IMG/VR virus record: IMGVR_UViG_3300036945_001096
Coordinates: 34,268-98,267 of that record
Strand: one strand, 5' to 3'
Length of the DNA: 64,000 nucleotides
DNA from: a virus
The notes under the pieces are model-generated. The model saw only the letters and a list, made by a program, of their open reading frames with translations. It searched no databases and had not been told where the DNA came from. Positions 1 through 64,000 of this stretch are shown in pieces (positions within the stretch are counted from its first letter, which is position 1; each line of letters opens with the position of its first letter). The translations under genes and the position numbers were made by a program.

Positions 1-675
1 CATACAATTAAATTAGAAAAGGTAGTAGAAGCTATTGAACTAGATAGAGCAAACAAACTTAAGAAGGTTGTTTCTAAGTATGAGAGAACACTAAATGAAG
101 ATGCTAAGAAGTTTAAACAAACCTTAGTTGAATCTATCAGTGACTATCTCGAAGCTTATCTTGAAGAGATAGTACCTGCTGCTGACATTCAAGAAGCTGT
201 TAAAAACAAGAAAGCAGCCAAACTACTTGAATCACTACGAAACACTTTAGCTGTCACATCTGCACTTGAAAGAGATTCTATCAAAGATGCAGTGCTTGAT
301 GGTAAAAACCAAATAAATGAAGCTTCTAAAAAGCTTGAGTCTATCCAAAGCGAAAACGCTATGTTAAAAGAATCCCTACAGCAAATACAAGCTGGTTTGA
401 TTCTAGAACAAAAAACCGCCAAACTTAACGATCAAGAAAAATATTACGTTAAGAAAGTAATGGCTGGCAAATCGCTGGAATTTATAAATGAAAATTTTGA
501 TTACACAGTCAAACTCTTCAATAAGAAATTAACAGATAGACTCGAAGTCTTGAAAGAAGAAGCACTAAATGAGCGCCAAGATGTTGATCATGTTGTTACA
601 GAACAGACAGAAGAAGTGATCACAGAAGGCGTGCAACAAATTTCTCCTTACCTAAAAGAATTAGGTAAGTACTAA
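1..675 (+). CDS. 22: Prohead core scaffold protein gp22, 3' part
   Basis: The reading frame is open from base 1, so the N-terminus lies outside the window; about 224 residues are visible. They are highly charged and helical (rich in Lys, Glu, Leu, Ala), as in the T4 scaffold core that assembles inside the prohead and is degraded by the gp21 protease. The C-terminus reads QQISPYLKELGKY. The gene lies directly before the major capsid gene, the T4 order 22-23, which is the main support. Known of the family: removed during maturation at LxE/IxE sites; several such sites (for example ALNE, ITE) are present. Confidence 0.85.
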   Translation, partial: HTIKLEKVVEAIELDRANKLKKVVSKYERTLNEDAKKFKQTLVESISDYLEAYLEEIVPAADIQEAVKNKKAAKLLESLRNTLAVTSALERDSIKDAVLDGKNQINEASKKLESIQSENAMLKESLQQIQAGLILEQKTAKLNDQEKYYVKKVMAGKSLEFINENFDYTVKLFNKKLTDRLEVLKEEALNERQDVDHVVTEQTEEVITEGVQQISPYLKELGKY

Positions 676-740
676 GAGAAGAATTAGGCTATTTTTTCCT
701 GAGTTACCTGGTAAAAAACCCTGGGGTCGAAGAAAAAAGG

Positions 741-748
741 AATAAATA
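741..748 (+). promoter_or_regulatory. Late promoter motif of the capsid gene
   Basis: AATAAATA lies 7 nt before the capsid ATG at 756. It matches the T4 late -10 consensus TATAAATA at 7 of 8 positions. The purine-rich stretch just upstream (about 731-741) would lie before the predicted transcript start. Confidence 0.65.
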
Positions 749-755
749 ATTATCG

Positions 756-2210
756 ATGAACACTATTCGTCCTACACAAGCATATATCAATGAATCAAGA
801 GCAAAGGCGCTTCTTGAGAAGTGGGGTCCAGTTTTGGATTACTCTTCTAAGAACGTTGCTCCGATTGAAGACAACCACACCCGTTTAAATACAGCAATGC
901 TATTGGAAAACCAAGAGCAATGGTGTATGGTTAACGAAGCTGGTCCTAACTACAACCCATCCGGTACAGTTAATACTGCCGGTTTCGGTGGTGCAGTTGG
1001 TGGCACAGCAGGTATGAACTCATGGAACTCTACCGGTACACCTGGTACAGATACATACGCACCTGGTGACTACCGTCTTCCAAAAATCTTGATCCCCATG
1101 ATCCGCCGTACTTTCCCAGAGCTTATCTCTAACGAAATTGTCGGCGTTCAACCAATGGCTGGTCCAGTAGGTCTCGCATTCGCTCTTCGTTATCGCTACA
1201 CAGGTAGCACTTTAGGTTCTAATGGCAACGCTCCTGCCGGTCAGTCTGGTATTCTTACCTCTGCAGCTGGTCAGGAAGCAGGCTATCAGTACCTTAACAG
1301 TGCTTACACCGGTACATCCGCAGCCTACCTTTCTGGTAGCTCTGCATTGCCCGTTAATTTTATTAATAACGGTCAAAATAACGGTGTAGCAGCTCTTCTA
1401 TCAAGCTTTGAAATCTCGGAAAACATTCCGACATTTGAAGTTTCATTTGAAAAGACTGCTGTTGAAGCTGGTACAAGACGCTTAGGCGCCCGCTGGTCCG
1501 TAGAGCTTGAGCAAGACCTCAAGAACATGAACGGTATTGATATCGACACTGAATTAACAAACGCTATGAGCTATGAAATTCAGGCCGAAATCGACCGTGA
1601 AATGATTATTAGAATGATCCAAGTCGCCCTCAATGCAGGTGCTGGCGTTGGTTATTCTATCTGGTCTCCTGCTTCAGCAGATGGCCGTTGGTTGGTCGAA
1701 CGTAACCGTGACTTCTATCAAAGACTAATTATCGAAGCTAACCGTATTGCTGTACGTAATCGTCGTGGCGCTGCAAACTTCATTGTTGCAACACCTCGCG
1801 TTTGCGCAATCCTTGAAATGCTACCTGAATTCCAATGGGTACCAGTTCAAGGCAATGTTAACACACAGCCAGTCGGTGTTGCTAAGGTAGGTAGCCTTGG
1901 TGGTCGTTTCCAGGTTTACAGAGACACCAGAACAGAAGGTCAATACGTTGATACTACAAATCGTCCAGAATATGCACTACTTGGCTACAAGGGTCCAGAA
2001 TTCTACGATACCGGTATCATCTACTGCCCATACATACCTGTTATGGTACAACGCACCATTGGTCAGAACGACTTTGCACCACGTGTTGGTCTATTAACCC
2101 GTTACGGTGTTGTAGACAACATTTTCGGCGCAAACCTCTACTACCACGTTATTATAGTAAGCGGACTCGGTCAGGCATTCACACCTGGCAATCAGTCAGT
2201 TTACTTCTAA
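756..2210 (+). CDS. 23: Major capsid protein gp23
   Basis: At 484 residues this is close to T4 gp23 (521). Recognisable gp23 blocks include the GVQPMAGPVGLAFALRY segment (near residue 130), the ARWSVELEQDLKNMNGID segment (near 250), and a C-terminal part with LGYKGPEFYDTGIIYCPY and LLTRYGVVDN. T4 gp23 loses about 65 N-terminal residues to gp21; here VNE followed by A near residue 65 is a likely cleavage point. Codon use is richer in G and C than in the neighbours, as expected for a very highly expressed gene. It is followed by a strong terminator at 2246. Confidence 0.96.
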   Translation: MNTIRPTQAYINESRAKALLEKWGPVLDYSSKNVAPIEDNHTRLNTAMLLENQEQWCMVNEAGPNYNPSGTVNTAGFGGAVGGTAGMNSWNSTGTPGTDTYAPGDYRLPKILIPMIRRTFPELISNEIVGVQPMAGPVGLAFALRYRYTGSTLGSNGNAPAGQSGILTSAAGQEAGYQYLNSAYTGTSAAYLSGSSALPVNFINNGQNNGVAALLSSFEISENIPTFEVSFEKTAVEAGTRRLGARWSVELEQDLKNMNGIDIDTELTNAMSYEIQAEIDREMIIRMIQVALNAGAGVGYSIWSPASADGRWLVERNRDFYQRLIIEANRIAVRNRRGAANFIVATPRVCAILEMLPEFQWVPVQGNVNTQPVGVAKVGSLGGRFQVYRDTRTEGQYVDTTNRPEYALLGYKGPEFYDTGIIYCPYIPVMVQRTIGQNDFAPRVGLLTRYGVVDNIFGANLYYHVIIVSGLGQAFTPGNQSVYF

Positions 2211-2245
2211 GCTTAACGCTAGTACAACGAATCATAAACAACTTC

Positions 2246-2274
2246 AGAGCTGCTCGAAAGAGCAGCTCTTTTTT
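2246..2274 (+). terminator. Rho-independent terminator after the capsid gene
   Basis: A 9-bp perfect GC-rich stem (GAGCTGCTC / GAGCAGCTC) with a GAAA tetraloop is followed by six T. It lies 36 nt after the gp23 stop. Confidence 0.93.
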
Positions 2275-2300
2275 ATGTCTATATTTGTAATACAGACATA

Positions 2301-2333
2301 AAAAAAAAGCAGCTATAAAAAGCTGCTTTTTTA
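2301..2333. terminator. Bidirectional terminator between convergent genes
   Basis: A stem GCAGCT/AGCTGC is flanked by an A run on the left and a T run on the right, so it works on both strands. It backs up the capsid terminator and ends the minus-strand unit that finishes at 2356. Confidence 0.85.
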
Positions 2334-2355
2334 AACTAATGGTTAGATTTAATAG

Positions 2356-2610
2356 TTATACAGGTTCTACTTCTATACTTGAAAGTTTATTTTTTAGTAC
2401 GCTATATAAATGATTATATATACCTGTTTCTGTTATTTCATTTACAATATAACAAGTAAAAGATTGTATACCTGGTGATATTTCATGGAGAGAAATCTTC
2501 ATATTACTTCCTTGTTGTGCTAAATTAATTTCGTTTCCTAACTCATCAGAAATTAAAAAACGAAAGTTTTCTAAATCTGTAGCTGTCATTATGTCGATAT
2601 ATGTTGTCAT
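2356..2610 (-). CDS. Hypothetical protein, fibre operon
   Basis: This 84-residue protein has no motif I recognise. It overlaps the 3' end of the preceding fibre-like gene by 4 nt (ATGA type), so it is translationally coupled to it and probably virion-related. It is the last gene of the minus-strand unit before the bidirectional terminator. It could be an assembly chaperone or an accessory fibre subunit; the sequence alone does not decide. Confidence 0.6.
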   Translation of the reverse strand: MTTYIDIMTATDLENFRFLISDELGNEINLAQQGSNMKISLHEISPGIQSFTCYIVNEITETGIYNHLYSVLKNKLSSIEVEPV

Positions 2611-3410
2611 GGTAATAACGAAACTGCTGATACGTATTGAGATATTCTATTTTCAATCTTTTGAAGATCTACGTTTCTACCGCATGAATAAAATTGTAGT
2701 CTTGTCATACCTATAGGTGTATTAGAAGCACCGCCTAGATTTCTTGTATATACGTAAATATTACTTGCTGTAGTTGTTGCTCTCGATCCACGCGTAAAAG
2801 AATTATTGGTGCTTGTAGCTCTCATATTAAATGTAGTGGATGATGCTCTTGTAATACCCAGCAGATTATTAGTGTAATCAAAACCAGTAGAAAAATATCC
2901 ATCAGGGTTGGTAGCTCTGCAATAACTACCTAAACCTAATGTAGATCTAAATAATGTCATTCTAGAATTTGAATCTGTAATATCTCCCATTATATTACCA
3001 AAAGATCCGAAAGGTATTGATGAAGCATATGTTGCTATATGTATATCATCTAATCCAACGCTTTTTGAATCGAATCCTGTATCGATATAAGCATTTACAG
3101 AAGTTGATGGTGATTCTAATCCAGTTTTTCTATCATAATTAGATGAGGTAAAATTATAACTTATAGGTGCAGCACCTTTTAGTGGTACTAAAGCACCTTG
3201 AATAGTGTGTGGGCCACACAATAAACATGAATTGTTAATGTATTGCCAAGTGTTATCGCGTTTACAATTAAAGATAAAAGTTCGTATTGCATCTTTTACA
3301 ATAGTTTCCAGTGGTTGACCATCTGCTTGTTCAACACTTTTTATATATTTTAGCGCATCATAATCATACGTTTGTGCGCAACATAATATCATGAAATCTT
3401 TAAGTATCAT
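2607..3410 (-). CDS. Tail-fibre-like virion protein
   Basis: The protein has 267 residues. It contains a segment IQGALVPLKGAAPISYNF followed by YDRKTGL, a pattern I associate with C-terminal domains of phage tail fibres and receptor-binding proteins. The rest is rich in Ser, Thr, Asn and Gly, typical of beta-structured fibre domains. It overlaps the upstream fibre-like gene (3407-3410) and the downstream small gene. The receptor is unknown. The fibre assignment rests on composition and the ALVPLKG block, not on a family match. Confidence 0.6.
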   Translation of the reverse strand: MILKDFMILCCAQTYDYDALKYIKSVEQADGQPLETIVKDAIRTFIFNCKRDNTWQYINNSCLLCGPHTIQGALVPLKGAAPISYNFTSSNYDRKTGLESPSTSVNAYIDTGFDSKSVGLDDIHIATYASSIPFGSFGNIMGDITDSNSRMTLFRSTLGLGSYCRATNPDGYFSTGFDYTNNLLGITRASSTTFNMRATSTNNSFTRGSRATTTASNIYVYTRNLGGASNTPIGMTRLQFYSCGRNVDLQKIENRISQYVSAVSLLP

Positions 3411-3994
3411 AGATCGAAGCCACCTATACCAAAAAGAATATTATTTGATTTATATATAAATAAGCTACCGAATTGTGTGGAGCATCTATTGGAGAATGCA
3501 CAAATCATTGGCACTTGTGTTGATGATATGTATATAGTACCTGTACCTATATTTGTTATACCCATATTAAAACCGTTAGAAAGTTCTGATGGTAGTATAA
3601 CACTTAAATTAGTAGAATTTGTATTTAAATTATATACTCTACTGTTATCATATGTATTATCAGCAGTTATAGATGTAACTGCCGTTAATGGAAAGAAGCC
3701 TGAGGTAATACTATCAAAATTACCAGAAGTTGCATTTATGTAAGACGTATTTATTGTATTACTCGTAAATGCTACTGCATTTACGTTAGTACCAGCTACC
3801 GTATTAGCTAATATAGAAGCTGCTGTAATCGTGCTACTCGTCTCTATAGAATCACTAAGATTGCCAAGAAAATCATTGACAGTGATTTTCTTGGATTCAC
3901 CTGAAGGTAAAGTTTGTAGACTAACAACGTACAGTAAGTCGGTACTTTGCACTGATGAAAGTGCGTCTAACTCTGTTAATTTTGTATCTGCCAT
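3407..3994 (-). CDS. Fibre or appendage N-terminal protein
   Basis: The protein has 195 residues. It begins MADTKLTELDALSSVQSTDLLYVV, a common opening of phage fibre and appendage proteins that attach to the virion. The rest is Ser/Thr/Asn-rich and probably beta-structured. The start is fixed by a late promoter motif exactly 5 nt upstream. It forms a late unit with the next two genes. A related opening occurs in the gene at 27662, suggesting two appendage proteins with a shared attachment domain. Confidence 0.65.
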   Translation of the reverse strand: MADTKLTELDALSSVQSTDLLYVVSLQTLPSGESKKITVNDFLGNLSDSIETSSTITAASILANTVAGTNVNAVAFTSNTINTSYINATSGNFDSITSGFFPLTAVTSITADNTYDNSRVYNLNTNSTNLSVILPSELSNGFNMGITNIGTGTIYISSTQVPMICAFSNRCSTQFGSLFIYKSNNILFGIGGFDL

Positions 3995-3999
3995 AATAT

Positions 4000-4007
4000 T
4001 ATTTATT
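4000..4007 (-). promoter_or_regulatory. Late promoter, AATAAATA, 5 nt before ATG 3994
   Basis: Read on the minus strand, AATAAATA, five bases, then ATG. It drives the fibre-like unit 3994 to 2356. Confidence 0.7.
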
Positions 4008-4021
4008 AACTGATTTAGTTA

Positions 4022-4942
4022 TTATTGCTTAGGTGTTTTAATATGTGGTATACAATTAAGTTGTAGATTAGTACTTAATAATACCTCTTTATTTGCACGC
4101 TCAGGGTTTATATCAATACCACCCCTACGTGCATACAAACATCTTACCGTAAGTTCATCAGGTGTTAGCTTATCATATATGCGTTTATAAATTGTCTCAC
4201 ATATCTCTTCATGAAAGTGGCACTCATCTCTAAATGATATTATATACTTTAGTAAAGAGATAGGGTCAATAGTTTTATCTTTTTTTGTGATGGTTATATA
4301 TACATCACCCCAGTCTGGTTGTGATGTTACTCTACAATTACTCTTAAGTAGAGCACTATGATAGTGAACTGTATCGTTAACACTATCTACTACTTGTAGT
4401 AGTTCTGGTGTTTCCTTATAGATTTCAAAGGTTACATCATTAACATTATACTCATCCTCTATTGTTGAGTATTTTTTGTGATTCCATTCGGTATATGCAG
4501 TGCTTTGTTGACGTAGTACTTCAGCATTCGAATGTACGTAAACTTGTACATCTGTTTCGAGTAGTTTTGAGAGATCTTCTGAAGCAGTAATTGCTATTTT
4601 ATCAAGAACTGCATCGCTATGAAACCCTAGTTTAGTCATATTAAAAGAATTAAAGTAAAGTTTAATAGACTTTGATTCTACGATATATTTGCTTGAAGCA
4701 GGGTAAACAATTTTAGCTACACCTGCAACAGGTAAACCACTATCTGTTAATGCACTAACTTCATATGCATTCCAAGTATCATAACCTACAAAGGGTAAGT
4801 TATCATCTTTAATATTAAGATGTACTCTATTAGATGATCTTGGCTCTCTTACCAAGAGAGAAGCATCATATGTTGATTTGTATTGTGATACCTTACCAAG
4901 GTGCTTGCTTATGTTTTTATTGTCGAGTTTTTTAAGTGCCAT
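4022..4942 (-). CDS. queF: QueF, NADPH-dependent preQ0 reductase
   Basis: QueF reduces 7-cyano-7-deazaguanine (preQ0) to preQ1. The 306 residues match the long two-domain form. The substrate-binding block WNAYEVSALTDSGLP (near residue 57) and ESKSIKLYFNSFNMTKL (near 89) are present. The catalytic Cys203 in LKSNCRVTSQPDW and the acid Asp210 seven residues later are intact, as is the FHEEICE motif near residue 240 that contacts the substrate in this family. It sits 2 nt after the P-loop kinase gene, in a unit with the DpdA-like gene. With QueD, QueE, QueC and FolE2 elsewhere in the window it implies preQ1 synthesis by the phage. Confidence 0.93.
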   Translation of the reverse strand: MALKKLDNKNISKHLGKVSQYKSTYDASLLVREPRSSNRVHLNIKDDNLPFVGYDTWNAYEVSALTDSGLPVAGVAKIVYPASSKYIVESKSIKLYFNSFNMTKLGFHSDAVLDKIAITASEDLSKLLETDVQVYVHSNAEVLRQQSTAYTEWNHKKYSTIEDEYNVNDVTFEIYKETPELLQVVDSVNDTVHYHSALLKSNCRVTSQPDWGDVYITITKKDKTIDPISLLKYIISFRDECHFHEEICETIYKRIYDKLTPDELTVRCLYARRGGIDINPERANKEVLLSTNLQLNCIPHIKTPKQ

Positions 4943-4944
4943 GT

Positions 4945-5514
4945 TTATATTATATTTTGTGCTTTTAAGTTTTCAATAGCTATATCTATTTGTTTCAATC
5001 TTTCTTCTACAGTACCTGTTAACTTTACTATCTTAGTTCTAACTACACTATTAGATTGTAAGGCTTCGTTTATCAATGAAGCTATAGTTGTTCTAAACTT
5101 TTCATCTATACTTCTTACACCATCATCAACAACAGGAAATTCAGGCTCAATATGAAATATTATATCATATTTATCTATAATAAGATCGAACATATACTTT
5201 GCATGCAAAAATACATCTGTATGAATCTTACCTGTCATATACTGATATGTTGTATATACAAGCCCATCAACTATACATCTATCTAAAATAACATTATTGT
5301 TCTTATGTTTTACTACATTTTCTAAATGCGAATTTAGAACGAATAACTGCGTTATTGAATCACCTGATTCATTTATATTCAGTCCAAACTTCTCTTTTAG
5401 ACTACGCGTTATTTCCGGTTCAAACATCCAGTCTTTATATCTTTCATCTTTTTGAAGAGCTGAAAGCAAAGTACTTTTACCTACTGATTGTGTACCTGTA
5501 AATGTTATTATCAT
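4945..5514 (-). CDS. P-loop nucleotide kinase-like protein (AAA_28/NadR type)
   Basis: The 189-residue protein opens with MIITFTGTQSVGKSTLLSAL, a clear Walker A. It also has an LDRCIVDGLVYT block and IIFHIEPEF, typical of small nucleoside or nucleotide kinases related to the NadR kinase domain. It overlaps the DpdA-like gene by 4 nt and precedes queF by 2 nt. Its substrate is unknown; the operon suggests nucleotide or modified-base metabolism. A paralogue of similar layout is encoded at 28003. Confidence 0.75.
   Translation of the reverse strand: MIITFTGTQSVGKSTLLSALQKDERYKDWMFEPEITRSLKEKFGLNINESGDSITQLFVLNSHLENVVKHKNNNVILDRCIVDGLVYTTYQYMTGKIHTDVFLHAKYMFDLIIDKYDIIFHIEPEFPVVDDGVRSIDEKFRTTIASLINEALQSNSVVRTKIVKLTGTVEERLKQIDIAIENLKAQNII
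4949..4976 (-). promoter_or_regulatory. TTGAAAA/TATAAT promoter before queF
   Basis: On the minus strand TTGAAAA (4976-4970), a 15-nt spacer, TATAAT (4954-4949), 6 nt, then ATG 4942. It lies inside the end of the preceding kinase gene, so queF may be transcribed on its own. Confidence 0.55.
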
Positions 5515-6314
5515 CTTTTTAATATGTTTTTAAATTGACGTGTATTATAATTAATAATTTCCAATTCATCAGTTGTTACTTCGTGGTCAATTAAGTCAGC
5601 AAGTTTAATCGAAGGTTTATCATTTAACCCTAAATCTCCATTATATCTCATGCCTTTGATACCAGCTACAACAGGGTTTGATGTATCAATCGATCTAATA
5701 TTATAGATGTTATTATTCACGTAATAGCTAAACTCTTTTGCTAAAGAACAACCTAGTAAATGGTGTGGTTTATTCCAATCCCATACACCATCATTTATCA
5801 AAGATTTAATAAATCGCTTTCTACCATCACACCATCTATCTAATTTTGATAAACCAATACCTGTACCGATATAGTAGCTAAAATCAAAACTTATAGCAAT
5901 ATAGTCAGCATTTTGCGACATATACTTATAACAGTCAACTAATTCATCATAACATTTACCTTGTACTGCACCTATTTTTAATCCAGGTAGATCTTTGTAT
6001 GTAGACGTAAACTTATTGAACGATTCTATCGTAGCATAACCATCTTCTAAAACATCTGGTACTATATACCAATTAGGTTGTAGTGATTCTACATACTTAG
6101 CAAATTTAGAAGGTTCGAACGATGTACCTAATTCAAATATACTATTATCTAGTAGGATTTCACGATTGAGTGCTTTACTCCTTTTAAAAAACTCAGCATA
6201 TTCAGGTTTCTGTTCTAAAAGATGTACTAGACAGTAATCATAATCGTTAAACTGAAGGGAGTCGGTCAGTATTGATATAGGTGATTCATGTGAAATTAAA
6301 ATCTTATGATTCAT
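5511..6314 (-). CDS. dpdA: DpdA-like DNA 7-deazaguanine transglycosylase (TGT fold)
   Basis: DpdA proteins are relatives of tRNA-guanine transglycosylase that swap guanine in DNA for a 7-deazaguanine base. The 267 residues have TIM-barrel TGT-like blocks: EILLDNSIFELG (near residue 53), a VPDVLEDGYATIESF strand-loop (near 85), GAVQG (near 117) and DYIAISFDF. The start MNHKILISHES is preferred over the longer frame because a TATAAT box lies 6 nt before it. The operon with a kinase and QueF is the strongest support. The alternative is another TGT-like barrel of unknown target; I cannot confirm the catalytic Asp. Confidence 0.68.
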   Translation of the reverse strand: MNHKILISHESPISILTDSLQFNDYDYCLVHLLEQKPEYAEFFKRSKALNREILLDNSIFELGTSFEPSKFAKYVESLQPNWYIVPDVLEDGYATIESFNKFTSTYKDLPGLKIGAVQGKCYDELVDCYKYMSQNADYIAISFDFSYYIGTGIGLSKLDRWCDGRKRFIKSLINDGVWDWNKPHHLLGCSLAKEFSYYVNNNIYNIRSIDTSNPVVAGIKGMRYNGDLGLNDKPSIKLADLIDHEVTTDELEIINYNTRQFKNILKR

Positions 6315-6320
6315 AGTTTC

Positions 6321-6326
6321 ATTATA
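6321..6326 (-). promoter_or_regulatory. TATAAT box 6 nt before the DpdA-like start
   Basis: TATAAT on the minus strand followed by GAAACT and ATG. No clear TTGAAAA box is seen upstream. Confidence 0.5.
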
Positions 6327-6354
6327 TATGTAAATTTGAAAAATCAATATTTTC

Positions 6355-6362
6355 TTTAAATA
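6355..6362 (+). promoter_or_regulatory. Late promoter, TTTAAATA, 5 nt before ATG 6368
   Basis: TTTAAATA, five bases TTGAT, then ATG of the first baseplate gene. Confidence 0.6.
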
Positions 6363-6367
6363 TTGAT

Positions 6368-7450
6368 ATGTCATGTAAAAATAAGTTATCCAACTTACCA
6401 GGCTTATCTAACATAAACGAACAGTTTAAGAAATTAACACCAAGTAGCTTAGAAGGCTTATCACCAAAATTAAAGGCAAAAAAAATTGCTGAAGGTTTTG
6501 GTGACATGGCTGGAGATCTTACAAGGCAGGTAGGAAACCAAATAGGTAATTTTGCAAATGATGCTACAGGTAAACTCTCTAATCTAGGTGGTTTAGTATC
6601 GGGATTAGGTACTGATTTAAAAGCAGGTATACCTGAAGATTTAAAGGGAATCAAAACAAGCATTGCAAATGGTATTATATCTGCAAAAAATGAGATATCC
6701 AAACAGTATCAAAATATGAAATCAGCTTTTGATTGCGAAGATGAAACAACTGCAGAAGCGTTACAATCGACTCAAGAAACTACAGCTATAAAATCTTCAG
6801 TTATGTCTACTAGCGTTTCTAGTACTAAAAATTTAACAAACAGTGAAATTAAAAAAGTATCAGAAAATACTGAATATAAAGATAAGAAAACGCAAGAGAT
6901 AACAAGCGATACTATAAGTAAAGGTACAACAAAAGCTTCTGATTCACAAAGTAATAAACAAATAGTAAATACACAAACAACATCTCTAAGCGCTTTGCAA
7001 ACTGTATCAGCACCTCAAGACGAAAAATTTGAAAAAGATACAGATAATCTTTATAACGAAAGTACTCTGTTGCTTAAGGACATACAAGCAGGTTTGGTTT
7101 TCTTATTTACTAATGCTAAACCATATATTGATGACGATAAGATTACTGCAGGTAATATCATAAAGAGAACGTATAGCACGTTAGTTGAAAACGTTAACGG
7201 TTTAGATAAATTATATACTCAGAATGAATTAGATCTAGATAATACAAAATTTAATCTCGATGTAAACAATAAACAGTGTATGATAGTTAAATTTGCAGTT
7301 CAAAAAACTAACGGTACGATGTCATCAGAAACATATATACAGAATATTAATAAAACACTACGAGAAAGACTTACTTTAATACAAGAAGGTGAAGCTAAAA
7401 CACCTCCAAAAAAATTAGTAATTAAAACAATTAAAGGTTCATTGGTATGA
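6368..7450 (+). CDS. Putative baseplate or tail-associated protein
   Basis: The 360 residues include a Gly/Ala/Lys-rich N-terminal half with possible amphipathic helices (for example AGDLTRQVGNQIGNFAND), a Thr/Ser-rich middle and a charged C-terminal half. I do not recognise the family. It has a late promoter and overlaps the gp5-like spike gene by 4 nt, so it is probably a baseplate hub or tail protein. An N-terminal SNINE or SLEG site could be a gp21-type cleavage point, but this is weak. Confidence 0.6.
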   Translation: MSCKNKLSNLPGLSNINEQFKKLTPSSLEGLSPKLKAKKIAEGFGDMAGDLTRQVGNQIGNFANDATGKLSNLGGLVSGLGTDLKAGIPEDLKGIKTSIANGIISAKNEISKQYQNMKSAFDCEDETTAEALQSTQETTAIKSSVMSTSVSSTKNLTNSEIKKVSENTEYKDKKTQEITSDTISKGTTKASDSQSNKQIVNTQTTSLSALQTVSAPQDEKFEKDTDNLYNESTLLLKDIQAGLVFLFTNAKPYIDDDKITAGNIIKRTYSTLVENVNGLDKLYTQNELDLDNTKFNLDVNNKQCMIVKFAVQKTNGTMSSETYIQNINKTLRERLTLIQEGEAKTPPKKLVIKTIKGSLV

Positions 7451-9732
7451 AAAAATATTACGGCAATCATGTAGGTATAGTTATACAAAATAACGATCCA
7501 GACAAATCAGGTAAAGTTAAGGTATTCATACCTTATATTTCACCTACTGTGTACGAAAGATGGATACAACAGAAAACTAATAAATCATTTAAGTTTTTAG
7601 GTGATAATATACAATCTGTACTAACACAGATATTAAAGCAACAAACAGAGACAGGTGGTGAATCTTCGACTAGTTCTACAATCATAAACGTTGCTGAAGA
7701 ATTAAAACGTATATTACCTTGGGCAGAATGTGCATGCCCATTAGTAGGTGAGAACACTAGTGGTAGGTATAATAATACAAGGCAAGTAGGTACTACTTCG
7801 GACTCTAATTTTGCAGATCAGCTATCGCCAGATATTGACTCAAAAGATATACCTGGGAAACCTGCTGCTTTCTACGAAGATCAAACATATAGACTTCAAG
7901 ACGCGTTTGATTCTGCTTCAAATAATATTAATAGACCTAATCCTTTATCTTACGAGTATTTACCTTCATCATATTCTAATAAAGCAAAAGGCTCTTTCGC
8001 TATACCAAGTGTAGGTTCACATGTATGGGTATTTTTCAGAGATGGTAACCCTACAGCACCTATTTATTTTGCCACAACATACGGTAATATAGATTGGCAG
8101 GGAATTTTTAATTCTGAAAATGGTGGTATAGATTACCCTGGTAGTTTCGAAAATAAGATACAAACCGAATATAATAATAATGTAGATACGTACAGAAATA
8201 AATTTGTTATAAATCAAAAAGGTGGTACTATAGAGGTTGTTAATACAGACTTAAATGAGAAGTTAAAGTTTACGCATTTTTCAGGGTCGTTTAAAGAATT
8301 TAATAATCAATCTAATATAGAGCTCGCTACAAAGAATAGCCAAAAGCTAGTACTAAATGATCAGTATGAAACGGTAAGAGGTTTTAATAATGTATATACC
8401 GGTAAGAGCTTAGATGAAATAGTAATGCGTGATAAGTATAAAAAAGTCGGGTTATTAAATAGTGAACTATTTGATCAGTGGAAACTAACTTATGCTATAA
8501 TACATGAAAATAAGCAACTATTTGAAATTAAGCGTACGGATAATAATAACGTTTTAGATGCAGACGGTAATATAAGACTAAAACGTAATAGTTTACTGCA
8601 AACAAGATCAGGTGCTTTTGCTGCACATCCAGTAACAGATGGATCAGTAACGTATGATACTATTACAGGTAGTCAATCATTTGACACATATAACACAACA
8701 ACAAATGCATCATCTGACGGTGCTTATAATATTAATAATAATTTAGGTTCTACTGTTGATAGATCATTACCACCTACTTCAAGATATCTTGCTGAATCTA
8801 ACACTGAATGGGGACCTGGTGGTGTAGGTAAGAGCACATCTTCACAAGGTGGTAATTGGGATGTAGAAGATCAAAAAGATATTTTAAACCAGTTAATAGA
8901 ACTTAATATACAACAGCTAACAGAAATAGAAAAACAACTTGGTGTTGGTGGTAGTGAGATATCGCAAATTGCCAAGCATAAAATTGAAACTATAGGTTTA
9001 ACGTTTAATGATTTCGGTAGTATACGATACGATGGTATCGGTAAAATGTTAAGCAATGAAGTACTTGTTGATGATTTTGGTGTATATGTAAACAAAAAAG
9101 AGAGTCCATTAGTAGAGTTGGTACACGTGCAAGACTTACCAGGTGGTAATTATACGATAACAGCATGTAATAGAATGAACGTTTTAGTAGGTGCTGGCGG
9201 CATCAATATTAAATCTCTTGGACAAACTAACATAACAGGCACTGTTACTAATATAGTAGGCGAGCAAGTAAATATTGCATCATCTAATGAAATTAATATA
9301 GATGCAAAAACAATTAACATATCTGCTGAAATCCTAAGATTAAGAAATAAAAATCAAAGACAAGTACTAATAAACGAAAGTCTCGGTGTTAATAATAATG
9401 TTATTATTGGTGGAGGTCTACACGTAGAAGGTGAAACTTACATACAGCATATAACAGCACCTAAGGAATATCAGGTGACTGAACAAGTTACACTATTTGG
9501 TAAATTTGTTACAGGTACAGTAGTAAATGTTAAAATAAACGGAAGTCCTGCAACATTGGAATATACCAGTACGGGTACTAATATAATTGAATGTTATCCG
9601 CATTCTCATGCATTTGCAAACTTACCTCTCACATTACTCGCAACTAATGATGCTGTAAGAGTTGCTGCTAAAGAATTAAACGATGGGTCACAACGATCAG
9701 TATCTGAAGGTATACACAACGAACGTAAGTGA
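7447..9732 (+). CDS. 5: Baseplate central spike protein, gp5-like, without visible lysozyme domain
   Basis: The 761 residues start with an OB-like domain: GNHVGIVIQNNDPDKSGKVKV, and later FAIPSVGSHVWVFFRDGNPT and APIYFATTYG, blocks found in gp5/VgrG-like spikes. The C-terminal part has short beta repeats (GGINIKSLGQTNITGTV, INIDAKTINISAEI) like the triple-stranded beta helix of the T4 needle. T4 gp5 has a lysozyme domain between these parts; I see no lysozyme motif here. The gene lies between two other late tail genes. Confidence 0.82.
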   Translation: MKKYYGNHVGIVIQNNDPDKSGKVKVFIPYISPTVYERWIQQKTNKSFKFLGDNIQSVLTQILKQQTETGGESSTSSTIINVAEELKRILPWAECACPLVGENTSGRYNNTRQVGTTSDSNFADQLSPDIDSKDIPGKPAAFYEDQTYRLQDAFDSASNNINRPNPLSYEYLPSSYSNKAKGSFAIPSVGSHVWVFFRDGNPTAPIYFATTYGNIDWQGIFNSENGGIDYPGSFENKIQTEYNNNVDTYRNKFVINQKGGTIEVVNTDLNEKLKFTHFSGSFKEFNNQSNIELATKNSQKLVLNDQYETVRGFNNVYTGKSLDEIVMRDKYKKVGLLNSELFDQWKLTYAIIHENKQLFEIKRTDNNNVLDADGNIRLKRNSLLQTRSGAFAAHPVTDGSVTYDTITGSQSFDTYNTTTNASSDGAYNINNNLGSTVDRSLPPTSRYLAESNTEWGPGGVGKSTSSQGGNWDVEDQKDILNQLIELNIQQLTEIEKQLGVGGSEISQIAKHKIETIGLTFNDFGSIRYDGIGKMLSNEVLVDDFGVYVNKKESPLVELVHVQDLPGGNYTITACNRMNVLVGAGGINIKSLGQTNITGTVTNIVGEQVNIASSNEINIDAKTINISAEILRLRNKNQRQVLINESLGVNNNVIIGGGLHVEGETYIQHITAPKEYQVTEQVTLFGKFVTGTVVNVKINGSPATLEYTSTGTNIIECYPHSHAFANLPLTLLATNDAVRVAAKELNDGSQRSVSEGIHNERK

Positions 9733-9736
9733 AACT

Positions 9737-9744
9737 AATAAATA
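9737..9744 (+). promoter_or_regulatory. Late promoter, AATAAATA, 6 nt before ATG 9751
   Basis: AATAAATA directly follows the gp5-like stop and is followed by GATTAT and ATG. Confidence 0.6.
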
Positions 9745-9750
9745 GATTAT

Positions 9751-10110
9751 ATGCCGTCATCAAGTAACTCTACATTATCAGAGTTGTTTACTACAATCAA
9801 TATAGTTAAAGTTGTAGGTACTTTTTTTATAGCAACATGTGTTGTTTGGTTAAACAGTAACTACGTTAAACAAAACGAGTTTAAAGAGTTAACAAATAGA
9901 ATAGTCGTGGTAGAATCTAAGACTAATAATCTTGAGAGACAGATGGGAGACATAGTACCGGTACTAAAAAATATTGAAAAGAGATTGAGCAATATCATTA
10001 CCGAAGATGGTAAGATAATTTATGATAATAAAATCATAAATATGGAAAGAGATATAGGTTTGATACAAAAAGATATAGAATATATCAAAGATAATATTTC
10101 TAAAAAATAA
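9751..10110 (+). CDS. Small membrane protein with coiled coil
   Basis: The 119-residue protein has one probable membrane helix (IVKVVGTFFIATCVVWL, near residues 18-34) and then a long heptad-like charged region to the end, consistent with a coiled coil. No family recognised. It has its own late promoter. Its shape resembles membrane-anchored lysis accessory proteins such as spanin-like subunits or antiholins, but nothing decides this. Confidence 0.6.
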   Translation: MPSSSNSTLSELFTTINIVKVVGTFFIATCVVWLNSNYVKQNEFKELTNRIVVVESKTNNLERQMGDIVPVLKNIEKRLSNIITEDGKIIYDNKIINMERDIGLIQKDIEYIKDNISKK

Positions 10111-10111
10111 T

Positions 10112-10146
10112 AAAAAAAGATATCATTTAAATGATATCTTTTTTTT
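10112..10146. terminator. Bidirectional terminator between 9751 gene and nrdA
   Basis: A near-perfect palindrome: A7, GATATCAT, TTAA, ATGATATC, T8. It lies between two convergent genes and can stop transcription from both sides. Confidence 0.9.
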
Positions 10147-10153
10147 ATTATTG

Positions 10154-11800
10154 TTATGATTGGCAGGACTGACAATTTAATATGTTTCTCGCCAGCTCCT
10201 GAGCTGGGTTAGCACTTCTTTGATAATAAAGCGCTTTAATACCTTCTCTCCACGCAAAGATCGTTAGTTCACTTACATCTTTAGGTTTGGTATCGGGTGG
10301 TATCATTATATTAAGGGATTGACCTTGGTCGATGTACTTTTGGCGTGTAGCAGCTTGTATTATAATTTCTTTTTGAGATATCTCTCCAAATGTTTTAAAT
10401 ACATTCTTTTCATCTTCCGTAAAGAAATCTAAATGCTGTACAGAACCACCTTTTACGAGAATAGATCTCCAAATATCCTCTTTGTTTTTATCTTTAGATT
10501 CTAATAGCTTTACTAATTGTGGATTCCTAAACGTAAATTTACCTTTTGCTAAGTCTTTTACAAAGTAATTTGAATTTAATGGTTCTATAGAAGGTGATAC
10601 TTGACCTAAAATAAAAGAACTCGACGTTGTAGGTGCGATAGCAAGTGTAGTAGTATTTCTACGTCCATAACCTTTAAGTAGTTCTGGTTCTCCAAATAAA
10701 TCAGCCAATTTCTGCGATGCATTATCTGCTTTAGTTCTTATATTTTTCCAGATTTGTGCATTTAATGATTTCGCTTGAACAGACTCAAATGCAATCATTT
10801 TAGATTGCAAATATGTATGCCAACCTAATACACCTATACCTAGTGCACGTTGATTGATAGCAAATTTACGTGCGTGAGATAAAAATAGGTCACCTTCTGT
10901 TTTATTAATAAAATCAGTCATTACGGCATCCAGAAAGAATGTAAGCACTTCTACAGCATCTGTATCTTTCCACTCATCCCATTTTTCAAGATTAAGAGAT
11001 GATAGGTCACATACAAATGATTCATCAATACCATTTGCAAGCATAATTTCAGAGCATAAGTTAGAATGAGTTATTTTTAACCCTTTATCTTTATAAACCT
11101 TAGGAGCTTGATCATTTGCATTATCTGTAAAGAATATGTACGGGTAACCTGATTCGAATCTCTTCTTAATTACCTTACCCCAACGTTGACGTTTCTCGGT
11201 GTTGCCAGCAATCATATCCTCCATCCACTCATTTGTGATACAAACACCTATTGATAGATCCTGAATAGAATCACCGTCAGATCTTATATTTATAAACTCA
11301 TCAAAGTCTCCATGATCAATTGGTAGATATGCAGCAAATGATCCTCTGCGCACGTTACCTTGTGAGATGTAGTTTGTAATAGCGTTGAAGACAGTCAACT
11401 GATGATGTACACCAGTTGATTCACCTCCAGAAGAGATCTTAGAACCTCTTGATCTAACTTTACCGAAATAACCGGAAGTACCTCCACCAGATTTAGACAT
11501 TGATCCAACCTCACCTATTTTAAATAGAATATCATTGATGTCATCGTTTATGTACGAACCAAAACATGATATAGGTAGGCCACGTTTTCTGCCAAAATTA
11601 CTCCAAATAGGGCTTGATAAGCTATAAAAACCTTTCTTTAAATAGTCTTCAAATTTATTCGCAAATCCTTGTATTTGTAATATACCTTCTGCAAAAACCG
11701 CAATATCTCTAATACGATTCTCTGCAGTCTCTCCAGGTAATAAATATCCCCGCTGCAAGTACGTTCTAGAGTCCTCGTTTAACCAATATATTGTTTCCAT
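10154..11800 (-). CDS. nrdA: Ribonucleotide reductase class I large subunit NrdA, short form
   Basis: NrdA reduces ribonucleoside diphosphates with NrdB. The active-site residues are present: Cys79 in PISCF, the Asn247-x-Cys249-x-Glu251 triad in SNLCSEI, the second redox Cys in FVCDLSSLNLEKW, and the C-terminal shuttle CQSCQS. At 548 residues it is about 200 shorter than E. coli or T4 NrdA: the N-terminal ATP-cone region that carries dATP feedback inhibition is missing. The reduced form would avoid shut-off by high dATP. It follows nrdB by 3 nt. Confidence 0.95.
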   Translation of the reverse strand: METIYWLNEDSRTYLQRGYLLPGETAENRIRDIAVFAEGILQIQGFANKFEDYLKKGFYSLSSPIWSNFGRKRGLPISCFGSYINDDINDILFKIGEVGSMSKSGGGTSGYFGKVRSRGSKISSGGESTGVHHQLTVFNAITNYISQGNVRRGSFAAYLPIDHGDFDEFINIRSDGDSIQDLSIGVCITNEWMEDMIAGNTEKRQRWGKVIKKRFESGYPYIFFTDNANDQAPKVYKDKGLKITHSNLCSEIMLANGIDESFVCDLSSLNLEKWDEWKDTDAVEVLTFFLDAVMTDFINKTEGDLFLSHARKFAINQRALGIGVLGWHTYLQSKMIAFESVQAKSLNAQIWKNIRTKADNASQKLADLFGEPELLKGYGRRNTTTLAIAPTTSSSFILGQVSPSIEPLNSNYFVKDLAKGKFTFRNPQLVKLLESKDKNKEDIWRSILVKGGSVQHLDFFTEDEKNVFKTFGEISQKEIIIQAATRQKYIDQGQSLNIMIPPDTKPKDVSELTIFAWREGIKALYYQRSANPAQELARNILNCQSCQS

Positions 11801-11803
11801 AAA

Positions 11804-12775
11804 TTAAAATAAATCAGATTCAGAGAATGAATGCCCTTTTTTGCTGTATTCGACAGGTCGAGTATGAAAAAAGTCGGTCATATTATTACCAAGTAACTCT
11901 TCATCAAACCAGGTTGTTTTGCTTAGTAGATCTTGATCTATATCAAATATACTCTTAAAACCTATGTTTAATAATGATTGATTCATTCTGTTTTTAATAA
12001 ACTCTTTAAGAATATCTGGTGATACATTTTCTTCACGTAGATCACCTACCATCCAATCGATTATGATTGATTCAGCCTTAATAGATTCGCGTGCTTCACT
12101 TAGTATTCTTTCTTCGAGTTCATTATCAAAAAGTTCCGGGTATTCTTCTCTCAATGTGTTAATTATTTTAATACCTACTAGTGCGTGTATATTTTCTTCG
12201 TTACGTGTATATTTGACTTGTTGATCAGTATCTTTTAAGAGATTTTTAAATCTTGCAAACCAGTTGACTATATAAAACTGAGAAAATAATGAAACGTTTT
12301 CAACATATAATGTGAATAGAATTATAGCGTATAAGTATTGTTTTTTAGAGTCTTTGTAAAATCTATGATTGTGCTTTTTTAGGTACTTAACTCTACCTTG
12401 AATCCAGTCTAGCTTGAGATTTTCTTGGAAAATATCTTCTAGTCCCAAAAGTGTTAAAAGTTTTTCATAAGCGTTATTATGAATAACTTCGGTGTTAGCC
12501 ATAACAAACCCAAGATCTTTAATCGATGGGTGTGGTAGATTCTTACCAAGCTCTCCCCAGAATGTTTTTACTTCTACCTCTATTTGCCCTATAGCGGATA
12601 GAACTTTGATTATCATATCTTGTTCTTGTTTAGTTAAATTTACTTTAAATTGCTGTACATCAGATTTAAATGAGAATTCATCTTCTGTCCAAAAACCGTT
12701 ATGCATTGCTTTGATAAATTCCTTTGTCCAAGGGTACAAGTTAGGTTTGCGTGATATTTGCTCTTCGAATAACAT
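11804..12775 (-). CDS. nrdB: Ribonucleotide reductase class I small subunit NrdB
   Basis: The 323-residue protein holds the diiron-tyrosyl centre. The motif NTEVIHNNAYEKLL gives Glu96, His99 and the radical Tyr103 with the spacing of E. coli E115/H118/Y122. A second metal block ENIHALVGIKII (E..H) follows. The C-terminus ends in FSESDLF, an acidic tail of the kind that docks into NrdA. It is transcribed before nrdA, the reverse of the usual nrdAB order. Confidence 0.95.
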   Translation of the reverse strand: MLFEEQISRKPNLYPWTKEFIKAMHNGFWTEDEFSFKSDVQQFKVNLTKQEQDMIIKVLSAIGQIEVEVKTFWGELGKNLPHPSIKDLGFVMANTEVIHNNAYEKLLTLLGLEDIFQENLKLDWIQGRVKYLKKHNHRFYKDSKKQYLYAIILFTLYVENVSLFSQFYIVNWFARFKNLLKDTDQQVKYTRNEENIHALVGIKIINTLREEYPELFDNELEERILSEARESIKAESIIIDWMVGDLREENVSPDILKEFIKNRMNQSLLNIGFKSIFDIDQDLLSKTTWFDEELLGNNMTDFFHTRPVEYSKKGHSFSESDLF

Positions 12776-12800
12776 AAATTAGATTATTATTTATCTGCTA

Positions 12801-13322
12801 TTATATGTTAAGAATTAATAATTTCAATGATGCAAAAGATTGGAAATCAAAATGTTTTTCATCTAATGATAGTAGGTGTTGAAATACTTTTTTATCTTCG
12901 TTAAATGTATCATCGCAAACTGATTTTAAATTTGTGAAATCAATTGGGTATATCATATCGCTGTATAATGAATATGTATTATCACATGAAAAATTATACT
13001 GAGAAAGTATGTTTCTGTATGTTATAAGCGGCATTTCTTTTACTTTTTCTTGTGATCGCACTGTCTTCATTAAGTTTACAATAGCACTATTAGGTGTTAA
13101 TAATACACCATACAATGGTATACACTCTGTTATTTGATTATCTTTTCTTTTTACATGTAAAAACTTTACCGGCTTAAAATTTTCAGCTATTTTTAGCCTT
13201 TTGTTATCATATTCATTACGAATAATAAATCCTAAAAAGAGCGCGTACTTAGTTTCTGCTGGTGTTAAAATTTTAAATTCCTCCACATTAACAGGTGTAT
13301 CTACTAAAGATATAGGTATCAT
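12801..13322 (-). CDS. Hypothetical protein upstream of nrdB
   Basis: A 173-residue protein with no motif I recognise. It overlaps the preceding gene by 4 nt, so the pair is co-translated. The position just before nrdBA suggests an early or middle gene. One segment (KPVKFLHVKRKDNQITECIPLYG) looks like a beta-rich core. Confidence 0.55.
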   Translation of the reverse strand: MIPISLVDTPVNVEEFKILTPAETKYALFLGFIIRNEYDNKRLKIAENFKPVKFLHVKRKDNQITECIPLYGVLLTPNSAIVNLMKTVRSQEKVKEMPLITYRNILSQYNFSCDNTYSLYSDMIYPIDFTNLKSVCDDTFNEDKKVFQHLLSLDEKHFDFQSFASLKLLILNI

Positions 13323-13681
13323 TTTTGAATTATATACTTGTTGATAAATTCTTCAACATCTTTATCTGACTTATTGTATGTAAATTCTGTTATTGTTGTA
13401 GATGCTGAGTTCTCAGTATTAATACTGCTATTAAAATTCATTTCTAAAAAGACCAGAGTTTCATTATCAGGTAGTGGTATCTTATCATCCACAGATAATA
13501 CTTTTCTAATATCTTTAATCTTATATCTCTTTTTAAGAAAGCTTTTTACTTCTTTACAAATATATCGTTTTTCTAAGTTTTCTTCAGAACCATACTCTTC
13601 AATTTTCTTTGCAAGGAATTCACCTGAGTAAACAGTAGTACTTCCTGTAACTACGCAGGTTAAAGTTTTAGTTTTAGTCAT
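13319..13681 (-). CDS. Conserved small phage protein of unknown function
   Basis: The 120 residues open with KTLTCVVTGSTTVYSGEFL and continue with an EEYGSEENLEKRYICKEVK segment that I recall from T4-like marine phages, without a known role. The two conserved Cys could bind metal. A TATAAT box lies 6 nt before the start. Confidence 0.6.
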   Translation of the reverse strand: MTKTKTLTCVVTGSTTVYSGEFLAKKIEEYGSEENLEKRYICKEVKSFLKKRYKIKDIRKVLSVDDKIPLPDNETLVFLEMNFNSSINTENSASTTITEFTYNKSDKDVEEFINKYIIQK

Positions 13682-13687
13682 TCTGTT

Positions 13688-13693
13688 ATTATA
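13688..13693 (-). promoter_or_regulatory. TATAAT box 6 nt before ATG 13681
   Basis: TATAAT on the minus strand; a TTGAA-type sequence (13715-13711) lies about 17 nt further upstream. It overlaps the late promoter of the divergent gene at 13705. Confidence 0.5.
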
Positions 13694-13699
13694 TAAATA
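13692..13699 (+). promoter_or_regulatory. Late promoter, perfect TATAAATA, 5 nt before ATG 13705
   Basis: An exact T4 late consensus, then ATAAT, then ATG. Confidence 0.78.
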
Positions 13700-13704
13700 A
13701 TAAT

Positions 13705-13932
13705 ATGGGGTTCAATAAATTAGTTAAATTTCTATTGGAGGGTGGTTTTAGAGCACCTATAGATACAAAAAGACCTGTAAAGGTTCCTAATATGCCTAAT
13801 CATGGTACTGTGAACCCTCTTATTGGTAATAAGTCTACACCCTCTGCGTACAGTGGATTTAAAGGTGATAGACTAAATCCATCTATATCTACAGTAACAT
13901 TCAGATTACCTAGAAAGAAGAAGAAAAAGTAG
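13705..13932 (+). CDS. Small basic late protein with capsid-targeting-like N-terminus
   Basis: The 75-residue protein starts MGFNKLVKFLLEGGFRAP: an F/L-rich amphipathic stretch ending in LLE followed by G, like T4 internal-protein targeting sequences cut by gp21 after LxE. The C-terminus is very basic (RLPRKKKKK), suited to DNA contact. A perfect late promoter lies 5 nt upstream. I infer an internal capsid protein; no family is recognised. Confidence 0.6.
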   Translation: MGFNKLVKFLLEGGFRAPIDTKRPVKVPNMPNHGTVNPLIGNKSTPSAYSGFKGDRLNPSISTVTFRLPRKKKKK

Positions 13933-13933
13933 T

Positions 13934-14494
13934 CTACTTTTTATAATAAAAAATGTGATTACCTATAATTACTGTTTGGTAGCCGCTTTTCTTTAGTTTT
14001 GGTCCCCACGTTGGCTTTACAGCTAGTGTATGGTAATACTCAGCACCTTTAGTATGGTTTGTTAAATCATCAGATGCAATTTTCTTAGCTATTGAAAAAC
14101 TTTTTGGATCTTTTTTAGCAATAGAGTCTATAACATCTTTTGTAGGTGCTATATTATTCCAGCATGAGAATTGCTTAGGTTCAGTACATATTTGAGATAG
14201 AGATTTTTTTTTCTTTTTAGATCTATTATGTATAACCTCATTTACAGCCTCCATACCTTTCTTACCTTCACCTCTAGCTTCCTTATATAACGTAGCAGCA
14301 ACAATATCTATATCTGTCGCAGTTTTGGAAGCCGTCCTATTACGTTGCGACTGTGCGATAGTTGCAGGCATCTGAAAATTTACACTCATATCTGAAGCTT
14401 TAGTGTAAGGTGTTAAAGCAGCTAGACCTGCTAATCCTAATGCTTTTAGTTTAGTCTTGAGAGACTCATCCAATTTGTAATATGTAGAGAACTT
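13934..14494 (-). CDS. SleB-type cell wall hydrolase with capsid-targeting-like N-terminus
   Basis: About 187 residues with a GTG start at 14497-14495, set by a perfect late promoter 5 nt upstream. The C-terminal domain matches SleB/Hydrolase_2: ATLYKEARGEGKKGMEAV with the catalytic Glu, VIHNRS, QFSCWN, GAEYYHT and IGNHIFYYKK. The N-terminus MKFSTYYKLDE ends in an LxE site, followed by a hydrophobic stretch (LKALGLAGLAALTP). It could be the phage endolysin or a virion-packaged hydrolase. No other lysozyme is visible in the window. Confidence 0.85.
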   Translation of the reverse strand, partial: KFSTYYKLDESLKTKLKALGLAGLAALTPYTKASDMSVNFQMPATIAQSQRNRTASKTATDIDIVAATLYKEARGEGKKGMEAVNEVIHNRSKKKKKSLSQICTEPKQFSCWNNIAPTKDVIDSIAKKDPKSFSIAKKIASDDLTNHTKGAEYYHTLAVKPTWGPKLKKSGYQTVIIGNHIFYYKK

Positions 14495-14502
14495 CACAAA
14501 TA

Positions 14503-14510
14503 TATTTATA
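14503..14510 (-). promoter_or_regulatory. Late promoter, perfect TATAAATA, 5 nt before GTG 14497
   Basis: Lies in the last codons of the helicase gene. It fixes GTG as the start of the hydrolase. Confidence 0.75.
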
Positions 14511-16137
14511 CGAATCTATTGAGAAAGTACTTAGGTAGATTACGGTTATTTTTAATAATAGCATCATATATACACGCATCTAACACATACGTTATACAAT
14601 GATCATCCTTACTTCTAACACCTCTACCACATGCTTGTACAAAATTACAAAGCATTTTATCAGTGTACCATTGTTTATCCATTTCAAATAACTTCTTTAT
14701 TCTTGCATCACCTAAAGGTGGAAATGCTGCTTTTACTATTATCTGGAATCTAGCTAAATCATCTTTAAAGTCAACACCAAATGCAACTGATGGGCTTACA
14801 ACAACAGTAGGTTCTGTAGATTCTGCATGTTGTGTTAATAGCACTTCATTCTTCTGACCTTCAGATCTAAAAAGGAATCTCTTACCTTTTATTGAACCTT
14901 GCAAGTAACTAGTAATTGCCATCGAATGTGTATGTATAATACCTTTATCGTTTTTATGTTTATCGCAAATAGCTTGTATTTGTTTAGCAATCGTAGGTAG
15001 ATTATCTTTTAGATTGCCATGATTAAGCTTTAGCTTGGTATTAATAAAGATTGGAGCTTTAGCAGGATCAAAAGTACTATCAACCTCTACATACTTGTAA
15101 TCAGTTATACCTAGAGTTTTAGCAAACGTCTTATGGTCAATTATAGTAGCAGACATTAATAACACTTTATCAGCATGTTCAAATATATGTTTAGATAAAG
15201 TATCTACCTTTAGAGGTGTTAATTTAACGACCTTATCCTCTTTCTGTACTACATATTCACATTCGTGCCATGTGTCTAAAATCATTTTAATACTACCGTG
15301 TATACTTCTTAAATAATTAAGTTTAATTTTATCCGATTGAGCATTTTTATCGTTCTTCTTTGAAAGGAGTTTAGAAAGTAATAGATCAGCTTCCTCACTT
15401 ACCGTAATGCATATATTATTAAGCCATTTTTGAACTTGACTATAGTCTGTATGATTGATAAGAGGTGTTACTTTAGCTCCTGCTATTCTAAGCTTTTCAG
15501 GGTCAATCGTAGCTGAAAATTGACTAACCAATGTATCTTCCAATTCAGAAGCTTCATCACAGATGATAAATTGCTTCCTTTTTACATGACCTGGCAACGA
15601 AAGAAACATCTTATAATTTAAGATACCGAACCTACTTGTCAGTATATCATTTCTCGCATTATAATAAGGGCACATGTTTTTTTGCCAACATGTCTCTTTT
15701 AATTTAGGTGTCAATAAGCATGGTGCGGTGTCTACATCAAATTGATCATCTACTTGACATGTATAATTGGTTTTACCTTTTAAAATAGCATCTTCTTGAA
15801 ATAGTTTTTGATACTGATCTTGAAGAGATTTTGTTATTGTTAATACAAAAGAACCGAAAGGTTCTTCTGCCATACAGTCAGGTTCATATTCATACGAACC
15901 ATCGTATGTCTGTTTAAACGCATCATAACTTGTAATAAGCTGTTTAAATTCGGAAGAACATTCTGTAGAGTAATTACCTAATGTTTTAGATAAAAAACTC
16001 TTACCAGAACCCGTAGGTGCATTACATATTACAAACTTATTTTCTTCAAACGCTTTATCTATTTTTTCTAGGAGCGCTTGCTGCTGATTACTGGGTGTAT
16101 AATTTTCGGGAAAGAAAGAGACTAGATTTTTTAACAC
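14506..16137 (-). CDS. DinG/XPD-like superfamily 2 helicase with Fe-S cysteines
   Basis: The 543-residue protein has Walker A APTGSGKS (near residue 39), a DEAH-type box CDEASELED, a motif III-like LMSATIID and a C-terminal QACGRGVRS motif VI. Four cysteines in YTCQ, APC and ETCWQKNMCPYY, between motifs I and II, match the Fe-S cluster of XPD/DinG helicases, which unwind DNA 5' to 3'. Role in the phage is not known; DinG-type enzymes deal with R-loops and replication obstacles. It follows a 114-residue unknown gene closely. Confidence 0.85.
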   Translation of the reverse strand: MLKNLVSFFPENYTPSNQQQALLEKIDKAFEENKFVICNAPTGSGKSFLSKTLGNYSTECSSEFKQLITSYDAFKQTYDGSYEYEPDCMAEEPFGSFVLTITKSLQDQYQKLFQEDAILKGKTNYTCQVDDQFDVDTAPCLLTPKLKETCWQKNMCPYYNARNDILTSRFGILNYKMFLSLPGHVKRKQFIICDEASELEDTLVSQFSATIDPEKLRIAGAKVTPLINHTDYSQVQKWLNNICITVSEEADLLLSKLLSKKNDKNAQSDKIKLNYLRSIHGSIKMILDTWHECEYVVQKEDKVVKLTPLKVDTLSKHIFEHADKVLLMSATIIDHKTFAKTLGITDYKYVEVDSTFDPAKAPIFINTKLKLNHGNLKDNLPTIAKQIQAICDKHKNDKGIIHTHSMAITSYLQGSIKGKRFLFRSEGQKNEVLLTQHAESTEPTVVVSPSVAFGVDFKDDLARFQIIVKAAFPPLGDARIKKLFEMDKQWYTDKMLCNFVQACGRGVRSKDDHCITYVLDACIYDAIIKNNRNLPKYFLNRFV

Positions 16138-16144
16138 CCGTTAA

Positions 16145-16489
16145 TTATATTTCAATTGCAGATAAAACCACTACAGAATTATATAATTTATTTTTCTTTT
16201 CTGGTTTATATAGCATTAACTTGAATTGCAAATCTTCGTTCTCTGCAGCAAATTCTTCTACTTTATATGAGAACTTTAAACAATTATGCTCTTCTGTAAT
16301 TTTAAAGGGATATGGAAGCTCTATAATCTTAGATGTTGTACTGTGCTTGATAGTAAAATTAAGATAAAACTCTTTAAATCTGAATATTAAAAATTTACCT
16401 TCTTTCATAGGCTTAGCACCTTCTACAAAGATGCTTATCTTTTTTTGTAAAAAAGAATTGATTTTATTTTCTATTAGCGGGTCTATCAT
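16145..16489 (-). CDS. Hypothetical protein
   Basis: A 114-residue protein without a recognised motif. It overlaps the upstream gene by 4 nt and precedes the helicase by 7 nt, so it belongs to the same unit. Confidence 0.55.
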   Translation of the reverse strand: MIDPLIENKINSFLQKKISIFVEGAKPMKEGKFLIFRFKEFYLNFTIKHSTTSKIIELPYPFKITEEHNCLKFSYKVEEFAAENEDLQFKLMLYKPEKKNKLYNSVVVLSAIEI

Positions 16490-16866
16490 AGGTCCATATA
16501 ATTGATTTTATCTTGCGCTGACATAGTATATAGATTTTCGTTATAATGTTTCCAGAATGAATCATCTGCTTTTATTGTATTGAGAAGATTACAAGCATCC
16601 ATATTTACCATTCTCCAATCTTGCATAAAGATGTCCCAAACCGGTAATAGATTTTTTGACTCTGCATTATATGGTAAACCATAAACTGGTGGTCTGTAGT
16701 TTAAGGATATTCTACCATTTGTTGAGTTTAAAAGATCATTACATAACGTACACATCATTTTCCTATACAAAGGGCGACCCGCTTTAGGTCTACGCCGTAA
16801 GAATTCTATCTCACAAACGTTAGACCTAAGCAGGTTTTTTAATGATGCTATAGTTACTTGCGGCAT
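16486..16866 (-). CDS. Conserved phage protein, possible DUF2693-like
   Basis: The 126 residues start with VTIASLKNLLRSNVCEIEFLRRRP, followed by a RKMMCTLCNDLLNS segment, which recalls small phage proteins (DUF2693-type) with a conserved strand-helix core. The family name is from memory and unsure. It overlaps the co-chaperonin gene by 1 nt. Confidence 0.5.
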   Translation of the reverse strand: MPQVTIASLKNLLRSNVCEIEFLRRRPKAGRPLYRKMMCTLCNDLLNSTNGRISLNYRPPVYGLPYNAESKNLLPVWDIFMQDWRMVNMDACNLLNTIKADDSFWKHYNENLYTMSAQDKINYMDL

Positions 16867-17270
16867 TACTCTTTCTTCTTACAAATACCGAAAAGTCTTT
16901 TTTCGTTTAGGAACATACCTTTCTTTAGAATACCATGACCTTCTATTTCAATATTAGACACTGATACACCCTTATCATTTGGAAATATAACTATATCTCC
17001 AACTTTAGCGTATTGTGCATTAGGGCCAGCTAGAATAACTTTAGCTTTTCTCCATGCTTTAGTTAAAGTATTGGTCGGTACAAAGATACCACCTCTCAGG
17101 ATTGCATCACCATGACCATCATCTGCTTCATCGATAAATTCAACGAGTACAATGTCTTCAAACAAAAAAGACAACTTAAAGTCTTCGCCAAAACCAAAGT
17201 TACCATCACTATGTGATGTGAGATCGATAAGAGATCTCTGTGTTTCTAGAATATCTACACTTAGTGCCAT
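16866..17270 (-). CDS. 31: GroES-like co-chaperonin, gp31 analogue
   Basis: T4 gp31 replaces host GroES so that GroEL can fold the large capsid protein gp23. The 134 residues have a Cpn10-like layout: a beta strand DIVLVEFIDEADDG, a mobile-loop-like LRGGIFVPTN, the AKVILAGPNAQYAKVGDIVIFP core (GroES has GxxVLAVG and KVGDIVIF) and a final NEKRLFGIC. The match is by pattern only. A phage with a gp23-type capsid is expected to encode such a protein. Confidence 0.68.
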   Translation of the reverse strand: MALSVDILETQRSLIDLTSHSDGNFGFGEDFKLSFLFEDIVLVEFIDEADDGHGDAILRGGIFVPTNTLTKAWRKAKVILAGPNAQYAKVGDIVIFPNDKGVSVSNIEIEGHGILKKGMFLNEKRLFGICKKKE

Positions 17271-17275
17271 ATACG

Positions 17276-17632
17276 TTATATATTAGTCTCTTTTAATAGA
17301 TCAACATACATATTATATTCTTTTTTACTCAAAAAGTCAGGTAATATTACTTCTTCCTCTTTTGTATCTTCTTTTTTAGCTTTTTTAATATAGTTTATTC
17401 TCTTAAACTTCAATCTAGGACATATGTTGAAGTAAAAATTGTAAGCCTCATGTTTATCAGAAAAGTGCTGGTACTTGTTTGCAGTATCATTTATGAATAA
17501 TGTCATCTCACTACTATGAAAAGATAACCATCTATTTAACATAAAAGGACTAAACTGTGACTCATCATCACAGTTTAGTTCAATTTTCTTTTTTGTAAAT
17601 AGAATACTATTAAGTTGATCGAATATTGTCAT
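17276..17632 (-). CDS. Putative clamp-loader small subunit, gp62-like
   Basis: The 118-residue protein has FSPFMLNRWLSFHSSEM followed by KHEAYNFYFNICPRLKFKRI and a basic patch. I recall a similar PxxxNRxLSYH pattern in the short gp62 of marine T4-like phages. In T4, gp62 with gp44 loads the gp45 clamp. Here gp45 is at 62.8 kb and gp44 is not in the window, so the gene is not in the usual 45-44-62 order. Moderate confidence. Confidence 0.45.
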   Translation of the reverse strand: MTIFDQLNSILFTKKKIELNCDDESQFSPFMLNRWLSFHSSEMTLFINDTANKYQHFSDKHEAYNFYFNICPRLKFKRINYIKKAKKEDTKEEEVILPDFLSKKEYNMYVDLLKETNI

Positions 17633-17675
17633 TTTTTTTTATACAAACGACGATGAAATCTTAATAGGGTGACTG

Positions 17676-18263
17676 TTACACGATAACTTTCGTCGTGGCA
17701 ATGAAAATATCGTCTGTCGTAGCGTAAAATACGTCGATAACGTCTTTCATAAACTGTTCAGCTTGTTCATCAGTAAGCTTAGTACTATATGCAAAGTTAG
17801 GAGCTTTTCTACCAGCATCGATATTGATACCAGTATGCCCTAATGCAATACCATCTTTAGAATATGTAATGCTAACACTACACTTACCAACCTTTTGCAA
17901 TGAACCATCTGAACCTTCAAACTCATCATGCACCATTAAGTCATCACCATCTACTTCAATGGGCTTTTTGAGATACTTTGATGATAGAATGTTTGCAATA
18001 TATGTATTGAATAGTCTTTGAAAGGCTACTGCACCAAATGCGTCGAGATTAGGAATCTCCCAACAGAAGTTTATTGCATCTTCACTATGAATATAGTCGT
18101 TATTAAGTAGATCTTCGCTATCGATAAGATTAGTAGTTACATCCATTTCACCACGAAATGCTACTATATTACCGATAGGTAATGTTTTCTTTCTAAAGTA
18201 TTCATAAGCAAATCTCTTATGAATCAAAGAACCATCGTATTTTTTGAGATTTTTAATGATCAT
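17676..18263 (-). CDS. DUF366-like protein
   Basis: The 195 residues include an opening YDGSLIHKRFAYEYF, VAFRGEMDV, LIDSEDLLNND and DAINFCWEIPN, a set I associate with DUF366. Proteins of this family have been noted next to 7-deazaguanine genes, and I recall a link with phage 7-deazaguanine processing; this is memory and should be checked. The phage encodes that pathway, so a role in trimming or decarboxylating a deazaguanine intermediate is possible. It lies alone between the co-chaperonin unit and the glycosyltransferase island. Confidence 0.6.
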   Translation of the reverse strand: MIIKNLKKYDGSLIHKRFAYEYFRKKTLPIGNIVAFRGEMDVTTNLIDSEDLLNNDYIHSEDAINFCWEIPNLDAFGAVAFQRLFNTYIANILSSKYLKKPIEVDGDDLMVHDEFEGSDGSLQKVGKCSVSITYSKDGIALGHTGINIDAGRKAPNFAYSTKLTDEQAEQFMKDVIDVFYATTDDIFIATTKVIV

Positions 18264-18283
18264 TCGTTATAATAATATCAGTT

Positions 18284-19255
18284 TCAATAAAAACCAGTCT
18301 TTAAACCCCCAAGAAATTTACTATTGAATTGTTCCATTACTTTCTGTGGTGTATACTGACTTACTAGTGCTTTGTATGTGCCAGGTATAAGCTTAGTCTT
18401 ATCAAACTCTAGTAACATAGATAAACAACTAGAATAATCGTCATACCAAAAACCTTTATCGCTTAACATATAACGGTGATTTTCATCGATACCTTGTGTT
18501 GATAGAATAACCGGTTTATCAAAGAATAAGAATTCACCTATTGCAAGTCCAAACGTTTCTCCTTGCTGTCTGCCATGGATCATACAATCACACATAGATA
18601 TAAAGTTTGACTTATGTTGTAAATTATATGTACCTTCGATAAAAAATACACGTGGGTGATTAATAAACGGCCTTGTATTCATGAATACATAGTACAAATC
18701 CTGTCGCTTATTTAGTGACTCTACTACCGCTTGTATTGTGTAATAAAAATCAAATTCATCATAACCTCCGTGTCTACCCATTACTGTAGCTGTTTCAGGT
18801 ATATTTAATTTCTGTCTTAAATTAGCATTAGATGGTGGTAAGTCTACTATATAAGGTATATAGTTATCACTATCTTTACACATTTTTTGCGCTAACCACT
18901 GTGATATGTATACATATTTTTCACCGTGCGGTTCGTAGTGTTGAAATACAGCATGTATAAGATTTTTTGCATTGTTTACTGTCTTACCATCTACACCACC
19001 AGCTTTTACAATATAAATAAACTCTATATTTTCTTTTTTTAGAAAGGCATCAACCTCAGAAAAGTTATCATAGAGAAATACACGAGAAGGCCATCTTTCA
19101 ATAAACTTCTTATACGCAGACATGTCTGCATTTTTATTTGAAATAATATAAGAGGTATTATTGAGTATTTGTTCGTTGTAATGCGCGTAGTCGTATAATG
19201 CAACATTAGTGCCGCGTAAATTTAACTCATTTGTGTGGAACGCTATTTTTTTCAT
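18284..19255 (-). CDS. Glycosyltransferase, GT-B fold (GT4-like)
   Basis: The 323 residues have the GT4-type C-terminal block GETFGLAIGEFLFFDKPVIL, with the E-x(n)-E pair that binds the sugar nucleotide. The N-terminal half has IAFHTNELNLRGTNVAL, a usual acceptor-side loop. It overlaps the next glycosyltransferase (19252) by 4 nt and is the last gene of the island. Donor and acceptor are unknown. Confidence 0.8.
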   Translation of the reverse strand: MKKIAFHTNELNLRGTNVALYDYAHYNEQILNNTSYIISNKNADMSAYKKFIERWPSRVFLYDNFSEVDAFLKKENIEFIYIVKAGGVDGKTVNNAKNLIHAVFQHYEPHGEKYVYISQWLAQKMCKDSDNYIPYIVDLPPSNANLRQKLNIPETATVMGRHGGYDEFDFYYTIQAVVESLNKRQDLYYVFMNTRPFINHPRVFFIEGTYNLQHKSNFISMCDCMIHGRQQGETFGLAIGEFLFFDKPVILSTQGIDENHRYMLSDKGFWYDDYSSCLSMLLEFDKTKLIPGTYKALVSQYTPQKVMEQFNSKFLGGLKTGFY

Positions 19256-20088
19256 TTATTTAAAAAATTTAAAATGCTTATACATCTTTTTGTATATGTA
19301 TGTTTCTTAGCTAACTCAATACCGTTTTTAGTAACCGTATCGTATTTGTTTACATCTAAAGGAAATAACGATACGATATCATCGACTGTTTTATACATAA
19401 GACAGTTTTCACCATGTTTAAATCCAAGATCATATAACGCAGGATTATCATCTGTAATAAGCAAAGAACCACACGCTATACTTTCAAAGTTTCTATAATT
19501 AGTATCATTAGATATATTTTTGTTAAAAGAAATCTTAAATCGATTTAGTAGATCAACCATAGCGTCACCGAAAACTTCAAGATTTACGGATAAGTTAAGT
19601 CTCGATTTTAATACCTGTAAATAATGGCTACGCTCAACAGTAGCAACATGACCTACAAATCCTATAGGTATATCACGTCTTATCTGTTTATTATAGAATA
19701 ATTCTTCATCAATTGCAGGTGGTAGCCATGCTGTATTAGACTTTGTACAAAAATCATGAACAGCTACAAACATAAAATCAAAACCTTTATCACGTACAAT
19801 AGCTTCGTATGGTTCAATACCTCTAACATGGGGGTCTATTGCATAAAATATTTTATATGGTTTTTTATACTTCGATAGATTAGGTATCCAATTATCTCCG
19901 TAATTCTCACAACAGAGTATTAAGTCGAAACTGTCAAAGTCTGGAGTTTTATCGAAATTAGGGTGTCCCAATCCCCAGCTATACGCTTCATGTCCGAGCC
20001 GTTTGAATGCGCGTTCAAAACATAGACACTCTCTATACTTAACGTTTTCAATGTGTCTGCTATATTCTTGTATGATGAGTATCTTCAT
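19252..20088 (-). CDS. CgeB-like glycosyltransferase
   Basis: The 278 residues have DLILCCENYGDNW, an AVHDFCTKSNTAWLPPAID middle, and FNKNISNDTNYRNFESIACG with LLITDD, which resembles the C-terminal block of CgeB/DUF3880-type GT-B enzymes. It sits 1 nt after the methyltransferase gene and overlaps the downstream glycosyltransferase. Confidence 0.72.
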   Translation of the reverse strand: MKILIIQEYSRHIENVKYRECLCFERAFKRLGHEAYSWGLGHPNFDKTPDFDSFDLILCCENYGDNWIPNLSKYKKPYKIFYAIDPHVRGIEPYEAIVRDKGFDFMFVAVHDFCTKSNTAWLPPAIDEELFYNKQIRRDIPIGFVGHVATVERSHYLQVLKSRLNLSVNLEVFGDAMVDLLNRFKISFNKNISNDTNYRNFESIACGSLLITDDNPALYDLGFKHGENCLMYKTVDDIVSLFPLDVNKYDTVTKNGIELAKKHTYTKRCISILNFLNK

Positions 20089-20089
20089 A

Positions 20090-20623
20090 TTATTTTATAA
20101 TCTCAATTAGGAAAGAAGGACATCCATCATCTGTAACTATTTTTATTTTTTGATTAAAATTGATACAGAATCTATCAACTGCTATTTTAATTTGATGGTG
20201 ATAGTCATGACCCATTAGCAGACCTCCTGCTTTCACTACTCTAAACGAATCTACCATATCTTGATACACTGCTTCCTCTGTATGATCACCATCAACATAT
20301 ACAGCATCAAAATAATTTTCAGAGCAACTCTTTAAGAAGTTATGTGAGGATGATCTTACTATATGAATATTTGGTTTGTTTTTTACTTGGTGAAATAGCT
20401 GTAGATAAATCTCTTCCATGTTTTCTATTTTAACATAGTTATTACCGTCTTTATCACCTGATCCCCAACTACCTTGCCATATATCGACTAGGTATAAATG
20501 TTCAGGTTGTGTTACTTGAATTATATACTTTGCAAACTCACCTCTAAATACACCAATCTCTGCTATAGTAGCGTTTTTCGGTACTAAATTTAGTAAATCG
20601 TTTCTTGTTTTTAATGTTTTCAT
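20090..20623 (-). CDS. SAM-dependent methyltransferase (Methyltransf_24-like)
   Basis: The 177-residue class I methyltransferase shows motif I IAEIGVFRGEFAKYII, the acidic motif II LYLVDIW, and YFDAVYVDGDHTEEAVYQD followed by KAGGLLMGHDY. This type acts on sugars or small molecules rather than DNA. It is inside the glycosyltransferase island, so methylation of a glycan is the natural guess. Confidence 0.78.
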   Translation of the reverse strand: MKTLKTRNDLLNLVPKNATIAEIGVFRGEFAKYIIQVTQPEHLYLVDIWQGSWGSGDKDGNNYVKIENMEEIYLQLFHQVKNKPNIHIVRSSSHNFLKSCSENYFDAVYVDGDHTEEAVYQDMVDSFRVVKAGGLLMGHDYHHQIKIAVDRFCINFNQKIKIVTDDGCPSFLIEIIK

Positions 20624-20666
20624 ATTTTAGATTTTTTTTACATTTTAGTATAACTTACTTAAAAAT

Positions 20667-21761
20667 TCAAGATTTGTTTAATATGTTTAAACTTAAATCT
20701 AATAACTTTTGTATCTCACACTTGATATGATATTTGTCATATGCAAAATTGTAACATGCTTCAGTATTAAAATTATATTCCGTAATTGCTTTTGCTAACT
20801 CATCATTATCATTAGAACAAAAACCTATATTGGGATAGTTTACTAGCTCTGGTACTGCACCATGTAGTGAACCAATTACTGGTGTACCTTTTGATAAGGC
20901 CTCAATATTTGTTCTACCGAATGCTTCTGATGTTTTAGTAAGCATTGCAAATAATTTAGCATTCTTAAATGTATCTATATGTTCCTTACCTCTATTTAAA
21001 TTACCTTTAAATTGAAAATTTGGTACTGTATCAGATAGAGCAATAAGTTTTTTTGCTAAGTTATCATCACCAGAACCGTATGCTACAAATTTTTCATTAG
21101 GTAGTCTCTTAGCAAGATTAACAAATGTATCTAGCCCTTTTCCTTCATACCCCCAACCAAGCCCAGCAACCCATAAAATATAATCTTGTTTTGTTTTTTG
21201 AAATTCAAATTCTGAATCATCTAAACCAACATGAAACCAAGTACTACGTTCTTTGACTTTACATATATTGTCATTTATTGCGGAGTCTTTAAATGTCAAA
21301 TCATATATAAATTTAGAAATAAACCGATACGTAATGTTTTGATGGTTTATAAATTTATGATCCTCCCATGGGCCAGAATCCTGCATTGTTGTGATAACCG
21401 GTATATTAATATCTTTAAGTATGAGTGCTGACCAGTGACCAACTGACCAAATTATATCTGGTTTTATGTCTGCACTTAATATAATGTCTTTAGCAGCTGC
21501 TGCAAAGTGGGTAGGATATATGTTTGATATACTCATTGGAGTATATCCTGTCTCTACAATATTAAATCCGTATGTTTTTGTTATCTCCCGTTTTTCTAAA
21601 ATTTTCGGTACAATAACTGTAAATGATACAGTATCTTTAAAGTGTTTATACAAACCTTTACAGAGATTTTCAATCGAAGCTTCTATACCACCATAACCTA
21701 TATTTGGAAATTGCTGATAGTTGCAGCTACCTAACACACATACTCTTAACGGTCTATTCAT
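20667..21761 (-). CDS. Glycosyltransferase, GT4 family
   Basis: The 364-residue GT-B enzyme has an N-terminal GSCNYQQFPNIGYGGIEASI loop, a central YILWVAGLGWGYEGKGLDTF and the C-terminal TSEAFGRTNIEALSKGTPVI nucleotide-sugar site with the E-x7-E pair. This is the clearest GT4 member of the island. Confidence 0.88.
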   Translation of the reverse strand: MNRPLRVCVLGSCNYQQFPNIGYGGIEASIENLCKGLYKHFKDTVSFTVIVPKILEKREITKTYGFNIVETGYTPMSISNIYPTHFAAAAKDIILSADIKPDIIWSVGHWSALILKDINIPVITTMQDSGPWEDHKFINHQNITYRFISKFIYDLTFKDSAINDNICKVKERSTWFHVGLDDSEFEFQKTKQDYILWVAGLGWGYEGKGLDTFVNLAKRLPNEKFVAYGSGDDNLAKKLIALSDTVPNFQFKGNLNRGKEHIDTFKNAKLFAMLTKTSEAFGRTNIEALSKGTPVIGSLHGAVPELVNYPNIGFCSNDNDELAKAITEYNFNTEACYNFAYDKYHIKCEIQKLLDLSLNILNKS

Positions 21762-21784
21762 TAATAATATAGATGTAATCGAGA

Positions 21785-22567
21785 TTAAATCAACTTTGAT
21801 TTCCAGTAGTTGATATTAAGTTGTTCTAAATTTGCACTAGCAATAAAATTGTCTAGCAAAGATTGAGTAACTTCTGAAAAATCATTTACTTGTAAAATCG
21901 GTAGATTCCAATTTTCGTAGATATAGTTTTTGATAACAATAGGTATGCATCCAACATATAAAGCCTCCCATGTTCTATGGCAATCTATACCGTTTCCAGG
22001 TGGAGATAGTACGAATTTATTTTGCGACATTCTTTCAATATATTCATTAAAAGGTATGTTAGAGTCATGGATATAACTAACGTTATTATTTTTGAGATTA
22101 TCTATAATTCCTTTACGGTTTATATTAGTGATATTCCAGTTACAGTATACGTTATTTGACTTATTATTGTTTTGTAATCGTTTAAAGTTTTCAGCAAACC
22201 AACTTGTCATGTAAACAGGTTCTAAATAGGCACTCTTATGAGTTTTAAGACCTAACGGTATTGGTATGAGATCTGGATGCTTTATAGTGGGGTTTATAGC
22301 AAACCATTTTTTAATACAATGTGGTTTTATATTCCAACGAGATTCATCTATAGGGTAATCACTATGATGTGTAATTAGATTATATTTTTGTTTAGAGTCT
22401 TTAATATTACTAAACAGATATTCTATAAAATCTGTTTTGCAAAAAATAATAGCGTCTCTATTTAGAATCTCTGGGTTAAAGTATTTACCGTATGGTGGTA
22501 TTATAGAATAATCGCAGATATCCTCGTAGTTAGCAGCGTTCAGAATATTGTTTATATGAAAATCCAT
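21785..22567 (-). CDS. Exostosin-like glycosyltransferase
   Basis: The 260-residue protein contains SQNKFVLSPPGNGIDCHRTW followed by EALYVGCIPIVI. That is the exostosin/GT47-type sugar-nucleotide block, where a Cys or Ser and Glu contact the donor. The N-terminal half has no recognised feature. Confidence 0.7.
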   Translation of the reverse strand: MDFHINNILNAANYEDICDYSIIPPYGKYFNPEILNRDAIIFCKTDFIEYLFSNIKDSKQKYNLITHHSDYPIDESRWNIKPHCIKKWFAINPTIKHPDLIPIPLGLKTHKSAYLEPVYMTSWFAENFKRLQNNNKSNNVYCNWNITNINRKGIIDNLKNNNVSYIHDSNIPFNEYIERMSQNKFVLSPPGNGIDCHRTWEALYVGCIPIVIKNYIYENWNLPILQVNDFSEVTQSLLDNFIASANLEQLNINYWKSKLI

Positions 22568-22584
22568 TATTGTTTAAAGAATTA

Positions 22585-23250
22585 TTAACGTTTATAAATA
22601 AACGCTATATTGTTTTCCAACTTAATTTCTAATACAATTTTATCAATAGCATTTTCGAGATAAGTATTTTCTTCTGCTGTTAAGTAAGGTGATTCAAATT
22701 TACCTGTCTTACTAAATTTATCTAAAACATTAAGTGTTACGTCTGTAAAGTTTTTTAAGTCTTTTATATTCCAACCACCTTGCGGGTAATACATATCTGC
22801 TAAATCTTCTATCATATACAGCCCACCTGATTTAACGGTTCTAAATAATCCAGCTAGAGATATTTGCTGATGGTCAACGCAGTGACTACCGTCATCTAAA
22901 ATAAAATCAAGTTGATTATCACCAATCGTATCTGCAACTTCTTTGAGATGTATTCGATTAGATTGATCTGCGTGGAAAAACTTATACTTAGGATTTTCAG
23001 ATTGAATTTGCTTTAGTTGATCTACAGAAATTTCAACACAATAGTCTAATCCGTAAATAGTCGATGCTTCTGGATAGTAATCTGACCACATCCTTATACT
23101 TGAGCCAAACCTTACACCTATCTCTAAAATTTTATTTACCTTTTCAGGTATATATTTAGGATATACTTCAGTATAACCGTGTCTTATATTAAATGTGGTA
23201 CCTTTATCTGTACCGTGTTTATTTGCTAATTCTGTTAGTTTTGTTATCAT
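22585..23250 (-). CDS. SAM-dependent methyltransferase, macrocin-type
   Basis: The 221 residues begin LTELANKHGTDKGT, then HGYTEVYPKYI and KILEIGVRFGSSIRMW (motif I), and LDFILDDGSHCVDHQQ with an SGGLYMIEDL loop. This layout is typical of macrocin/MycE-like sugar O-methyltransferases, where His and Asp bind Mg2+. It overlaps the next gene by 4 nt. Confidence 0.75.
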   Translation of the reverse strand: MITKLTELANKHGTDKGTTFNIRHGYTEVYPKYIPEKVNKILEIGVRFGSSIRMWSDYYPEASTIYGLDYCVEISVDQLKQIQSENPKYKFFHADQSNRIHLKEVADTIGDNQLDFILDDGSHCVDHQQISLAGLFRTVKSGGLYMIEDLADMYYPQGGWNIKDLKNFTDVTLNVLDKFSKTGKFESPYLTAEENTYLENAIDKIVLEIKLENNIAFIYKR

Positions 23251-24011
23251 AAAATTTTTGCACCTGTACCATTACTCTCCATATGTTTATGTTGGTAAGA
23301 ATCCCAATCATGTTTAATATCTAATTGTTTTAAGGGTAAATTTCTAGATACTAAATAAAATCCCCACATTCTTTCTAAGATACCGCACATCCGGTGCGGG
23401 CAATGGTTCATGATATTCCATCTATTGTTTTTTAATATATCGAGAATTTCTAGATGGTGTTCATATAAAAATTTTGCGTATTTTTCGAAAACATACTTAG
23501 GTGTTAGGCTTAGAGCTTCACTTATCCATCCGTTATCCCAGGCAATGGATCCATCGACTTCTGTTTCCATTTTTTCACTCATAAATTCGCAAAGCTTAGA
23601 TACTTCATACTTTGATAGAGAGAGTTGCTCTTTTGGTCTTATCATTTGGTAGAAAATTGTATCTGGATTTTTTGTTAGTTCTGAAATAACGCTTTGCACA
23701 GAGTTTGTATTAAAAATAACATCATAATGCATGATACCAACATGTGTTAGTTTTTCTATCAACTCTTTGTTTGTATATAAATGTACCATAGCACCATATT
23801 CATAGCATTGACTTCTTTGATAAAAATAGTCATTCCATGGTAATTCCCATTCATTAATTCTCTTAGCTACCTTGGTAGTTATTTGTTTTGGAACCTTTTT
23901 CTGTACAGTATAACAAGTTAACTTATCAAGCTCTTCTGGAGTGAGGTGTTGAACCGCTTTATCCAGTAGCATATTATAGGTAATTAAGAAAAAATTAATA
24001 TTTACTTCCAT
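23247..24011 (-). CDS. Putative glycosyltransferase (DUF4422-like)
   Basis: The 254 residues include HVGIMHYDVIFNTNS (a D-containing strand like a GT-A metal motif), AWDNGWISEALSL, and near the end CPHRMCGILERMWGFYLV, which recalls capsular DUF4422-type transferases. Assigned mainly on context and these blocks. Confidence 0.5.
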   Translation of the reverse strand: MEVNINFFLITYNMLLDKAVQHLTPEELDKLTCYTVQKKVPKQITTKVAKRINEWELPWNDYFYQRSQCYEYGAMVHLYTNKELIEKLTHVGIMHYDVIFNTNSVQSVISELTKNPDTIFYQMIRPKEQLSLSKYEVSKLCEFMSEKMETEVDGSIAWDNGWISEALSLTPKYVFEKYAKFLYEHHLEILDILKNNRWNIMNHCPHRMCGILERMWGFYLVSRNLPLKQLDIKHDWDSYQHKHMESNGTGAKIL

Positions 24012-24021
24012 ATTATAGTAG

Positions 24022-24738
24022 TTAGATTACACCTCTATGATGTCTAAACAGCTGAACGTATGGTCTATCTTTTAAATAATTTCCCCACTCTGATGGTTCA
24101 GGTAGTAGTTCTATATTATGTTTAACTGCTAACAATGATAATATTGATTGATCGTGTCGATGATCCTTAAAGTCTTGTAGATTTTTTTCGGTTATGTTAG
24201 GTAGATCAGATATTATATTTTTATTGCAGCAATAATCTTTATATTCTTCTAGGAAAGCTATAGTCTTATCAGTCTTTTTATAAAATTGATATGATGCATC
24301 AACTTGAGAGGCTTCGTAGTATCTATCATTGTCGCAATTCATTAGTACAAAACAGTCACGCTTAGTCCATGTCTTGTTTTTATGTGTGGTGTTATTGAAA
24401 TTACCGTCGCGATTGTCGAATAAGGTAATCTCGTTAGATGCGCAGTGATTGAATATATACTCTAAACTATTCACTATACTATTACCACTATCGATATATC
24501 CTACTATATCACCATTATTGAGTTTAGACATTACATCTAAAATAATTAAAGGTTTCCACATCCAATAACCATAACCTCTGGTACTGGAGATGTCATCGTA
24601 ATCGTGTTTAAAGCTCCAGTTTCTATCTGTATAAGATATATAACCTGTGAAACCACCTTTTGCTGCGGTTTTATTTAGTAATGCTTGTGAAGCATACCAT
24701 TTATTGTTTGTTGCAAATGATACTAATATTTTATCCAT
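24022..24738 (-). CDS. Glycosyltransferase-like protein of the GT-A type
   Basis: The 238-residue protein has RGYGYWMWKPLIILDVM, NGDIVGYIDSGNSI with the acidic metal site, and WTKRDCFVLMNCD and DQSILSLL. This pattern is common in phage and capsule loci among enzymes related to capsular polysaccharide transferases. It overlaps the next gene by 8 nt. Confidence 0.6.
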   Translation of the reverse strand: MDKILVSFATNNKWYASQALLNKTAAKGGFTGYISYTDRNWSFKHDYDDISSTRGYGYWMWKPLIILDVMSKLNNGDIVGYIDSGNSIVNSLEYIFNHCASNEITLFDNRDGNFNNTTHKNKTWTKRDCFVLMNCDNDRYYEASQVDASYQFYKKTDKTIAFLEEYKDYCCNKNIISDLPNITEKNLQDFKDHRHDQSILSLLAVKHNIELLPEPSEWGNYLKDRPYVQLFRHHRGVI

Positions 24739-25402
24739 TTTGAAAATTGTTTAACGCTCTAATATTAAATGTTTTTGAGTCGTCAGATTCGAGTCTATCG
24801 TTTTTGATGTAAAGTTCGTCAGGCTTCTCTTTAGTAATAGAATATTGTTTATGTCTAATAATACAATCCTGTATATAGATTACTTTCTTTAAACTACGTG
24901 ATACTACTGTAAACTCTTTATCACAATATAGTGACTTATATGCAGGGTTGTATATGTATCCAAATCTATCGTAATATTTTTTACCTAAAATGGATAGTGT
25001 GTTTAGATTCATCTGTTGAAACCCATCATTAAACCACAGTACTCCATCCATATCTGGAAAGTACTTAAACATCACTTTCTTTATTATTTCGTCATAACCT
25101 TTTATCTCAGGTACCATATCATCTGAAGCAAGTAAAATAATATCGAATTCTTTACCTGATATGTTTGCATTACAAGCTTCAACTTTTGATTTATTATTAT
25201 CAAAGAAAAATGACAGGTTCTTATATGTCTTCATTTTACTTATAACGTCAGGATTATTCATTGAATAATCATCATTATCACAGGAAACTACAAACTCTAC
25301 AGAGTCTGTAGTTAGCAGACTGTAGTACTTGTTAAGTGTGTTGAAGAATTTTTCCGGTCTAGATCTAGTCGGAAATTTTATTAGTAATTTTAAATTGTTC
25401 AT
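24731..25402 (-). CDS. Glycosyltransferase-like protein (GT2-like)
   Basis: The frame is open from 25516, but the start at 25402 (MNNLKLLIKFPTRSRPEKFF) is preferred because it begins the GT-A fold and reduces the overlap with the upstream gene to 38 nt. The 223 residues have VEFVVSCDNDDYSM and IILLASDDMVPE, the second being a likely metal-binding acidic strand. Confidence 0.65.
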   Translation of the reverse strand: MNNLKLLIKFPTRSRPEKFFNTLNKYYSLLTTDSVEFVVSCDNDDYSMNNPDVISKMKTYKNLSFFFDNNKSKVEACNANISGKEFDIILLASDDMVPEIKGYDEIIKKVMFKYFPDMDGVLWFNDGFQQMNLNTLSILGKKYYDRFGYIYNPAYKSLYCDKEFTVVSRSLKKVIYIQDCIIRHKQYSITKEKPDELYIKNDRLESDDSKTFNIRALNNFQNG

Positions 25403-26117
25403 AGCCCCTATGTGATGAAAAAATATTCTGTGTACGATGGCTGTCGTAACCTCTATGTTGCATATTATTGCATTCAATAATGTCAAAATCAACCGATTGC
25501 AAGAAACAAAATACACTGAGGTATCTTTCTAAGAAGTGTCCAGACATTTTATCGTTATTAAAATATACTAGTATTTCCTTCGTCATATCGTGATTAAAAT
25601 ATGCATGTAAAAAATCTGTACTGAAGACGACGTTATTAGTTGTTATCCATCTATTCTGTGTTGGTTTTATTTCTGTGATTTTATTCTTTATTAAAAAATC
25701 AATTAGCTTATCAGAAAAGTGATTACGTATAAACAACTCTTTAATATTATCTATAAATGTTATACCGTAGCATTTTTTATTTTTTGTTACAACTTCGTTA
25801 CAAAATTCTGTGAGAGAGAAGTTTTCGTTGATATCTGTATCATACTCTAAGAGACATACATAATCATAACAATTTGTTATTTCTTTATTATGTGCAGCTG
25901 CATACCAACCTGTATATGCTAGATAATTAGCATTGTGTTCGATATTGTTCTGAAGTTTATTACATTGTATAATGATGTCGTTAGAGTAATCAGTATTGTG
26001 ATTACCTACTAATAAATACTTGTAATTTGCTAACTTGTGGTACTTTTTAGTGGACTCAAATAAATCTATTATACTTTTATTATGCACAACGATTAAGAAT
26101 AAAATTTTATTTTTCAT
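25365..26117 (-). CDS. Putative GT-A type glycosyltransferase
   Basis: The 250 residues open with a beta strand KILFLIVVHNKSI, and YVCLLEYDTDINENF looks like a GT-A acidic metal site. Function is inferred from this and the flanking transferases. It overlaps both neighbours. Confidence 0.55.
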   Translation of the reverse strand: MKNKILFLIVVHNKSIIDLFESTKKYHKLANYKYLLVGNHNTDYSNDIIIQCNKLQNNIEHNANYLAYTGWYAAAHNKEITNCYDYVCLLEYDTDINENFSLTEFCNEVVTKNKKCYGITFIDNIKELFIRNHFSDKLIDFLIKNKITEIKPTQNRWITTNNVVFSTDFLHAYFNHDMTKEILVYFNNDKMSGHFLERYLSVFCFLQSVDFDIIECNNMQHRGYDSHRTQNIFSSHRGYEQFKITNKISD

Positions 26118-26860
26118 ATATACTTGTTTCCTATATTGACGTTTTCGAACTTTTTAACATATGGTTGATACATTAGTTCTTTCTGATTTGCTATATCTAC
26201 ATACGCACGATTATTGTGTGTACCTCCAAAATCTATGCCTGTATCCTCTTTAGAAGGATCGTATTTATTTTTATACCAACTCATACCTTCAAGATGAATG
26301 TAGTAATTATTCTCTACATCTATATGACCTATACCGAGTTTCACATTTTTAATATCTTCAAAAAAAGTAGAACCTATGTCGTAAATTTTATTTGTGTTAA
26401 AGCTATCTCTCATTTTTTGCATATTAAAGAATGTAATATTATGTTTTTTAATATTTTCAATATCTATAAAACAATGACATGGTGCTATTCTATCATGTAT
26501 ATTTTTACCACCTCTATCACCCTCTAATCTACCCATTAATGTTAGCTTTGATTGTATAAAATCATTGAGTAGTTTTTCGTGATGTTTTAGAAATATTACA
26601 TCTGTATCCACAAGTAAAGCATATTTTGTTTTACACAATTCTATAGCTCGATTCACACCATTACCATGTGTATCACCAAAAACACGAGTCACTGGTATGT
26701 TATTTTCAATTAGTATTTTATGTGTTAATTCGTCAGTAGAGTTATCTACTAGTACAATTTTCGTTTGTGTATCATGGTAAAACGCCCATGACTTTAACAA
26801 GGTTGTAGTTATTATAGGTGTATTATAAGAACACGTTATTAACGTAAAGTCTTTATGCAT
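26114..26860 (-). CDS. Glycosyltransferase family 2
   Basis: The 248 residues start FTLITCSYNTPIITTTLLKS and TKIVLVDNSTDE, then LVDTDVIFLK with the DxD metal site: a standard GT2 N-terminus. Overlaps the next gene by 8 nt. Confidence 0.82.
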   Translation of the reverse strand: MHKDFTLITCSYNTPIITTTLLKSWAFYHDTQTKIVLVDNSTDELTHKILIENNIPVTRVFGDTHGNGVNRAIELCKTKYALLVDTDVIFLKHHEKLLNDFIQSKLTLMGRLEGDRGGKNIHDRIAPCHCFIDIENIKKHNITFFNMQKMRDSFNTNKIYDIGSTFFEDIKNVKLGIGHIDVENNYYIHLEGMSWYKNKYDPSKEDTGIDFGGTHNNRAYVDIANQKELMYQPYVKKFENVNIGNKYI

Positions 26861-27635
26861 TTTTTACTTTAATTTTTTTAAGAAAATTTACTACTTCCTC
26901 TGTACTTGCGTCTGGTACATGTAGAGGTGAGGTTTTGTGTTTCTCCATAAAATACTTCATAGAGTTATTCATTGTTTTTTCCCAGTCTGGTTTATGTCTT
27001 ATAGATGAGTTAACATCAGGTGCACACTGCTCATCAATTAAATCTAAGCTATTTGCTATATCAGCCCACCACCAATAAGGTGTACTATAACCTTTCTTAG
27101 CTAATCTAAAAGAGTGATCTACATGTTCGAAAGCATTATAGAACTTATCGTCGTTTAACCCGACATCCTGTAATGAAGATTTGGTATAAAAACAGAAAGC
27201 ACCAACACAATGTCTATTTAGTGATACCTTTACGTTATCATAATCTATGATAACTCTAGGTTTAGCAGATTTGGTATTATAATCTTTATTTGCATAACCA
27301 TGATATGCAAACATAAAGTGATGTAAACCGGTAACATTATGTGCGTGTATATATTTTTGAAGTATATCTTTATCTTTTATAATCATATCATCTTCAATGA
27401 TAAATAGAAAATCACAGTTTCTTGATAAAAGAATTGACATTGCTTTATTTTTAGATAAACCAACACCTAAGTTTTTTTCGTTGTTTATTATCTCGCAATC
27501 AAAATTATCGTTAATAGGTGCGCCATCGTTGATTACGATCAATTCATCGTATGAACATTTCTTTAGAGAATCTAAACAAACACTGAATAATGCTCGTCTA
27601 TTACAAGTTATTACAGCTACACCTATTTTATTCAT
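26853..27635 (-). CDS. Glycosyltransferase family 2, first gene of the island
   Basis: The 260 residues have VAVITCNRRALFSVCLDSL, ELIVINDGAP, NEKNLGVGLSKNKAM and LFIIEDDMII, all GT2 landmarks including the EDD metal site. A consensus sigma70-type promoter lies directly before the start and would drive most of the 9-kb island, where genes overlap or nearly touch. Confidence 0.86.
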   Translation of the reverse strand: MNKIGVAVITCNRRALFSVCLDSLKKCSYDELIVINDGAPINDNFDCEIINNEKNLGVGLSKNKAMSILLSRNCDFLFIIEDDMIIKDKDILQKYIHAHNVTGLHHFMFAYHGYANKDYNTKSAKPRVIIDYDNVKVSLNRHCVGAFCFYTKSSLQDVGLNDDKFYNAFEHVDHSFRLAKKGYSTPYWWWADIANSLDLIDEQCAPDVNSSIRHKPDWEKTMNNSMKYFMEKHKTSPLHVPDASTEEVVNFLKKIKVKNA

Positions 27636-27640
27636 ATAGT

Positions 27641-27668
27641 ATTATATTAAATATTTTATATATGTCAA
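27641..27668 (-). promoter_or_regulatory. Consensus sigma70-type promoter of the sugar island
   Basis: On the minus strand TTGACA (27668-27663), a 16-nt spacer, TATAAT (27646-27641), 5 nt, ATG 27635. It would give a leaderless or nearly leaderless transcript. Confidence 0.72.
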
Positions 27669-28006
27669 CCGTAAACATAGGTATCAATCAGTTACCTGTA
27701 ACAAATGAAATTATTAATGGAGATTATCTGATAGTAGATAATGGTATTGAGACCAGACGTCTAGATTTTAAAGATTTTATAGTAGGTTTAGATAATGTCA
27801 CGTTTGCGTCTACTATTAGTAGCAACTCATCAGATATATTGTCGTTGTCCTCGGCTGTTACTACTAATACGTTGAATATATCGTCGTTATCTTCAACTTT
27901 TTACGGGCAAACTACGACTTCTGCTGTTTTAACAAGTTCTACACACTATATAAAAATAAGAATAAATGGTGCAAACTACGCAATAATGCTTAGTGCTACC
28001 AATTAA
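27662..28006 (+). CDS. Short appendage or fibre-attachment protein
   Basis: The 114 residues open with MSTVNIGINQLPVTNEI and then NGDYLIVDNGIETRRLDFKDF, a start typical of virion-attachment domains of phage fibres. The rest is Ser/Thr-rich. TTAAATA lies 8 nt upstream. It lies convergent to the kinase gene (overlap 4 nt). The 3994 gene has a similar opening. Confidence 0.55.
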   Translation: MSTVNIGINQLPVTNEIINGDYLIVDNGIETRRLDFKDFIVGLDNVTFASTISSNSSDILSLSSAVTTNTLNISSLSSTFYGQTTTSAVLTSSTHYIKIRINGANYAIMLSATN

Positions 28007-28794
28007 CGTTTATTTTTCTTTACAAATTCCTTAATTTGTTTAATTTCTTTCTTATAGGCTTTTTCTTTCTTATCGATAGCTTTTTGGTCACTAAGAATTG
28101 AGCCTATTTGATCTACTAACAAATTATTAGGGTTTAGTATATTATTAGGGTTTAGTATATTATTGGGATCATTAACGTCTCCACCTATACATTCACCGTT
28201 CTGATTTAAGTATAGCTTGATCATTTGAATACGTTCTTGACGATTACCAAATATTTCTATAACCGCAGGGCAGTCATCTGTAGGAAAGAACGGTGTTTTA
28301 CCTAAACCCAATCTATATTGCATATTAAGAGCTTTGAAAATATTGTCAATCTCTTTAATATAAACACCATCGGATTCTCTCAATCCGTCATTTTCAATCT
28401 TAACAGGTGATACCCTAGTAATGGGTATAAAAAAGATAATATCTAGATGTCTTAAACTTTCTCTTACAATAGGTATGCACTTATCGATAAATTCCTTATC
28501 AATATCACCTACGTTATTTTCAAAGCACCATAGTGAGTATACTAGATTATCTAGCGGACATCTGTCGAATATGACGTTATCAGTAAGTGTATATTTTTGG
28601 AGCTCATCCAACATAAAGTTCAATATCTTCCACTGGCTGTCTTTGGTAGCATTTTTACTATGAGGTAAATTTGCAGTTTTTATTAAGTCTCTATAAGTAG
28701 AGCTTTCAGATTTAAATAAAGGCCATTCTGTTAGAAAGTCTTTAATAAGAGTACTCTTCCCTTGTGAAGCCGTCCCTGAAATCGCGATACGCAT
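28003..28794 (-). CDS. P-loop nucleotide kinase-like protein with Asn-Pro repeats
   Basis: The start MRIAISGTASQGKSTLI is preferred over the longer frame because a TATAAT box lies 7 nt before it and Walker A then begins at residue 7. It also has VIFDRCPLDNLVYSLW and IIFFIPITR, as in AAA_28/NadR-like kinases; the 4945 gene is a paralogue. Residues around 210-225 hold a short NPNNIL repeat from an 18-bp tandem repeat in the DNA, followed by a Lys-rich helix. Substrate unknown. Confidence 0.72.
   Translation of the reverse strand: MRIAISGTASQGKSTLIKDFLTEWPLFKSESSTYRDLIKTANLPHSKNATKDSQWKILNFMLDELQKYTLTDNVIFDRCPLDNLVYSLWCFENNVGDIDKEFIDKCIPIVRESLRHLDIIFFIPITRVSPVKIENDGLRESDGVYIKEIDNIFKALNMQYRLGLGKTPFFPTDDCPAVIEIFGNRQERIQMIKLYLNQNGECIGGDVNDPNNILNPNNILNPNNLLVDQIGSILSDQKAIDKKEKAYKKEIKQIKEFVKKNKR
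28123..28167. repeat. 18-bp tandem repeat inside the kinase gene
   Basis: Two perfect copies (28123-28140 and 28141-28158) and a partial third. The unit ATTATTAGGGTTTAGTAT keeps the frame and encodes NPNNIL on the minus strand. Confidence 0.9.
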
Positions 28795-28801
28795 AATTGA
28801 T

Positions 28802-28807
28802 ATTATA
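28802..28807 (-). promoter_or_regulatory. TATAAT box 7 nt before ATG 28794
   Basis: TATAAT then ATCAATT and ATG. It lies just after the terminator at 28823. Confidence 0.5.
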
Positions 28808-28822
28808 TGCTTTAGACATAAA

Positions 28823-28851
28823 AAATCCACGAATTAAAAATTCGTGGATTT
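28823..28851 (-). terminator. Terminator after the 28865 gene
   Basis: A 13-bp perfect stem (AAATCCACGAATT with its complement, 3-nt loop) is followed on the minus strand by a T run. It ends the late holin, spanin and internal-protein unit. Confidence 0.9.
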
Positions 28852-28864
28852 ACATTAATTTTAA

Positions 28865-29380
28865 TTATGGTGTACTAGTAGGTGCGGCTACTTTTGGTTT
28901 TGGCTTGGTTGTTGCCTTGGTTGTTGCCTTGGTTGTTGCCTTGCCAGATGTACCTTTGATGTTACTAATTACTTCATCAAATGCTTTGTTTAGATTGCTC
29001 TTAAAATTATTGAGACTTTGTGGAGATATTTTTTTCAAGTCAATACCTAGCTTTTGTAAATCAGTAAAGACTTCGTTTGAAACTTTGTCAAACTTTTTGA
29101 TAGCTGTATTTCTATAAGATTGTACTTTAGCTACTGGACCTGCGGTCTTTCCTTGCTGAACTTGTATTGTAGCTTGTTTAACACCAGCTACATTACCTTT
29201 AGCACCTGCTATTGCACCTTTAACTTTACCAGATACTTGTTTACCCATACCTTGTACAGCACCTACAGCACCTGCTGCTTTTGACTTAATACGATCAATA
29301 AGACCTTCGTTTAAACTCTCAACCTGTTTATTAGTACCCATGTACTTTTCGAAAATAAGTTCGTTCTCTCTATTATTCAT
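28865..29380 (-). CDS. Internal-protein candidate, Ala/Gly/Lys-rich
   Basis: The 171 residues start MNNRENELIFEKYMG and reach ESLNEGL, an LxE-G site like a gp21 cleavage point, near residue 25. The following region is basic and helical (IKSKAAGAVGAVQGMGKQV). The C-terminus has a TKATTKATTK repeat and a Pro-rich end. A late promoter lies exactly 5 nt upstream. I infer a packaged DNA-contacting protein. No family recognised. Confidence 0.6.
   Translation of the reverse strand: MNNRENELIFEKYMGTNKQVESLNEGLIDRIKSKAAGAVGAVQGMGKQVSGKVKGAIAGAKGNVAGVKQATIQVQQGKTAGPVAKVQSYRNTAIKKFDKVSNEVFTDLQKLGIDLKKISPQSLNNFKSNLNKAFDEVISNIKGTSGKATTKATTKATTKPKPKVAAPTSTP
28905..28940. repeat. 12-bp tandem repeat, three copies
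   Basis: Three perfect copies of TTGGTTGTTGCC, in frame, encoding the Ala-Thr-Thr-Lys repeat of the internal-protein candidate. Confidence 0.9.
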
Positions 29381-29385
29381 AATAT

Positions 29386-29393
29386 TATTTATT
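29386..29393 (-). promoter_or_regulatory. Late promoter, AATAAATA, 5 nt before ATG 29380
   Basis: Overlaps the stop codon of the spanin gene. Confidence 0.7.
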
Positions 29394-29865
29394 GTTTTGC
29401 TTTTTTATCAAAGCCGAACCAATCTCTTTTCTTATAAAGAAAGAATATAATACCACCAATTATAATTACATTAAATATAGTACCTAGTATTTTCTTCCAA
29501 ACAGGTGTTTCGTTAGATACAACAGGTTCTACTTTAGATATTTGTTGAGGTATAGGCTCTACAGTCACTATATTTGCATCTTTATCTTGTTTAGCAACGG
29601 CTTCTTTTACAACAGCAACAGACGGTTGTTTACCATCTTGTGCAGGTACAAAAATAGGTTTTGCATCTGTCCTGTTTTTAGTAAACATATTTTCTACTTT
29701 TTCATGTATAGGTAGAAGTACAACCCCTTGAGGTTGATCAGTTATTATAGGTACATATGTATTACCTTCTTTTATTATTACTGGTTGGTTTTTGTTTTTA
29801 TTAAAAACAGTATTACAACCTGTTAGTAGTAAAAATAACAATATTATTGTTACTGCCTTTTTCAT
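29389..29865 (-). CDS. Putative unimolecular spanin (lipoprotein with C-terminal membrane helix)
   Basis: The 158 residues begin with a lipoprotein signal (KKAVTIILLFLLLTGC; lipobox LTGC), have a long polar periplasmic stretch, and end with a membrane helix IFNVIIIGGIIFFLY and a basic cytoplasmic tail. Lipid in the outer membrane and a helix in the inner membrane is the layout of u-spanins such as T1 gp11, which fuse the two membranes in the last lysis step. It overlaps the holin-like gene by 4 nt. Confidence 0.72.
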   Translation of the reverse strand: MKKAVTIILLFLLLTGCNTVFNKNKNQPVIIKEGNTYVPIITDQPQGVVLLPIHEKVENMFTKNRTDAKPIFVPAQDGKQPSVAVVKEAVAKQDKDANIVTVEPIPQQISKVEPVVSNETPVWKKILGTIFNVIIIGGIIFFLYKKRDWFGFDKKAKQ

Positions 29866-30293
29866 GACTTATTGCTTGCAGATGCAGAACCGAAGTAGAA
29901 ACCGGTAATAGCAATCAATGATTGTCTAACCTCTGCTGTTATTAAGTTACCTGTAACCTGTACAAAAGATGTACGTGTAATATCATCAGTAAGTCCAAAG
30001 AAACCTTTTTCTATAAAAGGTACTTCTATATATGTAGGTATGCCTAATATAGCCATTATGAGTGGTGATGCAATTAATGAAAACATTACTGTTACAACTA
30101 TAAATCTTCTTACTACCTTACCGGTATCACCATCTCTTGCTGCTGCTTTATCTGCTGATGCATCCTTTTTATCAATAGCTTGCATCATTCGTTCAAATCT
30201 GACTTTATCAGCCTCAGCTTTTGCTGCCAAGAATCTGAACACGAAACCTGTAAGCGCTCCACCAAATAGGCTTATGATTTCTGTAGGTATCAT
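29862..30293 (-). CDS. Holin-like membrane protein
   Basis: The 143 residues have about three membrane segments: near 7-22 (ISLFGGALTGFVFRFL), near 65-87 (FIVVTVMFSLIASPLIMAIL) and near 120-135 (SLIAITGFYFG), with a charged loop between the first two. Size and topology fit a phage holin, and the next gene is a spanin. A late promoter lies 5 nt upstream. No endolysin is adjacent. Confidence 0.62.
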   Translation of the reverse strand: MIPTEIISLFGGALTGFVFRFLAAKAEADKVRFERMMQAIDKKDASADKAAARDGDTGKVVRRFIVVTVMFSLIASPLIMAILGIPTYIEVPFIEKGFFGLTDDITRTSFVQVTGNLITAEVRQSLIAITGFYFGSASASNKS

Positions 30294-30298
30294 CTAAT

Positions 30299-30306
30299 TA
30301 TTTAAT
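30299..30306 (-). promoter_or_regulatory. Late promoter, ATTAAATA, 5 nt before ATG 30293
   Basis: Drives the holin and spanin pair. Confidence 0.62.
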
Positions 30307-30312
30307 CAAAAA

Positions 30313-30681
30313 TCACTTCAACCTTAAAAGATAAATAAGCTGATTAAATTCACCCTCTAACTCATCTATTATATTTAGTATATCCTTATCCCCTTCTGGG
30401 TTAAAAATACCTCTAAGATAAGTTATTAAAGAATTACGCATATTTTCATAATATTTATCGAGTGGTTCTGTTGGTGACCAACCGTTTACAGAAATATCAT
30501 AATTTGATACAACGTTAGTACTTTTACCATTTTTACCTAAATACACTTCCACTAATCTATCGAATAATTCATCTAAATTATTATAAGCTTTTTGTAAAGC
30601 TTTATGTTCAGCATAAGAACCTGTAAACCAGTGATGTATCTTTATTTGATTGATACATCCCAAAATATATGATAACTTCAT
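30313..30681 (-). CDS. Small helical protein, possibly Dps/ferritin-like
   Basis: The 122 residues contain IKIHHWFTGSYAEHKALQKA followed by LDELFDRLVEVYLG. The pattern H-W-x-x-x-G-(x)-H then D-x(6)-E recalls the first helix pair of Dps-type DNA-protection proteins. This is a pattern match only; the rest is helical and acidic. A perfect late promoter lies 5 nt upstream, so the protein is made late. Confidence 0.5.
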   Translation of the reverse strand: MKLSYILGCINQIKIHHWFTGSYAEHKALQKAYNNLDELFDRLVEVYLGKNGKSTNVVSNYDISVNGWSPTEPLDKYYENMRNSLITYLRGIFNPEGDKDILNIIDELEGEFNQLIYLLRLK

Positions 30682-30686
30682 AATAA

Positions 30687-30694
30687 TATTTATA
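30687..30694 (-). promoter_or_regulatory. Late promoter, perfect TATAAATA, 5 nt before ATG 30681
   Basis: Placed just after the palindromic terminator of the queE unit. Confidence 0.78.
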
Positions 30695-30696
30695 AT

Positions 30697-30732
30697 AAAA
30701 AAGAGCTCTATGATTAATCATAGAGCTCTTTT
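30697..30732. terminator. Palindromic terminator after queE
   Basis: A 28-bp perfect palindrome centred on GATTAATC with AGAGCTCT arms and A/T runs on both sides. It separates queE from the late gene at 30681. Confidence 0.88.
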
Positions 30733-30765
30733 CTCAACAACCTAACATATGATATAATACTAAGA

Positions 30766-31536
30766 TTATACACGTAAAGCTTGGTTCCAAAGAATTAAAT
30801 GCAATCTTGGACTGAAATTAAATCCATGTTCCTTACATAACTCTGCAACCATTGGTGCTTTTAACTCATGTTCTTTACGAGAACCACAACAAGGCATTAA
30901 CCAGATAAGATCTTTAGGTAGTAGAACATCCGTAGAGAGGATATACTTTGTATACAGTTCATCTAGATCAGATTGGTTGTTAATTACAAACTTAAAGCAT
31001 GCATTTTTTGAAATGAGATACTTTAGTACTTCTGGTTTGTATCTTAGTTTCTCTTCATCACCGTTATTTGACATTTTAGGTGATGTAGTAAATGTAGCGT
31101 TTAAAACGCTTGACCATTTATCATCCGGTAAAATAGTACCGTTTGTTTCAAAGTCTATCTTTAGAATAGGTTCATCACCAAGATAGGTCTCTCTAAATCC
31201 AAATGTCTTCTTGAATTGTACAACCCATTCATATAGTCTTTTCTGTTGTAGAAATGGTTCTCCACCAGTTAACTTTAAGATTGCACCTTCTTTTAACTTT
31301 TCTACAAAACCATTATCACTAAAGTATTTGTTTAGATCTTCGTATGAGAAACGATTCTTAATTGACCAAGAGATATAAGAATCACAACCGTGTGGTGAGT
31401 CTTCAGATGCAAACCCTTTACACGTTAAATTACACATTGCCAACCTCAAGAAAACTGATGGTTGACCTACAAAGCGACCTTCTCCTTCAAGCGTATAGAA
31501 TGCTTTATCGTCGGATATTGAAAGTATATCATTCAT
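30766..31536 (-). CDS. queE: QueE, 7-carboxy-7-deazaguanine synthase
   Basis: A radical-SAM enzyme that converts 6-carboxytetrahydropterin to 7-carboxy-7-deazaguanine. The 256 residues have the LEGEGRFVGQPSVFLRL opening, cluster cysteines in CNLTCKGF and HGCDSY (a spaced C-x3-C-x11-C arrangement, as in insert-bearing QueE forms), LKLTGGEPFLQ and IDFETNGT. C-terminal CCGSRKEHE and HLILWNQ are also typical. It is divergent from phoH. Confidence 0.92.
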   Translation of the reverse strand: MNDILSISDDKAFYTLEGEGRFVGQPSVFLRLAMCNLTCKGFASEDSPHGCDSYISWSIKNRFSYEDLNKYFSDNGFVEKLKEGAILKLTGGEPFLQQKRLYEWVVQFKKTFGFRETYLGDEPILKIDFETNGTILPDDKWSSVLNATFTTSPKMSNNGDEEKLRYKPEVLKYLISKNACFKFVINNQSDLDELYTKYILSTDVLLPKDLIWLMPCCGSRKEHELKAPMVAELCKEHGFNFSPRLHLILWNQALRV

Positions 31537-31543
31537 AATTTAT

Positions 31544-31549
31544 ATTATA
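31544..31549 (-). promoter_or_regulatory. TATAAT box 7 nt before queE
   Basis: TATAAT then ATAAATT and ATG 31536, in the 80-nt divergent gap with phoH. Confidence 0.5.
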
Positions 31550-31616
31550 TAATTAAGTTCCTTAAATCAACAAATTTATTACAGTATTGATATCTGTTAA
31601 GGTTCATTAAATATAG

Positions 31617-32420
31617 TTGATGTCAAAACGTTCTAAAAAACTAAACACAGATAAAGAATTGTTAGCACTTAAAAAGGACATAACACCTAGGGTACACCAA
31701 AATAGTAAAATAGATTTCGAACTACAGATCATTGAAAGAAATGATTTTACTAATAAACAAAAAGAATTAATAGACTTAATAGAGGATAAATCCACTAGAG
31801 TTGTGTTTATTCAAGGACCTGCAGGTACTAGTAAAACTTTCACTGCTATGTACGCCGGTCTTAAGTTAATGAATAAAAAGACGGTAAGCGATATAGTATA
31901 TGTAAGAAGTATTGCTGAGAGTGCTTCAAAATCACTGGGTTCATTACCTGGTGAGGCTAACGATAAGATGGAGCCGTTTTTAATGCCTTTATACGATAAA
32001 TTAGAAGAATTATTACCTTTAAATCAAGTAAAACAGCTTGTAAAGGAAGAAAGAATAGAAGGTATTCCTGTTAATTATCTACGTGGTGCATCTATAAACG
32101 CAAAGTTTGTTCTTATAGATGAAGCACAAAATCTTACATTTGAAGAGATTACGACATCTATAACCAGAATAGGTAAGTTCAGCAAATTTATTATTGTTGG
32201 AGACCCTCTACAATCTGATATAGGTAAAAGGTCAGGATTTATGGACATGTTTGATCTTTTTAACGATGAAACAAGTAAATCACAAGGGATACATTGTTTC
32301 TCATTCACTAAAGAAGATATCGTAAGATCTGGTATATTGAAGTATATTGTTGAAAGAATAGAGACTAAACCAAGACATCAACATTCACACCACGTTAGTG
32401 ATCAGATGTTTGTTAAATAG
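31617..32420 (+). CDS. phoH: PhoH-like ATPase
   Basis: The 267 residues have Walker A IQGPAGTSKTFTA (near residue 64), the PhoH blocks SLGSLPGEANDKMEPF and YLRGASINAKFVLIDEAQNL (Walker B near 160), and IIVGDPLQSD. PhoH-like genes are common in marine and T4-like phages; the role is unsettled, perhaps RNA handling. It lacks a KH domain. Confidence 0.93.
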   Translation: MMSKRSKKLNTDKELLALKKDITPRVHQNSKIDFELQIIERNDFTNKQKELIDLIEDKSTRVVFIQGPAGTSKTFTAMYAGLKLMNKKTVSDIVYVRSIAESASKSLGSLPGEANDKMEPFLMPLYDKLEELLPLNQVKQLVKEERIEGIPVNYLRGASINAKFVLIDEAQNLTFEEITTSITRIGKFSKFIIVGDPLQSDIGKRSGFMDMFDLFNDETSKSQGIHCFSFTKEDIVRSGILKYIVERIETKPRHQHSHHVSDQMFVK

Positions 32421-32622
32421 CACCTAATTCTCTAAGCTCTTTAAGAGCTTGCTCAACAGAAACAACCTCTACAGCTGTTTTAGACTGTAGAGGTTTTTCA
32501 TTTGGTTCGAATTGCCTTTGTATTTGATTTAGTTGATTCAATACATTTATAGCTACTTCATCTTGTTTATTATTGGACTCTCTTGTAATTCCACTATTTG
32601 ATGAGTAGTATAACGGCAGCAT
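32413..32622 (-). CDS. Small late protein of unknown function
   Basis: A 69-residue, charged, helical protein (VEQALKELRELGAI at the end). No motif recognised. A late promoter overlaps the queD stop codon and lies 5 nt before the ATG, so it is regulated apart from queD. Its end overlaps the convergent phoH by 8 nt. Confidence 0.55.
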   Translation of the reverse strand: MLPLYYSSNSGITRESNNKQDEVAINVLNQLNQIQRQFEPNEKPLQSKTAVEVVSVEQALKELRELGAI

Positions 32623-32626
32623 TTAA

Positions 32627-33259
32627 TTATTTATTACCCCAAGAAGTGCCTTTAAATGGATCAGACCACCCAGTACTCTTTTTAGCATATAATGGATTTG
32701 CGGTTTGATTGGTTGTTTGTTGGGTTATATTTTCTACTGGTTTAACAGGCTCTTCAATCTTTACCTCTGTTTTGTTTTCGTTAGCAACTATATTATTAAC
32801 TGCTTGTTTAATATCTTCTTTACAGAAGTTAATTGCCATTGCAGAGTTTTGCTCATGCTCCCATACTTCAACTTGAGACACCCAACAGCGACCATTTGTT
32901 GAATTCTTTATGTATGTGTTAGCCACTTCAAGTACATACTCTGCAAACTTCTCGATACCTACACCAGACATGACTCTTAGATCAATTATACCCTTTGCAT
33001 GTAATTCTTTAAACGTATTGATATGAGGATCATTCTCAGCGACAACAGTAGTGTGATCAAATTGATCTTCTAGAATAGTTTTAATACTTTTAAAACCACC
33101 AAAATCAAAGACCCAGTTTTTATTATCTAATTTATCACAAGCAACCCAAATCTTTGCTTGTAATCTATAACCGTGTAAGAATTTACAATGTGACTCTGCA
33201 AATGGCTGTCTAAATGCACAAGAACCTAACGGTATTATTTTACTCGATTGATATATCAT
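32627..33259 (-). CDS. queD: QueD, 6-carboxytetrahydropterin synthase
   Basis: The 210 residues have the zinc ligands and blocks of the PTPS/QueD fold: AESHCKFLHGYRLQ (catalytic Cys and two His), FDFGGFKSIK, FDHTTV and VEVWEHEQNSA. It converts dihydroneopterin triphosphate, made by FolE2, to 6-carboxytetrahydropterin. A Pro/Thr-rich tail of about 60 residues after the fold is unusual. It shares a divergent gap with the gene at 33361. Confidence 0.92.
   Translation of the reverse strand: MIYQSSKIIPLGSCAFRQPFAESHCKFLHGYRLQAKIWVACDKLDNKNWVFDFGGFKSIKTILEDQFDHTTVVAENDPHINTFKELHAKGIIDLRVMSGVGIEKFAEYVLEVANTYIKNSTNGRCWVSQVEVWEHEQNSAMAINFCKEDIKQAVNNIVANENKTEVKIEEPVKPVENITQQTTNQTANPLYAKKSTGWSDPFKGTSWGNK
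32628..32635 (-). promoter_or_regulatory. Late promoter, AATAAATA, 5 nt before ATG 32622
   Basis: Overlaps the queD stop codon. Confidence 0.65.
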
Positions 33260-33268
33260 ATCTGTTAT

Positions 33269-33293
33269 ATTATAACTTTTATTCGATTTTCAA
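33269..33293 (-). promoter_or_regulatory. TTGAAAA/TATAAT promoter before queD
   Basis: On the minus strand TTGAAAA (33293-33287), 12 nt, TATAAT (33274-33269), 9 nt, ATG. The TTGAAAATC string recurs on the plus strand near 33320 before the divergent gene. Confidence 0.52.
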
Positions 33294-33360
33294 TACTCTA
33301 AATTATTTATTTTTGTTAAGTTGAAAATCAACTAACGTATTTTAACATTATTGAAAATAT

Positions 33361-33594
33361 ATGAAATCTACACAGATGGCTAAGAAGCTCTTCGACAAAA
33401 AGATGTGTGAAATTTATGAACTAATACCAGATAATATAGTTCCAATATTTCTGACAAGAAATAATCAAGTGAGATCGACAATCCTAAATGAACACCTAGG
33501 TATATATAAAAATGATATAGTAAAAAGACTACGAAAAGATGGTTATAACGTCATTTGTGGTGAAGACGCATTACTCGTAGAGTTTGACCCTTAA
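33361..33594 (+). CDS. Small hypothetical protein
   Basis: A 77-residue basic protein with a possible winged or helix-turn-helix segment (RSTILNEHLGIYKNDIVKRL). It ends overlapping the convergent internal-protein gene by 4 nt. Function unknown; a small DNA-binding regulator is possible. Confidence 0.5.
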   Translation: MKSTQMAKKLFDKKMCEIYELIPDNIVPIFLTRNNQVRSTILNEHLGIYKNDIVKRLRKDGYNVICGEDALLVEFDP

Positions 33595-34781
33595 GGTGTG
33601 GTTTTATTTGGTGCAGTTGTAGCTGGCTTGGCTGGAGCAGCCACTGGTTTAGTAACCTTCTTAGGTGCTACAACTTTTGGTGTACTTGGTTTACTTACAG
33701 TTGGTTGTGTGTAAGGTTTTAGCCCAGGTTTAATACTAGACATTACAATAAAGTTTGTCTTTTTATCTGGAGTCTGATATGTGTTTAGCAAACCGTGAAA
33801 TTGTTCTTTCGTCTGTGTATTAGTAAAATTAGCAAATTTACCTTCCTGTGTAGGTCCTTCTAATCTAAATAATTTCTCTCTTGGATGTATTAGCAATATA
33901 CCTTTCTTTAGTAATTCTTTAGTTTGATCTATATCTTCAAAAGAGCGGTCTGTTAAAGATGAACCTATTTTATATAGTTTATCCTGTGGTGAATATTCAA
34001 ATTTTACTTCTGTTTCTAATGATTGTATAAATTGATTTTCTAGATCATAAAACTGTAACTTACCTGAGTTATCATCAAATCTGACATTACCTACTATATT
34101 TTCTGGTGAGTTATTTGGATCACGTAGAAATGTTACAAACTTAATACCTTTATCATTAAGATATTGTTGCACTTCAGGTGTCTTAGGTGTTAACGTATAT
34201 TGCTTACCATTTGTACCTAGATTTCTTTCTTTTGTTAGTTCAAATAAAAATTGAGGAGCAATAGCAACTTGCGGTTTTTGTTTTACAGCTGGTTTTGCTT
34301 CTTTTAACACTTGTAAGAATTTATTACCATTCAATAATCCGCTTTGTAAAATAATGTCTGCGCTCTCTGCTTTAACTTTTTTTGTCGGTGTTAGTAATCC
34401 AATTTTTGCTATCAACTCTTCATCGATAAGTAAAACATCTGTATATCCCTTTTTACCAAAAGCAGATATTTTATATGTATCTAAATCAAGTGCTCTATTG
34501 ATTAGTTGTTGTCCAAGTTGTTGTAATACACTAAGATCACCTGTAGCTGTGAAGTCTTTTACAGCAGAGACTGCTCCTTTTACTTTTTGAAATCCAGAAC
34601 CAATTTTTCTTAAAGCGCCACCTATTTGACCTAATGAACTTTTGTTCTGATAGTTTTGTGGGGTTGTGGGTTTAGGTGGAACAGGTTGCTGTGGCTTTAT
34701 ACCTTTACCTGTAGGTATACTACCAATTGGCATTTTACCTGTAGGAGCTTGTTCATTTATTGTTTGTAAAAATTTACTCAT
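33591..34781 (-). CDS. Internal virion protein candidate, 396 aa
   Basis: It begins MSKFLQTINEQAPTGK: an F/L stretch ending in INE, the site type cut by gp21 proteases. A Pro/Thr-rich linker, a basic helical block (LRKIGSGFQKVKGAVSAVKD) and a Lys/Pro/Ala-rich end follow. No enzyme motif is seen. It overlaps the upstream gene by 8 nt and shares its late promoter at 35163. I infer a packaged protein. Confidence 0.6.
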   Translation of the reverse strand: MSKFLQTINEQAPTGKMPIGSIPTGKGIKPQQPVPPKPTTPQNYQNKSSLGQIGGALRKIGSGFQKVKGAVSAVKDFTATGDLSVLQQLGQQLINRALDLDTYKISAFGKKGYTDVLLIDEELIAKIGLLTPTKKVKAESADIILQSGLLNGNKFLQVLKEAKPAVKQKPQVAIAPQFLFELTKERNLGTNGKQYTLTPKTPEVQQYLNDKGIKFVTFLRDPNNSPENIVGNVRFDDNSGKLQFYDLENQFIQSLETEVKFEYSPQDKLYKIGSSLTDRSFEDIDQTKELLKKGILLIHPREKLFRLEGPTQEGKFANFTNTQTKEQFHGLLNTYQTPDKKTNFIVMSSIKPGLKPYTQPTVSKPSTPKVVAPKKVTKPVAAPAKPATTAPNKTTP

Positions 34782-35157
34782 TTGTTAAGAAGTATTTTTT
34801 GAAAATGTTATACATATCTTCCATTGTACATCCACTTGAAAGTAATGTTGCTTCAATATCAGATAAATTATTTAAGTCTTTAATTTGACATGCAACACCT
34901 TTATCTATGCATCCAGCTATTATAAGCTTAATTTTATCTAAAGGTGTTAGTGATTGCTGTACATCAACCATATCAGGTGTTACTTGCATATAAGGATTTT
35001 CAGCACCTATTGCATATATCTGCATAGTGCCATCATCACATTCTTCTAATACATAACCTTCATAAGGAACTATGTTATTGTTAGGATCACTTTTAAGTCT
35101 GATTCTCTTTAAGTTTAATGTGTTAAAAGTATTCTCTATTACTTTATTGATACGCAT
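34774..35157 (-). CDS. Hypothetical late protein
   Basis: A 127-residue acidic protein with two Cys in a helical C-terminal half (DKIKLIIAGCIDKGVACQI, SSGCTMEDMY). No family recognised. First gene of a two-gene late unit, promoter 5 nt upstream. Confidence 0.58.
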   Translation of the reverse strand: MRINKVIENTFNTLNLKRIRLKSDPNNNIVPYEGYVLEECDDGTMQIYAIGAENPYMQVTPDMVDVQQSLTPLDKIKLIIAGCIDKGVACQIKDLNNLSDIEATLLSSGCTMEDMYNIFKKYFLTNE

Positions 35158-35162
35158 ATTAA

Positions 35163-35170
35163 TATTTATT
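35163..35170 (-). promoter_or_regulatory. Late promoter, AATAAATA, 5 nt before ATG 35157
   Basis: Drives the pair 35157 to 33591. Confidence 0.68.
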
Positions 35171-35221
35171 GATTTTCAGTTTATTTCACATATTTATATA
35201 CGTCTAAATGGTGATGTGAAC

Positions 35222-35229
35222 ATTAAATA
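35222..35229 (+). promoter_or_regulatory. Late-type motif ATTAAATA 7 nt before the endonuclease ATG 35237
   Basis: The spacing is 7 nt instead of the usual 5, so it is weaker evidence. Confidence 0.45.
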
Positions 35230-35236
35230 ATAATAT

Positions 35237-36067
35237 ATGATATGTTTAATATGTGATAAAGAATTTAACGCAATAACTAACACCCATCTCAAACAACATA
35301 ATCTAACAGCAGAGGAATATAAACAACGTTTTAATGTAAGTTGCTTAAAAAATAAGGAAACTATTGATAAGTATGTCAATACAGTTAAAGGTCTTACATA
35401 TGAAGAGAGGTATGGTGTTGAGTTAGCCCAAAAAATGAAGAAAATAAGATCTGAAAAAGCTAAAAAACAGATGCTTTCTAGAGAACAACTAGAAATAAGA
35501 AAACAAAAGTGTGGTATTTATAAAAACCCTGAAGAGCGTAAATTAAACATAAAATTAGGAATAACATCTGAAACATCTATTAAACGCAGGAAAACTATGT
35601 TTGAGCGCTACGGTACTATAAACACTTTAAACATAAACGGTAGATTTTCTAAATCGGCATTTATTTTTATAAAAAAGTTTTGCAACGAAAATGGTATTGA
35701 TGAAAAAATGTGTTATTTTAAAAATGGTGGTATAAATGGTAAAGAATATTATCAAGTTTTAGAAATAAATGGTATTAAGCGTTTTTGTAGTTATGATTTT
35801 GTTTGTCTAGACGAAGATGGTAGTATTAAGCTAATATTGGAATATCACGGACCATACCATTTTACCAAACAACAGGTAGATCTAGACCCAGATGGAAAAT
35901 GTGTATATTTTCAACCACAATCCCTAACTAAAAAAGAATCTTTCGACAGAGATTGTGCAAAAATATCACACGCATTAAAAATATCAAAAAAAGTAGGAGT
36001 TTTTTGGATTTCTAAGAAAACAATTATATACTATAATGATCTCGATGAATACACAAGACAAGAATAA
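35237..36067 (+). CDS. Free-standing homing endonuclease, Vsr-like (EDxHD type) with N-terminal zinc finger
   Basis: The 276 residues open with a C2H2-like finger, MICLICDKEF and THLKQHNLTAEEYKQRF, as in MucR-type modules found in phage endonucleases. A Lys/Arg-rich linker follows, and a C-terminal LILEYHGPYHFTK block that fits Vsr/EDxHD nucleases. The gene ends inside folE2, overlapping its start by 23 nt, which looks like an insertion next to a conserved gene, the usual landing site of such elements. Confidence 0.75.
   Translation: MICLICDKEFNAITNTHLKQHNLTAEEYKQRFNVSCLKNKETIDKYVNTVKGLTYEERYGVELAQKMKKIRSEKAKKQMLSREQLEIRKQKCGIYKNPEERKLNIKLGITSETSIKRRKTMFERYGTINTLNINGRFSKSAFIFIKKFCNENGIDEKMCYFKNGGINGKEYYQVLEINGIKRFCSYDFVCLDEDGSIKLILEYHGPYHFTKQQVDLDPDGKCVYFQPQSLTKKESFDRDCAKISHALKISKKVGVFWISKKTIIYYNDLDEYTRQE
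36032..36037 (+). promoter_or_regulatory. TATAAT box 7 nt before folE2 ATG 36045
   Basis: The box lies inside the 3' end of the endonuclease gene and favours the second of two in-frame ATGs (36036, 36045). Confidence 0.5.
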
Positions 36068-37031
36068 ATTAGCAGAACAATTGATAGGAACACTATATTC
36101 AAGTCAATATATTGAACCTATCAAGGAATATGATGTAGATTTTAAAACATCTGCAGAGTATAAACAAACGTTACCAGATTTACAAAATGATATATATGGA
36201 GGTATACGTGAACACATAGAACATGTTGGTATACACGGTTTCAGATTACCTCTCAAATGGGACAGAAAAGACTACACACCCATAGAACTCGAAACTATTG
36301 TTACTGGTACAGTCTCTCTCGATGCAGAGTCAAGAGGTATTAATATGTCTCGCATAGTTAGATCATTTTATGAGTATAAAGAAGAACATTTTAATATCAA
36401 TCTCGTCGAAAAAGTATTACAAGAATATAGAAATAAAATAGGTTCTTTCGATGCTAAAATAGCGCTACATATAAGCTATCCTATATTACAAGAATCACTA
36501 AGAACAGGGCTATCAGGATATCAATATTATGATGTCACGTTTGAGATATCTGTAAATCGCAATAATGAAATTAAAAAAGTAATCCATTTCGATTTCGTAT
36601 ATAGTAGTGCATGCCCTTGCTCTAATGAATTAAGTGAACATGCAAGAAAGTACAGGAATAGAGCTGCAATTCCACACTCACAAAGATCTACAGCGAGAGT
36701 ATCTGTAATGTGTAACGATCTTATTTGGTTAGAAGATTTACAGCAACTCTGTTTATCTGCACTTAAGACAGAAACTCAAGTAATGGTATTACGTGAGGAT
36801 GAACAAGCTTTTGCTGAATTAAACGGTGCGAACCCTAAGTTTGTTGAAGACGCAGCAAGACTTTTATACAAAGCACTCAATACAAACGATAAGATTTTAG
36901 ATTTTAAAGTGGTATTAAGTCATCTTGAATCTCTACATTCACACGACGCGATAGCTGTTATTATAAAAGGTGTTAAAGACGGGTTTAATGCAGACGTCTC
37001 GTTTGAGACGTACAGAAGTCTCAAACGCTAG
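36045..37031 (+). CDS. folE2: FolE2, GTP cyclohydrolase IB
   Basis: FolE2 opens the deazaguanine route by turning GTP into dihydroneopterin triphosphate. The 328 residues have FolE2 blocks: VSLDAESRGINMSRIV, SACPCSNELSEHARKY with the catalytic Cys, AAIPHSQRST and LESLHSHDAIAVI. It is a different fold from the FolE type used by many phages. The start MNTQDKN follows a TATAAT box at 7 nt. Nearby late genes are on the other strand. Confidence 0.93.
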   Translation: MNTQDKNKLAEQLIGTLYSSQYIEPIKEYDVDFKTSAEYKQTLPDLQNDIYGGIREHIEHVGIHGFRLPLKWDRKDYTPIELETIVTGTVSLDAESRGINMSRIVRSFYEYKEEHFNINLVEKVLQEYRNKIGSFDAKIALHISYPILQESLRTGLSGYQYYDVTFEISVNRNNEIKKVIHFDFVYSSACPCSNELSEHARKYRNRAAIPHSQRSTARVSVMCNDLIWLEDLQQLCLSALKTETQVMVLREDEQAFAELNGANPKFVEDAARLLYKALNTNDKILDFKVVLSHLESLHSHDAIAVIIKGVKDGFNADVSFETYRSLKR

Positions 37032-37045
37032 TAATCGTAAGTAAC

Positions 37046-37444
37046 TTATTTATTTACGTCTATTAAACCACCAAGTGCTGCTATGAAGTCTTTACCTAGC
37101 AGCACTTTTTCTTCGTTCTGGGTTCTATCTGCAATGGAAAACCGTACATTTTCATGATCTTCTCCATTTATAGATACACTAAACTCTATAGTTGGTCTTT
37201 GTTCAATATTACCAGAACCAATATTGATATCTATATAGCCTTTAAAAGGTTTATTTAACTTCTTACCATTTACTGTAGTAAAAGTTACCTTATCACCTTT
37301 AACAGATACATCTGTACCGTGTAATACATTATAGGCACCGTTACCGCTATCTACTTTTGCAGCAATAGGTCCAATACCCTCGATATTAATCGTCTCGATT
37401 AGACCGAGGGCTTTTTGTTCAAAAAATATCTTAAATGTTATCAC
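37046..37444 (-). CDS. Retropepsin-like aspartic protease with capsid-targeting-like N-terminus
   Basis: About 133 residues from a GTG start fixed by a late promoter 5 nt upstream. After MITFKIFFEQK, an F-rich start ending in FFE, it has the RimB/ATP-dependent zinc protease pattern: IGPIAAKVDSGNGAYNVL, with DSG as the aspartic site, and ENVRFSIADR followed by VLLGKDFI. The family is retropepsin-like despite its old zinc-protease name. Packaged or core-associated protease is an inference; its target is unknown. Confidence 0.68.
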   Translation of the reverse strand: MITFKIFFEQKALGLIETINIEGIGPIAAKVDSGNGAYNVLHGTDVSVKGDKVTFTTVNGKKLNKPFKGYIDINIGSGNIEQRPTIEFSVSINGEDHENVRFSIADRTQNEEKVLLGKDFIAALGGLIDVNK

Positions 37445-37448
37445 CAAA

Positions 37449-37643
37449 TTATTTATTGGTAGTTTGAAGCTCTTTTTTTCTTTCTTGAATTTGCTTTCTT
37501 AGGACTTTTACTGTCTTTCCTATTTTAAGCAATGATTTGCGTGCTCTACTGGCAGCAGCAACAGTACCTTTTTCGGTAAATTTGCTAATATCTTCTATAA
37601 ATGCTGAGTATTCTTGTTTTATTGTTTCAATGTTTTCGTTCAT
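37449..37643 (-). CDS. Histone H1-like (Hc1-type) small DNA-binding protein
   Basis: The 64 residues from MNENIETIKQ include EKGTVAAASRARKSLLKIGKTV and a charged end (LRKQIQERKKELQ). This follows the Hc1 pattern GNKAAGTRxRKALxxIKKLAxxxR known from chlamydial and other bacterial histone H1-like proteins. The start is chosen inside the overlap with the upstream gene. FIED near residue 17 could also be a cleavage-like site. Confidence 0.68.
   Translation of the reverse strand: MNENIETIKQEYSAFIEDISKFTEKGTVAAASRARKSLLKIGKTVKVLRKQIQERKKELQTTNK
37450..37457 (-). promoter_or_regulatory. Late promoter, AATAAATA, 5 nt before GTG 37444
   Basis: Overlaps the stop of the Hc1-like gene and decides between TTG 37447 and GTG 37444 as the protease start. 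Confidence 0.62.
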
Positions 37644-37644
37644 A

Positions 37645-38019
37645 TTATTGTATCTCACCTTTACTTATTATGTGCACTACGCGATCAACTTCATGTTGTA
37701 CGCTTTTTAGTAATAGTTTACGATCTGTTGTTTTTAATACAGGTTTCTTAGTTCTTATAAATTCTAGATTCTGAACAATATCATCTATTACTTGATCTAA
37801 GCTACCTTTATAGTTCTGAACTTCTTCGTTTTCACTCGCCGGTGTAAGATTACTCTTAGAAATATCCATATGTGATGTGCCTGGCTTACCTGTAGAGCCA
37901 ATTGAAGTAACATTCATATTATCAGTACCCTTATGTTTAGGTCCAAGACCTACATCTTCGTTTAATATCCTTATATAACTTTCGAAAAGTTTTTGCTGAT
38001 CATTATTGTTTGATGCCAT
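37645..38019 (-). CDS. Internal-protein candidate, 124 aa
   Basis: It starts MASNNNDQQKLFESYIRILNED: an F/I/L stretch ending in LNE, an LxE site. The rest is polar and ends in a basic helix. The frame is open further upstream, but ATG 38019 is fixed by the shared promoter palindrome. It overlaps the Hc1-like frame. Confidence 0.58.
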   Translation of the reverse strand: MASNNNDQQKLFESYIRILNEDVGLGPKHKGTDNMNVTSIGSTGKPGTSHMDISKSNLTPASENEEVQNYKGSLDQVIDDIVQNLEFIRTKKPVLKTTDRKLLLKSVQHEVDRVVHIISKGEIQ

Positions 38020-38032
38020 AAATATATTTATG
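38017..38032. promoter_or_regulatory. Palindromic bidirectional late promoter with both start codons inside
   Basis: CATAAATATATTTATG is its own reverse complement. On each strand it reads CATAAATA, five bases, ATG, so the last three bases of one promoter are the start codon of the gene on the other side. Confidence 0.75.
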
Positions 38033-38329
38033 AGTTTTAACGTAATTGTCGAACAGTTATTAACACAATATGATGTATTAGAAGAAAAATCTTCAGCAAG
38101 ATGCACGAAGGCAACTAAAAAGGCATCATCTACAAGGCCTGGTAAGAAGTGGATGCAATGTGTACGTAAGCCTGGTGGTGGATTTAAGCGCATACATTGG
38201 GGTCAAGCAGGTGTACGTGTTACAGGTAAATCAGGTAATACTAAACGTAAAAAGAGTTTTAGAGCTAGACATAAGTGCTCTACTGCAAAACCTGGTACAG
38301 CTAGATACATGGCTTGTAAGGACTGGTAA
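38030..38329 (+). CDS. Small basic internal-protein candidate (DUF5872-like)
   Basis: The 99 residues start MSFNVIVEQLLTQYDVLEEKS, with LEE as a cleavage-like site, and continue with a very basic Lys/Arg/Gly region and four Cys (ARCTK, WMQCVRK, HKCST, MACKDW). It recalls small DUF5872-type phage proteins. The charge and the late promoter suggest a packaged DNA-binding protein. Confidence 0.62.
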   Translation: MSFNVIVEQLLTQYDVLEEKSSARCTKATKKASSTRPGKKWMQCVRKPGGGFKRIHWGQAGVRVTGKSGNTKRKKSFRARHKCSTAKPGTARYMACKDW

Positions 38330-38332
38330 ATC

Positions 38333-38772
38333 ATGCCATATATAACAAAAGGTAAATGTGTCTATCGTAAGGACACTGGTAAAAAAGTTGGATGTACAAA
38401 CGGTTCTGTTAAGAAATATATAACTGCTCTCAGAATTGCAACAGCCAATGAATCATTTAAGACATTTAAACAGTTCTTTTTTGAGAGTATAGATTTTAAT
38501 AAGCTACCTGATGCATGTCCTTATGGTTTTGGATCAGTTTAGATCAAATTATACCTGTACTAGATAATCATATTACCACTGCAACGAGATATCTAGGTAA
38601 AAATAGAAATTTTGGTGAAGGTTCTATGTATACACAGATGTACAATAGAGGTTTTGTACGTGTAGTTGCAGATAAAGGTGAAGATATAATGTATGTACAA
38701 TCATCTGTAAATAAACCTAACATCTCAGCAAGAAGGATAGCAAGGGATGTAGCATTACACTACGGTCTCTAA
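38333..38772 (+). CDS. Late gene with a -1 frameshift; ends in an APYGFW-type domain
   Basis: The first frame (38333-38542) gives 69 residues: a Cys/Lys-rich part (ITKGKCVYRKDTGKKVGC) and then ESFKTFKQFFFES, like a targeting sequence, up to ACPYGFG. A shift of -1 at the TTTT run near 38527-38530 continues as WISLDQIIPVLDNH to HYGL at 38769. The shifted reading aligns with the second copy downstream (APYGFWIKYNEIIPV), so the frame change is real relative to the ancestor. It may be a mutation, a sequence error or recoding. Confidence 0.5.
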
Positions 38773-39126
38773 CCTGTAATAGAAAACGATAAACTATTTG
38801 AATCAGTTCAATACGATCTACCAGTATCAGCACCATATGGTTTCTGGATTAAATATAATGAAATTATACCTGTAAGAGGTGGTCCAGGTGCTCATTGGAA
38901 CACAGGTAGAGCGTATTTGCTTACAAAAGGTATCGATACAAGTTTTGTACACGAACAAATGTTTAAATTAGGGTTTGTTAGGTGCGTATTTGATGTTATA
39001 GATATAGATGCAGGTATGGACATAGAATATAAACCAGGTACAACACCTAAGGAATCTATTAAGAAAGCAGAGAGTGTTGCAGAGTATTACGGTTCTATAC
39101 CTTATAGTACACCACTAAAAGATTAA
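38773..39126 (+). pseudogene. Second copy of the APYGFW-type domain, no start codon
   Basis: In the same frame as the shifted first copy, after one TAA, the sequence reads KLFESVQYDLPVSAPYGFWI and on to MFKLGFVRCVFDVIDIDAG, about 110 residues to the stop at 39126. It aligns with the first copy (CPYGFWISLDQIIPV, MYNRGFVRVVADKGED). There is no good start codon before the conserved part, only TTG 38917 or ATG 38959 inside it. It looks like a decayed tandem duplicate or a read-through domain. Confidence 0.5.
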
Positions 39127-39284
39127 TTAATTGTAGGTGTTAATGTTCTACCTTCAGCACCATATGGTGGTTGATTTATATAATTTACAGTATTTCTATA
39201 CTGATTATTAGAGTATGCAGGCTTCTTTTTTAATTTACGTTTTATAACCTTACGTTCTGTAAAAAACTCTTTAAATTTTTTCAT
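39123..39284 (-). CDS. Small basic late protein, 53 aa
   Basis: A short gene that starts in a TAATG overlap with the previous stop. The product begins MKKFKEFFTERKVIKRKLKK: F-rich, with FTE as a cleavage-like site, then strongly basic, then a Tyr/Asn/Pro-rich end. It resembles the products of 13705 and 41388 in size and plan. Confidence 0.55.
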   Translation of the reverse strand: MKKFKEFFTERKVIKRKLKKKPAYSNNQYRNTVNYINQPPYGAEGRTLTPTIN

Positions 39285-39634
39285 TAATCGATATCTAACT
39301 CTATATCTGTAGAATATTTTTTCATTAAACCTATTATCTTAGATAGAGATTCTCTTGCATTATTTTCGTTGATATTATCAATATCAGACATCTGCTCTAT
39401 ATCCTCAGGTTTGGGTGATATTACGAATGCTTTCTTAAGTAACCTTATTAAAAGAACTTCACCTTCTGGTGTTAGCTCTTTAGTTTGTTGTTCAGGTTCA
39501 GCTGGTTGCTCTTCTGTTTGTTGAGCTTCTTGAGGTGTTGGATTCTCTTCAGTATTAGGAGGTAATGGGGCTTCCTCATCAGCTTCATTAATTAGCTGAT
39601 TCTTATAAAAATTTAATTTACTTAAAAATTTCAT
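39284..39634 (-). CDS. Acidic late protein with targeting-like N-terminus
   Basis: The 116 residues begin MKFLSKLNFYKNQLINEADEEA, with INE as cleavage-like site, then a Pro/Glu/Gln-rich acidic stretch and a helical C-terminal half. It overlaps the upstream gene by 4 nt. Confidence 0.58.
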   Translation of the reverse strand: MKFLSKLNFYKNQLINEADEEAPLPPNTEENPTPQEAQQTEEQPAEPEQQTKELTPEGEVLLIRLLKKAFVISPKPEDIEQMSDIDNINENNARESLSKIIGLMKKYSTDIELDID

Positions 39635-40161
39635 TGTATTTTATTTGAAATATCTGTGACCTTTTTAGCAATTTTTCTCATTAATGTACCGTAAGCAGCA
39701 TTCATTCTGTTTTGTGTTAGTGCTGCAGCACCAAGCCCGCCTGCTTTTGTTGCTAATTTACCTGCAACTGTTACAGCGGCAATTGCGTCTTTACCTAAAC
39801 CCATTTTCTTAAGTTGTGGGTCTTCTACTTCTTCGCTCTCTTCTTTAGCACCTGCTACTGCCTCACCACGTGCTTTTTCATATGAAGATAATTTACCGTC
39901 TTTATCAAGATCAGCTTTCTTAAAATCAAACTCTTCATCTTCATCGGTAACAACTAGATCGGTAATATCGTCACCTTTATTAATATTTTCAACAACTTCA
40001 TCAGCCACGTATGATAAACCTGAAGCCGTTTGTATACATTTTGCATTAATATCAACTTTACCTGTTGGTGTTGAAACTTTTACAACTGTGCATCCGGAAT
40101 CTACACCTTCTAATAAAAATGATGAAATGATCTGGTTAGCTTTTTTATCGAAAATACTCAT
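39631..40161 (-). CDS. EF-hand-containing late protein, 176 aa
   Basis: It starts MSIFDKKANQIISSFLLEGV with LLE-G as a cleavage-like site. Near residue 82 is a calcium-binding loop, DLDKDGKLSSYE, that fits the 12-residue EF-hand/dockerin pattern. Then come an acidic region and an Ala/Gly-rich helical C-terminus. A perfect late promoter lies 5 nt upstream. Likely a virion protein; calcium binding is inferred. Confidence 0.62.
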   Translation of the reverse strand: MSIFDKKANQIISSFLLEGVDSGCTVVKVSTPTGKVDINAKCIQTASGLSYVADEVVENINKGDDITDLVVTDEDEEFDFKKADLDKDGKLSSYEKARGEAVAGAKEESEEVEDPQLKKMGLGKDAIAAVTVAGKLATKAGGLGAAALTQNRMNAAYGTLMRKIAKKVTDISNKIQ

Positions 40162-40166
40162 AATAA

Positions 40167-40174
40167 TATTTATA
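40167..40174 (-). promoter_or_regulatory. Late promoter, perfect TATAAATA, 5 nt before ATG 40161
   Basis: A second overlapping AATAAATA lies 6 nt further upstream. Confidence 0.76.
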
Positions 40175-40178
40175 TTTA

Positions 40179-40736
40179 TTAACGAATATAAAGATGTTTA
40201 GTTGCAAGCCTGGTAAAGTATTCTTGATTTAAGTATATCAATCCGTATTTCTTAGTAAATTTTTTAATATTCTCGAATGTTATATCAGATTTAACAGGTG
40301 AATTACTAATTTCCTTTATTAAATTCAAGGTATTTAGTATTTTACCATCATCAGAGTTAGATTTGTACTTTAGATGCTTGCCACTATACTTACTTAAGTA
40401 GCATCTAATAGGTAAAGTCTTTTGTATTTTTGCAAATACACTTGTTAATATGCCCAATATATCTTCTTCTGTAAAGTATTGAAAGATTAGACAGTCTTCT
40501 AACTGAGTATTATTGAATAATACCACAGGTTTTCTAAGAGGACTACATAAATAAAACTCACAAATATCATGTATTACATGATGATACATTATTCGCTTAA
40601 CATCTGTAGTTATTTTAGGTTTCAATAGATCTAGCTTATATAAATCATTAACTATATCTACGTAGGTTTTTTCAACAAACATCGAATTAACGTCGATTAT
40701 ATTAATATCATCAGCAACATCGTATATAACAGACAT
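40179..40736 (-). CDS. Hypothetical early or middle protein
   Basis: A 185-residue protein without a motif I recognise; it has a helical middle (MYHHVIHDICEFYL). Its promoter is of the TTGAAAA/TATAAT type, unlike the late genes downstream, so it is probably made earlier in infection. Confidence 0.55.
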   Translation of the reverse strand: MSVIYDVADDINIIDVNSMFVEKTYVDIVNDLYKLDLLKPKITTDVKRIMYHHVIHDICEFYLCSPLRKPVVLFNNTQLEDCLIFQYFTEEDILGILTSVFAKIQKTLPIRCYLSKYSGKHLKYKSNSDDGKILNTLNLIKEISNSPVKSDITFENIKKFTKKYGLIYLNQEYFTRLATKHLYIR

Positions 40737-40741
40737 ACTGT

Positions 40742-40768
40742 ATTATATACTGTATTTTATGTTTTCAA
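40742..40768 (-). promoter_or_regulatory. TTGAAAA/TATAAT promoter before ATG 40736
   Basis: TTGAAAA (40768-40762), 14 nt, TATAAT (40747-40742), 5 nt, ATG. Confidence 0.58.
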
Positions 40769-41182
40769 CTTTTTTATAAAACAATTTTTACCTATTCTCA
40801 AATTTATGATACCGTTATAGTAATCCTCACGTAATAGTACGTTCTCTTCGAATTGTAATTTTGCTTCAAAGTATGCTAATTCACTTTTAGAATCACAAAA
40901 TTTTATAATTGAGAACGAAAAGTTATCTTTTCCGTACTTTTCTATGTCACTATTAACCTCATTAGAAGAAGATGTATAAGTCTTCCAATCTGTCTCAACG
41001 TCAAAATGCCTTTTATTCTTCTTACCTTTTAATGGTTTAAGCTTTTTTACACTTTTAATTTGTTTTTTACCTATATACTTTTTATTTGTTACTTTATTCT
41101 CTATCAAATAGATAAAGCCATAGGGTAACTCCTCAACATTTAATGATGTGCAATTAATCCAATGACCAAAATCTGTTATCAT
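40757..41182 (-). CDS. GIY-YIG-like putative endonuclease
   Basis: The 141 residues have YGFIYLIENKVTNKKYIGKK, a GIY-YIG start with the usual spacing (here GFIY and KYIGKK), then Lys-rich stretches and an acidic Glu-rich region near LAYFEAKLQFEENVL that may supply the catalytic Glu. It could be a small homing or repair nuclease. It overlaps the upstream gene by 4 nt. Confidence 0.65.
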   Translation of the reverse strand: MITDFGHWINCTSLNVEELPYGFIYLIENKVTNKKYIGKKQIKSVKKLKPLKGKKNKRHFDVETDWKTYTSSSNEVNSDIEKYGKDNFSFSIIKFCDSKSELAYFEAKLQFEENVLLREDYYNGIINLRIGKNCFIKKLKT

Positions 41183-41388
41183 TTTTTGTATTTACGTCTC
41201 TTTTTACGCTTTACAACACCACTGCGTCTATATACTCTACCACCTTTTGGTATTCTATAGTCACCAGGTGCATACCAATCGCTATTGGCTATTGCATTGT
41301 GAGATACATTTGCAGCAGGCCCTAATGTACCATCTGAGTAAGAGCTATCTTCTTTAAAAATAGCATAGAATTTTTTAAAACTTATCAT
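41179..41388 (-). CDS. Small basic internal-protein candidate
   Basis: The 69 residues start MISFKKFYAIFKEDSS, F-rich with FKE as cleavage-like site, and end in a very basic tail (RSGVVKRKKRRKYKK). A WYAPGDYRIPKGG segment lies in the middle. It is divergent from uvsY. The nearest late motif, TATAAATA at 41412-41405, is 16 nt away. Confidence 0.58.
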   Translation of the reverse strand: MISFKKFYAIFKEDSSYSDGTLGPAANVSHNAIANSDWYAPGDYRIPKGGRVYRRSGVVKRKKRRKYKK

Positions 41389-41414
41389 TGATAATTGTAT
41401 TATATATTTATAAT
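41388..41414 (+). promoter_or_regulatory. TTGATAA/TATAAT promoter before uvsY
   Basis: TTGATAA (41388-41394), 14 nt, TATAAT (41409-41414), 5 nt, ATG 41420. Confidence 0.52.
41405..41412 (-). promoter_or_regulatory. TATAAATA motif 16 nt before ATG 41388
   Basis: A perfect late octamer, but not at the usual 5-nt distance; it overlaps the -10 box of divergent uvsY. Confidence 0.4.
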
Positions 41415-41419
41415 ATAAT

Positions 41420-41815
41420 ATGGAATTGTTAGAACGATATATAAAAGAAATCGAAGAAGATCTTAAGATTGACGAATTTAACATAAAAGAAGTAGGCCTA
41501 AGAATACCTGCTCGTAAACATTTTTGGGTTAGTAGACTGATCAATCATAAACGTAATCTATTAAAGCTCGAAAACGATAAGAATTTTTTTAAAAAAACTG
41601 TAATGACTGAACTACAAACACAGTCACCTGTTAAATTAAGTTTGATTACAGCAGAAAATGCTGCTGAAAACCATGATAAAATGAGAGAGATGAATATTAA
41701 AATAGGTGAAGAGAAAATAATCATAGAATTTCTTGAAAAGACAGAAAAGACATTTTCATCTATGACCTACGATGTTTCAAATATTATAAAAATAATGCAA
41801 TTAGAGCAATTGTAA
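41420..41815 (+). CDS. uvsY: UvsY-like recombination mediator
   Basis: UvsY helps load UvsX recombinase on gp32-coated DNA. The 131 residues are close to T4 UvsY (137) and share the plan: acidic N-terminal helix (KEIEEDLKIDEF), a basic HFWVSRLINHKRNLLKLENDK segment that resembles the DNA-contact part, and a long helical C-terminus. It lies directly before uvsW (1-nt overlap), matching the T4 uvsW/uvsY pairing though in reverse order. Confidence 0.78.
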   Translation: MELLERYIKEIEEDLKIDEFNIKEVGLRIPARKHFWVSRLINHKRNLLKLENDKNFFKKTVMTELQTQSPVKLSLITAENAAENHDKMREMNIKIGEEKIIIEFLEKTEKTFSSMTYDVSNIIKIMQLEQL

Positions 41816-43260
41816 TGAAAAGTATACGTATAGATTATCTAAAAAATCGTGGACTTTGTAGGTTATCTGGTGATTTTCTAACTGAAATAAGGGAACATTT
41901 CAGTGTAAAGAACGAAGGTGCCTTTTTTATGAGAAAAAAAGGGATGAGGTTTGTTGCTGATAGAAAATACTTTATAACACCTACAGGTATGTTTGAGCCG
42001 GGGCTATTTTTTGATATATGTAAATTTATATCTGTAAGTTTTACTGATGTAAACCTAGATATTGATAAAGATATACCAAAGGTAGTTAGACCAACAGTAA
42101 CCGGTGTTGATGTTTATGATGATCTATCTCTTAAACTTAGAGATTTTCAAAGCGAAACAATAAAGAACGCGCTTTCATTCGGTAGAGGTATAATTAAAAT
42201 AGGTACAGGTGGTGGTAAGACTTTAATCTCAGCAAGTTTATTGAGTACGTTTTATAATTATAAGGTTAAGAAACTAAAAGCACTAATGATAGTTCCAGAT
42301 CTATCACTTGTAAACCAAACACACTCTGATTTTCTAAGCTATAAAGTACCATTTACTGTTACAAGATGGACTGGAAATATAGAACCTGATCTTAGCAGTG
42401 ATGTTATCATAGCAAATATAGGTATATTACAAAGCAAATATGCAGAAAATCTATGGATAAACGATGTAGATTTAGTTATTGTTGATGAAACGCACAAATT
42501 AAAAGGTAAAAACAAAATATGTAAACTTGTAGATGAAATTAAAACATACCATAAATTTGGTCTTACAGGTACATTACCTGATGATAGAGGTGAAGAGCTA
42601 AATATTATAAGTAAATTAGGTACTATTATCTATGAAAAGAGTAGTTTTGAATTAAGAGAAGAGAAATATCTTACACAAGTATCTATTAAAGTATTAGATA
42701 TAGATTATACTACTAAAGTTCCTCAAATACCTGGCACTAATAAGTATAAATCAGAATTAGAACACATCTATAATAATAAATTTAGAAACAATATAATTAA
42801 TACACTATGCAAAAACTTTAATAACAATACTCTAATACTAGTAAATCATATATCACACGGCCAGTTAATTTACGATAATCTTAAAGCTAAATTACAAGAT
42901 AAAATCGTATATTTTATACGAGGTGATGTAGATGTAGATGAGAGAGACAGAGTTATTAAGGAGATGGAAGTTAAAGATAATATAGTTTGCGTTGCAATAA
43001 GTGCCATATTTTCTACTGGTATTAATGTAAAAAATATACATATGATAGTTTTTGGATCAGGTGGTAAAAGCTTTATAAGAATTATACAATCGATTGGTAG
43101 AGGTTTAAGATTACACAACAACAAACAAAAATTGACTATTGTAGATATAGTAGATAATCTAAAATACGGTGGTGCTCACGGTATGCATCGCAAATCTATT
43201 TACGATAGAGAAAAAATTAATTATTCTTCAACAAAACTGGTTGAAAAACCTCTAGATTAA
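41815..43260 (+). CDS. uvsW: UvsW-like RNA-DNA and recombination helicase
   Basis: The 481-residue SF2 helicase has an N-terminal wing, motif Q/I LRDFQSETIKNAL and IKIGTGGGKTLIS (near residue 125), DEAH-type VIVDETHKLKG, motif III FGLTGTLPDD, and motif VI RIIQSIGRGLRLH. In T4, UvsW unwinds branched and R-loop structures and shuts off origin replication late. Overlaps uvsY by one base. Confidence 0.92.
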   Translation: MKSIRIDYLKNRGLCRLSGDFLTEIREHFSVKNEGAFFMRKKGMRFVADRKYFITPTGMFEPGLFFDICKFISVSFTDVNLDIDKDIPKVVRPTVTGVDVYDDLSLKLRDFQSETIKNALSFGRGIIKIGTGGGKTLISASLLSTFYNYKVKKLKALMIVPDLSLVNQTHSDFLSYKVPFTVTRWTGNIEPDLSSDVIIANIGILQSKYAENLWINDVDLVIVDETHKLKGKNKICKLVDEIKTYHKFGLTGTLPDDRGEELNIISKLGTIIYEKSSFELREEKYLTQVSIKVLDIDYTTKVPQIPGTNKYKSELEHIYNNKFRNNIINTLCKNFNNNTLILVNHISHGQLIYDNLKAKLQDKIVYFIRGDVDVDERDRVIKEMEVKDNIVCVAISAIFSTGINVKNIHMIVFGSGGKSFIRIIQSIGRGLRLHNNKQKLTIVDIVDNLKYGGAHGMHRKSIYDREKINYSSTKLVEKPLD

Positions 43261-43267
43261 ATATAAT
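43241..43267 (+). promoter_or_regulatory. TTGAAAA/TATAAT promoter before gene 55
   Basis: TTGAAAA (43241-43247, in the last uvsW codons), 14 nt, TATAAT (43262-43267), 6 nt, ATG 43274. The clearest example of the class. Confidence 0.62.
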
Positions 43268-43273
43268 CTCACT

Positions 43274-43723
43274 ATGGCAAAACGAGGTCCAAAACCTAAA
43301 AAGACAGAATATTATGTAGACCCTGAAGAGTTTAAACAGAAACTTGTTATATATTATAAATCTAATGAAATTACAAATGAGTTAGCTGAATATATTAATA
43401 AAATTGCAACAGGTCTAAGTTATTCCTCAAATTTTATTAACTATACATATAGAGATGAAATGGTAGGCGATGCAATAGTAAAGATGTATACTGCAGTTAA
43501 GAATAAAAAGTTCGATATTAAATCAGAATTTAACCCTTTCAGTTACTTTACAACAATAGCATTCAATGCATTCATTAATAGAATCAAAAAAGAAAAGAAG
43601 CATCACGATACGATAACAGAGTATAAAGAAAGAATGTATGAGCAAGAGTTAACAGAAAATTGCGATGTTGACCTCTACGTAAAGCCAATTAGTGATGATT
43701 ATGACAGTGACTCCTCTGAATAA
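43274..43723 (+). CDS. 55: Late sigma factor gp55
   Basis: gp55 directs host RNA polymerase to TATAAATA promoters. The 149 residues contain a region-2 like block, YSSNFINYTYRDEMVGDAIVK and FNPFSYFTTIAFNAFINRIKKE, as in T4 gp55 (185). The acidic end is also typical. The many TAAATA-type promoters in the window are its expected targets. Confidence 0.88.
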   Translation: MAKRGPKPKKTEYYVDPEEFKQKLVIYYKSNEITNELAEYINKIATGLSYSSNFINYTYRDEMVGDAIVKMYTAVKNKKFDIKSEFNPFSYFTTIAFNAFINRIKKEKKHHDTITEYKERMYEQELTENCDVDLYVKPISDDYDSDSSE

Positions 43724-44762
43724 TAAAATAGCAATATTTACGGACTTACATTTAGGGGTACATCAAAATAGCGATTTTTGGTTAAATGTTGCTTTAAACT
43801 GGGCAAATTGGTTTGTATCTGAGCTCGAATCTAATAATATAGATACTGTTATATTTTGTGGTGATTGGATGCATTATAGAGATGCAGTAGAAGTTAAAAC
43901 TCTACATTATCACTCACTAATTTTACAAAAATTAAGTAAATTTAAGATTATTATGATACCAGGTAACCATTGCTGCTATTATAAGAACACATCAGATGTT
44001 CATAGCCTTTCAATAATGAAAGGTAATTCTAATATACAAATTTTTGATAATATAACCAGTGTAGATTTTAATGGTAAACGATTTACATTCTGCCCTTGGG
44101 GATGTGACATAAAAGATATTCCGCAAAGTGATGTAGTGTTTGGTCATTTTGAACTACAGAATTTTAGAATGAACGGTCATAAAATCTGCGAACATGGAGA
44201 TAACCCAGATGATTTAACAGCAAAAAGTAAGCTAGTATTTTCAGGACACTTTCATCAACGAGATGAAAAGGTATTTTCAAACATCTGCAAAATAATTTAC
44301 GTAGGTAACCCATTCCAGACAGACTTCGGTGATGCCTATCAAACAAAAGGTTATTATCTATTAGATACAGATACACTACAATTTGAATTTAAAGAAAACA
44401 CATTAACACCTAAACATCTAAAAGTTTCTCTTTCAGAGATTATTACGAACAAAGACCCAATCACATATTTTAGCAATAACTTTAAAGGTAATATTATTAA
44501 GCTAATAGTAGATAAAAATATATCAACAGACCATCTAGATCTTTTAGTCGGTAAAATAACAACATTTAAACCTGCAGATCTTAAAATAGATTACGATGTT
44601 AACTACAATAAACTAAAAGTACACGAAGATGTAGTAGACTCTGACATAAAGGGCGCTGAAATAGAAAATATTGTAACAGAATTTGTAAGCATGTTAGATA
44701 TAAATAACAAACAGGAAATTATAAAATATACTTTATCCTTATACAATAAGGTAATTACATGA
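43695..44762 (+). CDS. 47: Recombination nuclease subunit gp47 (Mre11/SbcD-like)
   Basis: gp47 with gp46 resects DNA ends. The 355 residues have the metallophosphoesterase motifs: IFTDLHLGVH (I), FCGDWMHYRD (II), IPGNHCCYYK (III), FGHFEL (IV) and FSGHFHQRDE (V). Starts at GTG 43692, ATG 43695 and ATG 43701 are all possible; the gene begins within the last codons of gene 55. Ends in ATGA overlap with gp46. Confidence 0.93.
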   Translation: MIMTVTPLNNKIAIFTDLHLGVHQNSDFWLNVALNWANWFVSELESNNIDTVIFCGDWMHYRDAVEVKTLHYHSLILQKLSKFKIIMIPGNHCCYYKNTSDVHSLSIMKGNSNIQIFDNITSVDFNGKRFTFCPWGCDIKDIPQSDVVFGHFELQNFRMNGHKICEHGDNPDDLTAKSKLVFSGHFHQRDEKVFSNICKIIYVGNPFQTDFGDAYQTKGYYLLDTDTLQFEFKENTLTPKHLKVSLSEIITNKDPITYFSNNFKGNIIKLIVDKNISTDHLDLLVGKITTFKPADLKIDYDVNYNKLKVHEDVVDSDIKGAEIENIVTEFVSMLDINNKQEIIKYTLSLYNKVIT

Positions 44763-44992
44763 AGTACGTAAACTTTAAAAACATAAAGATAAAAAACTTC
44801 CTATCAGTAGGTGATGATGTGGTTAGTTTAGACTTTAATACAGGTTTAAATATTATCACCGGTATTAATAGAGATAAGGAAGACAGAAGAAACGGTGTAG
44901 GTAAGTGTGTTGATCCGCAGACTGAAGTAACTATTCAAATAAAGGATGCAATGGTTTTGGAAAAGTTTAAAAAATTTATTGAGAATCAATAA
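44759..44992 (+). CDS. 46: gp46 N-extein fused to a 28-residue N-intein
   Basis: Residues 1-49 are the start of gp46 (Rad50/SbcC-like ATPase), MKYVNFKNIKIKNFL to RRNGVGK, which breaks off inside the P-loop. From Cys50 the sequence CVDPQTEVTIQI is intein block A (splicing Cys, then TEV), followed by a charged helix and a stop at 44990. The remaining intein and gp46 parts start at 46054. Trans-splicing would join Lys49 to Ser of the C part and restore NGVGKSTIADAL. N-intein nucleotides are 44906-44989. Confidence 0.88.
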   Translation: MKYVNFKNIKIKNFLSVGDDVVSLDFNTGLNIITGINRDKEDRRNGVGKCVDPQTEVTIQIKDAMVLEKFKKFIENQ

Positions 44993-44995
44993 ATA
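44988..44995 (+). promoter_or_regulatory. Late promoter, AATAAATA, 5 nt before endonuclease ATG 45001
   Basis: Overlaps the TAA that ends the N-intein. It would make the intein-associated endonuclease a late gene. Confidence 0.68.
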
Positions 44996-45000
44996 ATTAT

Positions 45001-46082
45001 ATGAGTTACAATTCACCACAACAATGGCAATTTTGGGTAACTAGAAAAAGAATCAACCCTGATACTGGAATAGTTTTTACAGAAGAAGAAGCAAAAAGGC
45101 ATGTAAGCTCATTTAGAAAATCCTCAAAGTACTTTTGGATTAAAAAAGGGTATACAGAAGATGAGGCTATTAAAAAAGTATTAGAGCATCAACAAATATT
45201 ATCGCAAAAAAGTAAAAGCAAAAATACAGGACGAAAGGATTGGAGAAATAATCAAGTTGGTTATTGGGTTAAAAAGGATTAACAACGCAAGATGCAATTA
45301 ATAAGGTTAAGGAAAGGCAGTCTACGTTTTCACTTAAAAAATGTATTGAAAAGTATGGAGAATTAGAAGGTTTAAAAGTTTTTAATAACCGACAGAAAAA
45401 GTGGCAAATTACATTACTTTGTAAAAGTAGTAAAGAAATTGAGTTAATAAACAAACTTAAACAACATAGTTTAGAGTCGTTTATATTACGAAATTGTAAT
45501 TTAGATGATTATTGTAAATTTAGGGTACAAAAAGGTTCAGATCAATACATCATACACAAAACAAAAAAGTATATTTTAGAAAACAAAATAGAACAAACAA
45601 CAGAAAATTTTAACACACACTATTATAATTTTAAATATATTACATATAAGAAACGCGGCAAAGCCTCTAAAGAAAGTTTAAAGATTTTAATACCTTTATA
45701 TAAGTTTTGTAGGAAATTAGGTATACAACGTAATGATATCATGATAGGAATTACAGGGTCTAAGGAGTTCTCATTAAGAGATAATAAAAAAATATTTTAC
45801 TTTGATTTTACAATATCTTCTCTTAAGATTATTATCGAATACAACAGATATGAATTTCACCCAGATCCTGAAATTATGTCACATGATGAAATTAAAAATT
45901 TTAAATACCCATATAAAAACATCTCCATAACATCAAAAATAGAACATGAAAAAAAGAAACATTTAATTGCTAAAGACAATGGATATAATATTATTAAATT
46001 TTGGTCACACAAACCATATAACAGTCAAATAGAAAGTATAAAAAAAGAAATTAATGAAAGCTACTGTAAAACAAATAGCTGA
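45001..46082 (+). CDS. Homing endonuclease between the split-intein halves, with a -1 frameshift
   Basis: Two open frames cover the gene. Frame one (45001-45282) has W-x-KKG-xT repeats (FWIKKGYTEDEAIKKVLEHQ). After a -1 shift at AAAAAG (45271-45276) the next repeat reads YWVKKGLTTQDAINKVKERQ, so both frames belong to one protein of about 360 residues. The C-terminal part has FYFDFTISSLKIIIEYNRYE and a NGYNIIKFW block, as in Vsr-like EDxHD nucleases. It is either a recent loss of function, a homopolymer sequence error or a recoded gene. Confidence 0.75.
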
Positions 46083-48078
46083 TTTTTATAAAGTATATCC
46101 TCAATATAAAGGTCATATTGATGTAGAGACAAGATTTGGGTTTAACCCTATCGATGAAGCAGATGTAACAGCATACAATGAACAAGTTTATGAAATTGAA
46201 ACTGATGCCGGAAAAAACCTTAAATGTTCAGGTAACCATAGAGTATTTACAGGTGTAGAGTTTGTAAAGGTTCAACATTTAAATGTAAATGAAATTGTTC
46301 ATACAAAGGACGGTTGTGAAACTATAAAATACGTAAGAGGTACTAATTTATTTAAAAATTTATATGATTTGCAAGTTAGAAACGTTAAGGAATATTATAG
46401 TAACGGTATTACATCACACAATTCCACTATAGCAGATGCATTATACTTTGCTATATTTGGTACTACATTAAGAGAACTTAAGAAAGAGTTTATATCAAAC
46501 AATATAACTCAAAATACATGCGAAGTGCAATTAGAATTCGATGTTAATCAAAACGGTAATACAAACACATACAACATAATAAGAACATTATCACCGTCTA
46601 GATTGTTTCTTTATAAAGATGGTAATGATATAACATTAGATACTATTGCAAATACAAATTCGTATATTGAAACTGTACTATCATCATCACCTGAAGTATT
46701 TAGAAATTGTGTACTGATGACATTAAATGATACTCTACCTTTCATGTCAAAGTCTAAAGTAGAGAAAAGAAAGTTTATTGAACAAATATTCAATTTGCAG
46801 GTTTTCTCTGCAATGATGTCTTCTCTTAGAGAAGACCAAAACAGCACAAAGAGAGAACTAGACATAGAAAATGCCAGACTTAGTGAAATTAAAAACAGTG
46901 TATCTGCCTTTGAAAAGCAAAAGGAGTTAAAGTCTAAAGAAAAAGAGACCAAGATATTAGCGATTAATAAAAAAATCAAAGATAACGAGGCAGAGATACA
47001 AAAGATTGAAACTGATATTCAAAATGAAGTTATAATAAATCAGACTGAAAAGAATACAGAATTAGAAAAATATACTAAGGCTTTGGTTAAGGTAGAAGAA
47101 CTATGCAATCAGACACTTGGAAATGTAGCAACAGTAAAAAACGAAATCAAAACCAAAAAAGAGCAATTACAAAAAGTAGGTACTACTGAACAGATTTGCC
47201 CTACATGCTTACGTCCAATATCAGAACACGATATAGAGGAGATAGAAAAAGAAAAGAAAAATATGCATAACGATGTGCTAAAATTAGTAGAGACATTATC
47301 TGCATATGTAAAAGAGGCAAATGGTTTAGAAGATAAAAAGTCCAAAATAAAGAAACACATAGATAGTCTTAATAAAGATATAAAGCTTGCAGCAGTGCAA
47401 GAAACTACAAGACAGTCAAATAAGAAAAGAATTACAGATTTACAGAATTTAAATAAACAGTTACAAGAAGGTAGCATAACTATATCAAACGATGTCACGA
47501 CTTTTGATGAATTAATAAAAGAGGCAAATACAAAGATAGAAACATCCAATAATACAATTCAAAGTCTTAAAAAGAAAGCTGATATGCTTGAGGTTGTAAA
47601 GTTTGTAATAAGTGAAGAAGGTGTAAAGAGTTTCCTAGTAAAGAAAATTCTACAAAACTTTAACGCAAAATTAGCATTCTACCTCAAGAAGCTAGATAGT
47701 AATAGTATATGCATATTTAACGAGTATTTTGAAGAAGAGATATTAAACGAAAAAGGTAAGATATGCCTTTATAATAACTTCTCTGGTGCAGAAAGAAAAG
47801 CTATTGATTTAGCATGTCTTTTCTCATTTATTGATATGAGAAAGACTCACGGAGATGTATACTATAATGTAACTGTATATGATGAACTATTTGATACCAG
47901 CTTAGACCAACGTGGTGTAGAGCTAGTAGTAGATATTCTAAAAGAAAGAGTAGAAACGTTTAAAGAATCTATTTTAATTATCTCGCATAGAAAAGAGAGT
48001 GTAAAAGCTGTAAACGGAGATATAATCTTTCTTGAAAAGCATAACGGAATAACAAAACGTGTAAACTTTGTTGATTAA
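46054..48078 (+). CDS. 46: 123-residue C-intein fused to gp46 C-extein
   Basis: Residues 1-123 are intein: block B-like GKNLKCSGNHRVFT (His62), LYDLQVRNVKEYYSNG (block F) and ITSHN (block G, splicing Asn123). From Ser124 gp46 resumes: STIADALYFAIFGT completes the P-loop; long coiled coils flank the zinc hook ICPTCLRPIS; then the signature FSGAERKAIDLA and Walker B VTVYDELFD. Joined to the 49-residue N part it gives a 600-residue gp46 (T4: 560). The start overlaps the endonuclease end by 29 nt. C-intein nucleotides are 46054-46422. Confidence 0.9.
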   Translation: MKATVKQIADFYKVYPQYKGHIDVETRFGFNPIDEADVTAYNEQVYEIETDAGKNLKCSGNHRVFTGVEFVKVQHLNVNEIVHTKDGCETIKYVRGTNLFKNLYDLQVRNVKEYYSNGITSHNSTIADALYFAIFGTTLRELKKEFISNNITQNTCEVQLEFDVNQNGNTNTYNIIRTLSPSRLFLYKDGNDITLDTIANTNSYIETVLSSSPEVFRNCVLMTLNDTLPFMSKSKVEKRKFIEQIFNLQVFSAMMSSLREDQNSTKRELDIENARLSEIKNSVSAFEKQKELKSKEKETKILAINKKIKDNEAEIQKIETDIQNEVIINQTEKNTELEKYTKALVKVEELCNQTLGNVATVKNEIKTKKEQLQKVGTTEQICPTCLRPISEHDIEEIEKEKKNMHNDVLKLVETLSAYVKEANGLEDKKSKIKKHIDSLNKDIKLAAVQETTRQSNKKRITDLQNLNKQLQEGSITISNDVTTFDELIKEANTKIETSNNTIQSLKKKADMLEVVKFVISEEGVKSFLVKKILQNFNAKLAFYLKKLDSNSICIFNEYFEEEILNEKGKICLYNNFSGAERKAIDLACLFSFIDMRKTHGDVYYNVTVYDELFDTSLDQRGVELVVDILKERVETFKESILIISHRKESVKAVNGDIIFLEKHNGITKRVNFVD

Positions 48079-48100
48079 TTAAGAATACAATAACCAAAAC

Positions 48101-48108
48101 AATAAATA
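48101..48108 (+). promoter_or_regulatory. Late promoter, AATAAATA, 5 nt before endonuclease ATG 48114
   Basis: AATAAATA, TATAT, ATG. Confidence 0.68.
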
Positions 48109-48113
48109 TATAT

Positions 48114-48983
48114 ATGAACATAGATATTGTTTATGAAAGTAGGCATCAAAATACAAAAGGTAAAGCTAAAGAAATTATAATAAATTATATTGAAGGTTAC
48201 TCAGCGTCAGAACTTGCTAACCTATATGCCGTTAATGTATCTGTAATTAGAGAAATAATAATTAAAAACGGTGTTTCGTTACGTAATAAAAAAGAATCCA
48301 GAAACATATTAAGATATAATGAAAAAAGAAACAATACAATTTACAAAAAATTTACAGAAGATGAGATAAAAGATATTATTCAGGAGTATTCCAACGGTAA
48401 GGGTGTCAATTATGTATCCAAAAAATACAGCGTAGATAATTGTGTTATTATTAGAGTTTTAAATGAAAATGGTATTAAAAAAAGAAACAGAAAAGAACAA
48501 TATAATTATAAAAATGTTACTAACGAATTGTTTAAACAGACCATTATATTAAAATATAATGGTTGGGGTGAATTAATAAAGAGATATCAAGAAAAATTTA
48601 AAGAAGAGTATGGAGTTATTAACCCTATGCAAGTTGCAGAGTATTTTGAAAAACAACAAAATAGCGCTTTTTCTATAAAAACATTTATAGTAGGAGAGAA
48701 GGAATTTAAAACACAAGGCTATGAAAATAAAGCAATTAATTTATTATTAGCTAAAGGTTATACAGAAGATGATATCGAAACAGGTAAATGTAACATGCCT
48801 CCCTTTACGTATACATATAATGGTAAAGAGCATAGATATTATCCAGATATTTTTATAATTAAAGAAAAAAGAATAATTGAAGTTAAAAGTGAATACACAT
48901 TTAAAATTGATTTGGAAAGAAATTTAGCAAAAAAGAAATGTGTAGAAGAAAACGGTTATAAATTTGATTTCTTAATATTTTAA
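48114..48983 (+). CDS. Free-standing homing endonuclease, PD-(D/E)XK-like
   Basis: The 289 residues have two helix-turn-helix-like repeats (YSASELANLYAVNVSVI with NGVSLRNKKESR; KGVNYVSKKYSVDNCVI with NGIKKRNRKEQ) for DNA binding. A C-terminal nuclease-like block follows: HRYYPDIFIIKEKRIIEVKSEYT, that is PD followed by E-x-K. It lies between gp46 and a gene with an ORF-less group I intron, and is a candidate to mobilise that intron. A late promoter lies 5 nt upstream. Confidence 0.75.
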   Translation: MNIDIVYESRHQNTKGKAKEIIINYIEGYSASELANLYAVNVSVIREIIIKNGVSLRNKKESRNILRYNEKRNNTIYKKFTEDEIKDIIQEYSNGKGVNYVSKKYSVDNCVIIRVLNENGIKKRNRKEQYNYKNVTNELFKQTIILKYNGWGELIKRYQEKFKEEYGVINPMQVAEYFEKQQNSAFSIKTFIVGEKEFKTQGYENKAINLLLAKGYTEDDIETGKCNMPPFTYTYNGKEHRYYPDIFIIKEKRIIEVKSEYTFKIDLERNLAKKKCVEENGYKFDFLIF

Positions 48984-49005
48984 AATAATATACTGTATAT
49001 AAATT

Positions 49006-49165
49006 ATGTTCGTACCTAATTCAATAAATAGACCTAGACTACCGTTTAGTGACCCTACACAGCAAATACAACAAACAGTACAGCCTCAACGACAGAGTGA
49101 AGAAATGCTTCCACCAGAACTATCTTTGCCAAGATTTTTAAACTACTACGCAGACTACTCAGGCT
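49006..49165 (+). CDS. Glycosyltransferase, exon 1
   Basis: Codes for 53 residues from MFVPNSINRPRLPFSD to LNYYADYSG plus the first base of the next codon. Without splicing the frame stops at TAA just inside the intron. The exon ends in GGCT, whose last T pairs with G of the internal guide GGCC in P1. Exon 2 is 49409-50472. Confidence 0.8.
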
Positions 49166-49408
49166 AAACCTTGGCCCATTATATAGTAATATATAATGCA
49201 AACTCCTTTAATTGCTGGAAACCTTAACTGGTAATCAGCAGCGAAGCCATAACGGAACGTTCAACGACTATCACAAAAGTGAGTACACATCAAGTGATGT
49301 GGAAATGGGGAGCACCTTACGAGGTGATGATATAGTCTAATCTATATAGAAATATATAGCAGCTTTAATAAGCGGGTTTTAATTAACGATTTAAACTGAA
49401 TATAAATG
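49166..49408 (+). ncRNA. Group I intron, 243 nt, without ORF
   Basis: P1: exon GGCT pairs with intron GGCC (49173-49176), with the T-G wobble at the splice site. P4: TGCTG (49213-49217) with CAGCA (49236-49240), in the P and Q elements. P7: GACTA in GTTCAACGACTA (R, 49266-49270) with TAGTC in GATATAGTC (S, 49333-49337). P9-like: CTATATA-GAAA-TATATAG (49342-49359). The 3' end at G49408 keeps the frame and gives SGCGHWRM; the alternative end at 49411 also keeps the frame. Confidence 0.88.
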
Positions 49409-50472
49409 GTGGTCACTGGAGAATGATCTGGCCTGAGCAAGTACTCAACGCTCATCAAAAGGCTGTTGTGCATGGTACAACAGTAATGAATCTAGATCCA
49501 AGATATTATACTATGGTAAAGTCCGTAAGAATTCAAAGACAAGCAACAAGACAACAGCTTGAATTTGTAAGATTCTTACGTGATGTTTCAAAACAAAACG
49601 GGATGAAAATAATTTATGAAATAGATGATATCTGTTTCAAAGAGGACATACCAGACTATAACAAGTTTAAGCCAGCTTTTGATAATCCAGAGATAAGAGA
49701 ATCAGCATGTGCAATTATGGCTCTGTGTGATGAAATTACAGTTACTTGTGATTTCATGAAAGATTACTACAAGAGTAAGACAGGTAATAAGAATGTTACA
49801 GTAATTCCAAACTTCATGCCTAAGTTCTGGTTAGGTAATTATTACGATGGTACTGAAATAATGACAAGTTATGATAATAATAAGAAGAAGCCACGTATTC
49901 TCTATACAGGTTCAGGTGCACATTTCGATGTAGAAAACAGAACAGGAAATTATAACGATGACTTTTTCCATGTGAATAATGTAATTCGTAAGACTGTTGA
50001 TAAGTTTCAGTGGATATTCTTAGGTGCATTTCCATTACCGTTAATGGATCTCGTAAAATCTGGTAAGATCGAATTTCATCCATGGTCTAAGTTATATAAC
50101 TATGGTCAAGATATTGCTAATATTAAAGCAAATATGATGATAGCACCACTACAAGATAACAACTTTAATAAAGCTAAGAGCGATCTCAAGTATATTGAAG
50201 CGTGTGCTTTTGGTCTACCTATTGCATGTCAAGATATAGTAACATACTCAAATGCTCCTATTAAGTTCAAGACTGGTGATGAAATGATAGACAGAATCAA
50301 CGAAACTCTTAAAGACCACAAACAATATAAGGCAATATCAAAACGTGCAAGACAGTATGCAGAAACACGCTGGCTTGAAACGGATACCAATATAGATTGT
50401 TACTTAGAGCTATACAGCACACCTTATGGTAGCAGTGCAAGAAAAAATATAACAAAATACAATCGGGAATAA
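49409..50472 (+). CDS. Glycosyltransferase (GT4-like), exon 2
   Basis: With exon 1 the spliced protein has about 407 residues. Exon 2 carries the GT-B C-terminal domain: KPRILYTGSGAHFDVENRTG, WIFLGAFPLPLMD, DIANIKANMMIAPLQDNNFNK and YIEACAFGLPIACQD with the donor-binding Glu. The internal Met at 49423 could be misread as a start. The gene lies immediately before DNA polymerase. The target, whether DNA base, virion or host glycan, is unknown. Confidence 0.85.
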
Positions 50473-50473
50473 T

Positions 50474-50479
50474 TATAAT
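50474..50479 (+). promoter_or_regulatory. TATAAT box 8 nt before gene 43
   Basis: TATAAT, ATTTCTGC, ATG 50488. No TTGAAAA box at the usual distance. Confidence 0.45.
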
Positions 50480-50487
50480 ATTTCTGC

Positions 50488-53067
50488 ATGAGTTATAGGA
50501 ACGCTTTTTATAACAGCAAAGAACAGAAGATAACTATATTAGGGTGGGATGAAAATGGTAAAAGAAATGTACAAGATTTTACCTATAAACCCCACCTCTA
50601 TATAGAAGGTCCTGGTGAATATGATTCAATATTCGGTACTAAGCTAGTTAAACGTATATTTAATACTCAATTTGACAGAAGCTCTTTTATCACCAATACA
50701 GGTATAACAAGAGTATTCGATAATTTTCCATGTGTTCAACAGTTTCTTATAGAGCGATTCTATAAAGATAACGAAACACCCGACTTTAGTAAAAATGATG
50801 TAAGAGTAGTATTTATTGACATTGAAGTTATTGCAGAAGAGTTTCCTGACGCAAGATATTCGAAATACCCTATCAATGTCATTACTATATATGATTCAAC
50901 TACAAAGAGATTTATATGCTGGGGCGAAAAACCTTTTAATGTAGTCGATAGTGATGTAGACTTTATATATTGTAAAAATGAAGTAGAATTACTTACTAAG
51001 TTTATAGATTGGTTTAAATCTGATCCACCCGATATTGTAAGTGGATGGAATAGTATGGGATTCGATATTCCATATATCATGAATAGGGTACAAAACCTTT
51101 TTGGTGATAATACACGTAATAGTTTATCACCAGCAGGTAAAACGTACTTCCGTGAAATACACAACGATAAAGGTCAAGACTTGCAGCGCTGGTTTATAGA
51201 AGGTGTATCTCTTATAGATTATCTTGACATATATAAGAGGTTCTCACCAGGTGAAAAAGAGAGTTACAAGCTAAACAGTATTGCTAAATTAGAACTAGGT
51301 GAATCAAAGGTAGATATTGGTACAGGTAATCTAATAGATCTATACAATGAAAATTGGCAGAAGTTTGTAGAGTACAATATTCAAGACGTAAGACTACTTA
51401 AGAACCTTGAGTTCAAACTAAGATATTTAAACCTAGTGAGAATGTTTGCATATATAGGACTAACTACATTTGAAGCAGCAATGGGTTCTATATCAGTTAT
51501 AAATGGAGCAGCAGCAATACGCGCTAAACATAAGAATCAAATACTGCCTACATTTATACGCAATGTAGAGAGTGGCGTTAACCCCGGTGCGTTTGTTCGT
51601 GAACCATTACCTGGATTTAAAAAGCATATAGTATCATTTGACGCTAACTCTCTATATCCTAATGTGATGATTACTCTAAATACATCACCAGAGACAAAGA
51701 TAGGTAAAATAATTAAACGAGAAGATGGTAATGTGGTAATACGACACGTTACAGGTCAAACATTTACACTTACTGAAGACAAGTTTGCTCTTTTTATACA
51801 AAAGGAGAGACTTACTATAAGTAAGGCAAATATTATATTCACACAGAAAAAGCGTGGTATATTTCCTGAGGTATTAGATTATTACTACAAGGAGCGTAAA
51901 AAGACGCAAGCTAAACTTAAGAAAGTAAAACTTCGTATTAAAGAATTAGAAGAACTAAATCAAACAGAATGCGAAGAGTATAATAATCTAAAGAACGAGA
52001 GTGTTCAATTAGACTCTAAGCAATTGGCTCAAAAGATATATATTAATGCAACTTATGGTGCATTTGGTAACAAAAACAATCCATTAGGTGACGACGATAT
52101 AGCCTCATCTGTAACCTTAACCGGTCAAGAAGTAATTAAATTTGCAGGAGAGGTTGCTAAAAAGTTCGTAAAAGAGAATGTACCAAATATAACAGAGCAA
52201 GATAATAATGATATCGTAGTATATGGCGATACAGATTCTATTTATCTTACTTTAGATAATATTGTACAAAACGGTGTAATATTTTCTAACAAACCTGGCA
52301 AGATTAGTAAAGAGTTTTACGATAAAGTAAAAGAGCTAGGTGATATGCTCAATAACGAAATAAAAGTATGGGGTGAACGTGAATTATTCTCAGAAGATAG
52401 TAGGTTTGTATTTAAAAGAGAAGCAATAGCTGATACCGGTATCTTCTTACAGAAGAAAAGATATATAATACATGTCTTAGATATTGAAGAAATACCTTGT
52501 AATAAATACAAATACGTAGGTGTAGATGTTGTACGTAGTACAATACCATCTGCTGTTAAACCTTATATTAAAGATATAATTGAAACGATGCTCTCTACTC
52601 AGGATTATTCTAAAACGAATATATCAATTAATAACGTGTGGGAGATATTTAAGACACTACCGATCGAATCTATTGCAACGGTTAGTAATCTAAATAATTA
52701 TGAAGCAAGAGAACAACTCAGTAATGGTTTCGAAATAGCCAAAGGTACACCGCATCATATTAAAGCAGCAATATTTTATAATAGACTTATTGAAAAGCTA
52801 CAGTTAACTAACAAATACGAAAAGATATCATCCGGTGATAAAGTTAGATTATTACAACTACAGACACCTAACAAATATAATATCGAAAAAATTGCTTATA
52901 AATACTACTACCCTGAAGAATTTAAACAGATCTTTCAGCCAGACTACGAATTAATCTTTGAAAAGACTGTACTCGCAGCTGTAGAAAGACTATATGAAAA
53001 TGTCAGATGGGAATTACAACGGCCAGGTTCTATTGTTCAAACTAATTTATTTGATTTATTCAGTTGA
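50488..53067 (+). CDS. 43: DNA polymerase gp43, family B
   Basis: At 859 residues it is near T4 gp43 (898). The 3'-5' exonuclease motifs are VVFIDIEVIAEE (Exo I), DIVSGWNSMGFDIPY (Exo II) and YNIQDVRLLKN (Exo III). Polymerase motifs are SFDANSLYPNVMI (A), KIYINATYGAFGN (B) and VYGDTDSIYL (C). The C-terminus ends in a hydrophobic LFDLFS, which may dock on the gp45 clamp. No intein or intron is seen. Confidence 0.97.
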   Translation: MSYRNAFYNSKEQKITILGWDENGKRNVQDFTYKPHLYIEGPGEYDSIFGTKLVKRIFNTQFDRSSFITNTGITRVFDNFPCVQQFLIERFYKDNETPDFSKNDVRVVFIDIEVIAEEFPDARYSKYPINVITIYDSTTKRFICWGEKPFNVVDSDVDFIYCKNEVELLTKFIDWFKSDPPDIVSGWNSMGFDIPYIMNRVQNLFGDNTRNSLSPAGKTYFREIHNDKGQDLQRWFIEGVSLIDYLDIYKRFSPGEKESYKLNSIAKLELGESKVDIGTGNLIDLYNENWQKFVEYNIQDVRLLKNLEFKLRYLNLVRMFAYIGLTTFEAAMGSISVINGAAAIRAKHKNQILPTFIRNVESGVNPGAFVREPLPGFKKHIVSFDANSLYPNVMITLNTSPETKIGKIIKREDGNVVIRHVTGQTFTLTEDKFALFIQKERLTISKANIIFTQKKRGIFPEVLDYYYKERKKTQAKLKKVKLRIKELEELNQTECEEYNNLKNESVQLDSKQLAQKIYINATYGAFGNKNNPLGDDDIASSVTLTGQEVIKFAGEVAKKFVKENVPNITEQDNNDIVVYGDTDSIYLTLDNIVQNGVIFSNKPGKISKEFYDKVKELGDMLNNEIKVWGERELFSEDSRFVFKREAIADTGIFLQKKRYIIHVLDIEEIPCNKYKYVGVDVVRSTIPSAVKPYIKDIIETMLSTQDYSKTNISINNVWEIFKTLPIESIATVSNLNNYEAREQLSNGFEIAKGTPHHIKAAIFYNRLIEKLQLTNKYEKISSGDKVRLLQLQTPNKYNIEKIAYKYYYPEEFKQIFQPDYELIFEKTVLAAVERLYENVRWELQRPGSIVQTNLFDLFS

Positions 53068-53089
53068 AAATCTCTTATTATAATATAAT
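53064..53089 (+). promoter_or_regulatory. TTGAAAA/TATAAT promoter before ATG 53098
   Basis: TTGAAAA starts at the gp43 stop (53064-53070), 13 nt, TATAAT (53084-53089), 8 nt, ATG. Confidence 0.55.
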
Positions 53090-53097
53090 ATACATAT

Positions 53098-53460
53098 ATG
53101 TCTAAATATATTACATTCATAGATCAAGTAGGTAGAAATATTCTAGGTATCAGCGCACCGAGTAAACAAGAAGGCACATTAACAGTCGTTAATCCTGTAA
53201 TGATTGCGGTTCAACCAGCTAACGGTCAATTGCAAATTCAACTAGTTCCTCTATTCTTTGCTGAATTCGTTAAATATAGCGAAATTAACAAGAGAAATTT
53301 TGAATTTACATACTCATTAAATTCTATAGCCTTAGGCTCTAATTTTGAAGTTGATGAAAAGATTGCATCGCAATACGAAAGAATTGTATCAGGTACATTT
53401 AACGTTCAACCGGTGACACCAGTAACGGAAGAACCTAAAGTTATTAAGCTTTTTGAATAA
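53098..53460 (+). CDS. Conserved phage protein between polymerase and UvsX
   Basis: The 120 residues have a beta-rich core (MSKYITFIDQVGRNILGI, LQIQLVPLFFAEFV, FEFTYSLNSIAL). I recall proteins of this kind near gp43 in marine T4-like phages, without known function. It has its own promoter and a strong terminator, so it may be expressed at a high level. Confidence 0.6.
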   Translation: MSKYITFIDQVGRNILGISAPSKQEGTLTVVNPVMIAVQPANGQLQIQLVPLFFAEFVKYSEINKRNFEFTYSLNSIALGSNFEVDEKIASQYERIVSGTFNVQPVTPVTEEPKVIKLFE

Positions 53461-53468
53461 AAAATAAA

Positions 53469-53498
53469 AAAAGCCCTCTTAAAAAGAGGGCTTTTTTA
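53469..53498 (+). terminator. Rho-independent terminator after the 53098 gene
   Basis: Stem AAGCCCTCTT / AAGAGGGCTT with a 3-nt loop and a T run. An A run on the left may let it act on both strands. Confidence 0.93.
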
Positions 53499-53502
53499 TG
53501 TA

Positions 53503-53670
53503 ATGAATAAAATATATTACGATTTAGCTATAAGAGAAGCTTACGAAAAAGGTAAAGCTGAGTATCAATATAAATACGATAAAGTTATAAAATTTTTAGA
53601 AGAACACAAGGGTAGAAATAATTATATCAGTAAAAAGATAAAATTATTACTTGAAGATCTCAAAAAATAG
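53503..53670 (+). CDS. Small hypothetical protein, 55 aa
   Basis: An ATG 5 nt after the terminator opens a frame for MNKIYYDLAIREAYEKGKAE and a Lys-rich helical rest. The codon use matches the neighbours. It also holds the -35-like element of uvsX at its end. Function unknown. Confidence 0.5.
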   Translation: MNKIYYDLAIREAYEKGKAEYQYKYDKVIKFLEEHKGRNNYISKKIKLLLEDLKK

Positions 53671-53677
53671 ATATAAT
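53651..53677 (+). promoter_or_regulatory. TTGAAGA/TATAAT promoter before uvsX
   Basis: TTGAAGA (53651-53657), 14 nt, TATAAT (53672-53677), 8 nt, ATG 53686. Confidence 0.55.
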
Positions 53678-53685
53678 GCTTATCT

Positions 53686-54798
53686 ATGATAGACAAAGAA
53701 ATTTCAAAAGTATTAGAATCGATTAATAGTGTCAATCCGTTCGCAACTTATCTTAATGATAATACGTTAAGTACAGTAAAAGAGTATATCGACACTGGTA
53801 GTTATGTATTGAATGCGATTGTATCCGGCTCAGTACACGGTGGTATTCCAAAGGGAAGAGTAACAGTTTTAGCTGGACCTTCAATGTCTGGTAAATCCTT
53901 TTTCGTGCAGCAGATGGCTGCAAATGCACAGAAAAAAGGTATGACGGTTGTTATTTTTGATACAGAAAACGCTATTGACCCAGAAGGTGCACAACGTCTA
54001 GGTCTCGATATCTCAAAGGTAAAATACGTACCTTGTATTACGATTGAACAAACCAGAAATGCAATCTATAAGTTCTTAAATTCCGTAAGAGAAGCTAAAA
54101 TGCATGGCAAATTCTTTATTGTTATAGATTCCCTTGGCAATCTACAGTCTGAGATGGATATAAACAGAATGGAAAAAGAAAGCACATCTCAAGATACCGG
54201 TACCAAAGCACGTGCAATGAAAACACTAATGCAGACTTGTACTAATCTTGGTGCAATGACCCAAACGACCATTGTAATGACCAATCACGTCTATGATGAC
54301 CCAATGGCAATGTATCCATCACTAGAAAAGAATATGCCAGGTGGTCGATCAGTAGTCTATCTTCCATCAGTAACTATTCAGCTTGCAAGAAAACCTCAAA
54401 AGGATGACGGTAAGAATGAAAATGCAAAGCTTGCACCTGGTCAAAAGAACTATTCTGGTGTAATTCTGAGAGCTCTCACAGTAAAGAATAGATTTATCAA
54501 GCAATATCTTGAAGGTGAAATGTTCTTGTCATTCTCTACTGGTTTAGATAGATACTACGGGCTTGTAGAATTAGCTGTTGGGCTTGGTGTAATAAACCAA
54601 TCTGGACCAACTTACTCGCTACTTGATGGTACTAAGCTTGGATACTTCTCTAAGTGGGGTAAAGATGAAGACATCTGGAATAAGATTATCTTACCTGGCA
54701 TGGAAGAGAAAATGAAGATTGCGTGGTCTTACGGTTCACAACTACAAACTGAAGTACCTTCAGAGGTTGAAGATGGTGATGAACCGGAACAAAAGTAA
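53686..54798 (+). CDS. uvsX: UvsX recombinase (RecA-like)
   Basis: UvsX forms filaments on single-stranded DNA and pairs homologous strands. The 370 residues have Walker A GPSMSGKSFF (near residue 64), VVIFDTENAIDPEGA, Walker B FFIVIDSLGNLQS, and an acidic C-terminus (EVEDGDEPEQK). Length is close to T4 UvsX (391). It is followed after 9 nt by queC. Confidence 0.95.
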   Translation: MIDKEISKVLESINSVNPFATYLNDNTLSTVKEYIDTGSYVLNAIVSGSVHGGIPKGRVTVLAGPSMSGKSFFVQQMAANAQKKGMTVVIFDTENAIDPEGAQRLGLDISKVKYVPCITIEQTRNAIYKFLNSVREAKMHGKFFIVIDSLGNLQSEMDINRMEKESTSQDTGTKARAMKTLMQTCTNLGAMTQTTIVMTNHVYDDPMAMYPSLEKNMPGGRSVVYLPSVTIQLARKPQKDDGKNENAKLAPGQKNYSGVILRALTVKNRFIKQYLEGEMFLSFSTGLDRYYGLVELAVGLGVINQSGPTYSLLDGTKLGYFSKWGKDEDIWNKIILPGMEEKMKIAWSYGSQLQTEVPSEVEDGDEPEQK

Positions 54799-54807
54799 TC
54801 TAATAAA

Positions 54808-55560
54808 ATGAGTAAATTAGTATTAACAGTTAGTGGAGGTGCAGATTCAACAGTGCTACTGTATATGGCAGTAGCACAGGGATTTAATGAAATACATACT
54901 ATAACTTTTGATTATGGTCAGAGACACTCTAGAGAACTTGAGTGCGTACCTCACCATACTAATATGTTACAAGATGTTTATACTGTAACAATTACCAATA
55001 AAGTACTTGATGTTAGGTATATAAAAGATATCGCACCAGTTTCATCACTTACTAATCTTAATATTGATAATCCAAATGTTAAGAAAATGGCAGGAGATGC
55101 TCAACCCGTATCATACGTTCCATTTAGAAATCTGATGTTCTTATCTATATGTTCTGCATATGCAGAGTCCGTAGGTGCAGATACTGTTTGGTATGGTGCT
55201 GCTGAAGCGGACTCACTAGCTGGCTACTGGGATGGTAGCGGGGAATTTATTAATTCAGTTAATAATCTTATATCACTAAACCGTAAATCAAAGATAAAGA
55301 TTGAAGCTCCTCTCATTGAGATGAGTAAGAAATCAATCATTGAAGAAGGTATTAGACTCGGTGTGGATTTTAGTAAGACTTGGACCTGCTACTCGAATAG
55401 AGAAGATAAATTAGCCGATGCTGATACACCTTCGAGTAGTCTAAGACTTAGAGGTTTTATTGAAGCCAAATATAAAGACCCCATCAAATACGTTCAACAA
55501 GAACGACTTGATGAGGTCTATAAACAAAAAGGTTGTAGAGATATACCTTATATAAATTAA
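54808..55560 (+). CDS. queC: QueC, 7-cyano-7-deazaguanine synthase
   Basis: QueC turns carboxy-deazaguanine into preQ0 using ATP and ammonia. The 250 residues have the PP-loop LTVSGGADSTVLLYMA, TITFDYGQRHSREL, VPFRNLMFLSICSAYAE and WYGAAEADSLAGYWDGS. In most QueC the C-terminus holds four zinc Cys (C near WTCY, then CGxCxxC). Here only WTCY remains and the others are replaced (LADADTPSSSLR), so the zinc site is lost or altered. Part of the uvsX transcript. Confidence 0.92.
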   Translation: MSKLVLTVSGGADSTVLLYMAVAQGFNEIHTITFDYGQRHSRELECVPHHTNMLQDVYTVTITNKVLDVRYIKDIAPVSSLTNLNIDNPNVKKMAGDAQPVSYVPFRNLMFLSICSAYAESVGADTVWYGAAEADSLAGYWDGSGEFINSVNNLISLNRKSKIKIEAPLIEMSKKSIIEEGIRLGVDFSKTWTCYSNREDKLADADTPSSSLRLRGFIEAKYKDPIKYVQQERLDEVYKQKGCRDIPYIN

Positions 55561-57380
55561 TATAGATATCTTTGCTGAGCAATAACCTTCTTTCTGATAC
55601 TATTGCGATAGTTCTCAACGAGAAGGTTATTTACCTGTTTAGGTGTAATTTTTACAGATTCGGTATTGATATAGTCGCCGCTACCTGTATCAAATTTGCT
55701 ATAGGTAATCCATCTTTCAGGAGAACTACCGTTTTCGTAAAACTCCTGTTCATTATACGAGCGGGTAAATAGATTCGTGATTATACTACCAGCATCATCA
55801 ATTTTTGAAGAGATATTATTTAACCAAGCTAACATCTCAACAGCTATTTTGTTTTTCTTTACAGGTACTTCAATAGGATTGCCATTATCGTCAAGCTCAA
55901 CCTCACCTCTTTCATTTCTCTTAGGTTTAGTGCGGTCACTAGACATATCGGCTATCTTTGACTTTGCTGCTTGGTAAGAACCACCTGATGTCCTCAATAT
56001 ATTAAATAGATTAGTCACGAAAGCTTCGTTCTTCTTCCAAGAATTCGCAACATCTTCTTCAGACGGTGTAGATAATTCTACCTTTGATTTAATTTCACTA
56101 CTAGGTGATACAACAGCACTCAATTCATCACTTTTTAACTTTTTAGCGGTAGATATCTTATTTTTTATTGAATTGTATATACTTTCGAGCTTCTTTGCAA
56201 ATCTTTGAATGGTAGGGTTACTGTGTGTAGGTAATACTTCTATACGACCTTCCAAATATGTCAATATTTCAGATATTGTATCCATATTTTCGATTTTTGC
56301 AATCATTTTATCAAAACTTGCAGCAAACTCTTCATTATTTTCTTTAAAGTCTTCAATACCATAAACAACATCATCCTTAATATCTTGTATTGAACCCAGT
56401 GCAATATCCGATGTTTCAGGTGTTGTTCTTAAAACACCAAAGAGCTTAAAGTGTGTGAAATTTTCGATAATATCGCTTAATATTTCATACAACTTTTTCG
56501 CACCTGCGTCACCTCCACGTTGAGCTAATTTATTATATTTACGAGCTTTACTTGTCACATATCCTTCTAAATCTTCTGCAGTTTCATTTCCATATACGCC
56601 AGATATTACATCATTAACTTCATCACTAATATACGGATCACCTTTTTCATCTTCTTTAAACGCTACGAGTGCTTGTATAAGAAAATCCTTAATCTCCTCT
56701 AAACTAACACGAGGCTCATCAGTTATTTGTTGTTCGAATCTCTCTTCAGGTGATTTAAATGCAGATAAAGGTGTAGCAAGAGCCGTTGTTATATCTGAAG
56801 TAGGTAAGAAAGAACCAGCATCTATTTTAAATCTTTCACCGCGCGTGGTTGCGGTAACGTTAATATAGTCCTGTATTGATTTATTATCTGTTTTTGCAAT
56901 CAGCTCGTTTTTTACTTTATCATAAACTTCTCTACCATTTGGTAAACTTCTTAAAGTATTTCCAAACCACCAGTTAATTTCTGTAGCAGAAGGAATGCGC
57001 TTCTTTTGAACAATACCTTCAGCATCAATAGGTGTGACGTCTTGTGCACCCTCTCTCTTCTCTCTTGGCTTCTTTTTTTCAATCTCTGCTAATTTATTAT
57101 TAACAAGCTCGGGGAAATTATCTTTAATAAATTGTAAAAAATAAATAGAGCGATCTCTATAAGGTGTAAGTTTAGCAGCCTTACCTTCTTCTTGAGATTT
57201 CTTAATATACGCCAACATTTTTTGATGAATGAATTTTAACATAGGACCAATAATAGCATCCTGTGAAAGTTCAGCACTCGGTGCGGGTGGTGTAGATTGT
57301 TTTATTTCTTCATCTTGTTCGAGTAAGAAACTGTAACCTATAATTGCTTTGTTAGCCCATCCTAATTTTGTAAAACTCAT
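55557..57380 (-). CDS. Large internal virion protein candidate, 607 aa
   Basis: The start MSFTKLGWANKAIIGYSFLLEQDEE is fixed by a late promoter 5 nt upstream; LLE-Q is a cleavage-like site near residue 21. The rest is mostly helical and charged, with many Lys/Glu pairs (IEKKKPREKREG) and no enzyme motif I can identify. It is a late gene inserted on the opposite strand inside the replication block. Confidence 0.62.
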   Translation of the reverse strand: MSFTKLGWANKAIIGYSFLLEQDEEIKQSTPPAPSAELSQDAIIGPMLKFIHQKMLAYIKKSQEEGKAAKLTPYRDRSIYFLQFIKDNFPELVNNKLAEIEKKKPREKREGAQDVTPIDAEGIVQKKRIPSATEINWWFGNTLRSLPNGREVYDKVKNELIAKTDNKSIQDYINVTATTRGERFKIDAGSFLPTSDITTALATPLSAFKSPEERFEQQITDEPRVSLEEIKDFLIQALVAFKEDEKGDPYISDEVNDVISGVYGNETAEDLEGYVTSKARKYNKLAQRGGDAGAKKLYEILSDIIENFTHFKLFGVLRTTPETSDIALGSIQDIKDDVVYGIEDFKENNEEFAASFDKMIAKIENMDTISEILTYLEGRIEVLPTHSNPTIQRFAKKLESIYNSIKNKISTAKKLKSDELSAVVSPSSEIKSKVELSTPSEEDVANSWKKNEAFVTNLFNILRTSGGSYQAAKSKIADMSSDRTKPKRNERGEVELDDNGNPIEVPVKKNKIAVEMLAWLNNISSKIDDAGSIITNLFTRSYNEQEFYENGSSPERWITYSKFDTGSGDYINTESVKITPKQVNNLLVENYRNSIRKKVIAQQRYLY

Positions 57381-57385
57381 ATTAT

Positions 57386-57393
57386 TATTTAAT
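57386..57393 (-). promoter_or_regulatory. Late promoter, ATTAAATA, 5 nt before ATG 57380
   Basis: ATTAAATA, ATAAT, ATG; selects the inner of two possible starts. Confidence 0.62.
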
Positions 57394-57461
57394 CTTGAAA
57401 ACCAAAAATAAGTTAATATCATTCAGTATGTTTAATCTAACAAGGAAGGTAGGGTAACTAT

Positions 57462-58124
57462 ATTTGCGGCATATTTGGATCGTTTAATACGAATAAATTT
57501 GAAATTTTAGATGAGGCGAATAAGCAACGTGGGAATTTTGCTTCTGGAGTATGTTATACTAATGGTGAATCATACGATATACAAAAGACAGAAGGTAGTT
57601 TTGATTGGAATACGATAAAACTACCAGAAGGCTTCCTATATTTAGGGCACAATCAAGCACCTACTTCATTTGAGCGAAAATGGAAATTACATAATTGTCA
57701 CCCTTTTGAAAAAAATAATTGGATCGTCGCTCATAATGGGGTGTTAACTAACTTTAAGCAATTAAAAGACGAGAATATACCTGATCACGATAATTTAGTA
57801 GATACTAGTATAATACCAGCATTACTAGATCTTTTTGAAAATAGATTTGATAAATGCACAACTATTTCAAATGAAATACTCAATATCGAATATGTACTAA
57901 GTATGTTACAAGGAACATTTGGTTTATGGATAATGAATATTAAAACACTAAATGTATACCTTGCAAGGCAAGGTAGTACACTATTCTATGATCATAATAG
58001 TTTTTCCTCTATACCAGGAGAAGGGTTTAAAAAAATAGAAGAAGGTATCTTATATAGGATGACTAAAAAAGGTATCAAACCAGTTGGTGGCTTTGAGTGT
58101 AAGTCCCCTTTTCTAGAGCTATGA
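57462..58124 (+). CDS. Stand-alone class II glutamine amidotransferase, possible ATT start
   Basis: An Ntn-type amidotransferase releases ammonia from Gln with an N-terminal Cys. The frame reads CGIFGSFNTNKFE from 57465, then LYLGHNQAPTS (the R/H-N-QAPT-type loop), WIVAHNGVLTN and LVDTSIIPALL. The codon just before the catalytic Cys is ATT, with an in-frame TAG four codons earlier, so no ATG, GTG or TTG is available; the Shine-Dalgarno-like AAGGAAGGT (57442-57450) lies upstream. About 220 residues; no synthetase partner is fused. The nearest plausible partner is QueC at 54808. Confidence 0.78.
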   Translation: MCGIFGSFNTNKFEILDEANKQRGNFASGVCYTNGESYDIQKTEGSFDWNTIKLPEGFLYLGHNQAPTSFERKWKLHNCHPFEKNNWIVAHNGVLTNFKQLKDENIPDHDNLVDTSIIPALLDLFENRFDKCTTISNEILNIEYVLSMLQGTFGLWIMNIKTLNVYLARQGSTLFYDHNSFSSIPGEGFKKIEEGILYRMTKKGIKPVGGFECKSPFLEL

Positions 58125-58594
58125 CAAAATTTAGACTTGAATATATAACACCTAATACACAAGACCAAAAGTATAAACTAATGGAGTTTATGTATAATAA
58201 CACAGACTCTTTTGTTATGAATACTTTTGGTTACTTATGGGAAACAAGAGGGTGGTGGAAGGAATTTCCAATATTAGTAGCTTTTTATGAAGCTACTGAT
58301 ATAATAGTAGGTTTACACGCGTTTACTTGTAATACAAAAGCTAATTGCACATTAAAAACTTATTATATCGTAACAGATGAAAAGTTTAAAGGTCAAGGTA
58401 TAGCTAAAATGCTTACGAAACGAGCTCTGCAGGACAGTCAGCTTTGGTGTGGTACTTTTTATGTTAACTCAAATTCAGTAGAAGGAATAGCGTTTTATAA
58501 AAAATTAGTAGGTGAACCGTTTAGTAGAAAGTATAATGAATTTGGTGGTGAAGATTGTGAGTTTGAATGTAAGTTTAATCATATTTTAAAATGA
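58121..58594 (+). CDS. GNAT-family N-acetyltransferase
   Basis: The 157 residues have the acetyl-CoA loop FKGQGIAKMLTKRALQ preceded by the strand TYYIVTDE, and NSNSVEGIAFYKKL, all GNAT landmarks. It overlaps the amidotransferase by 4 nt and the next glycosyltransferase by 4 nt, so the three are co-translated. The target is unknown; an amino group on a modified base or sugar is a fair guess. Confidence 0.8.
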   Translation: MTKFRLEYITPNTQDQKYKLMEFMYNNTDSFVMNTFGYLWETRGWWKEFPILVAFYEATDIIVGLHAFTCNTKANCTLKTYYIVTDEKFKGQGIAKMLTKRALQDSQLWCGTFYVNSNSVEGIAFYKKLVGEPFSRKYNEFGGEDCEFECKFNHILK

Positions 58595-59307
58595 ATATAA
58601 AATTTGTAGTAGCAACAAAACATAAAGATAGAAGTGATACTATTTTAGGTGAATGTTTAGAAAAGAATTTACCTAGTATTTTTTATGGGCTATTTGGACA
58701 TCATATTTCATGGGTATATCAGAACAATGAAAGTTTGGCATCTGTTTATAATAGACATATAAATTATGTCGAGACATTCAAAGAGTGTTATACACATGCT
58801 ATTTTTATGCATGATGATATATTTGTAAATTGCTTAGATTTTCTTGAACGTATTTATAAAGGTTTCGAACAGTTTGATGTTATTGGTCTAGCTGGATCAA
58901 AAGTAGCAAATTTCGGATATCATAACAATCCTATGCTATGGCATCTTATGTCAGAAAGAAAAGATCATCTTGGTTGTGTTGGTCATGGATCCCCAGATGA
59001 TTATATGTATACATCTTTTGGACCACTAAATAAGCAAGCACTTCTTATAGATGGTTTGTTTATTGGTGTTAATCTCAAAAAACTTGGAGATTTGAGATTC
59101 GATGAAAAAAATCCAGCTAGATTTCACTATTATGATCTCATCTTTAGTATGGATGCTGCTATCAAAAAGCTCAAGACAGGTGTAATCGATTTACCAGTAA
59201 TACATCAATCACCAGGCCTCAGAGAGTTTACCGAAGAGTGGAGAGCCGGAGAGAAGTACTTCAAAGAAAAATACAAAGCTTACACTGGTAAATTATTAAC
59301 AGTATAA
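58591..59307 (+). CDS. StrF-type glycosyltransferase (GT2-like)
   Basis: The 238 residues have VYNRHINYVETFKECYTHAI, FMHDDIFVNCLDFLERI with the acidic metal site, and FHYYDLIFSMDAAIKKLKTG. This pattern is typical of the StrF-like branch of GT-A enzymes. Same unit as the amidotransferase and GNAT. Confidence 0.72.
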   Translation: MNIKFVVATKHKDRSDTILGECLEKNLPSIFYGLFGHHISWVYQNNESLASVYNRHINYVETFKECYTHAIFMHDDIFVNCLDFLERIYKGFEQFDVIGLAGSKVANFGYHNNPMLWHLMSERKDHLGCVGHGSPDDYMYTSFGPLNKQALLIDGLFIGVNLKKLGDLRFDEKNPARFHYYDLIFSMDAAIKKLKTGVIDLPVIHQSPGLREFTEEWRAGEKYFKEKYKAYTGKLLTV

Positions 59308-59319
59308 TATCATAAACTA

Positions 59320-60642
59320 ATGCAGAAAATCAATTTAGATTTTTTCGAACAGATTTTAATTTACAAATCTCTTACAGATGAGAAGTATCTTTCTACTGTT
59401 ATAAGTGCGGTTAACCCTGCACACTTTAAGGATAAGAATATAAAAACTATATATACTATCATTAAAGATTTTTATAACAAGAGAAATGTACCACCTACAA
59501 TTACAGAACTAAAGACATATCTCATTGATTCAGATTCAAGAGAAGCATTTAAGACTGTAGTTAATAAGTTTTCTGAGATGGATAAGTCATTTAACAATGA
59601 CGAACTTATTGAGAATACAGAAAGATATATTAAGGAGCGTTCTATATGGCATACAATGCTCGATATCTCTAAGGACGTTTCGAATGGCAAAATAGATACA
59701 GGTTTCATCTTAGATAAGTTTGAAAAGAGCTGTAATGTAAACTTAAAAACAAATATAGGTTTAGATCTATTCAAAGATATTAATATTCTAATAGATGATC
59801 TGAATACAGAACAACCTGTAATACCTACGGGTTATAAATTCTTAGATAGAAAGCTAGGTGGTGGCTGGTTGAAGAACGGAAGAGCAATTTATATTTTTGC
59901 TGGTGAAACAAACGTTGGTAAGAGTATATTCTTGGGTAATTTTGCAACTAATATCGCAAATAATGGTAAGACCGTATTACTGATAACTCTTGAAATGAGT
60001 GAGTTAGTATATGCTAAGAGATTAGCATCCAGTGTTAGTAAGATACCTATATCAGAACTCAAGGTTGAATCTCAAACATTAAAGACTCAAATACTTGAAC
60101 ACACTAAAGATAACCCTACTAGTAAACTTGTAATAAAAGAGTTTCCGCCTAGTACTATTACACCCTCGCAATTACAAGGTTACCTAAAAAATATACAAAG
60201 TACTGGTGTACATATAGATGCAATAGTATTGGATTATATTAATCTACTAAAAGGTCCTACAGGTGATAATTCATACGAACGTGTAAAGATTGTTACTGAA
60301 CAAGTTAGAGCATTAAGTTATATCTTTAATTGCCCTATAATTACAGCCACACAGTTGAATCGTTCAGGCTATGATACCGATAAACCTGGATTAGAGAGTA
60401 TAAGTGAGAGTATAGGTTTAGCTGCGACTGCTGATTTTATAGGGATAATAACACAATCTGACGAAGATCGAGAACTTAATATAACTAGAATGAATATAGC
60501 GAAAAATAGATTTGGTCCAAATTACGGTACAACTACACTGCGTATTGATTATAAAACCCTCACTATATATGAAGACGACAGTTTAGAGAGCGGTGGTGAT
60601 TTAAGTGATAACGCAAGAGCACTTCAAATTCTAAGTAGTTGA
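59320..60642 (+). CDS. 41: Replicative helicase gp41 (DnaB-like)
   Basis: The 440 residues have an N-terminal helical domain, a linker, and the RecA-like core: Walker A FAGETNVGKSIFLGNF (near residue 193), LLITLEMSELVYAKR, Walker B AIVLDYINLL, ITATQLNRSG and an ISESIGLAATADFI arginine-finger region. It moves 5' to 3' at the fork and works with the primase gp61, which is not in the window. A TATAAT box lies 11 nt before the start. Confidence 0.94.
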   Translation: MQKINLDFFEQILIYKSLTDEKYLSTVISAVNPAHFKDKNIKTIYTIIKDFYNKRNVPPTITELKTYLIDSDSREAFKTVVNKFSEMDKSFNNDELIENTERYIKERSIWHTMLDISKDVSNGKIDTGFILDKFEKSCNVNLKTNIGLDLFKDINILIDDLNTEQPVIPTGYKFLDRKLGGGWLKNGRAIYIFAGETNVGKSIFLGNFATNIANNGKTVLLITLEMSELVYAKRLASSVSKIPISELKVESQTLKTQILEHTKDNPTSKLVIKEFPPSTITPSQLQGYLKNIQSTGVHIDAIVLDYINLLKGPTGDNSYERVKIVTEQVRALSYIFNCPIITATQLNRSGYDTDKPGLESISESIGLAATADFIGIITQSDEDRELNITRMNIAKNRFGPNYGTTTLRIDYKTLTIYEDDSLESGGDLSDNARALQILSS

Positions 60643-60671
60643 ATCCTGGTACATTATTCATAATATACAAT

Positions 60672-60971
60672 ATGAGTAATACATCTAAGCCTAAGTTACC
60701 TAGCGCAACGATTGAAGATACTGAATTTAACCATGCATTTTATTCTTTCTGCACCTTCTGTCATCTTTATTATGGTAAAAAAATAAATTTTGCAACAGTT
60801 TTTACTAAAATTATAACAAATCCCAAAATTAAAAAATTATATAAGATGGCTATAGGTGAAGATAGTGATTTCGAAGCTTTAAAGAAATTCATGATTATAG
60901 AGCCGTCAGTAACAAAAAGCAAATATATAACAAAAATAATAAACAAGAATAAAGTAAAACTAGATGGATAA
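60672..60971 (+). CDS. Small protein between gp41 and gp59-like gene
   Basis: The 99 residues from MSNTSKPKLPSATIED have no recognised motif; the frame opens 33 nt earlier but ATG 60672 has an AT-rich box 5 nt upstream. Position next to a possible gp59 and gp32 recalls T4 gp33, the late co-activator, which lies beside gene 59; sequence does not prove it. Confidence 0.5.
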   Translation: MSNTSKPKLPSATIEDTEFNHAFYSFCTFCHLYYGKKINFATVFTKIITNPKIKKLYKMAIGEDSDFEALKKFMIIEPSVTKSKYITKIINKNKVKLDG

Positions 60972-61605
60972 TCAAGAAAAGTACATATACAACTGCTATA
61001 TAGAAACCATACGCAAGTTTAACGATAAGCCTTTTAGATATCGCAAAAACTTTGAAGGTTTTGAAAATACAACAGAGTATGTATGTGTAGCAAAACTCGG
61101 TAAATTCTTTGATAAATTCCAACATCTAGTGATAAAAGATTTTTTTGAAGCACCATATTTTGTATATGGTGAAAAATATTTTGATTTAGCTTTTTATCTA
61201 TCACAAAGAGCGATAAAAGCATATACAATCTATCATAACACATTCATTCCGAACAATCCAGATCATGACCAGACGCTAGAAAAAATAAAAGATAGCTTTA
61301 TTTTTATATACAAATTTTGTAAAGAACACGGTATAAACATGACAGATTACATTAAATATAAACAACAAGGCAGTAACTGTCATAGTTTTTTACTTCACCT
61401 AAAGGAGAGAAAAATTTGTCTTTACCCGTTGTTTTCATATGATGGTGTTGATAAAATAATATCAGAATATGAAAGTGATATTAAGAGGTTTATGTTTGGT
61501 AAAGAAATATCAAACTTAAATTTCTTTCGTACCAAATATTATACCAGTTCTAAATGTAAAAAAGCTTGTAATCTTATTTTTAATAAACTAATTTCCAATT
61601 TCTAA
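60964..61605 (+). CDS. Possible helicase loader gp59
   Basis: The 213 residues match T4 gp59 in length (217), in being basic and helical, and in position directly before gp32. No specific motif is visible (segments: YVCVAKLGKFFDKF, DLAFYLSQRAIKAY). Assigned mainly on order and size. Overlaps the preceding gene by 8 nt. Confidence 0.45.
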   Translation: MDNQEKYIYNCYIETIRKFNDKPFRYRKNFEGFENTTEYVCVAKLGKFFDKFQHLVIKDFFEAPYFVYGEKYFDLAFYLSQRAIKAYTIYHNTFIPNNPDHDQTLEKIKDSFIFIYKFCKEHGINMTDYIKYKQQGSNCHSFLLHLKERKICLYPLFSYDGVDKIISEYESDIKRFMFGKEISNLNFFRTKYYTSSKCKKACNLIFNKLISNF

Positions 61606-61614
61606 AATTTTCTT

Positions 61615-62445
61615 ATGACAACATATAACAAAAATAACATAAACGATATATTCCAAAGTATTAAAGGTGCAATTGCACAAGACAAACAATCAGGAGGTAC
61701 AGGTGACATCCTTAAGCTAGAGCCAGGCAATACTTACACAGTAAGATTGCTACCTGCAAAAGAACCAAAAAAGACATTTTTCCACTATTATCAACATGGG
61801 TGGACAAGCTTTTCAACAGGACAATACGTCTCTGCATTAAGCTTACAAACTTTTGGTGAAAGAGATCCAATTGCAGAAGAAAGATTCCGTATTCTCAAAA
61901 CAGGTACAGAAGTACAAAAAAAGAAAGCCGAGACAGTTAAGAGAGCTGAAAAGTGGCTTGTAAATGTATACGTTATAAACGATCCTACCAATCCCGATAA
62001 TAACGGTAAGGTAAAGATTGTACGTTACGGTAAGCAACTTCAAACAGTAATTGCTGATGCGATTGAAGGTGATGAATCTGAGAGCATCGGTCCTCGCATC
62101 TTCGATCTATCACCAAATGGTGTTAATCTAAGAATCAAAGTAGAAAAGCAAGGCGACTTTCCTTCATATGTAGCTTCAAAGTTTTCATTGCCATTTGAAA
62201 TCAAAGATCTAGATGAAGATAAATACCAAAAAGTATACGATAGTGTATTTGAATTAGATAAAATCTTTACAGTTAAGAGTGCTGATGATCTAAGACTAAT
62301 GTTAAAGGAACACTTCCATGCTGAGAAGACAGATAAAGCTCCTGTAGAAGAAAAACCAGTACAAGCTAAAGAAGCACCTGTAAGAGTATCGACAGATAAT
62401 GATGATGAAGTATCTAAGTTGCTTGATGGTCTAGACCTAACTTAA
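61615..62445 (+). CDS. 32: Single-stranded DNA-binding protein gp32, without zinc ligands
   Basis: The 276 residues have the gp32 plan: N-terminal polar arm, an OB-like core with LKLEPGNTYTVRLLPAKE, FFHYYQHGW, GERDPIAEERF and WLVNVYVINDPTNPDNNGKV, and an acidic C-terminal tail ending DDEVSKLLDGLDLT that recruits partners. T4 gp32 binds zinc with one His and three Cys; this protein contains no Cys at all, so the zinc site is absent. Confidence 0.92.
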   Translation: MTTYNKNNINDIFQSIKGAIAQDKQSGGTGDILKLEPGNTYTVRLLPAKEPKKTFFHYYQHGWTSFSTGQYVSALSLQTFGERDPIAEERFRILKTGTEVQKKKAETVKRAEKWLVNVYVINDPTNPDNNGKVKIVRYGKQLQTVIADAIEGDESESIGPRIFDLSPNGVNLRIKVEKQGDFPSYVASKFSLPFEIKDLDEDKYQKVYDSVFELDKIFTVKSADDLRLMLKEHFHAEKTDKAPVEEKPVQAKEAPVRVSTDNDDEVSKLLDGLDLT

Positions 62446-62449
62446 TAAA

Positions 62450-62836
62450 ATGGCAAACGAGCAAGAAATTCTAGTTAATTTTATAGGCTCAAATTACGGA
62501 TTAATGAAAAGTCTAGATGACCAGATCATAGGGTCGTCTAGTACTTTACAAAGACGTAGTGAAGATGTCAAAAAGGTACTAAGTGATGCTTTACGTCATA
62601 ATATTGCACCACAAATACAGCAAAATCTACCACCTGTTCATCAAGTACAACCACAAGTACAAGTACAACCGCAAGTACAAGTGCAACAAGATGATGGCCA
62701 ACTATGGTTATCTTTTGATGAAAGAGATAAGATTTATGATCTATTAGACACTGTTATTGAAAAACAAGATTTAATTTTGAAAAGACTTGATAAAATTGAA
62801 TCTTCATATACTATATCTCGCAAAAGAGGTCTATGA
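62450..62836 (+). CDS. Hypothetical protein with PQVQVQ repeat
   Basis: The 128 residues have a helical N-terminal part, a Pro/Gln/Val repeat coded by an 18-bp tandem repeat, and a C-terminal coiled-coil-like helix (DLLDTVIEKQDLILKRLDKIES). It lies between gp32 and gp45 with a 4-nt overlap to gp45. Function unknown; a small replisome adaptor is possible. Confidence 0.55.
   Translation: MANEQEILVNFIGSNYGLMKSLDDQIIGSSSTLQRRSEDVKKVLSDALRHNIAPQIQQNLPPVHQVQPQVQVQPQVQVQQDDGQLWLSFDERDKIYDLLDTVIEKQDLILKRLDKIESSYTISRKRGL
62647..62682. repeat. 18-bp tandem repeat, two copies
   Basis: Two copies of ACAACCRCAAGTACAAGT, one base different, in frame, coding Pro-Gln-Val-Gln-Val-Gln. Confidence 0.85.
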
Positions 62837-63561
62837 AGATAAAAATTTTCGATAAAAAAGAGTTTATTCAAAATTTTCTATCACCAATCAGCACACTGAA
62901 TTCAGTGTGCTGTATTGATGTACAGAATAATGAATTAAAAACGACATGCTCATCACCTGATAATACGTTATGTTTGATATCATCTCAACCTGTGTTAAGC
63001 GATGAAGTAAGAACATTAAACCTACCTGACGTCAAGAGATTAAGCGGAGCTTTATCTCTAATCAAAACGAAAGATATAGAGTTCAATGTAGTTGATAACA
63101 ATATTAAGTATAATGATGGTACATTTAAGTTTTCTTATCATCTTTTAGAGAGCGGTATTATCAAAAAGACAACCATAAATGTAGATAAAGTAAATAAACT
63201 TGAGTATAATATCTGCTTTGATATATCAGAACAGAATTTAGACACACTGCTTAAAGGAACATCTTTTGCTGCAGCGACTAACAAAATCTATTTATATACT
63301 GAGAATGATAAAATATACGCAGAGTTAGGAGATAAAACAAAACATAATGTTGATAATTTTATAACCGTGGTTGCAGATAAGTATTCAGGTAATTTAATTA
63401 ATAAACCACTACCGATTAATCTTGATACGTTTAGATTAATCTACTTTAATGGTGCTACTAGTATAAAATGCTCTATCAATACAAGTTATGGTATTATAAA
63501 AATGGATATAGTTAAAGGTAACACAAACTTGACTTATATAATGTCAGCATTAATTAACTAA
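62833..63561 (+). CDS. 45: Sliding clamp gp45
   Basis: The 242 residues are close to T4 gp45 (228) and show the two-domain clamp plan in each half: acidic strands and LSGALSLIKTKDIEFNVVD, then an NLDTFRLIYFNGATS strand-loop and a final TNLTYIMSALIN. gp45 tethers gp43 and in T4 also activates late transcription through gp33 and gp55. Assigned on length, pattern and position after gp32. Confidence 0.82.
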   Translation: MKIKIFDKKEFIQNFLSPISTLNSVCCIDVQNNELKTTCSSPDNTLCLISSQPVLSDEVRTLNLPDVKRLSGALSLIKTKDIEFNVVDNNIKYNDGTFKFSYHLLESGIIKKTTINVDKVNKLEYNICFDISEQNLDTLLKGTSFAAATNKIYLYTENDKIYAELGDKTKHNVDNFITVVADKYSGNLINKPLPINLDTFRLIYFNGATSIKCSINTSYGIIKMDIVKGNTNLTYIMSALIN

Positions 63562-63562
63562 C

Positions 63563-63919
63563 ATGAAACACAGACTCAAAGAGAGACGAATATCCAACAA
63601 AATAAAGACTGCTGGGTACTTCATCAAAAGACTCAAAGACAGTGGTTTTGTTGTTTTTAAAATCTTTAATGCGTACTCTATTACTGACCCACGTAGATGG
63701 ACTGTGTTGGTAGATCCAGGACTAACTTCAGTATATGTTACTTGTTATCAAAACAAAGATGAAATGAATGAAATCTTGTTTGAATTTGACGATGGTGGTC
63801 GTAAGTTTACAAAAGGTTCATTTCTTAAAACAGAAAGTATAGAAACTATTGTTACATATTTAATCGAAAAAGGTGTTAACAATATACCAGCCAATAACCC
63901 TTTTGTAATGCATAAATAA
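63563..63919 (+). CDS. Conserved hypothetical protein after gp45
   Basis: The 118 residues include GYFIKRLKDSGFVVFKIFNA and DPRRWTVLVDPGLTSVYVTC, a pattern I recall from T4-like phages next to the clamp genes, without known function. It starts 1 nt after the gp45 stop. Confidence 0.6.
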   Translation: MKHRLKERRISNKIKTAGYFIKRLKDSGFVVFKIFNAYSITDPRRWTVLVDPGLTSVYVTCYQNKDEMNEILFEFDDGGRKFTKGSFLKTESIETIVTYLIEKGVNNIPANNPFVMHK

Positions 63920-63923
63920 CTGT

Positions 63924-64000
63924 ATGGAACCAGATAATATGGAAACACCAAAGCAAGAGCCTAAGAAAAAAGAAAAAAAGAAAACAAAAGCTCAGCAGGT
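63924..64000 (+). CDS. Start of a further gene, cut by the window end
   Basis: ATG 63924 opens a frame of 25 codons, MEPDNMETPKQEPKKKEKKK, which is Lys- and Glu-rich. The gene cannot be named from this part; position suggests a replication gene such as the gp44 clamp loader, but this N-terminus is not diagnostic. Confidence 0.45.
   Translation, partial: MEPDNMETPKQEPKKKEKKKTKAQQ

What the first reader, a model, noticed from the sequence alone, without database searches (positions are those of the whole stretch)
44759..48078. gp46 is a fractured gene joined by an atypically split intein inserted in its P-loop
Seen: the first frame gives the gp46 N-terminus up to NGVGK, then CVDPQTEV (intein block A) and a stop after 28 intein residues. 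About 1.06 kb later a second frame starts with 123 residues ending in YYSNGITSHN (blocks F and G) and resumes gp46 at STIADAL. Joining K49 to S124 restores a perfect Walker A. Known: Dassa et al. (2009) described fractured genes with split inteins and a nuclease gene in between. Most natural split inteins have a long N part; a very short N part with a long C part is rare (AceL-TerL type, Thiel et al. 2014). Inference: gp46 ATPase activity depends on trans-splicing, and this is a natural short-N split intein in a recombination ATPase, possibly not described.
Basis: partly seen in the sequence, partly recalled or inferred. Interest (0 to 1): 0.93.

Follow-up and report, generated by a model that had tools for sequence, protein, structure and literature searches.

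The report
Split intein fractures phage gp46 gene
A phage recombination gene is broken into two genes by a mobile DNA insertion, and each half carries part of a self-splicing protein (a split intein) that should rejoin the two protein pieces; the same kind of cassette turns up in other phage genes, so it is a new example of a known but little-catalogued kind.

Summary
A 1,517-bp insertion (44906-46422) splits gp46 (phrog_77, SbcC-like) between the P-loop Lys49 and Ser. The upstream ORF ends in a 28-aa N-intein and the downstream ORF begins with a 123-aa C-intein; 78 of 80 gp46 relatives (two of them 86-87% identical in flanking DNA) have no insert. Joined, the halves pass curated intein cut-offs that neither passes alone.

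Between the halves lies an EDxHD/Vsr-like homing-endonuclease gene, frameshifted here. Searching with that nuclease alone, 49 of 57 evaluable distinct relatives have an intein C-part just downstream. Hosts include TerL, ATP-dependent proteases, DnaB, clamp loader, PhoH and seven further distinct gp46 genes split at the P-loop. Short-N split inteins are thus not rare in this set.

Best reading: a mobile cassette of the known 'fractured gene' kind whose intein restores gp46 by protein trans-splicing. Splicing itself is untested. New member of a known kind; no gp46 case appeared in the (capped) literature listings seen.

The parts
44759..44905 (+). gp46 N-extein (49 aa, ends NGVGK at the P-loop)
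   Evidence: phrog_77, 1.4e-5; 96% identical to L002/L003; abuts the C-extein in 78 of 80 relatives
44906..44992 (+). N-intein (28 aa, Cys1 ... FIENQ) and stop codon
   Evidence: joined to the C-intein it raises TIGR01445 from 21.3 to 31.4 bits, cut-off 24.5
44906..46422 (+). whole 1,517-bp insertion, absent from L002/L003
   Evidence: blastn, junctions
45001..46082 (+). EDxHD/Vsr-like homing-endonuclease gene, broken by a frameshift near 45275 (pieces 45001-45282 and about 45273-46082)
   Evidence: frames; relative L087 aligned through KK|GL; family profile hits I-Bth0305I 3r3p, E 1.4e-4; fold search: Vsr first, E 0.02
46054..46422 (+). C-intein (123 aa; contains helix alpha1, block B His, block F Asp; ends HN)
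   Evidence: (H62, D105, N123 invariant in 61 rows)
46423..48078 (+). gp46 C-extein (551 aa, starts with the P-loop Ser)
   Evidence: phrog_77, 8.3e-68; dN/dS 0.053
43692..44762 (+). gp47 (SbcD-like nuclease subunit), uninterrupted partner gene directly upstream
   Evidence: (phrog_100, 1.9e-75)

Best explanation
A mobile cassette made of a naturally split class-1 intein (short N-part, split at S1) and an EDxHD/Vsr-like homing endonuclease has inserted exactly between the P-loop Lys and Ser of phage gene 46. Shown: the precise insertion, the separate ORFs, the joint intein signal, the predicted fold of the C-part, the catalytic residues, purifying selection on both gp46 halves, and recurrence of the cassette type. 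Inferred: the N-precursor (gp46 1-49 + 28 aa) and the C-precursor (123 aa + the other 551 aa of gp46) are translated separately, bind, and trans-splice to restore NGVGK-STIAD, giving active gp46 ATPase for the gp46/gp47 complex. Also inferred: the endonuclease once cut intein-free gp46 alleles so that repair copied the cassette across; in this genome it has decayed by a frameshift while splicing must be kept.
For: Empty site in 78 of 80 relatives, two of them 86-87% identical in flanking DNA. Joined N+C intein passes TIGR01445 (31.4 bits, cut-off 24.5) and Pfam Intein_splicing (36.5, cut-off 35.8); the C-part alone does not (21.3 bits; whole C ORF 20 bits), and the N-part alone matched no intein family. 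C-part model pLDDT 97.4; top match VidaL, Foldseek 8.4e-8, TMq 0.86, Z 17.1, rmsd 1.5 over 117. Block B His, block F Asp and the terminal Asn are invariant in 61 C-inteins and present here. dN/dS against L002: gp46N 0.030, gp46C 0.053; gp47 0.060, sigma-like 0.058, uvsW-like 0.062, polymerase 0.046. 49 of 57 evaluable distinct endonuclease relatives have a C-intein directly downstream, while neither profile hits the 79 loci L002-L080 (905,847 bases, E <= 1e-3). Endonuclease and C-intein distances correlate over 64 pairs (r 0.54, 0 of 2,000 permutations). Seven further distinct gp46 genes (phrog_77) carry a split intein at the P-loop. No Rfam RNA at E up to 5 in 44600-46700.
Against: No splicing assay. 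The 28-aa N-part has no intein hit on its own. Only one virus (two identical records) carries this allele. The endonuclease frame is broken, so homing today is unlikely. The dN/dS divergence may mostly predate the insertion. 8 of 57 evaluable endonuclease relatives have no C-intein within 1.5 kb (one of them, L147, has one at about 1.7 kb). The joined 151-aa intein was not folded (tool rule), so the N-part's fit is not tested structurally.
Confidence: 0.87

Rival explanations
1. Gene in pieces without splicing: the two gp46 fragments assemble non-covalently and the intein remnants are inert.
For: PMC2988022 (passages) describes split phage genes such as nrdA of Aeh1 whose product is functional as separate polypeptides.
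Against: The break lies inside the P-loop and puts 123 aa in front of the Walker A Ser. The intein catalytic residues that I checked are kept, and the joint intein score passes the cut-offs.
Confidence: 0.06
2. Decayed locus: the intein or gp46 is already inactive and the phage lives without gp46.
For: The endonuclease between the halves is frameshifted.
Against: Both gp46 halves are open, with dN/dS of 0.03 and 0.05 like their neighbours; gp47 is uninterrupted; intein residues are conserved.
Confidence: 0.05
3. Assembly or sequencing artefact: the true gene is one contiguous intein-endonuclease frame.
For: The endonuclease frameshift may be an indel error; the 209-kb second record is identical and may come from the same data.
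Against: Many other contigs show the same arrangement of separate ORFs; the first Met of the C-part ORF lies -60 to +30 nt from the endonuclease stop in 64 of 78 entries, and N-parts that stop shortly after the Cys recur in other gp46 loci.
Confidence: 0.02

Closest known systems
VidaL and PolB16 OarG: naturally atypically split inteins, S1 split
   Same: short N-part, split after strand beta2 and before helix alpha1; VidaL is the top fold match of the C-part (S1 site per PMC13014065, passages)
   Different: N-part 28 aa versus 16 and 15 aa; host gp46; Cys1 and Ser+1 here, whereas PolB16 has Ser at both (PMC10189870, passages)
AceL-TerL / GOS-TerL: atypically split inteins, S2 split (PMC13014065, passages)
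   Same: short N-part, phage ATPase host; terminase is also the commonest host in the set examined here
   Different: here helix alpha1 is in the C-part, so the split site differs
[quoted passage not shown] not held; title seen in reference lists; content recalled)
   Same: two half genes, split intein, free-standing endonuclease gene between them
   Different: host gene gp46, short N-part, endonuclease frameshifted here
Split gene 43 of Aeromonas phage Aes508 with VSR-like gene
   Same: same order: N-half, VSR-like gene overlapping the start of the C-half; its VSR-like gene is a 26% relative of the window's second endonuclease piece
   Different: canonical split (annotated 120 + 40 aa) and DNA polymerase host; the related Aes123 PolB1 intein is described as cysteine-less (abstract in listing)

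Membership tests
Split class-1 intein | Cys or Ser at intein position 1 | tested here: met
   Cys follows NGVGK
Split class-1 intein | block B His, block F Asp, penultimate His, terminal Asn, nucleophile at +1 | tested here: met
   H62, D105, N123 invariant and H122 nearly invariant in 61 sequences, all present here; +1 is Ser. Block names are recalled
Split class-1 intein | sequence fit to curated intein models when the halves are joined | tested here: met
   TIGR01445 31.4 over 24.5; PF14890 36.5 over 35.8
Split class-1 intein | Hint/horseshoe fold | tested here: met
   C-part alone: pLDDT 97.4, Z 17.1 to VidaL; the N-part was not folded
Split class-1 intein | protein trans-splicing activity | not testable with these tools
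   needs expression of both halves
Atypically split intein, S1 site | break between strand beta2 and helix alpha1 | tested here: met
   first element of the C-part is helix 5-14; C-part residues 1-123 align to VidaL 23-141
Atypically split intein, S2 site (AceL-TerL type) | break after helix alpha1 | tested here: not met
   helix alpha1 is encoded in the C-part
EDxHD/Vsr-like homing endonuclease | catalytic domain related to I-Bth0305I/Vsr | tested here: met
   family profile vs 3r3p E 1.4e-4, Vsr 0.02; fold search weaker: Vsr E 0.02, 3r3p 0.17, nothing at E <= 0.001; the conserved D, E and H columns are kept here
EDxHD/Vsr-like homing endonuclease | one open reading frame | tested here: not met
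   frameshift near 45275, same in the identical second record
Homing element | precise insertion with empty alleles | tested here: met
Homing element | site-specific cleavage of the empty gp46 allele | not testable with these tools
   needs an enzyme assay
Group I/II intron | intron RNA inside the insertion | tested here: not met
   no Rfam match at E up to 5 in 44600-46700
gp46 / SbcC-Rad50 | phrog_77 match; Walker A restored on joining as in the empty allele | tested here: met

The most novel reading that the evidence does not exclude
Short-N split inteins are not curiosities. They are the intein half of a widespread phage mobile-element class, [short N-intein]-[EDxHD endonuclease]-[C-intein], that repeatedly enters P-loops of phage ATPases, often right after the Walker A Lys. 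gp46/SbcC hosts its own S1-split lineage with a helix-like tail on the N-intein. Living in gp46 ties the element to a gene thought to take part in phage homing itself.
Probability: 0.6. Interest if true: 0.75.

Novelty: new member of a known kind. Interest (0 to 1): 0.62.

Why it matters
Characterised natural short-N split inteins are few (N-parts of 15-37 aa per PMC13014065, passages) and are sought for protein semisynthesis. This locus and the cassettes around it give many new candidates, including one with a 14-aa N-part (L106). For phage biology it is a recombination ATPase that should have to be made by joining two proteins, and an endonuclease family that predicts where such inteins lie, so the set can be enlarged and tested directly.

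Tried and rejected
Close-relative searches with the window's C-intein alone and endonuclease piece alone in viral contigs found only the identical virus; profiles from small alignments were needed. Group I/II intron inside the insertion: rejected; a group I intron lies elsewhere, at 49155-49359. Programmed frameshifting to rescue the endonuclease: considered from the sequence, but the site (T AAA AAG) is not a classic heptamer (recalled rule), L087 reads through there, and of 50 distinct relatives with a recognised motif 46 have an ORF reaching 85 or more residues upstream of it. Translation-start evidence: of 25 plus-strand ORFs of 150 aa or more, 21 have a 3-base Shine-Dalgarno match, 3 none, 1 four bases, so this does not help to judge the C-part start. 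Pfam gave no family at E <= 1 for the second endonuclease piece. My N-intein pattern is permissive: it marked 68 of 79 entries, and some (e.g. L101, L108, L149, L154, L166) look like chance; I rely only on the 49 entries (48 distinct N-parts) with GK before Cys. The 79 entries share 77 endonuclease ORFs, and a few C-inteins with no such motif or in one frame with their Cys are among them, e.g. the second C-part of L141. In the 74 C-exteins one of the 75 references prepared was left out, an overlapping second C-part of L198; 4 of the 79 entries had been dropped before as too short or duplicate records. Alignments A3 and A4 used 60 of 90 and 44 of 61 prepared loci stretches, chosen by hand for variety. 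Of 58 distinct endonucleases 8 had no C-intein within 1.5 kb and 1 was cut off by the contig end.
Full report
WHAT IS THERE. The window is G000:C1:34268-98267 of a 98-kb virus record. Gene order looks T4-like (gene names recalled from T4): a helicase 41815-43260 (uvsW-like; Pfam ResIII), a sigma-like protein 43274-43723 (Pfam sigma-70 region 2, below cut-off), gp47 43692-44762 (phrog_100), gp46, and an 859-aa ORF 50488-53067 that reads as a B-family DNA polymerase (not scanned). gp46 is two ORFs. 44759-44992 encodes 49 aa of gp46 ending NGVGK, then 28 aa beginning CVDPQTEV and a stop. 46054-48078 encodes 123 aa ending NGITSHN and then 551 aa of gp46, beginning STIADAL. The two lie in different frames, 1,061 nt apart. 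Both match phrog_77, the SbcC-like subunit.

THE INSERTION IS PRECISE. A viral-contig scan with the C ORF gave 266 relatives, of which the best 80 were kept. In 78 of 80 the segment matching residues 1-49 abuts the segment matching the C-extein exactly; L001 is interrupted and L014 lacks the start. L002 and L003 are 86-87% identical to the window in DNA on both flanks and run NGVGK-STIADAL without an insert, so 44906-46422 (1,517 bp) is an insertion. Both gp46 halves show purifying selection against L002 (dN/dS 0.030 and 0.053; four neighbours 0.046-0.062), although most of that divergence may predate the insertion. L001 belongs to a 209-kb contig (G001) identical to all 64,000 window bases; it may not be independent data.

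IT IS A SPLIT INTEIN. The C-part alone scores 21.3 bits with TIGR01445 (cut-off 24.5), and the whole C ORF 20 bits with Pfam Intein_splicing (cut-off 35.8). The joined 28+123 aa score 31.4 and 36.5, above both cut-offs, with TIGR01445 matched from its first to its last position. A profile of 61 C-inteins finds gp41-1 (6e-20), VidaL (1.5e-19) and CatC (8e-17) among solved chains. Invariant columns of that alignment are H62, D105 and N123, with G29, N117 and H122 nearly so; the window has them. AlphaFold2 on the C-part gives pLDDT 97.4 and pTM 0.87; its first element is helix 5-14. Foldseek's best hit is VidaL (E 8.4e-8, TMq 0.86); VIA-align gives Z 17.1, rmsd 1.5, 117 aligned, with other inteins tied within 1 Z. 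The first intein helix therefore lies in the C-part. PMC13014065 (passages) calls a break after strand beta2 'S1' (VidaL, PolB16) and one after helix alpha1 'S2' (AceL TerL, GOS TerL), and gives N-parts of 15-37 aa. This one is S1 with 28 aa.

THE GENE IN BETWEEN. 45001-45282 and about 45273-46082 are two frames of one endonuclease gene, broken near KK|GL at about 45275; a relative from a huge phage (L087, 433-aa ORF) reads through there. A profile of 45 relatives matches the I-Bth0305I catalytic domain (3r3p, E 1.4e-4) and Vsr (0.02). The model of the second piece (mean pLDDT 79.8) finds Vsr first, but weakly (E 0.02; nothing at E <= 0.001). Three conserved columns (D, E, H) in the catalytic region are kept in the window. 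The C-intein ATG lies 29 nt inside the endonuclease end. In the family the first Met of the C-part ORF lies -60 to +30 nt from the endonuclease stop in 64 of 78 entries, which suggests coupled translation. With the frameshift, the window's C-part would have to initiate on its own.

A FAMILY OF CASSETTES. Starting from the endonuclease only, a scan of viral contigs found 153 confirmed relatives, of which 80 loci were kept. They hold 58 distinct endonucleases; 49 of the 57 with enough downstream sequence have an intein C-part starting within -200 to +1,500 nt of the end, 8 do not. Neither profile matches in the 79 loci L002-L080 (905,847 bases). Scanning with C-inteins gave 56 loci. Over all loci examined (L082 onward) 79 distinct C-intein entries have an endonuclease match upstream (77 distinct ORFs); 49 of the 79 have an upstream ORF ending in GK|C plus a tail, the N-parts being 14-58 aa long. 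Of 74 C-exteins scanned against PHROGs, 32 match a terminase large subunit family, 23 an ATP-dependent protease, 6 phrog_77, 4 a DnaB-like helicase and up to 6 a clamp loader; one member may match several families. PhoH is the host in L087. Pairwise distances of endonuclease and C-intein correlate over 64 pairs (r 0.54; 0 of 2,000 permutations), as expected if they travel together, though a shared host gene contributes.

gp46 AS A RECURRENT SITE. phrog_77 C-parts with a C-intein: L097 (L098 holds the same C-part with more flank), L104, L144, L159, L178 and L191. In L098, L104, L144, L159, L178 and L191 an upstream ORF ends in a P-loop GK followed by Cys; that of L098 is itself phrog_77 (1.7e-4). 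The one endonuclease relative confirmed in the genome collection (84,980 species), L236, from a MAG labelled Treponema (perhaps phage DNA), lies again in a phrog_77 gene (C-part 3.5e-61, N-part 1.1e-5). Its C-intein is 41-42% identical to the window's (50 and 51 of 122) and its endonuclease 43% (113 of 260 aligned), but its N-intein lies in another frame than its N-extein, so that copy is broken or misassembled. That makes seven further distinct gp46 cases. The S1-type N-inteins of the window, L098, L104, L144, L159 and L178 have a tail that looks helical, L159 least (inference). L191 has a longer, S2-like N-part and no endonuclease match upstream, so gp46 was entered by at least two sub-types.

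MECHANISM. Inferred: the two precursors meet, the N-intein completes the C-intein's horseshoe, and class-1 splicing joins K49 to the P-loop Ser. Until then neither half has a whole P-loop. Homing would have been driven by the endonuclease, which is broken here. PMC2988022 (passages) lists gp46 and gp47 as possible participants in phage homing, so the element may sit in a gene that serves its own spread; this is speculation.

NOVELTY. Dassa 2009 (fractured genes) is not held; its title was seen in reference lists and its content is recalled. PMC10189870, PMC12707363, PMC3943268, PMC5259590, PMC10448857 and PMC7090010 were seen as passages. The listings of nine searches, each showing at most 20 of the papers found, showed no gp46 split intein; subscription papers are mostly missing. 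I file it as a new member of a known kind. The abundance of short-N cassettes and the gp46 lineage are the newer part.

Noticed in passing
window 49155-49359: Group I intron (RF00028, 96.6 bits) between ORF 49006-49167 and ORF 49423-50472 (weak glycosyltransferase match, below cut-off); absent from L002, where blastn pieces ending at 49157 and starting at 49409 lie 8 bases apart.
   Followed up: partly
window 48083-49098: A second insertion just downstream of gp46, absent from L002/L003, with ORF 48114-48983 (DUF7487; weak TnsA-like nuclease match). With the intein cassette and the intron this makes three mobile-type insertions within 5 kb.
   Followed up: partly
L087 2401-5672 (LR756500, 462-kb uncultured phage): PhoH-like gene split by the same kind of cassette: 26-aa N-intein, open 433-aa endonuclease ORF, C-intein, then TGKT; the record is unannotated.
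   Followed up: yes
L106 3382-5618: N-intein-like end of only 14 aa after GIGK, shorter than the 15 aa that PMC10189870 calls the shortest characterised; host phrog_1250, unknown function.
   Followed up: no
L105, L119, L141, L142, L145, L160, L198, L203, L220: Two or three successive intein C-parts along what looks like one terminase gene, so the protein would need several splicing events; terminase family matches were checked only for one piece each of L142, L145, L203 and L220, and one L141 intein is contiguous.
   Followed up: partly
L089 2512-3534 (Caulobacter phage Cr30): Free-standing relative of the endonuclease directly upstream of an uninterrupted terminase gene; 97 bp match the window DNA at 78%.
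   Followed up: partly
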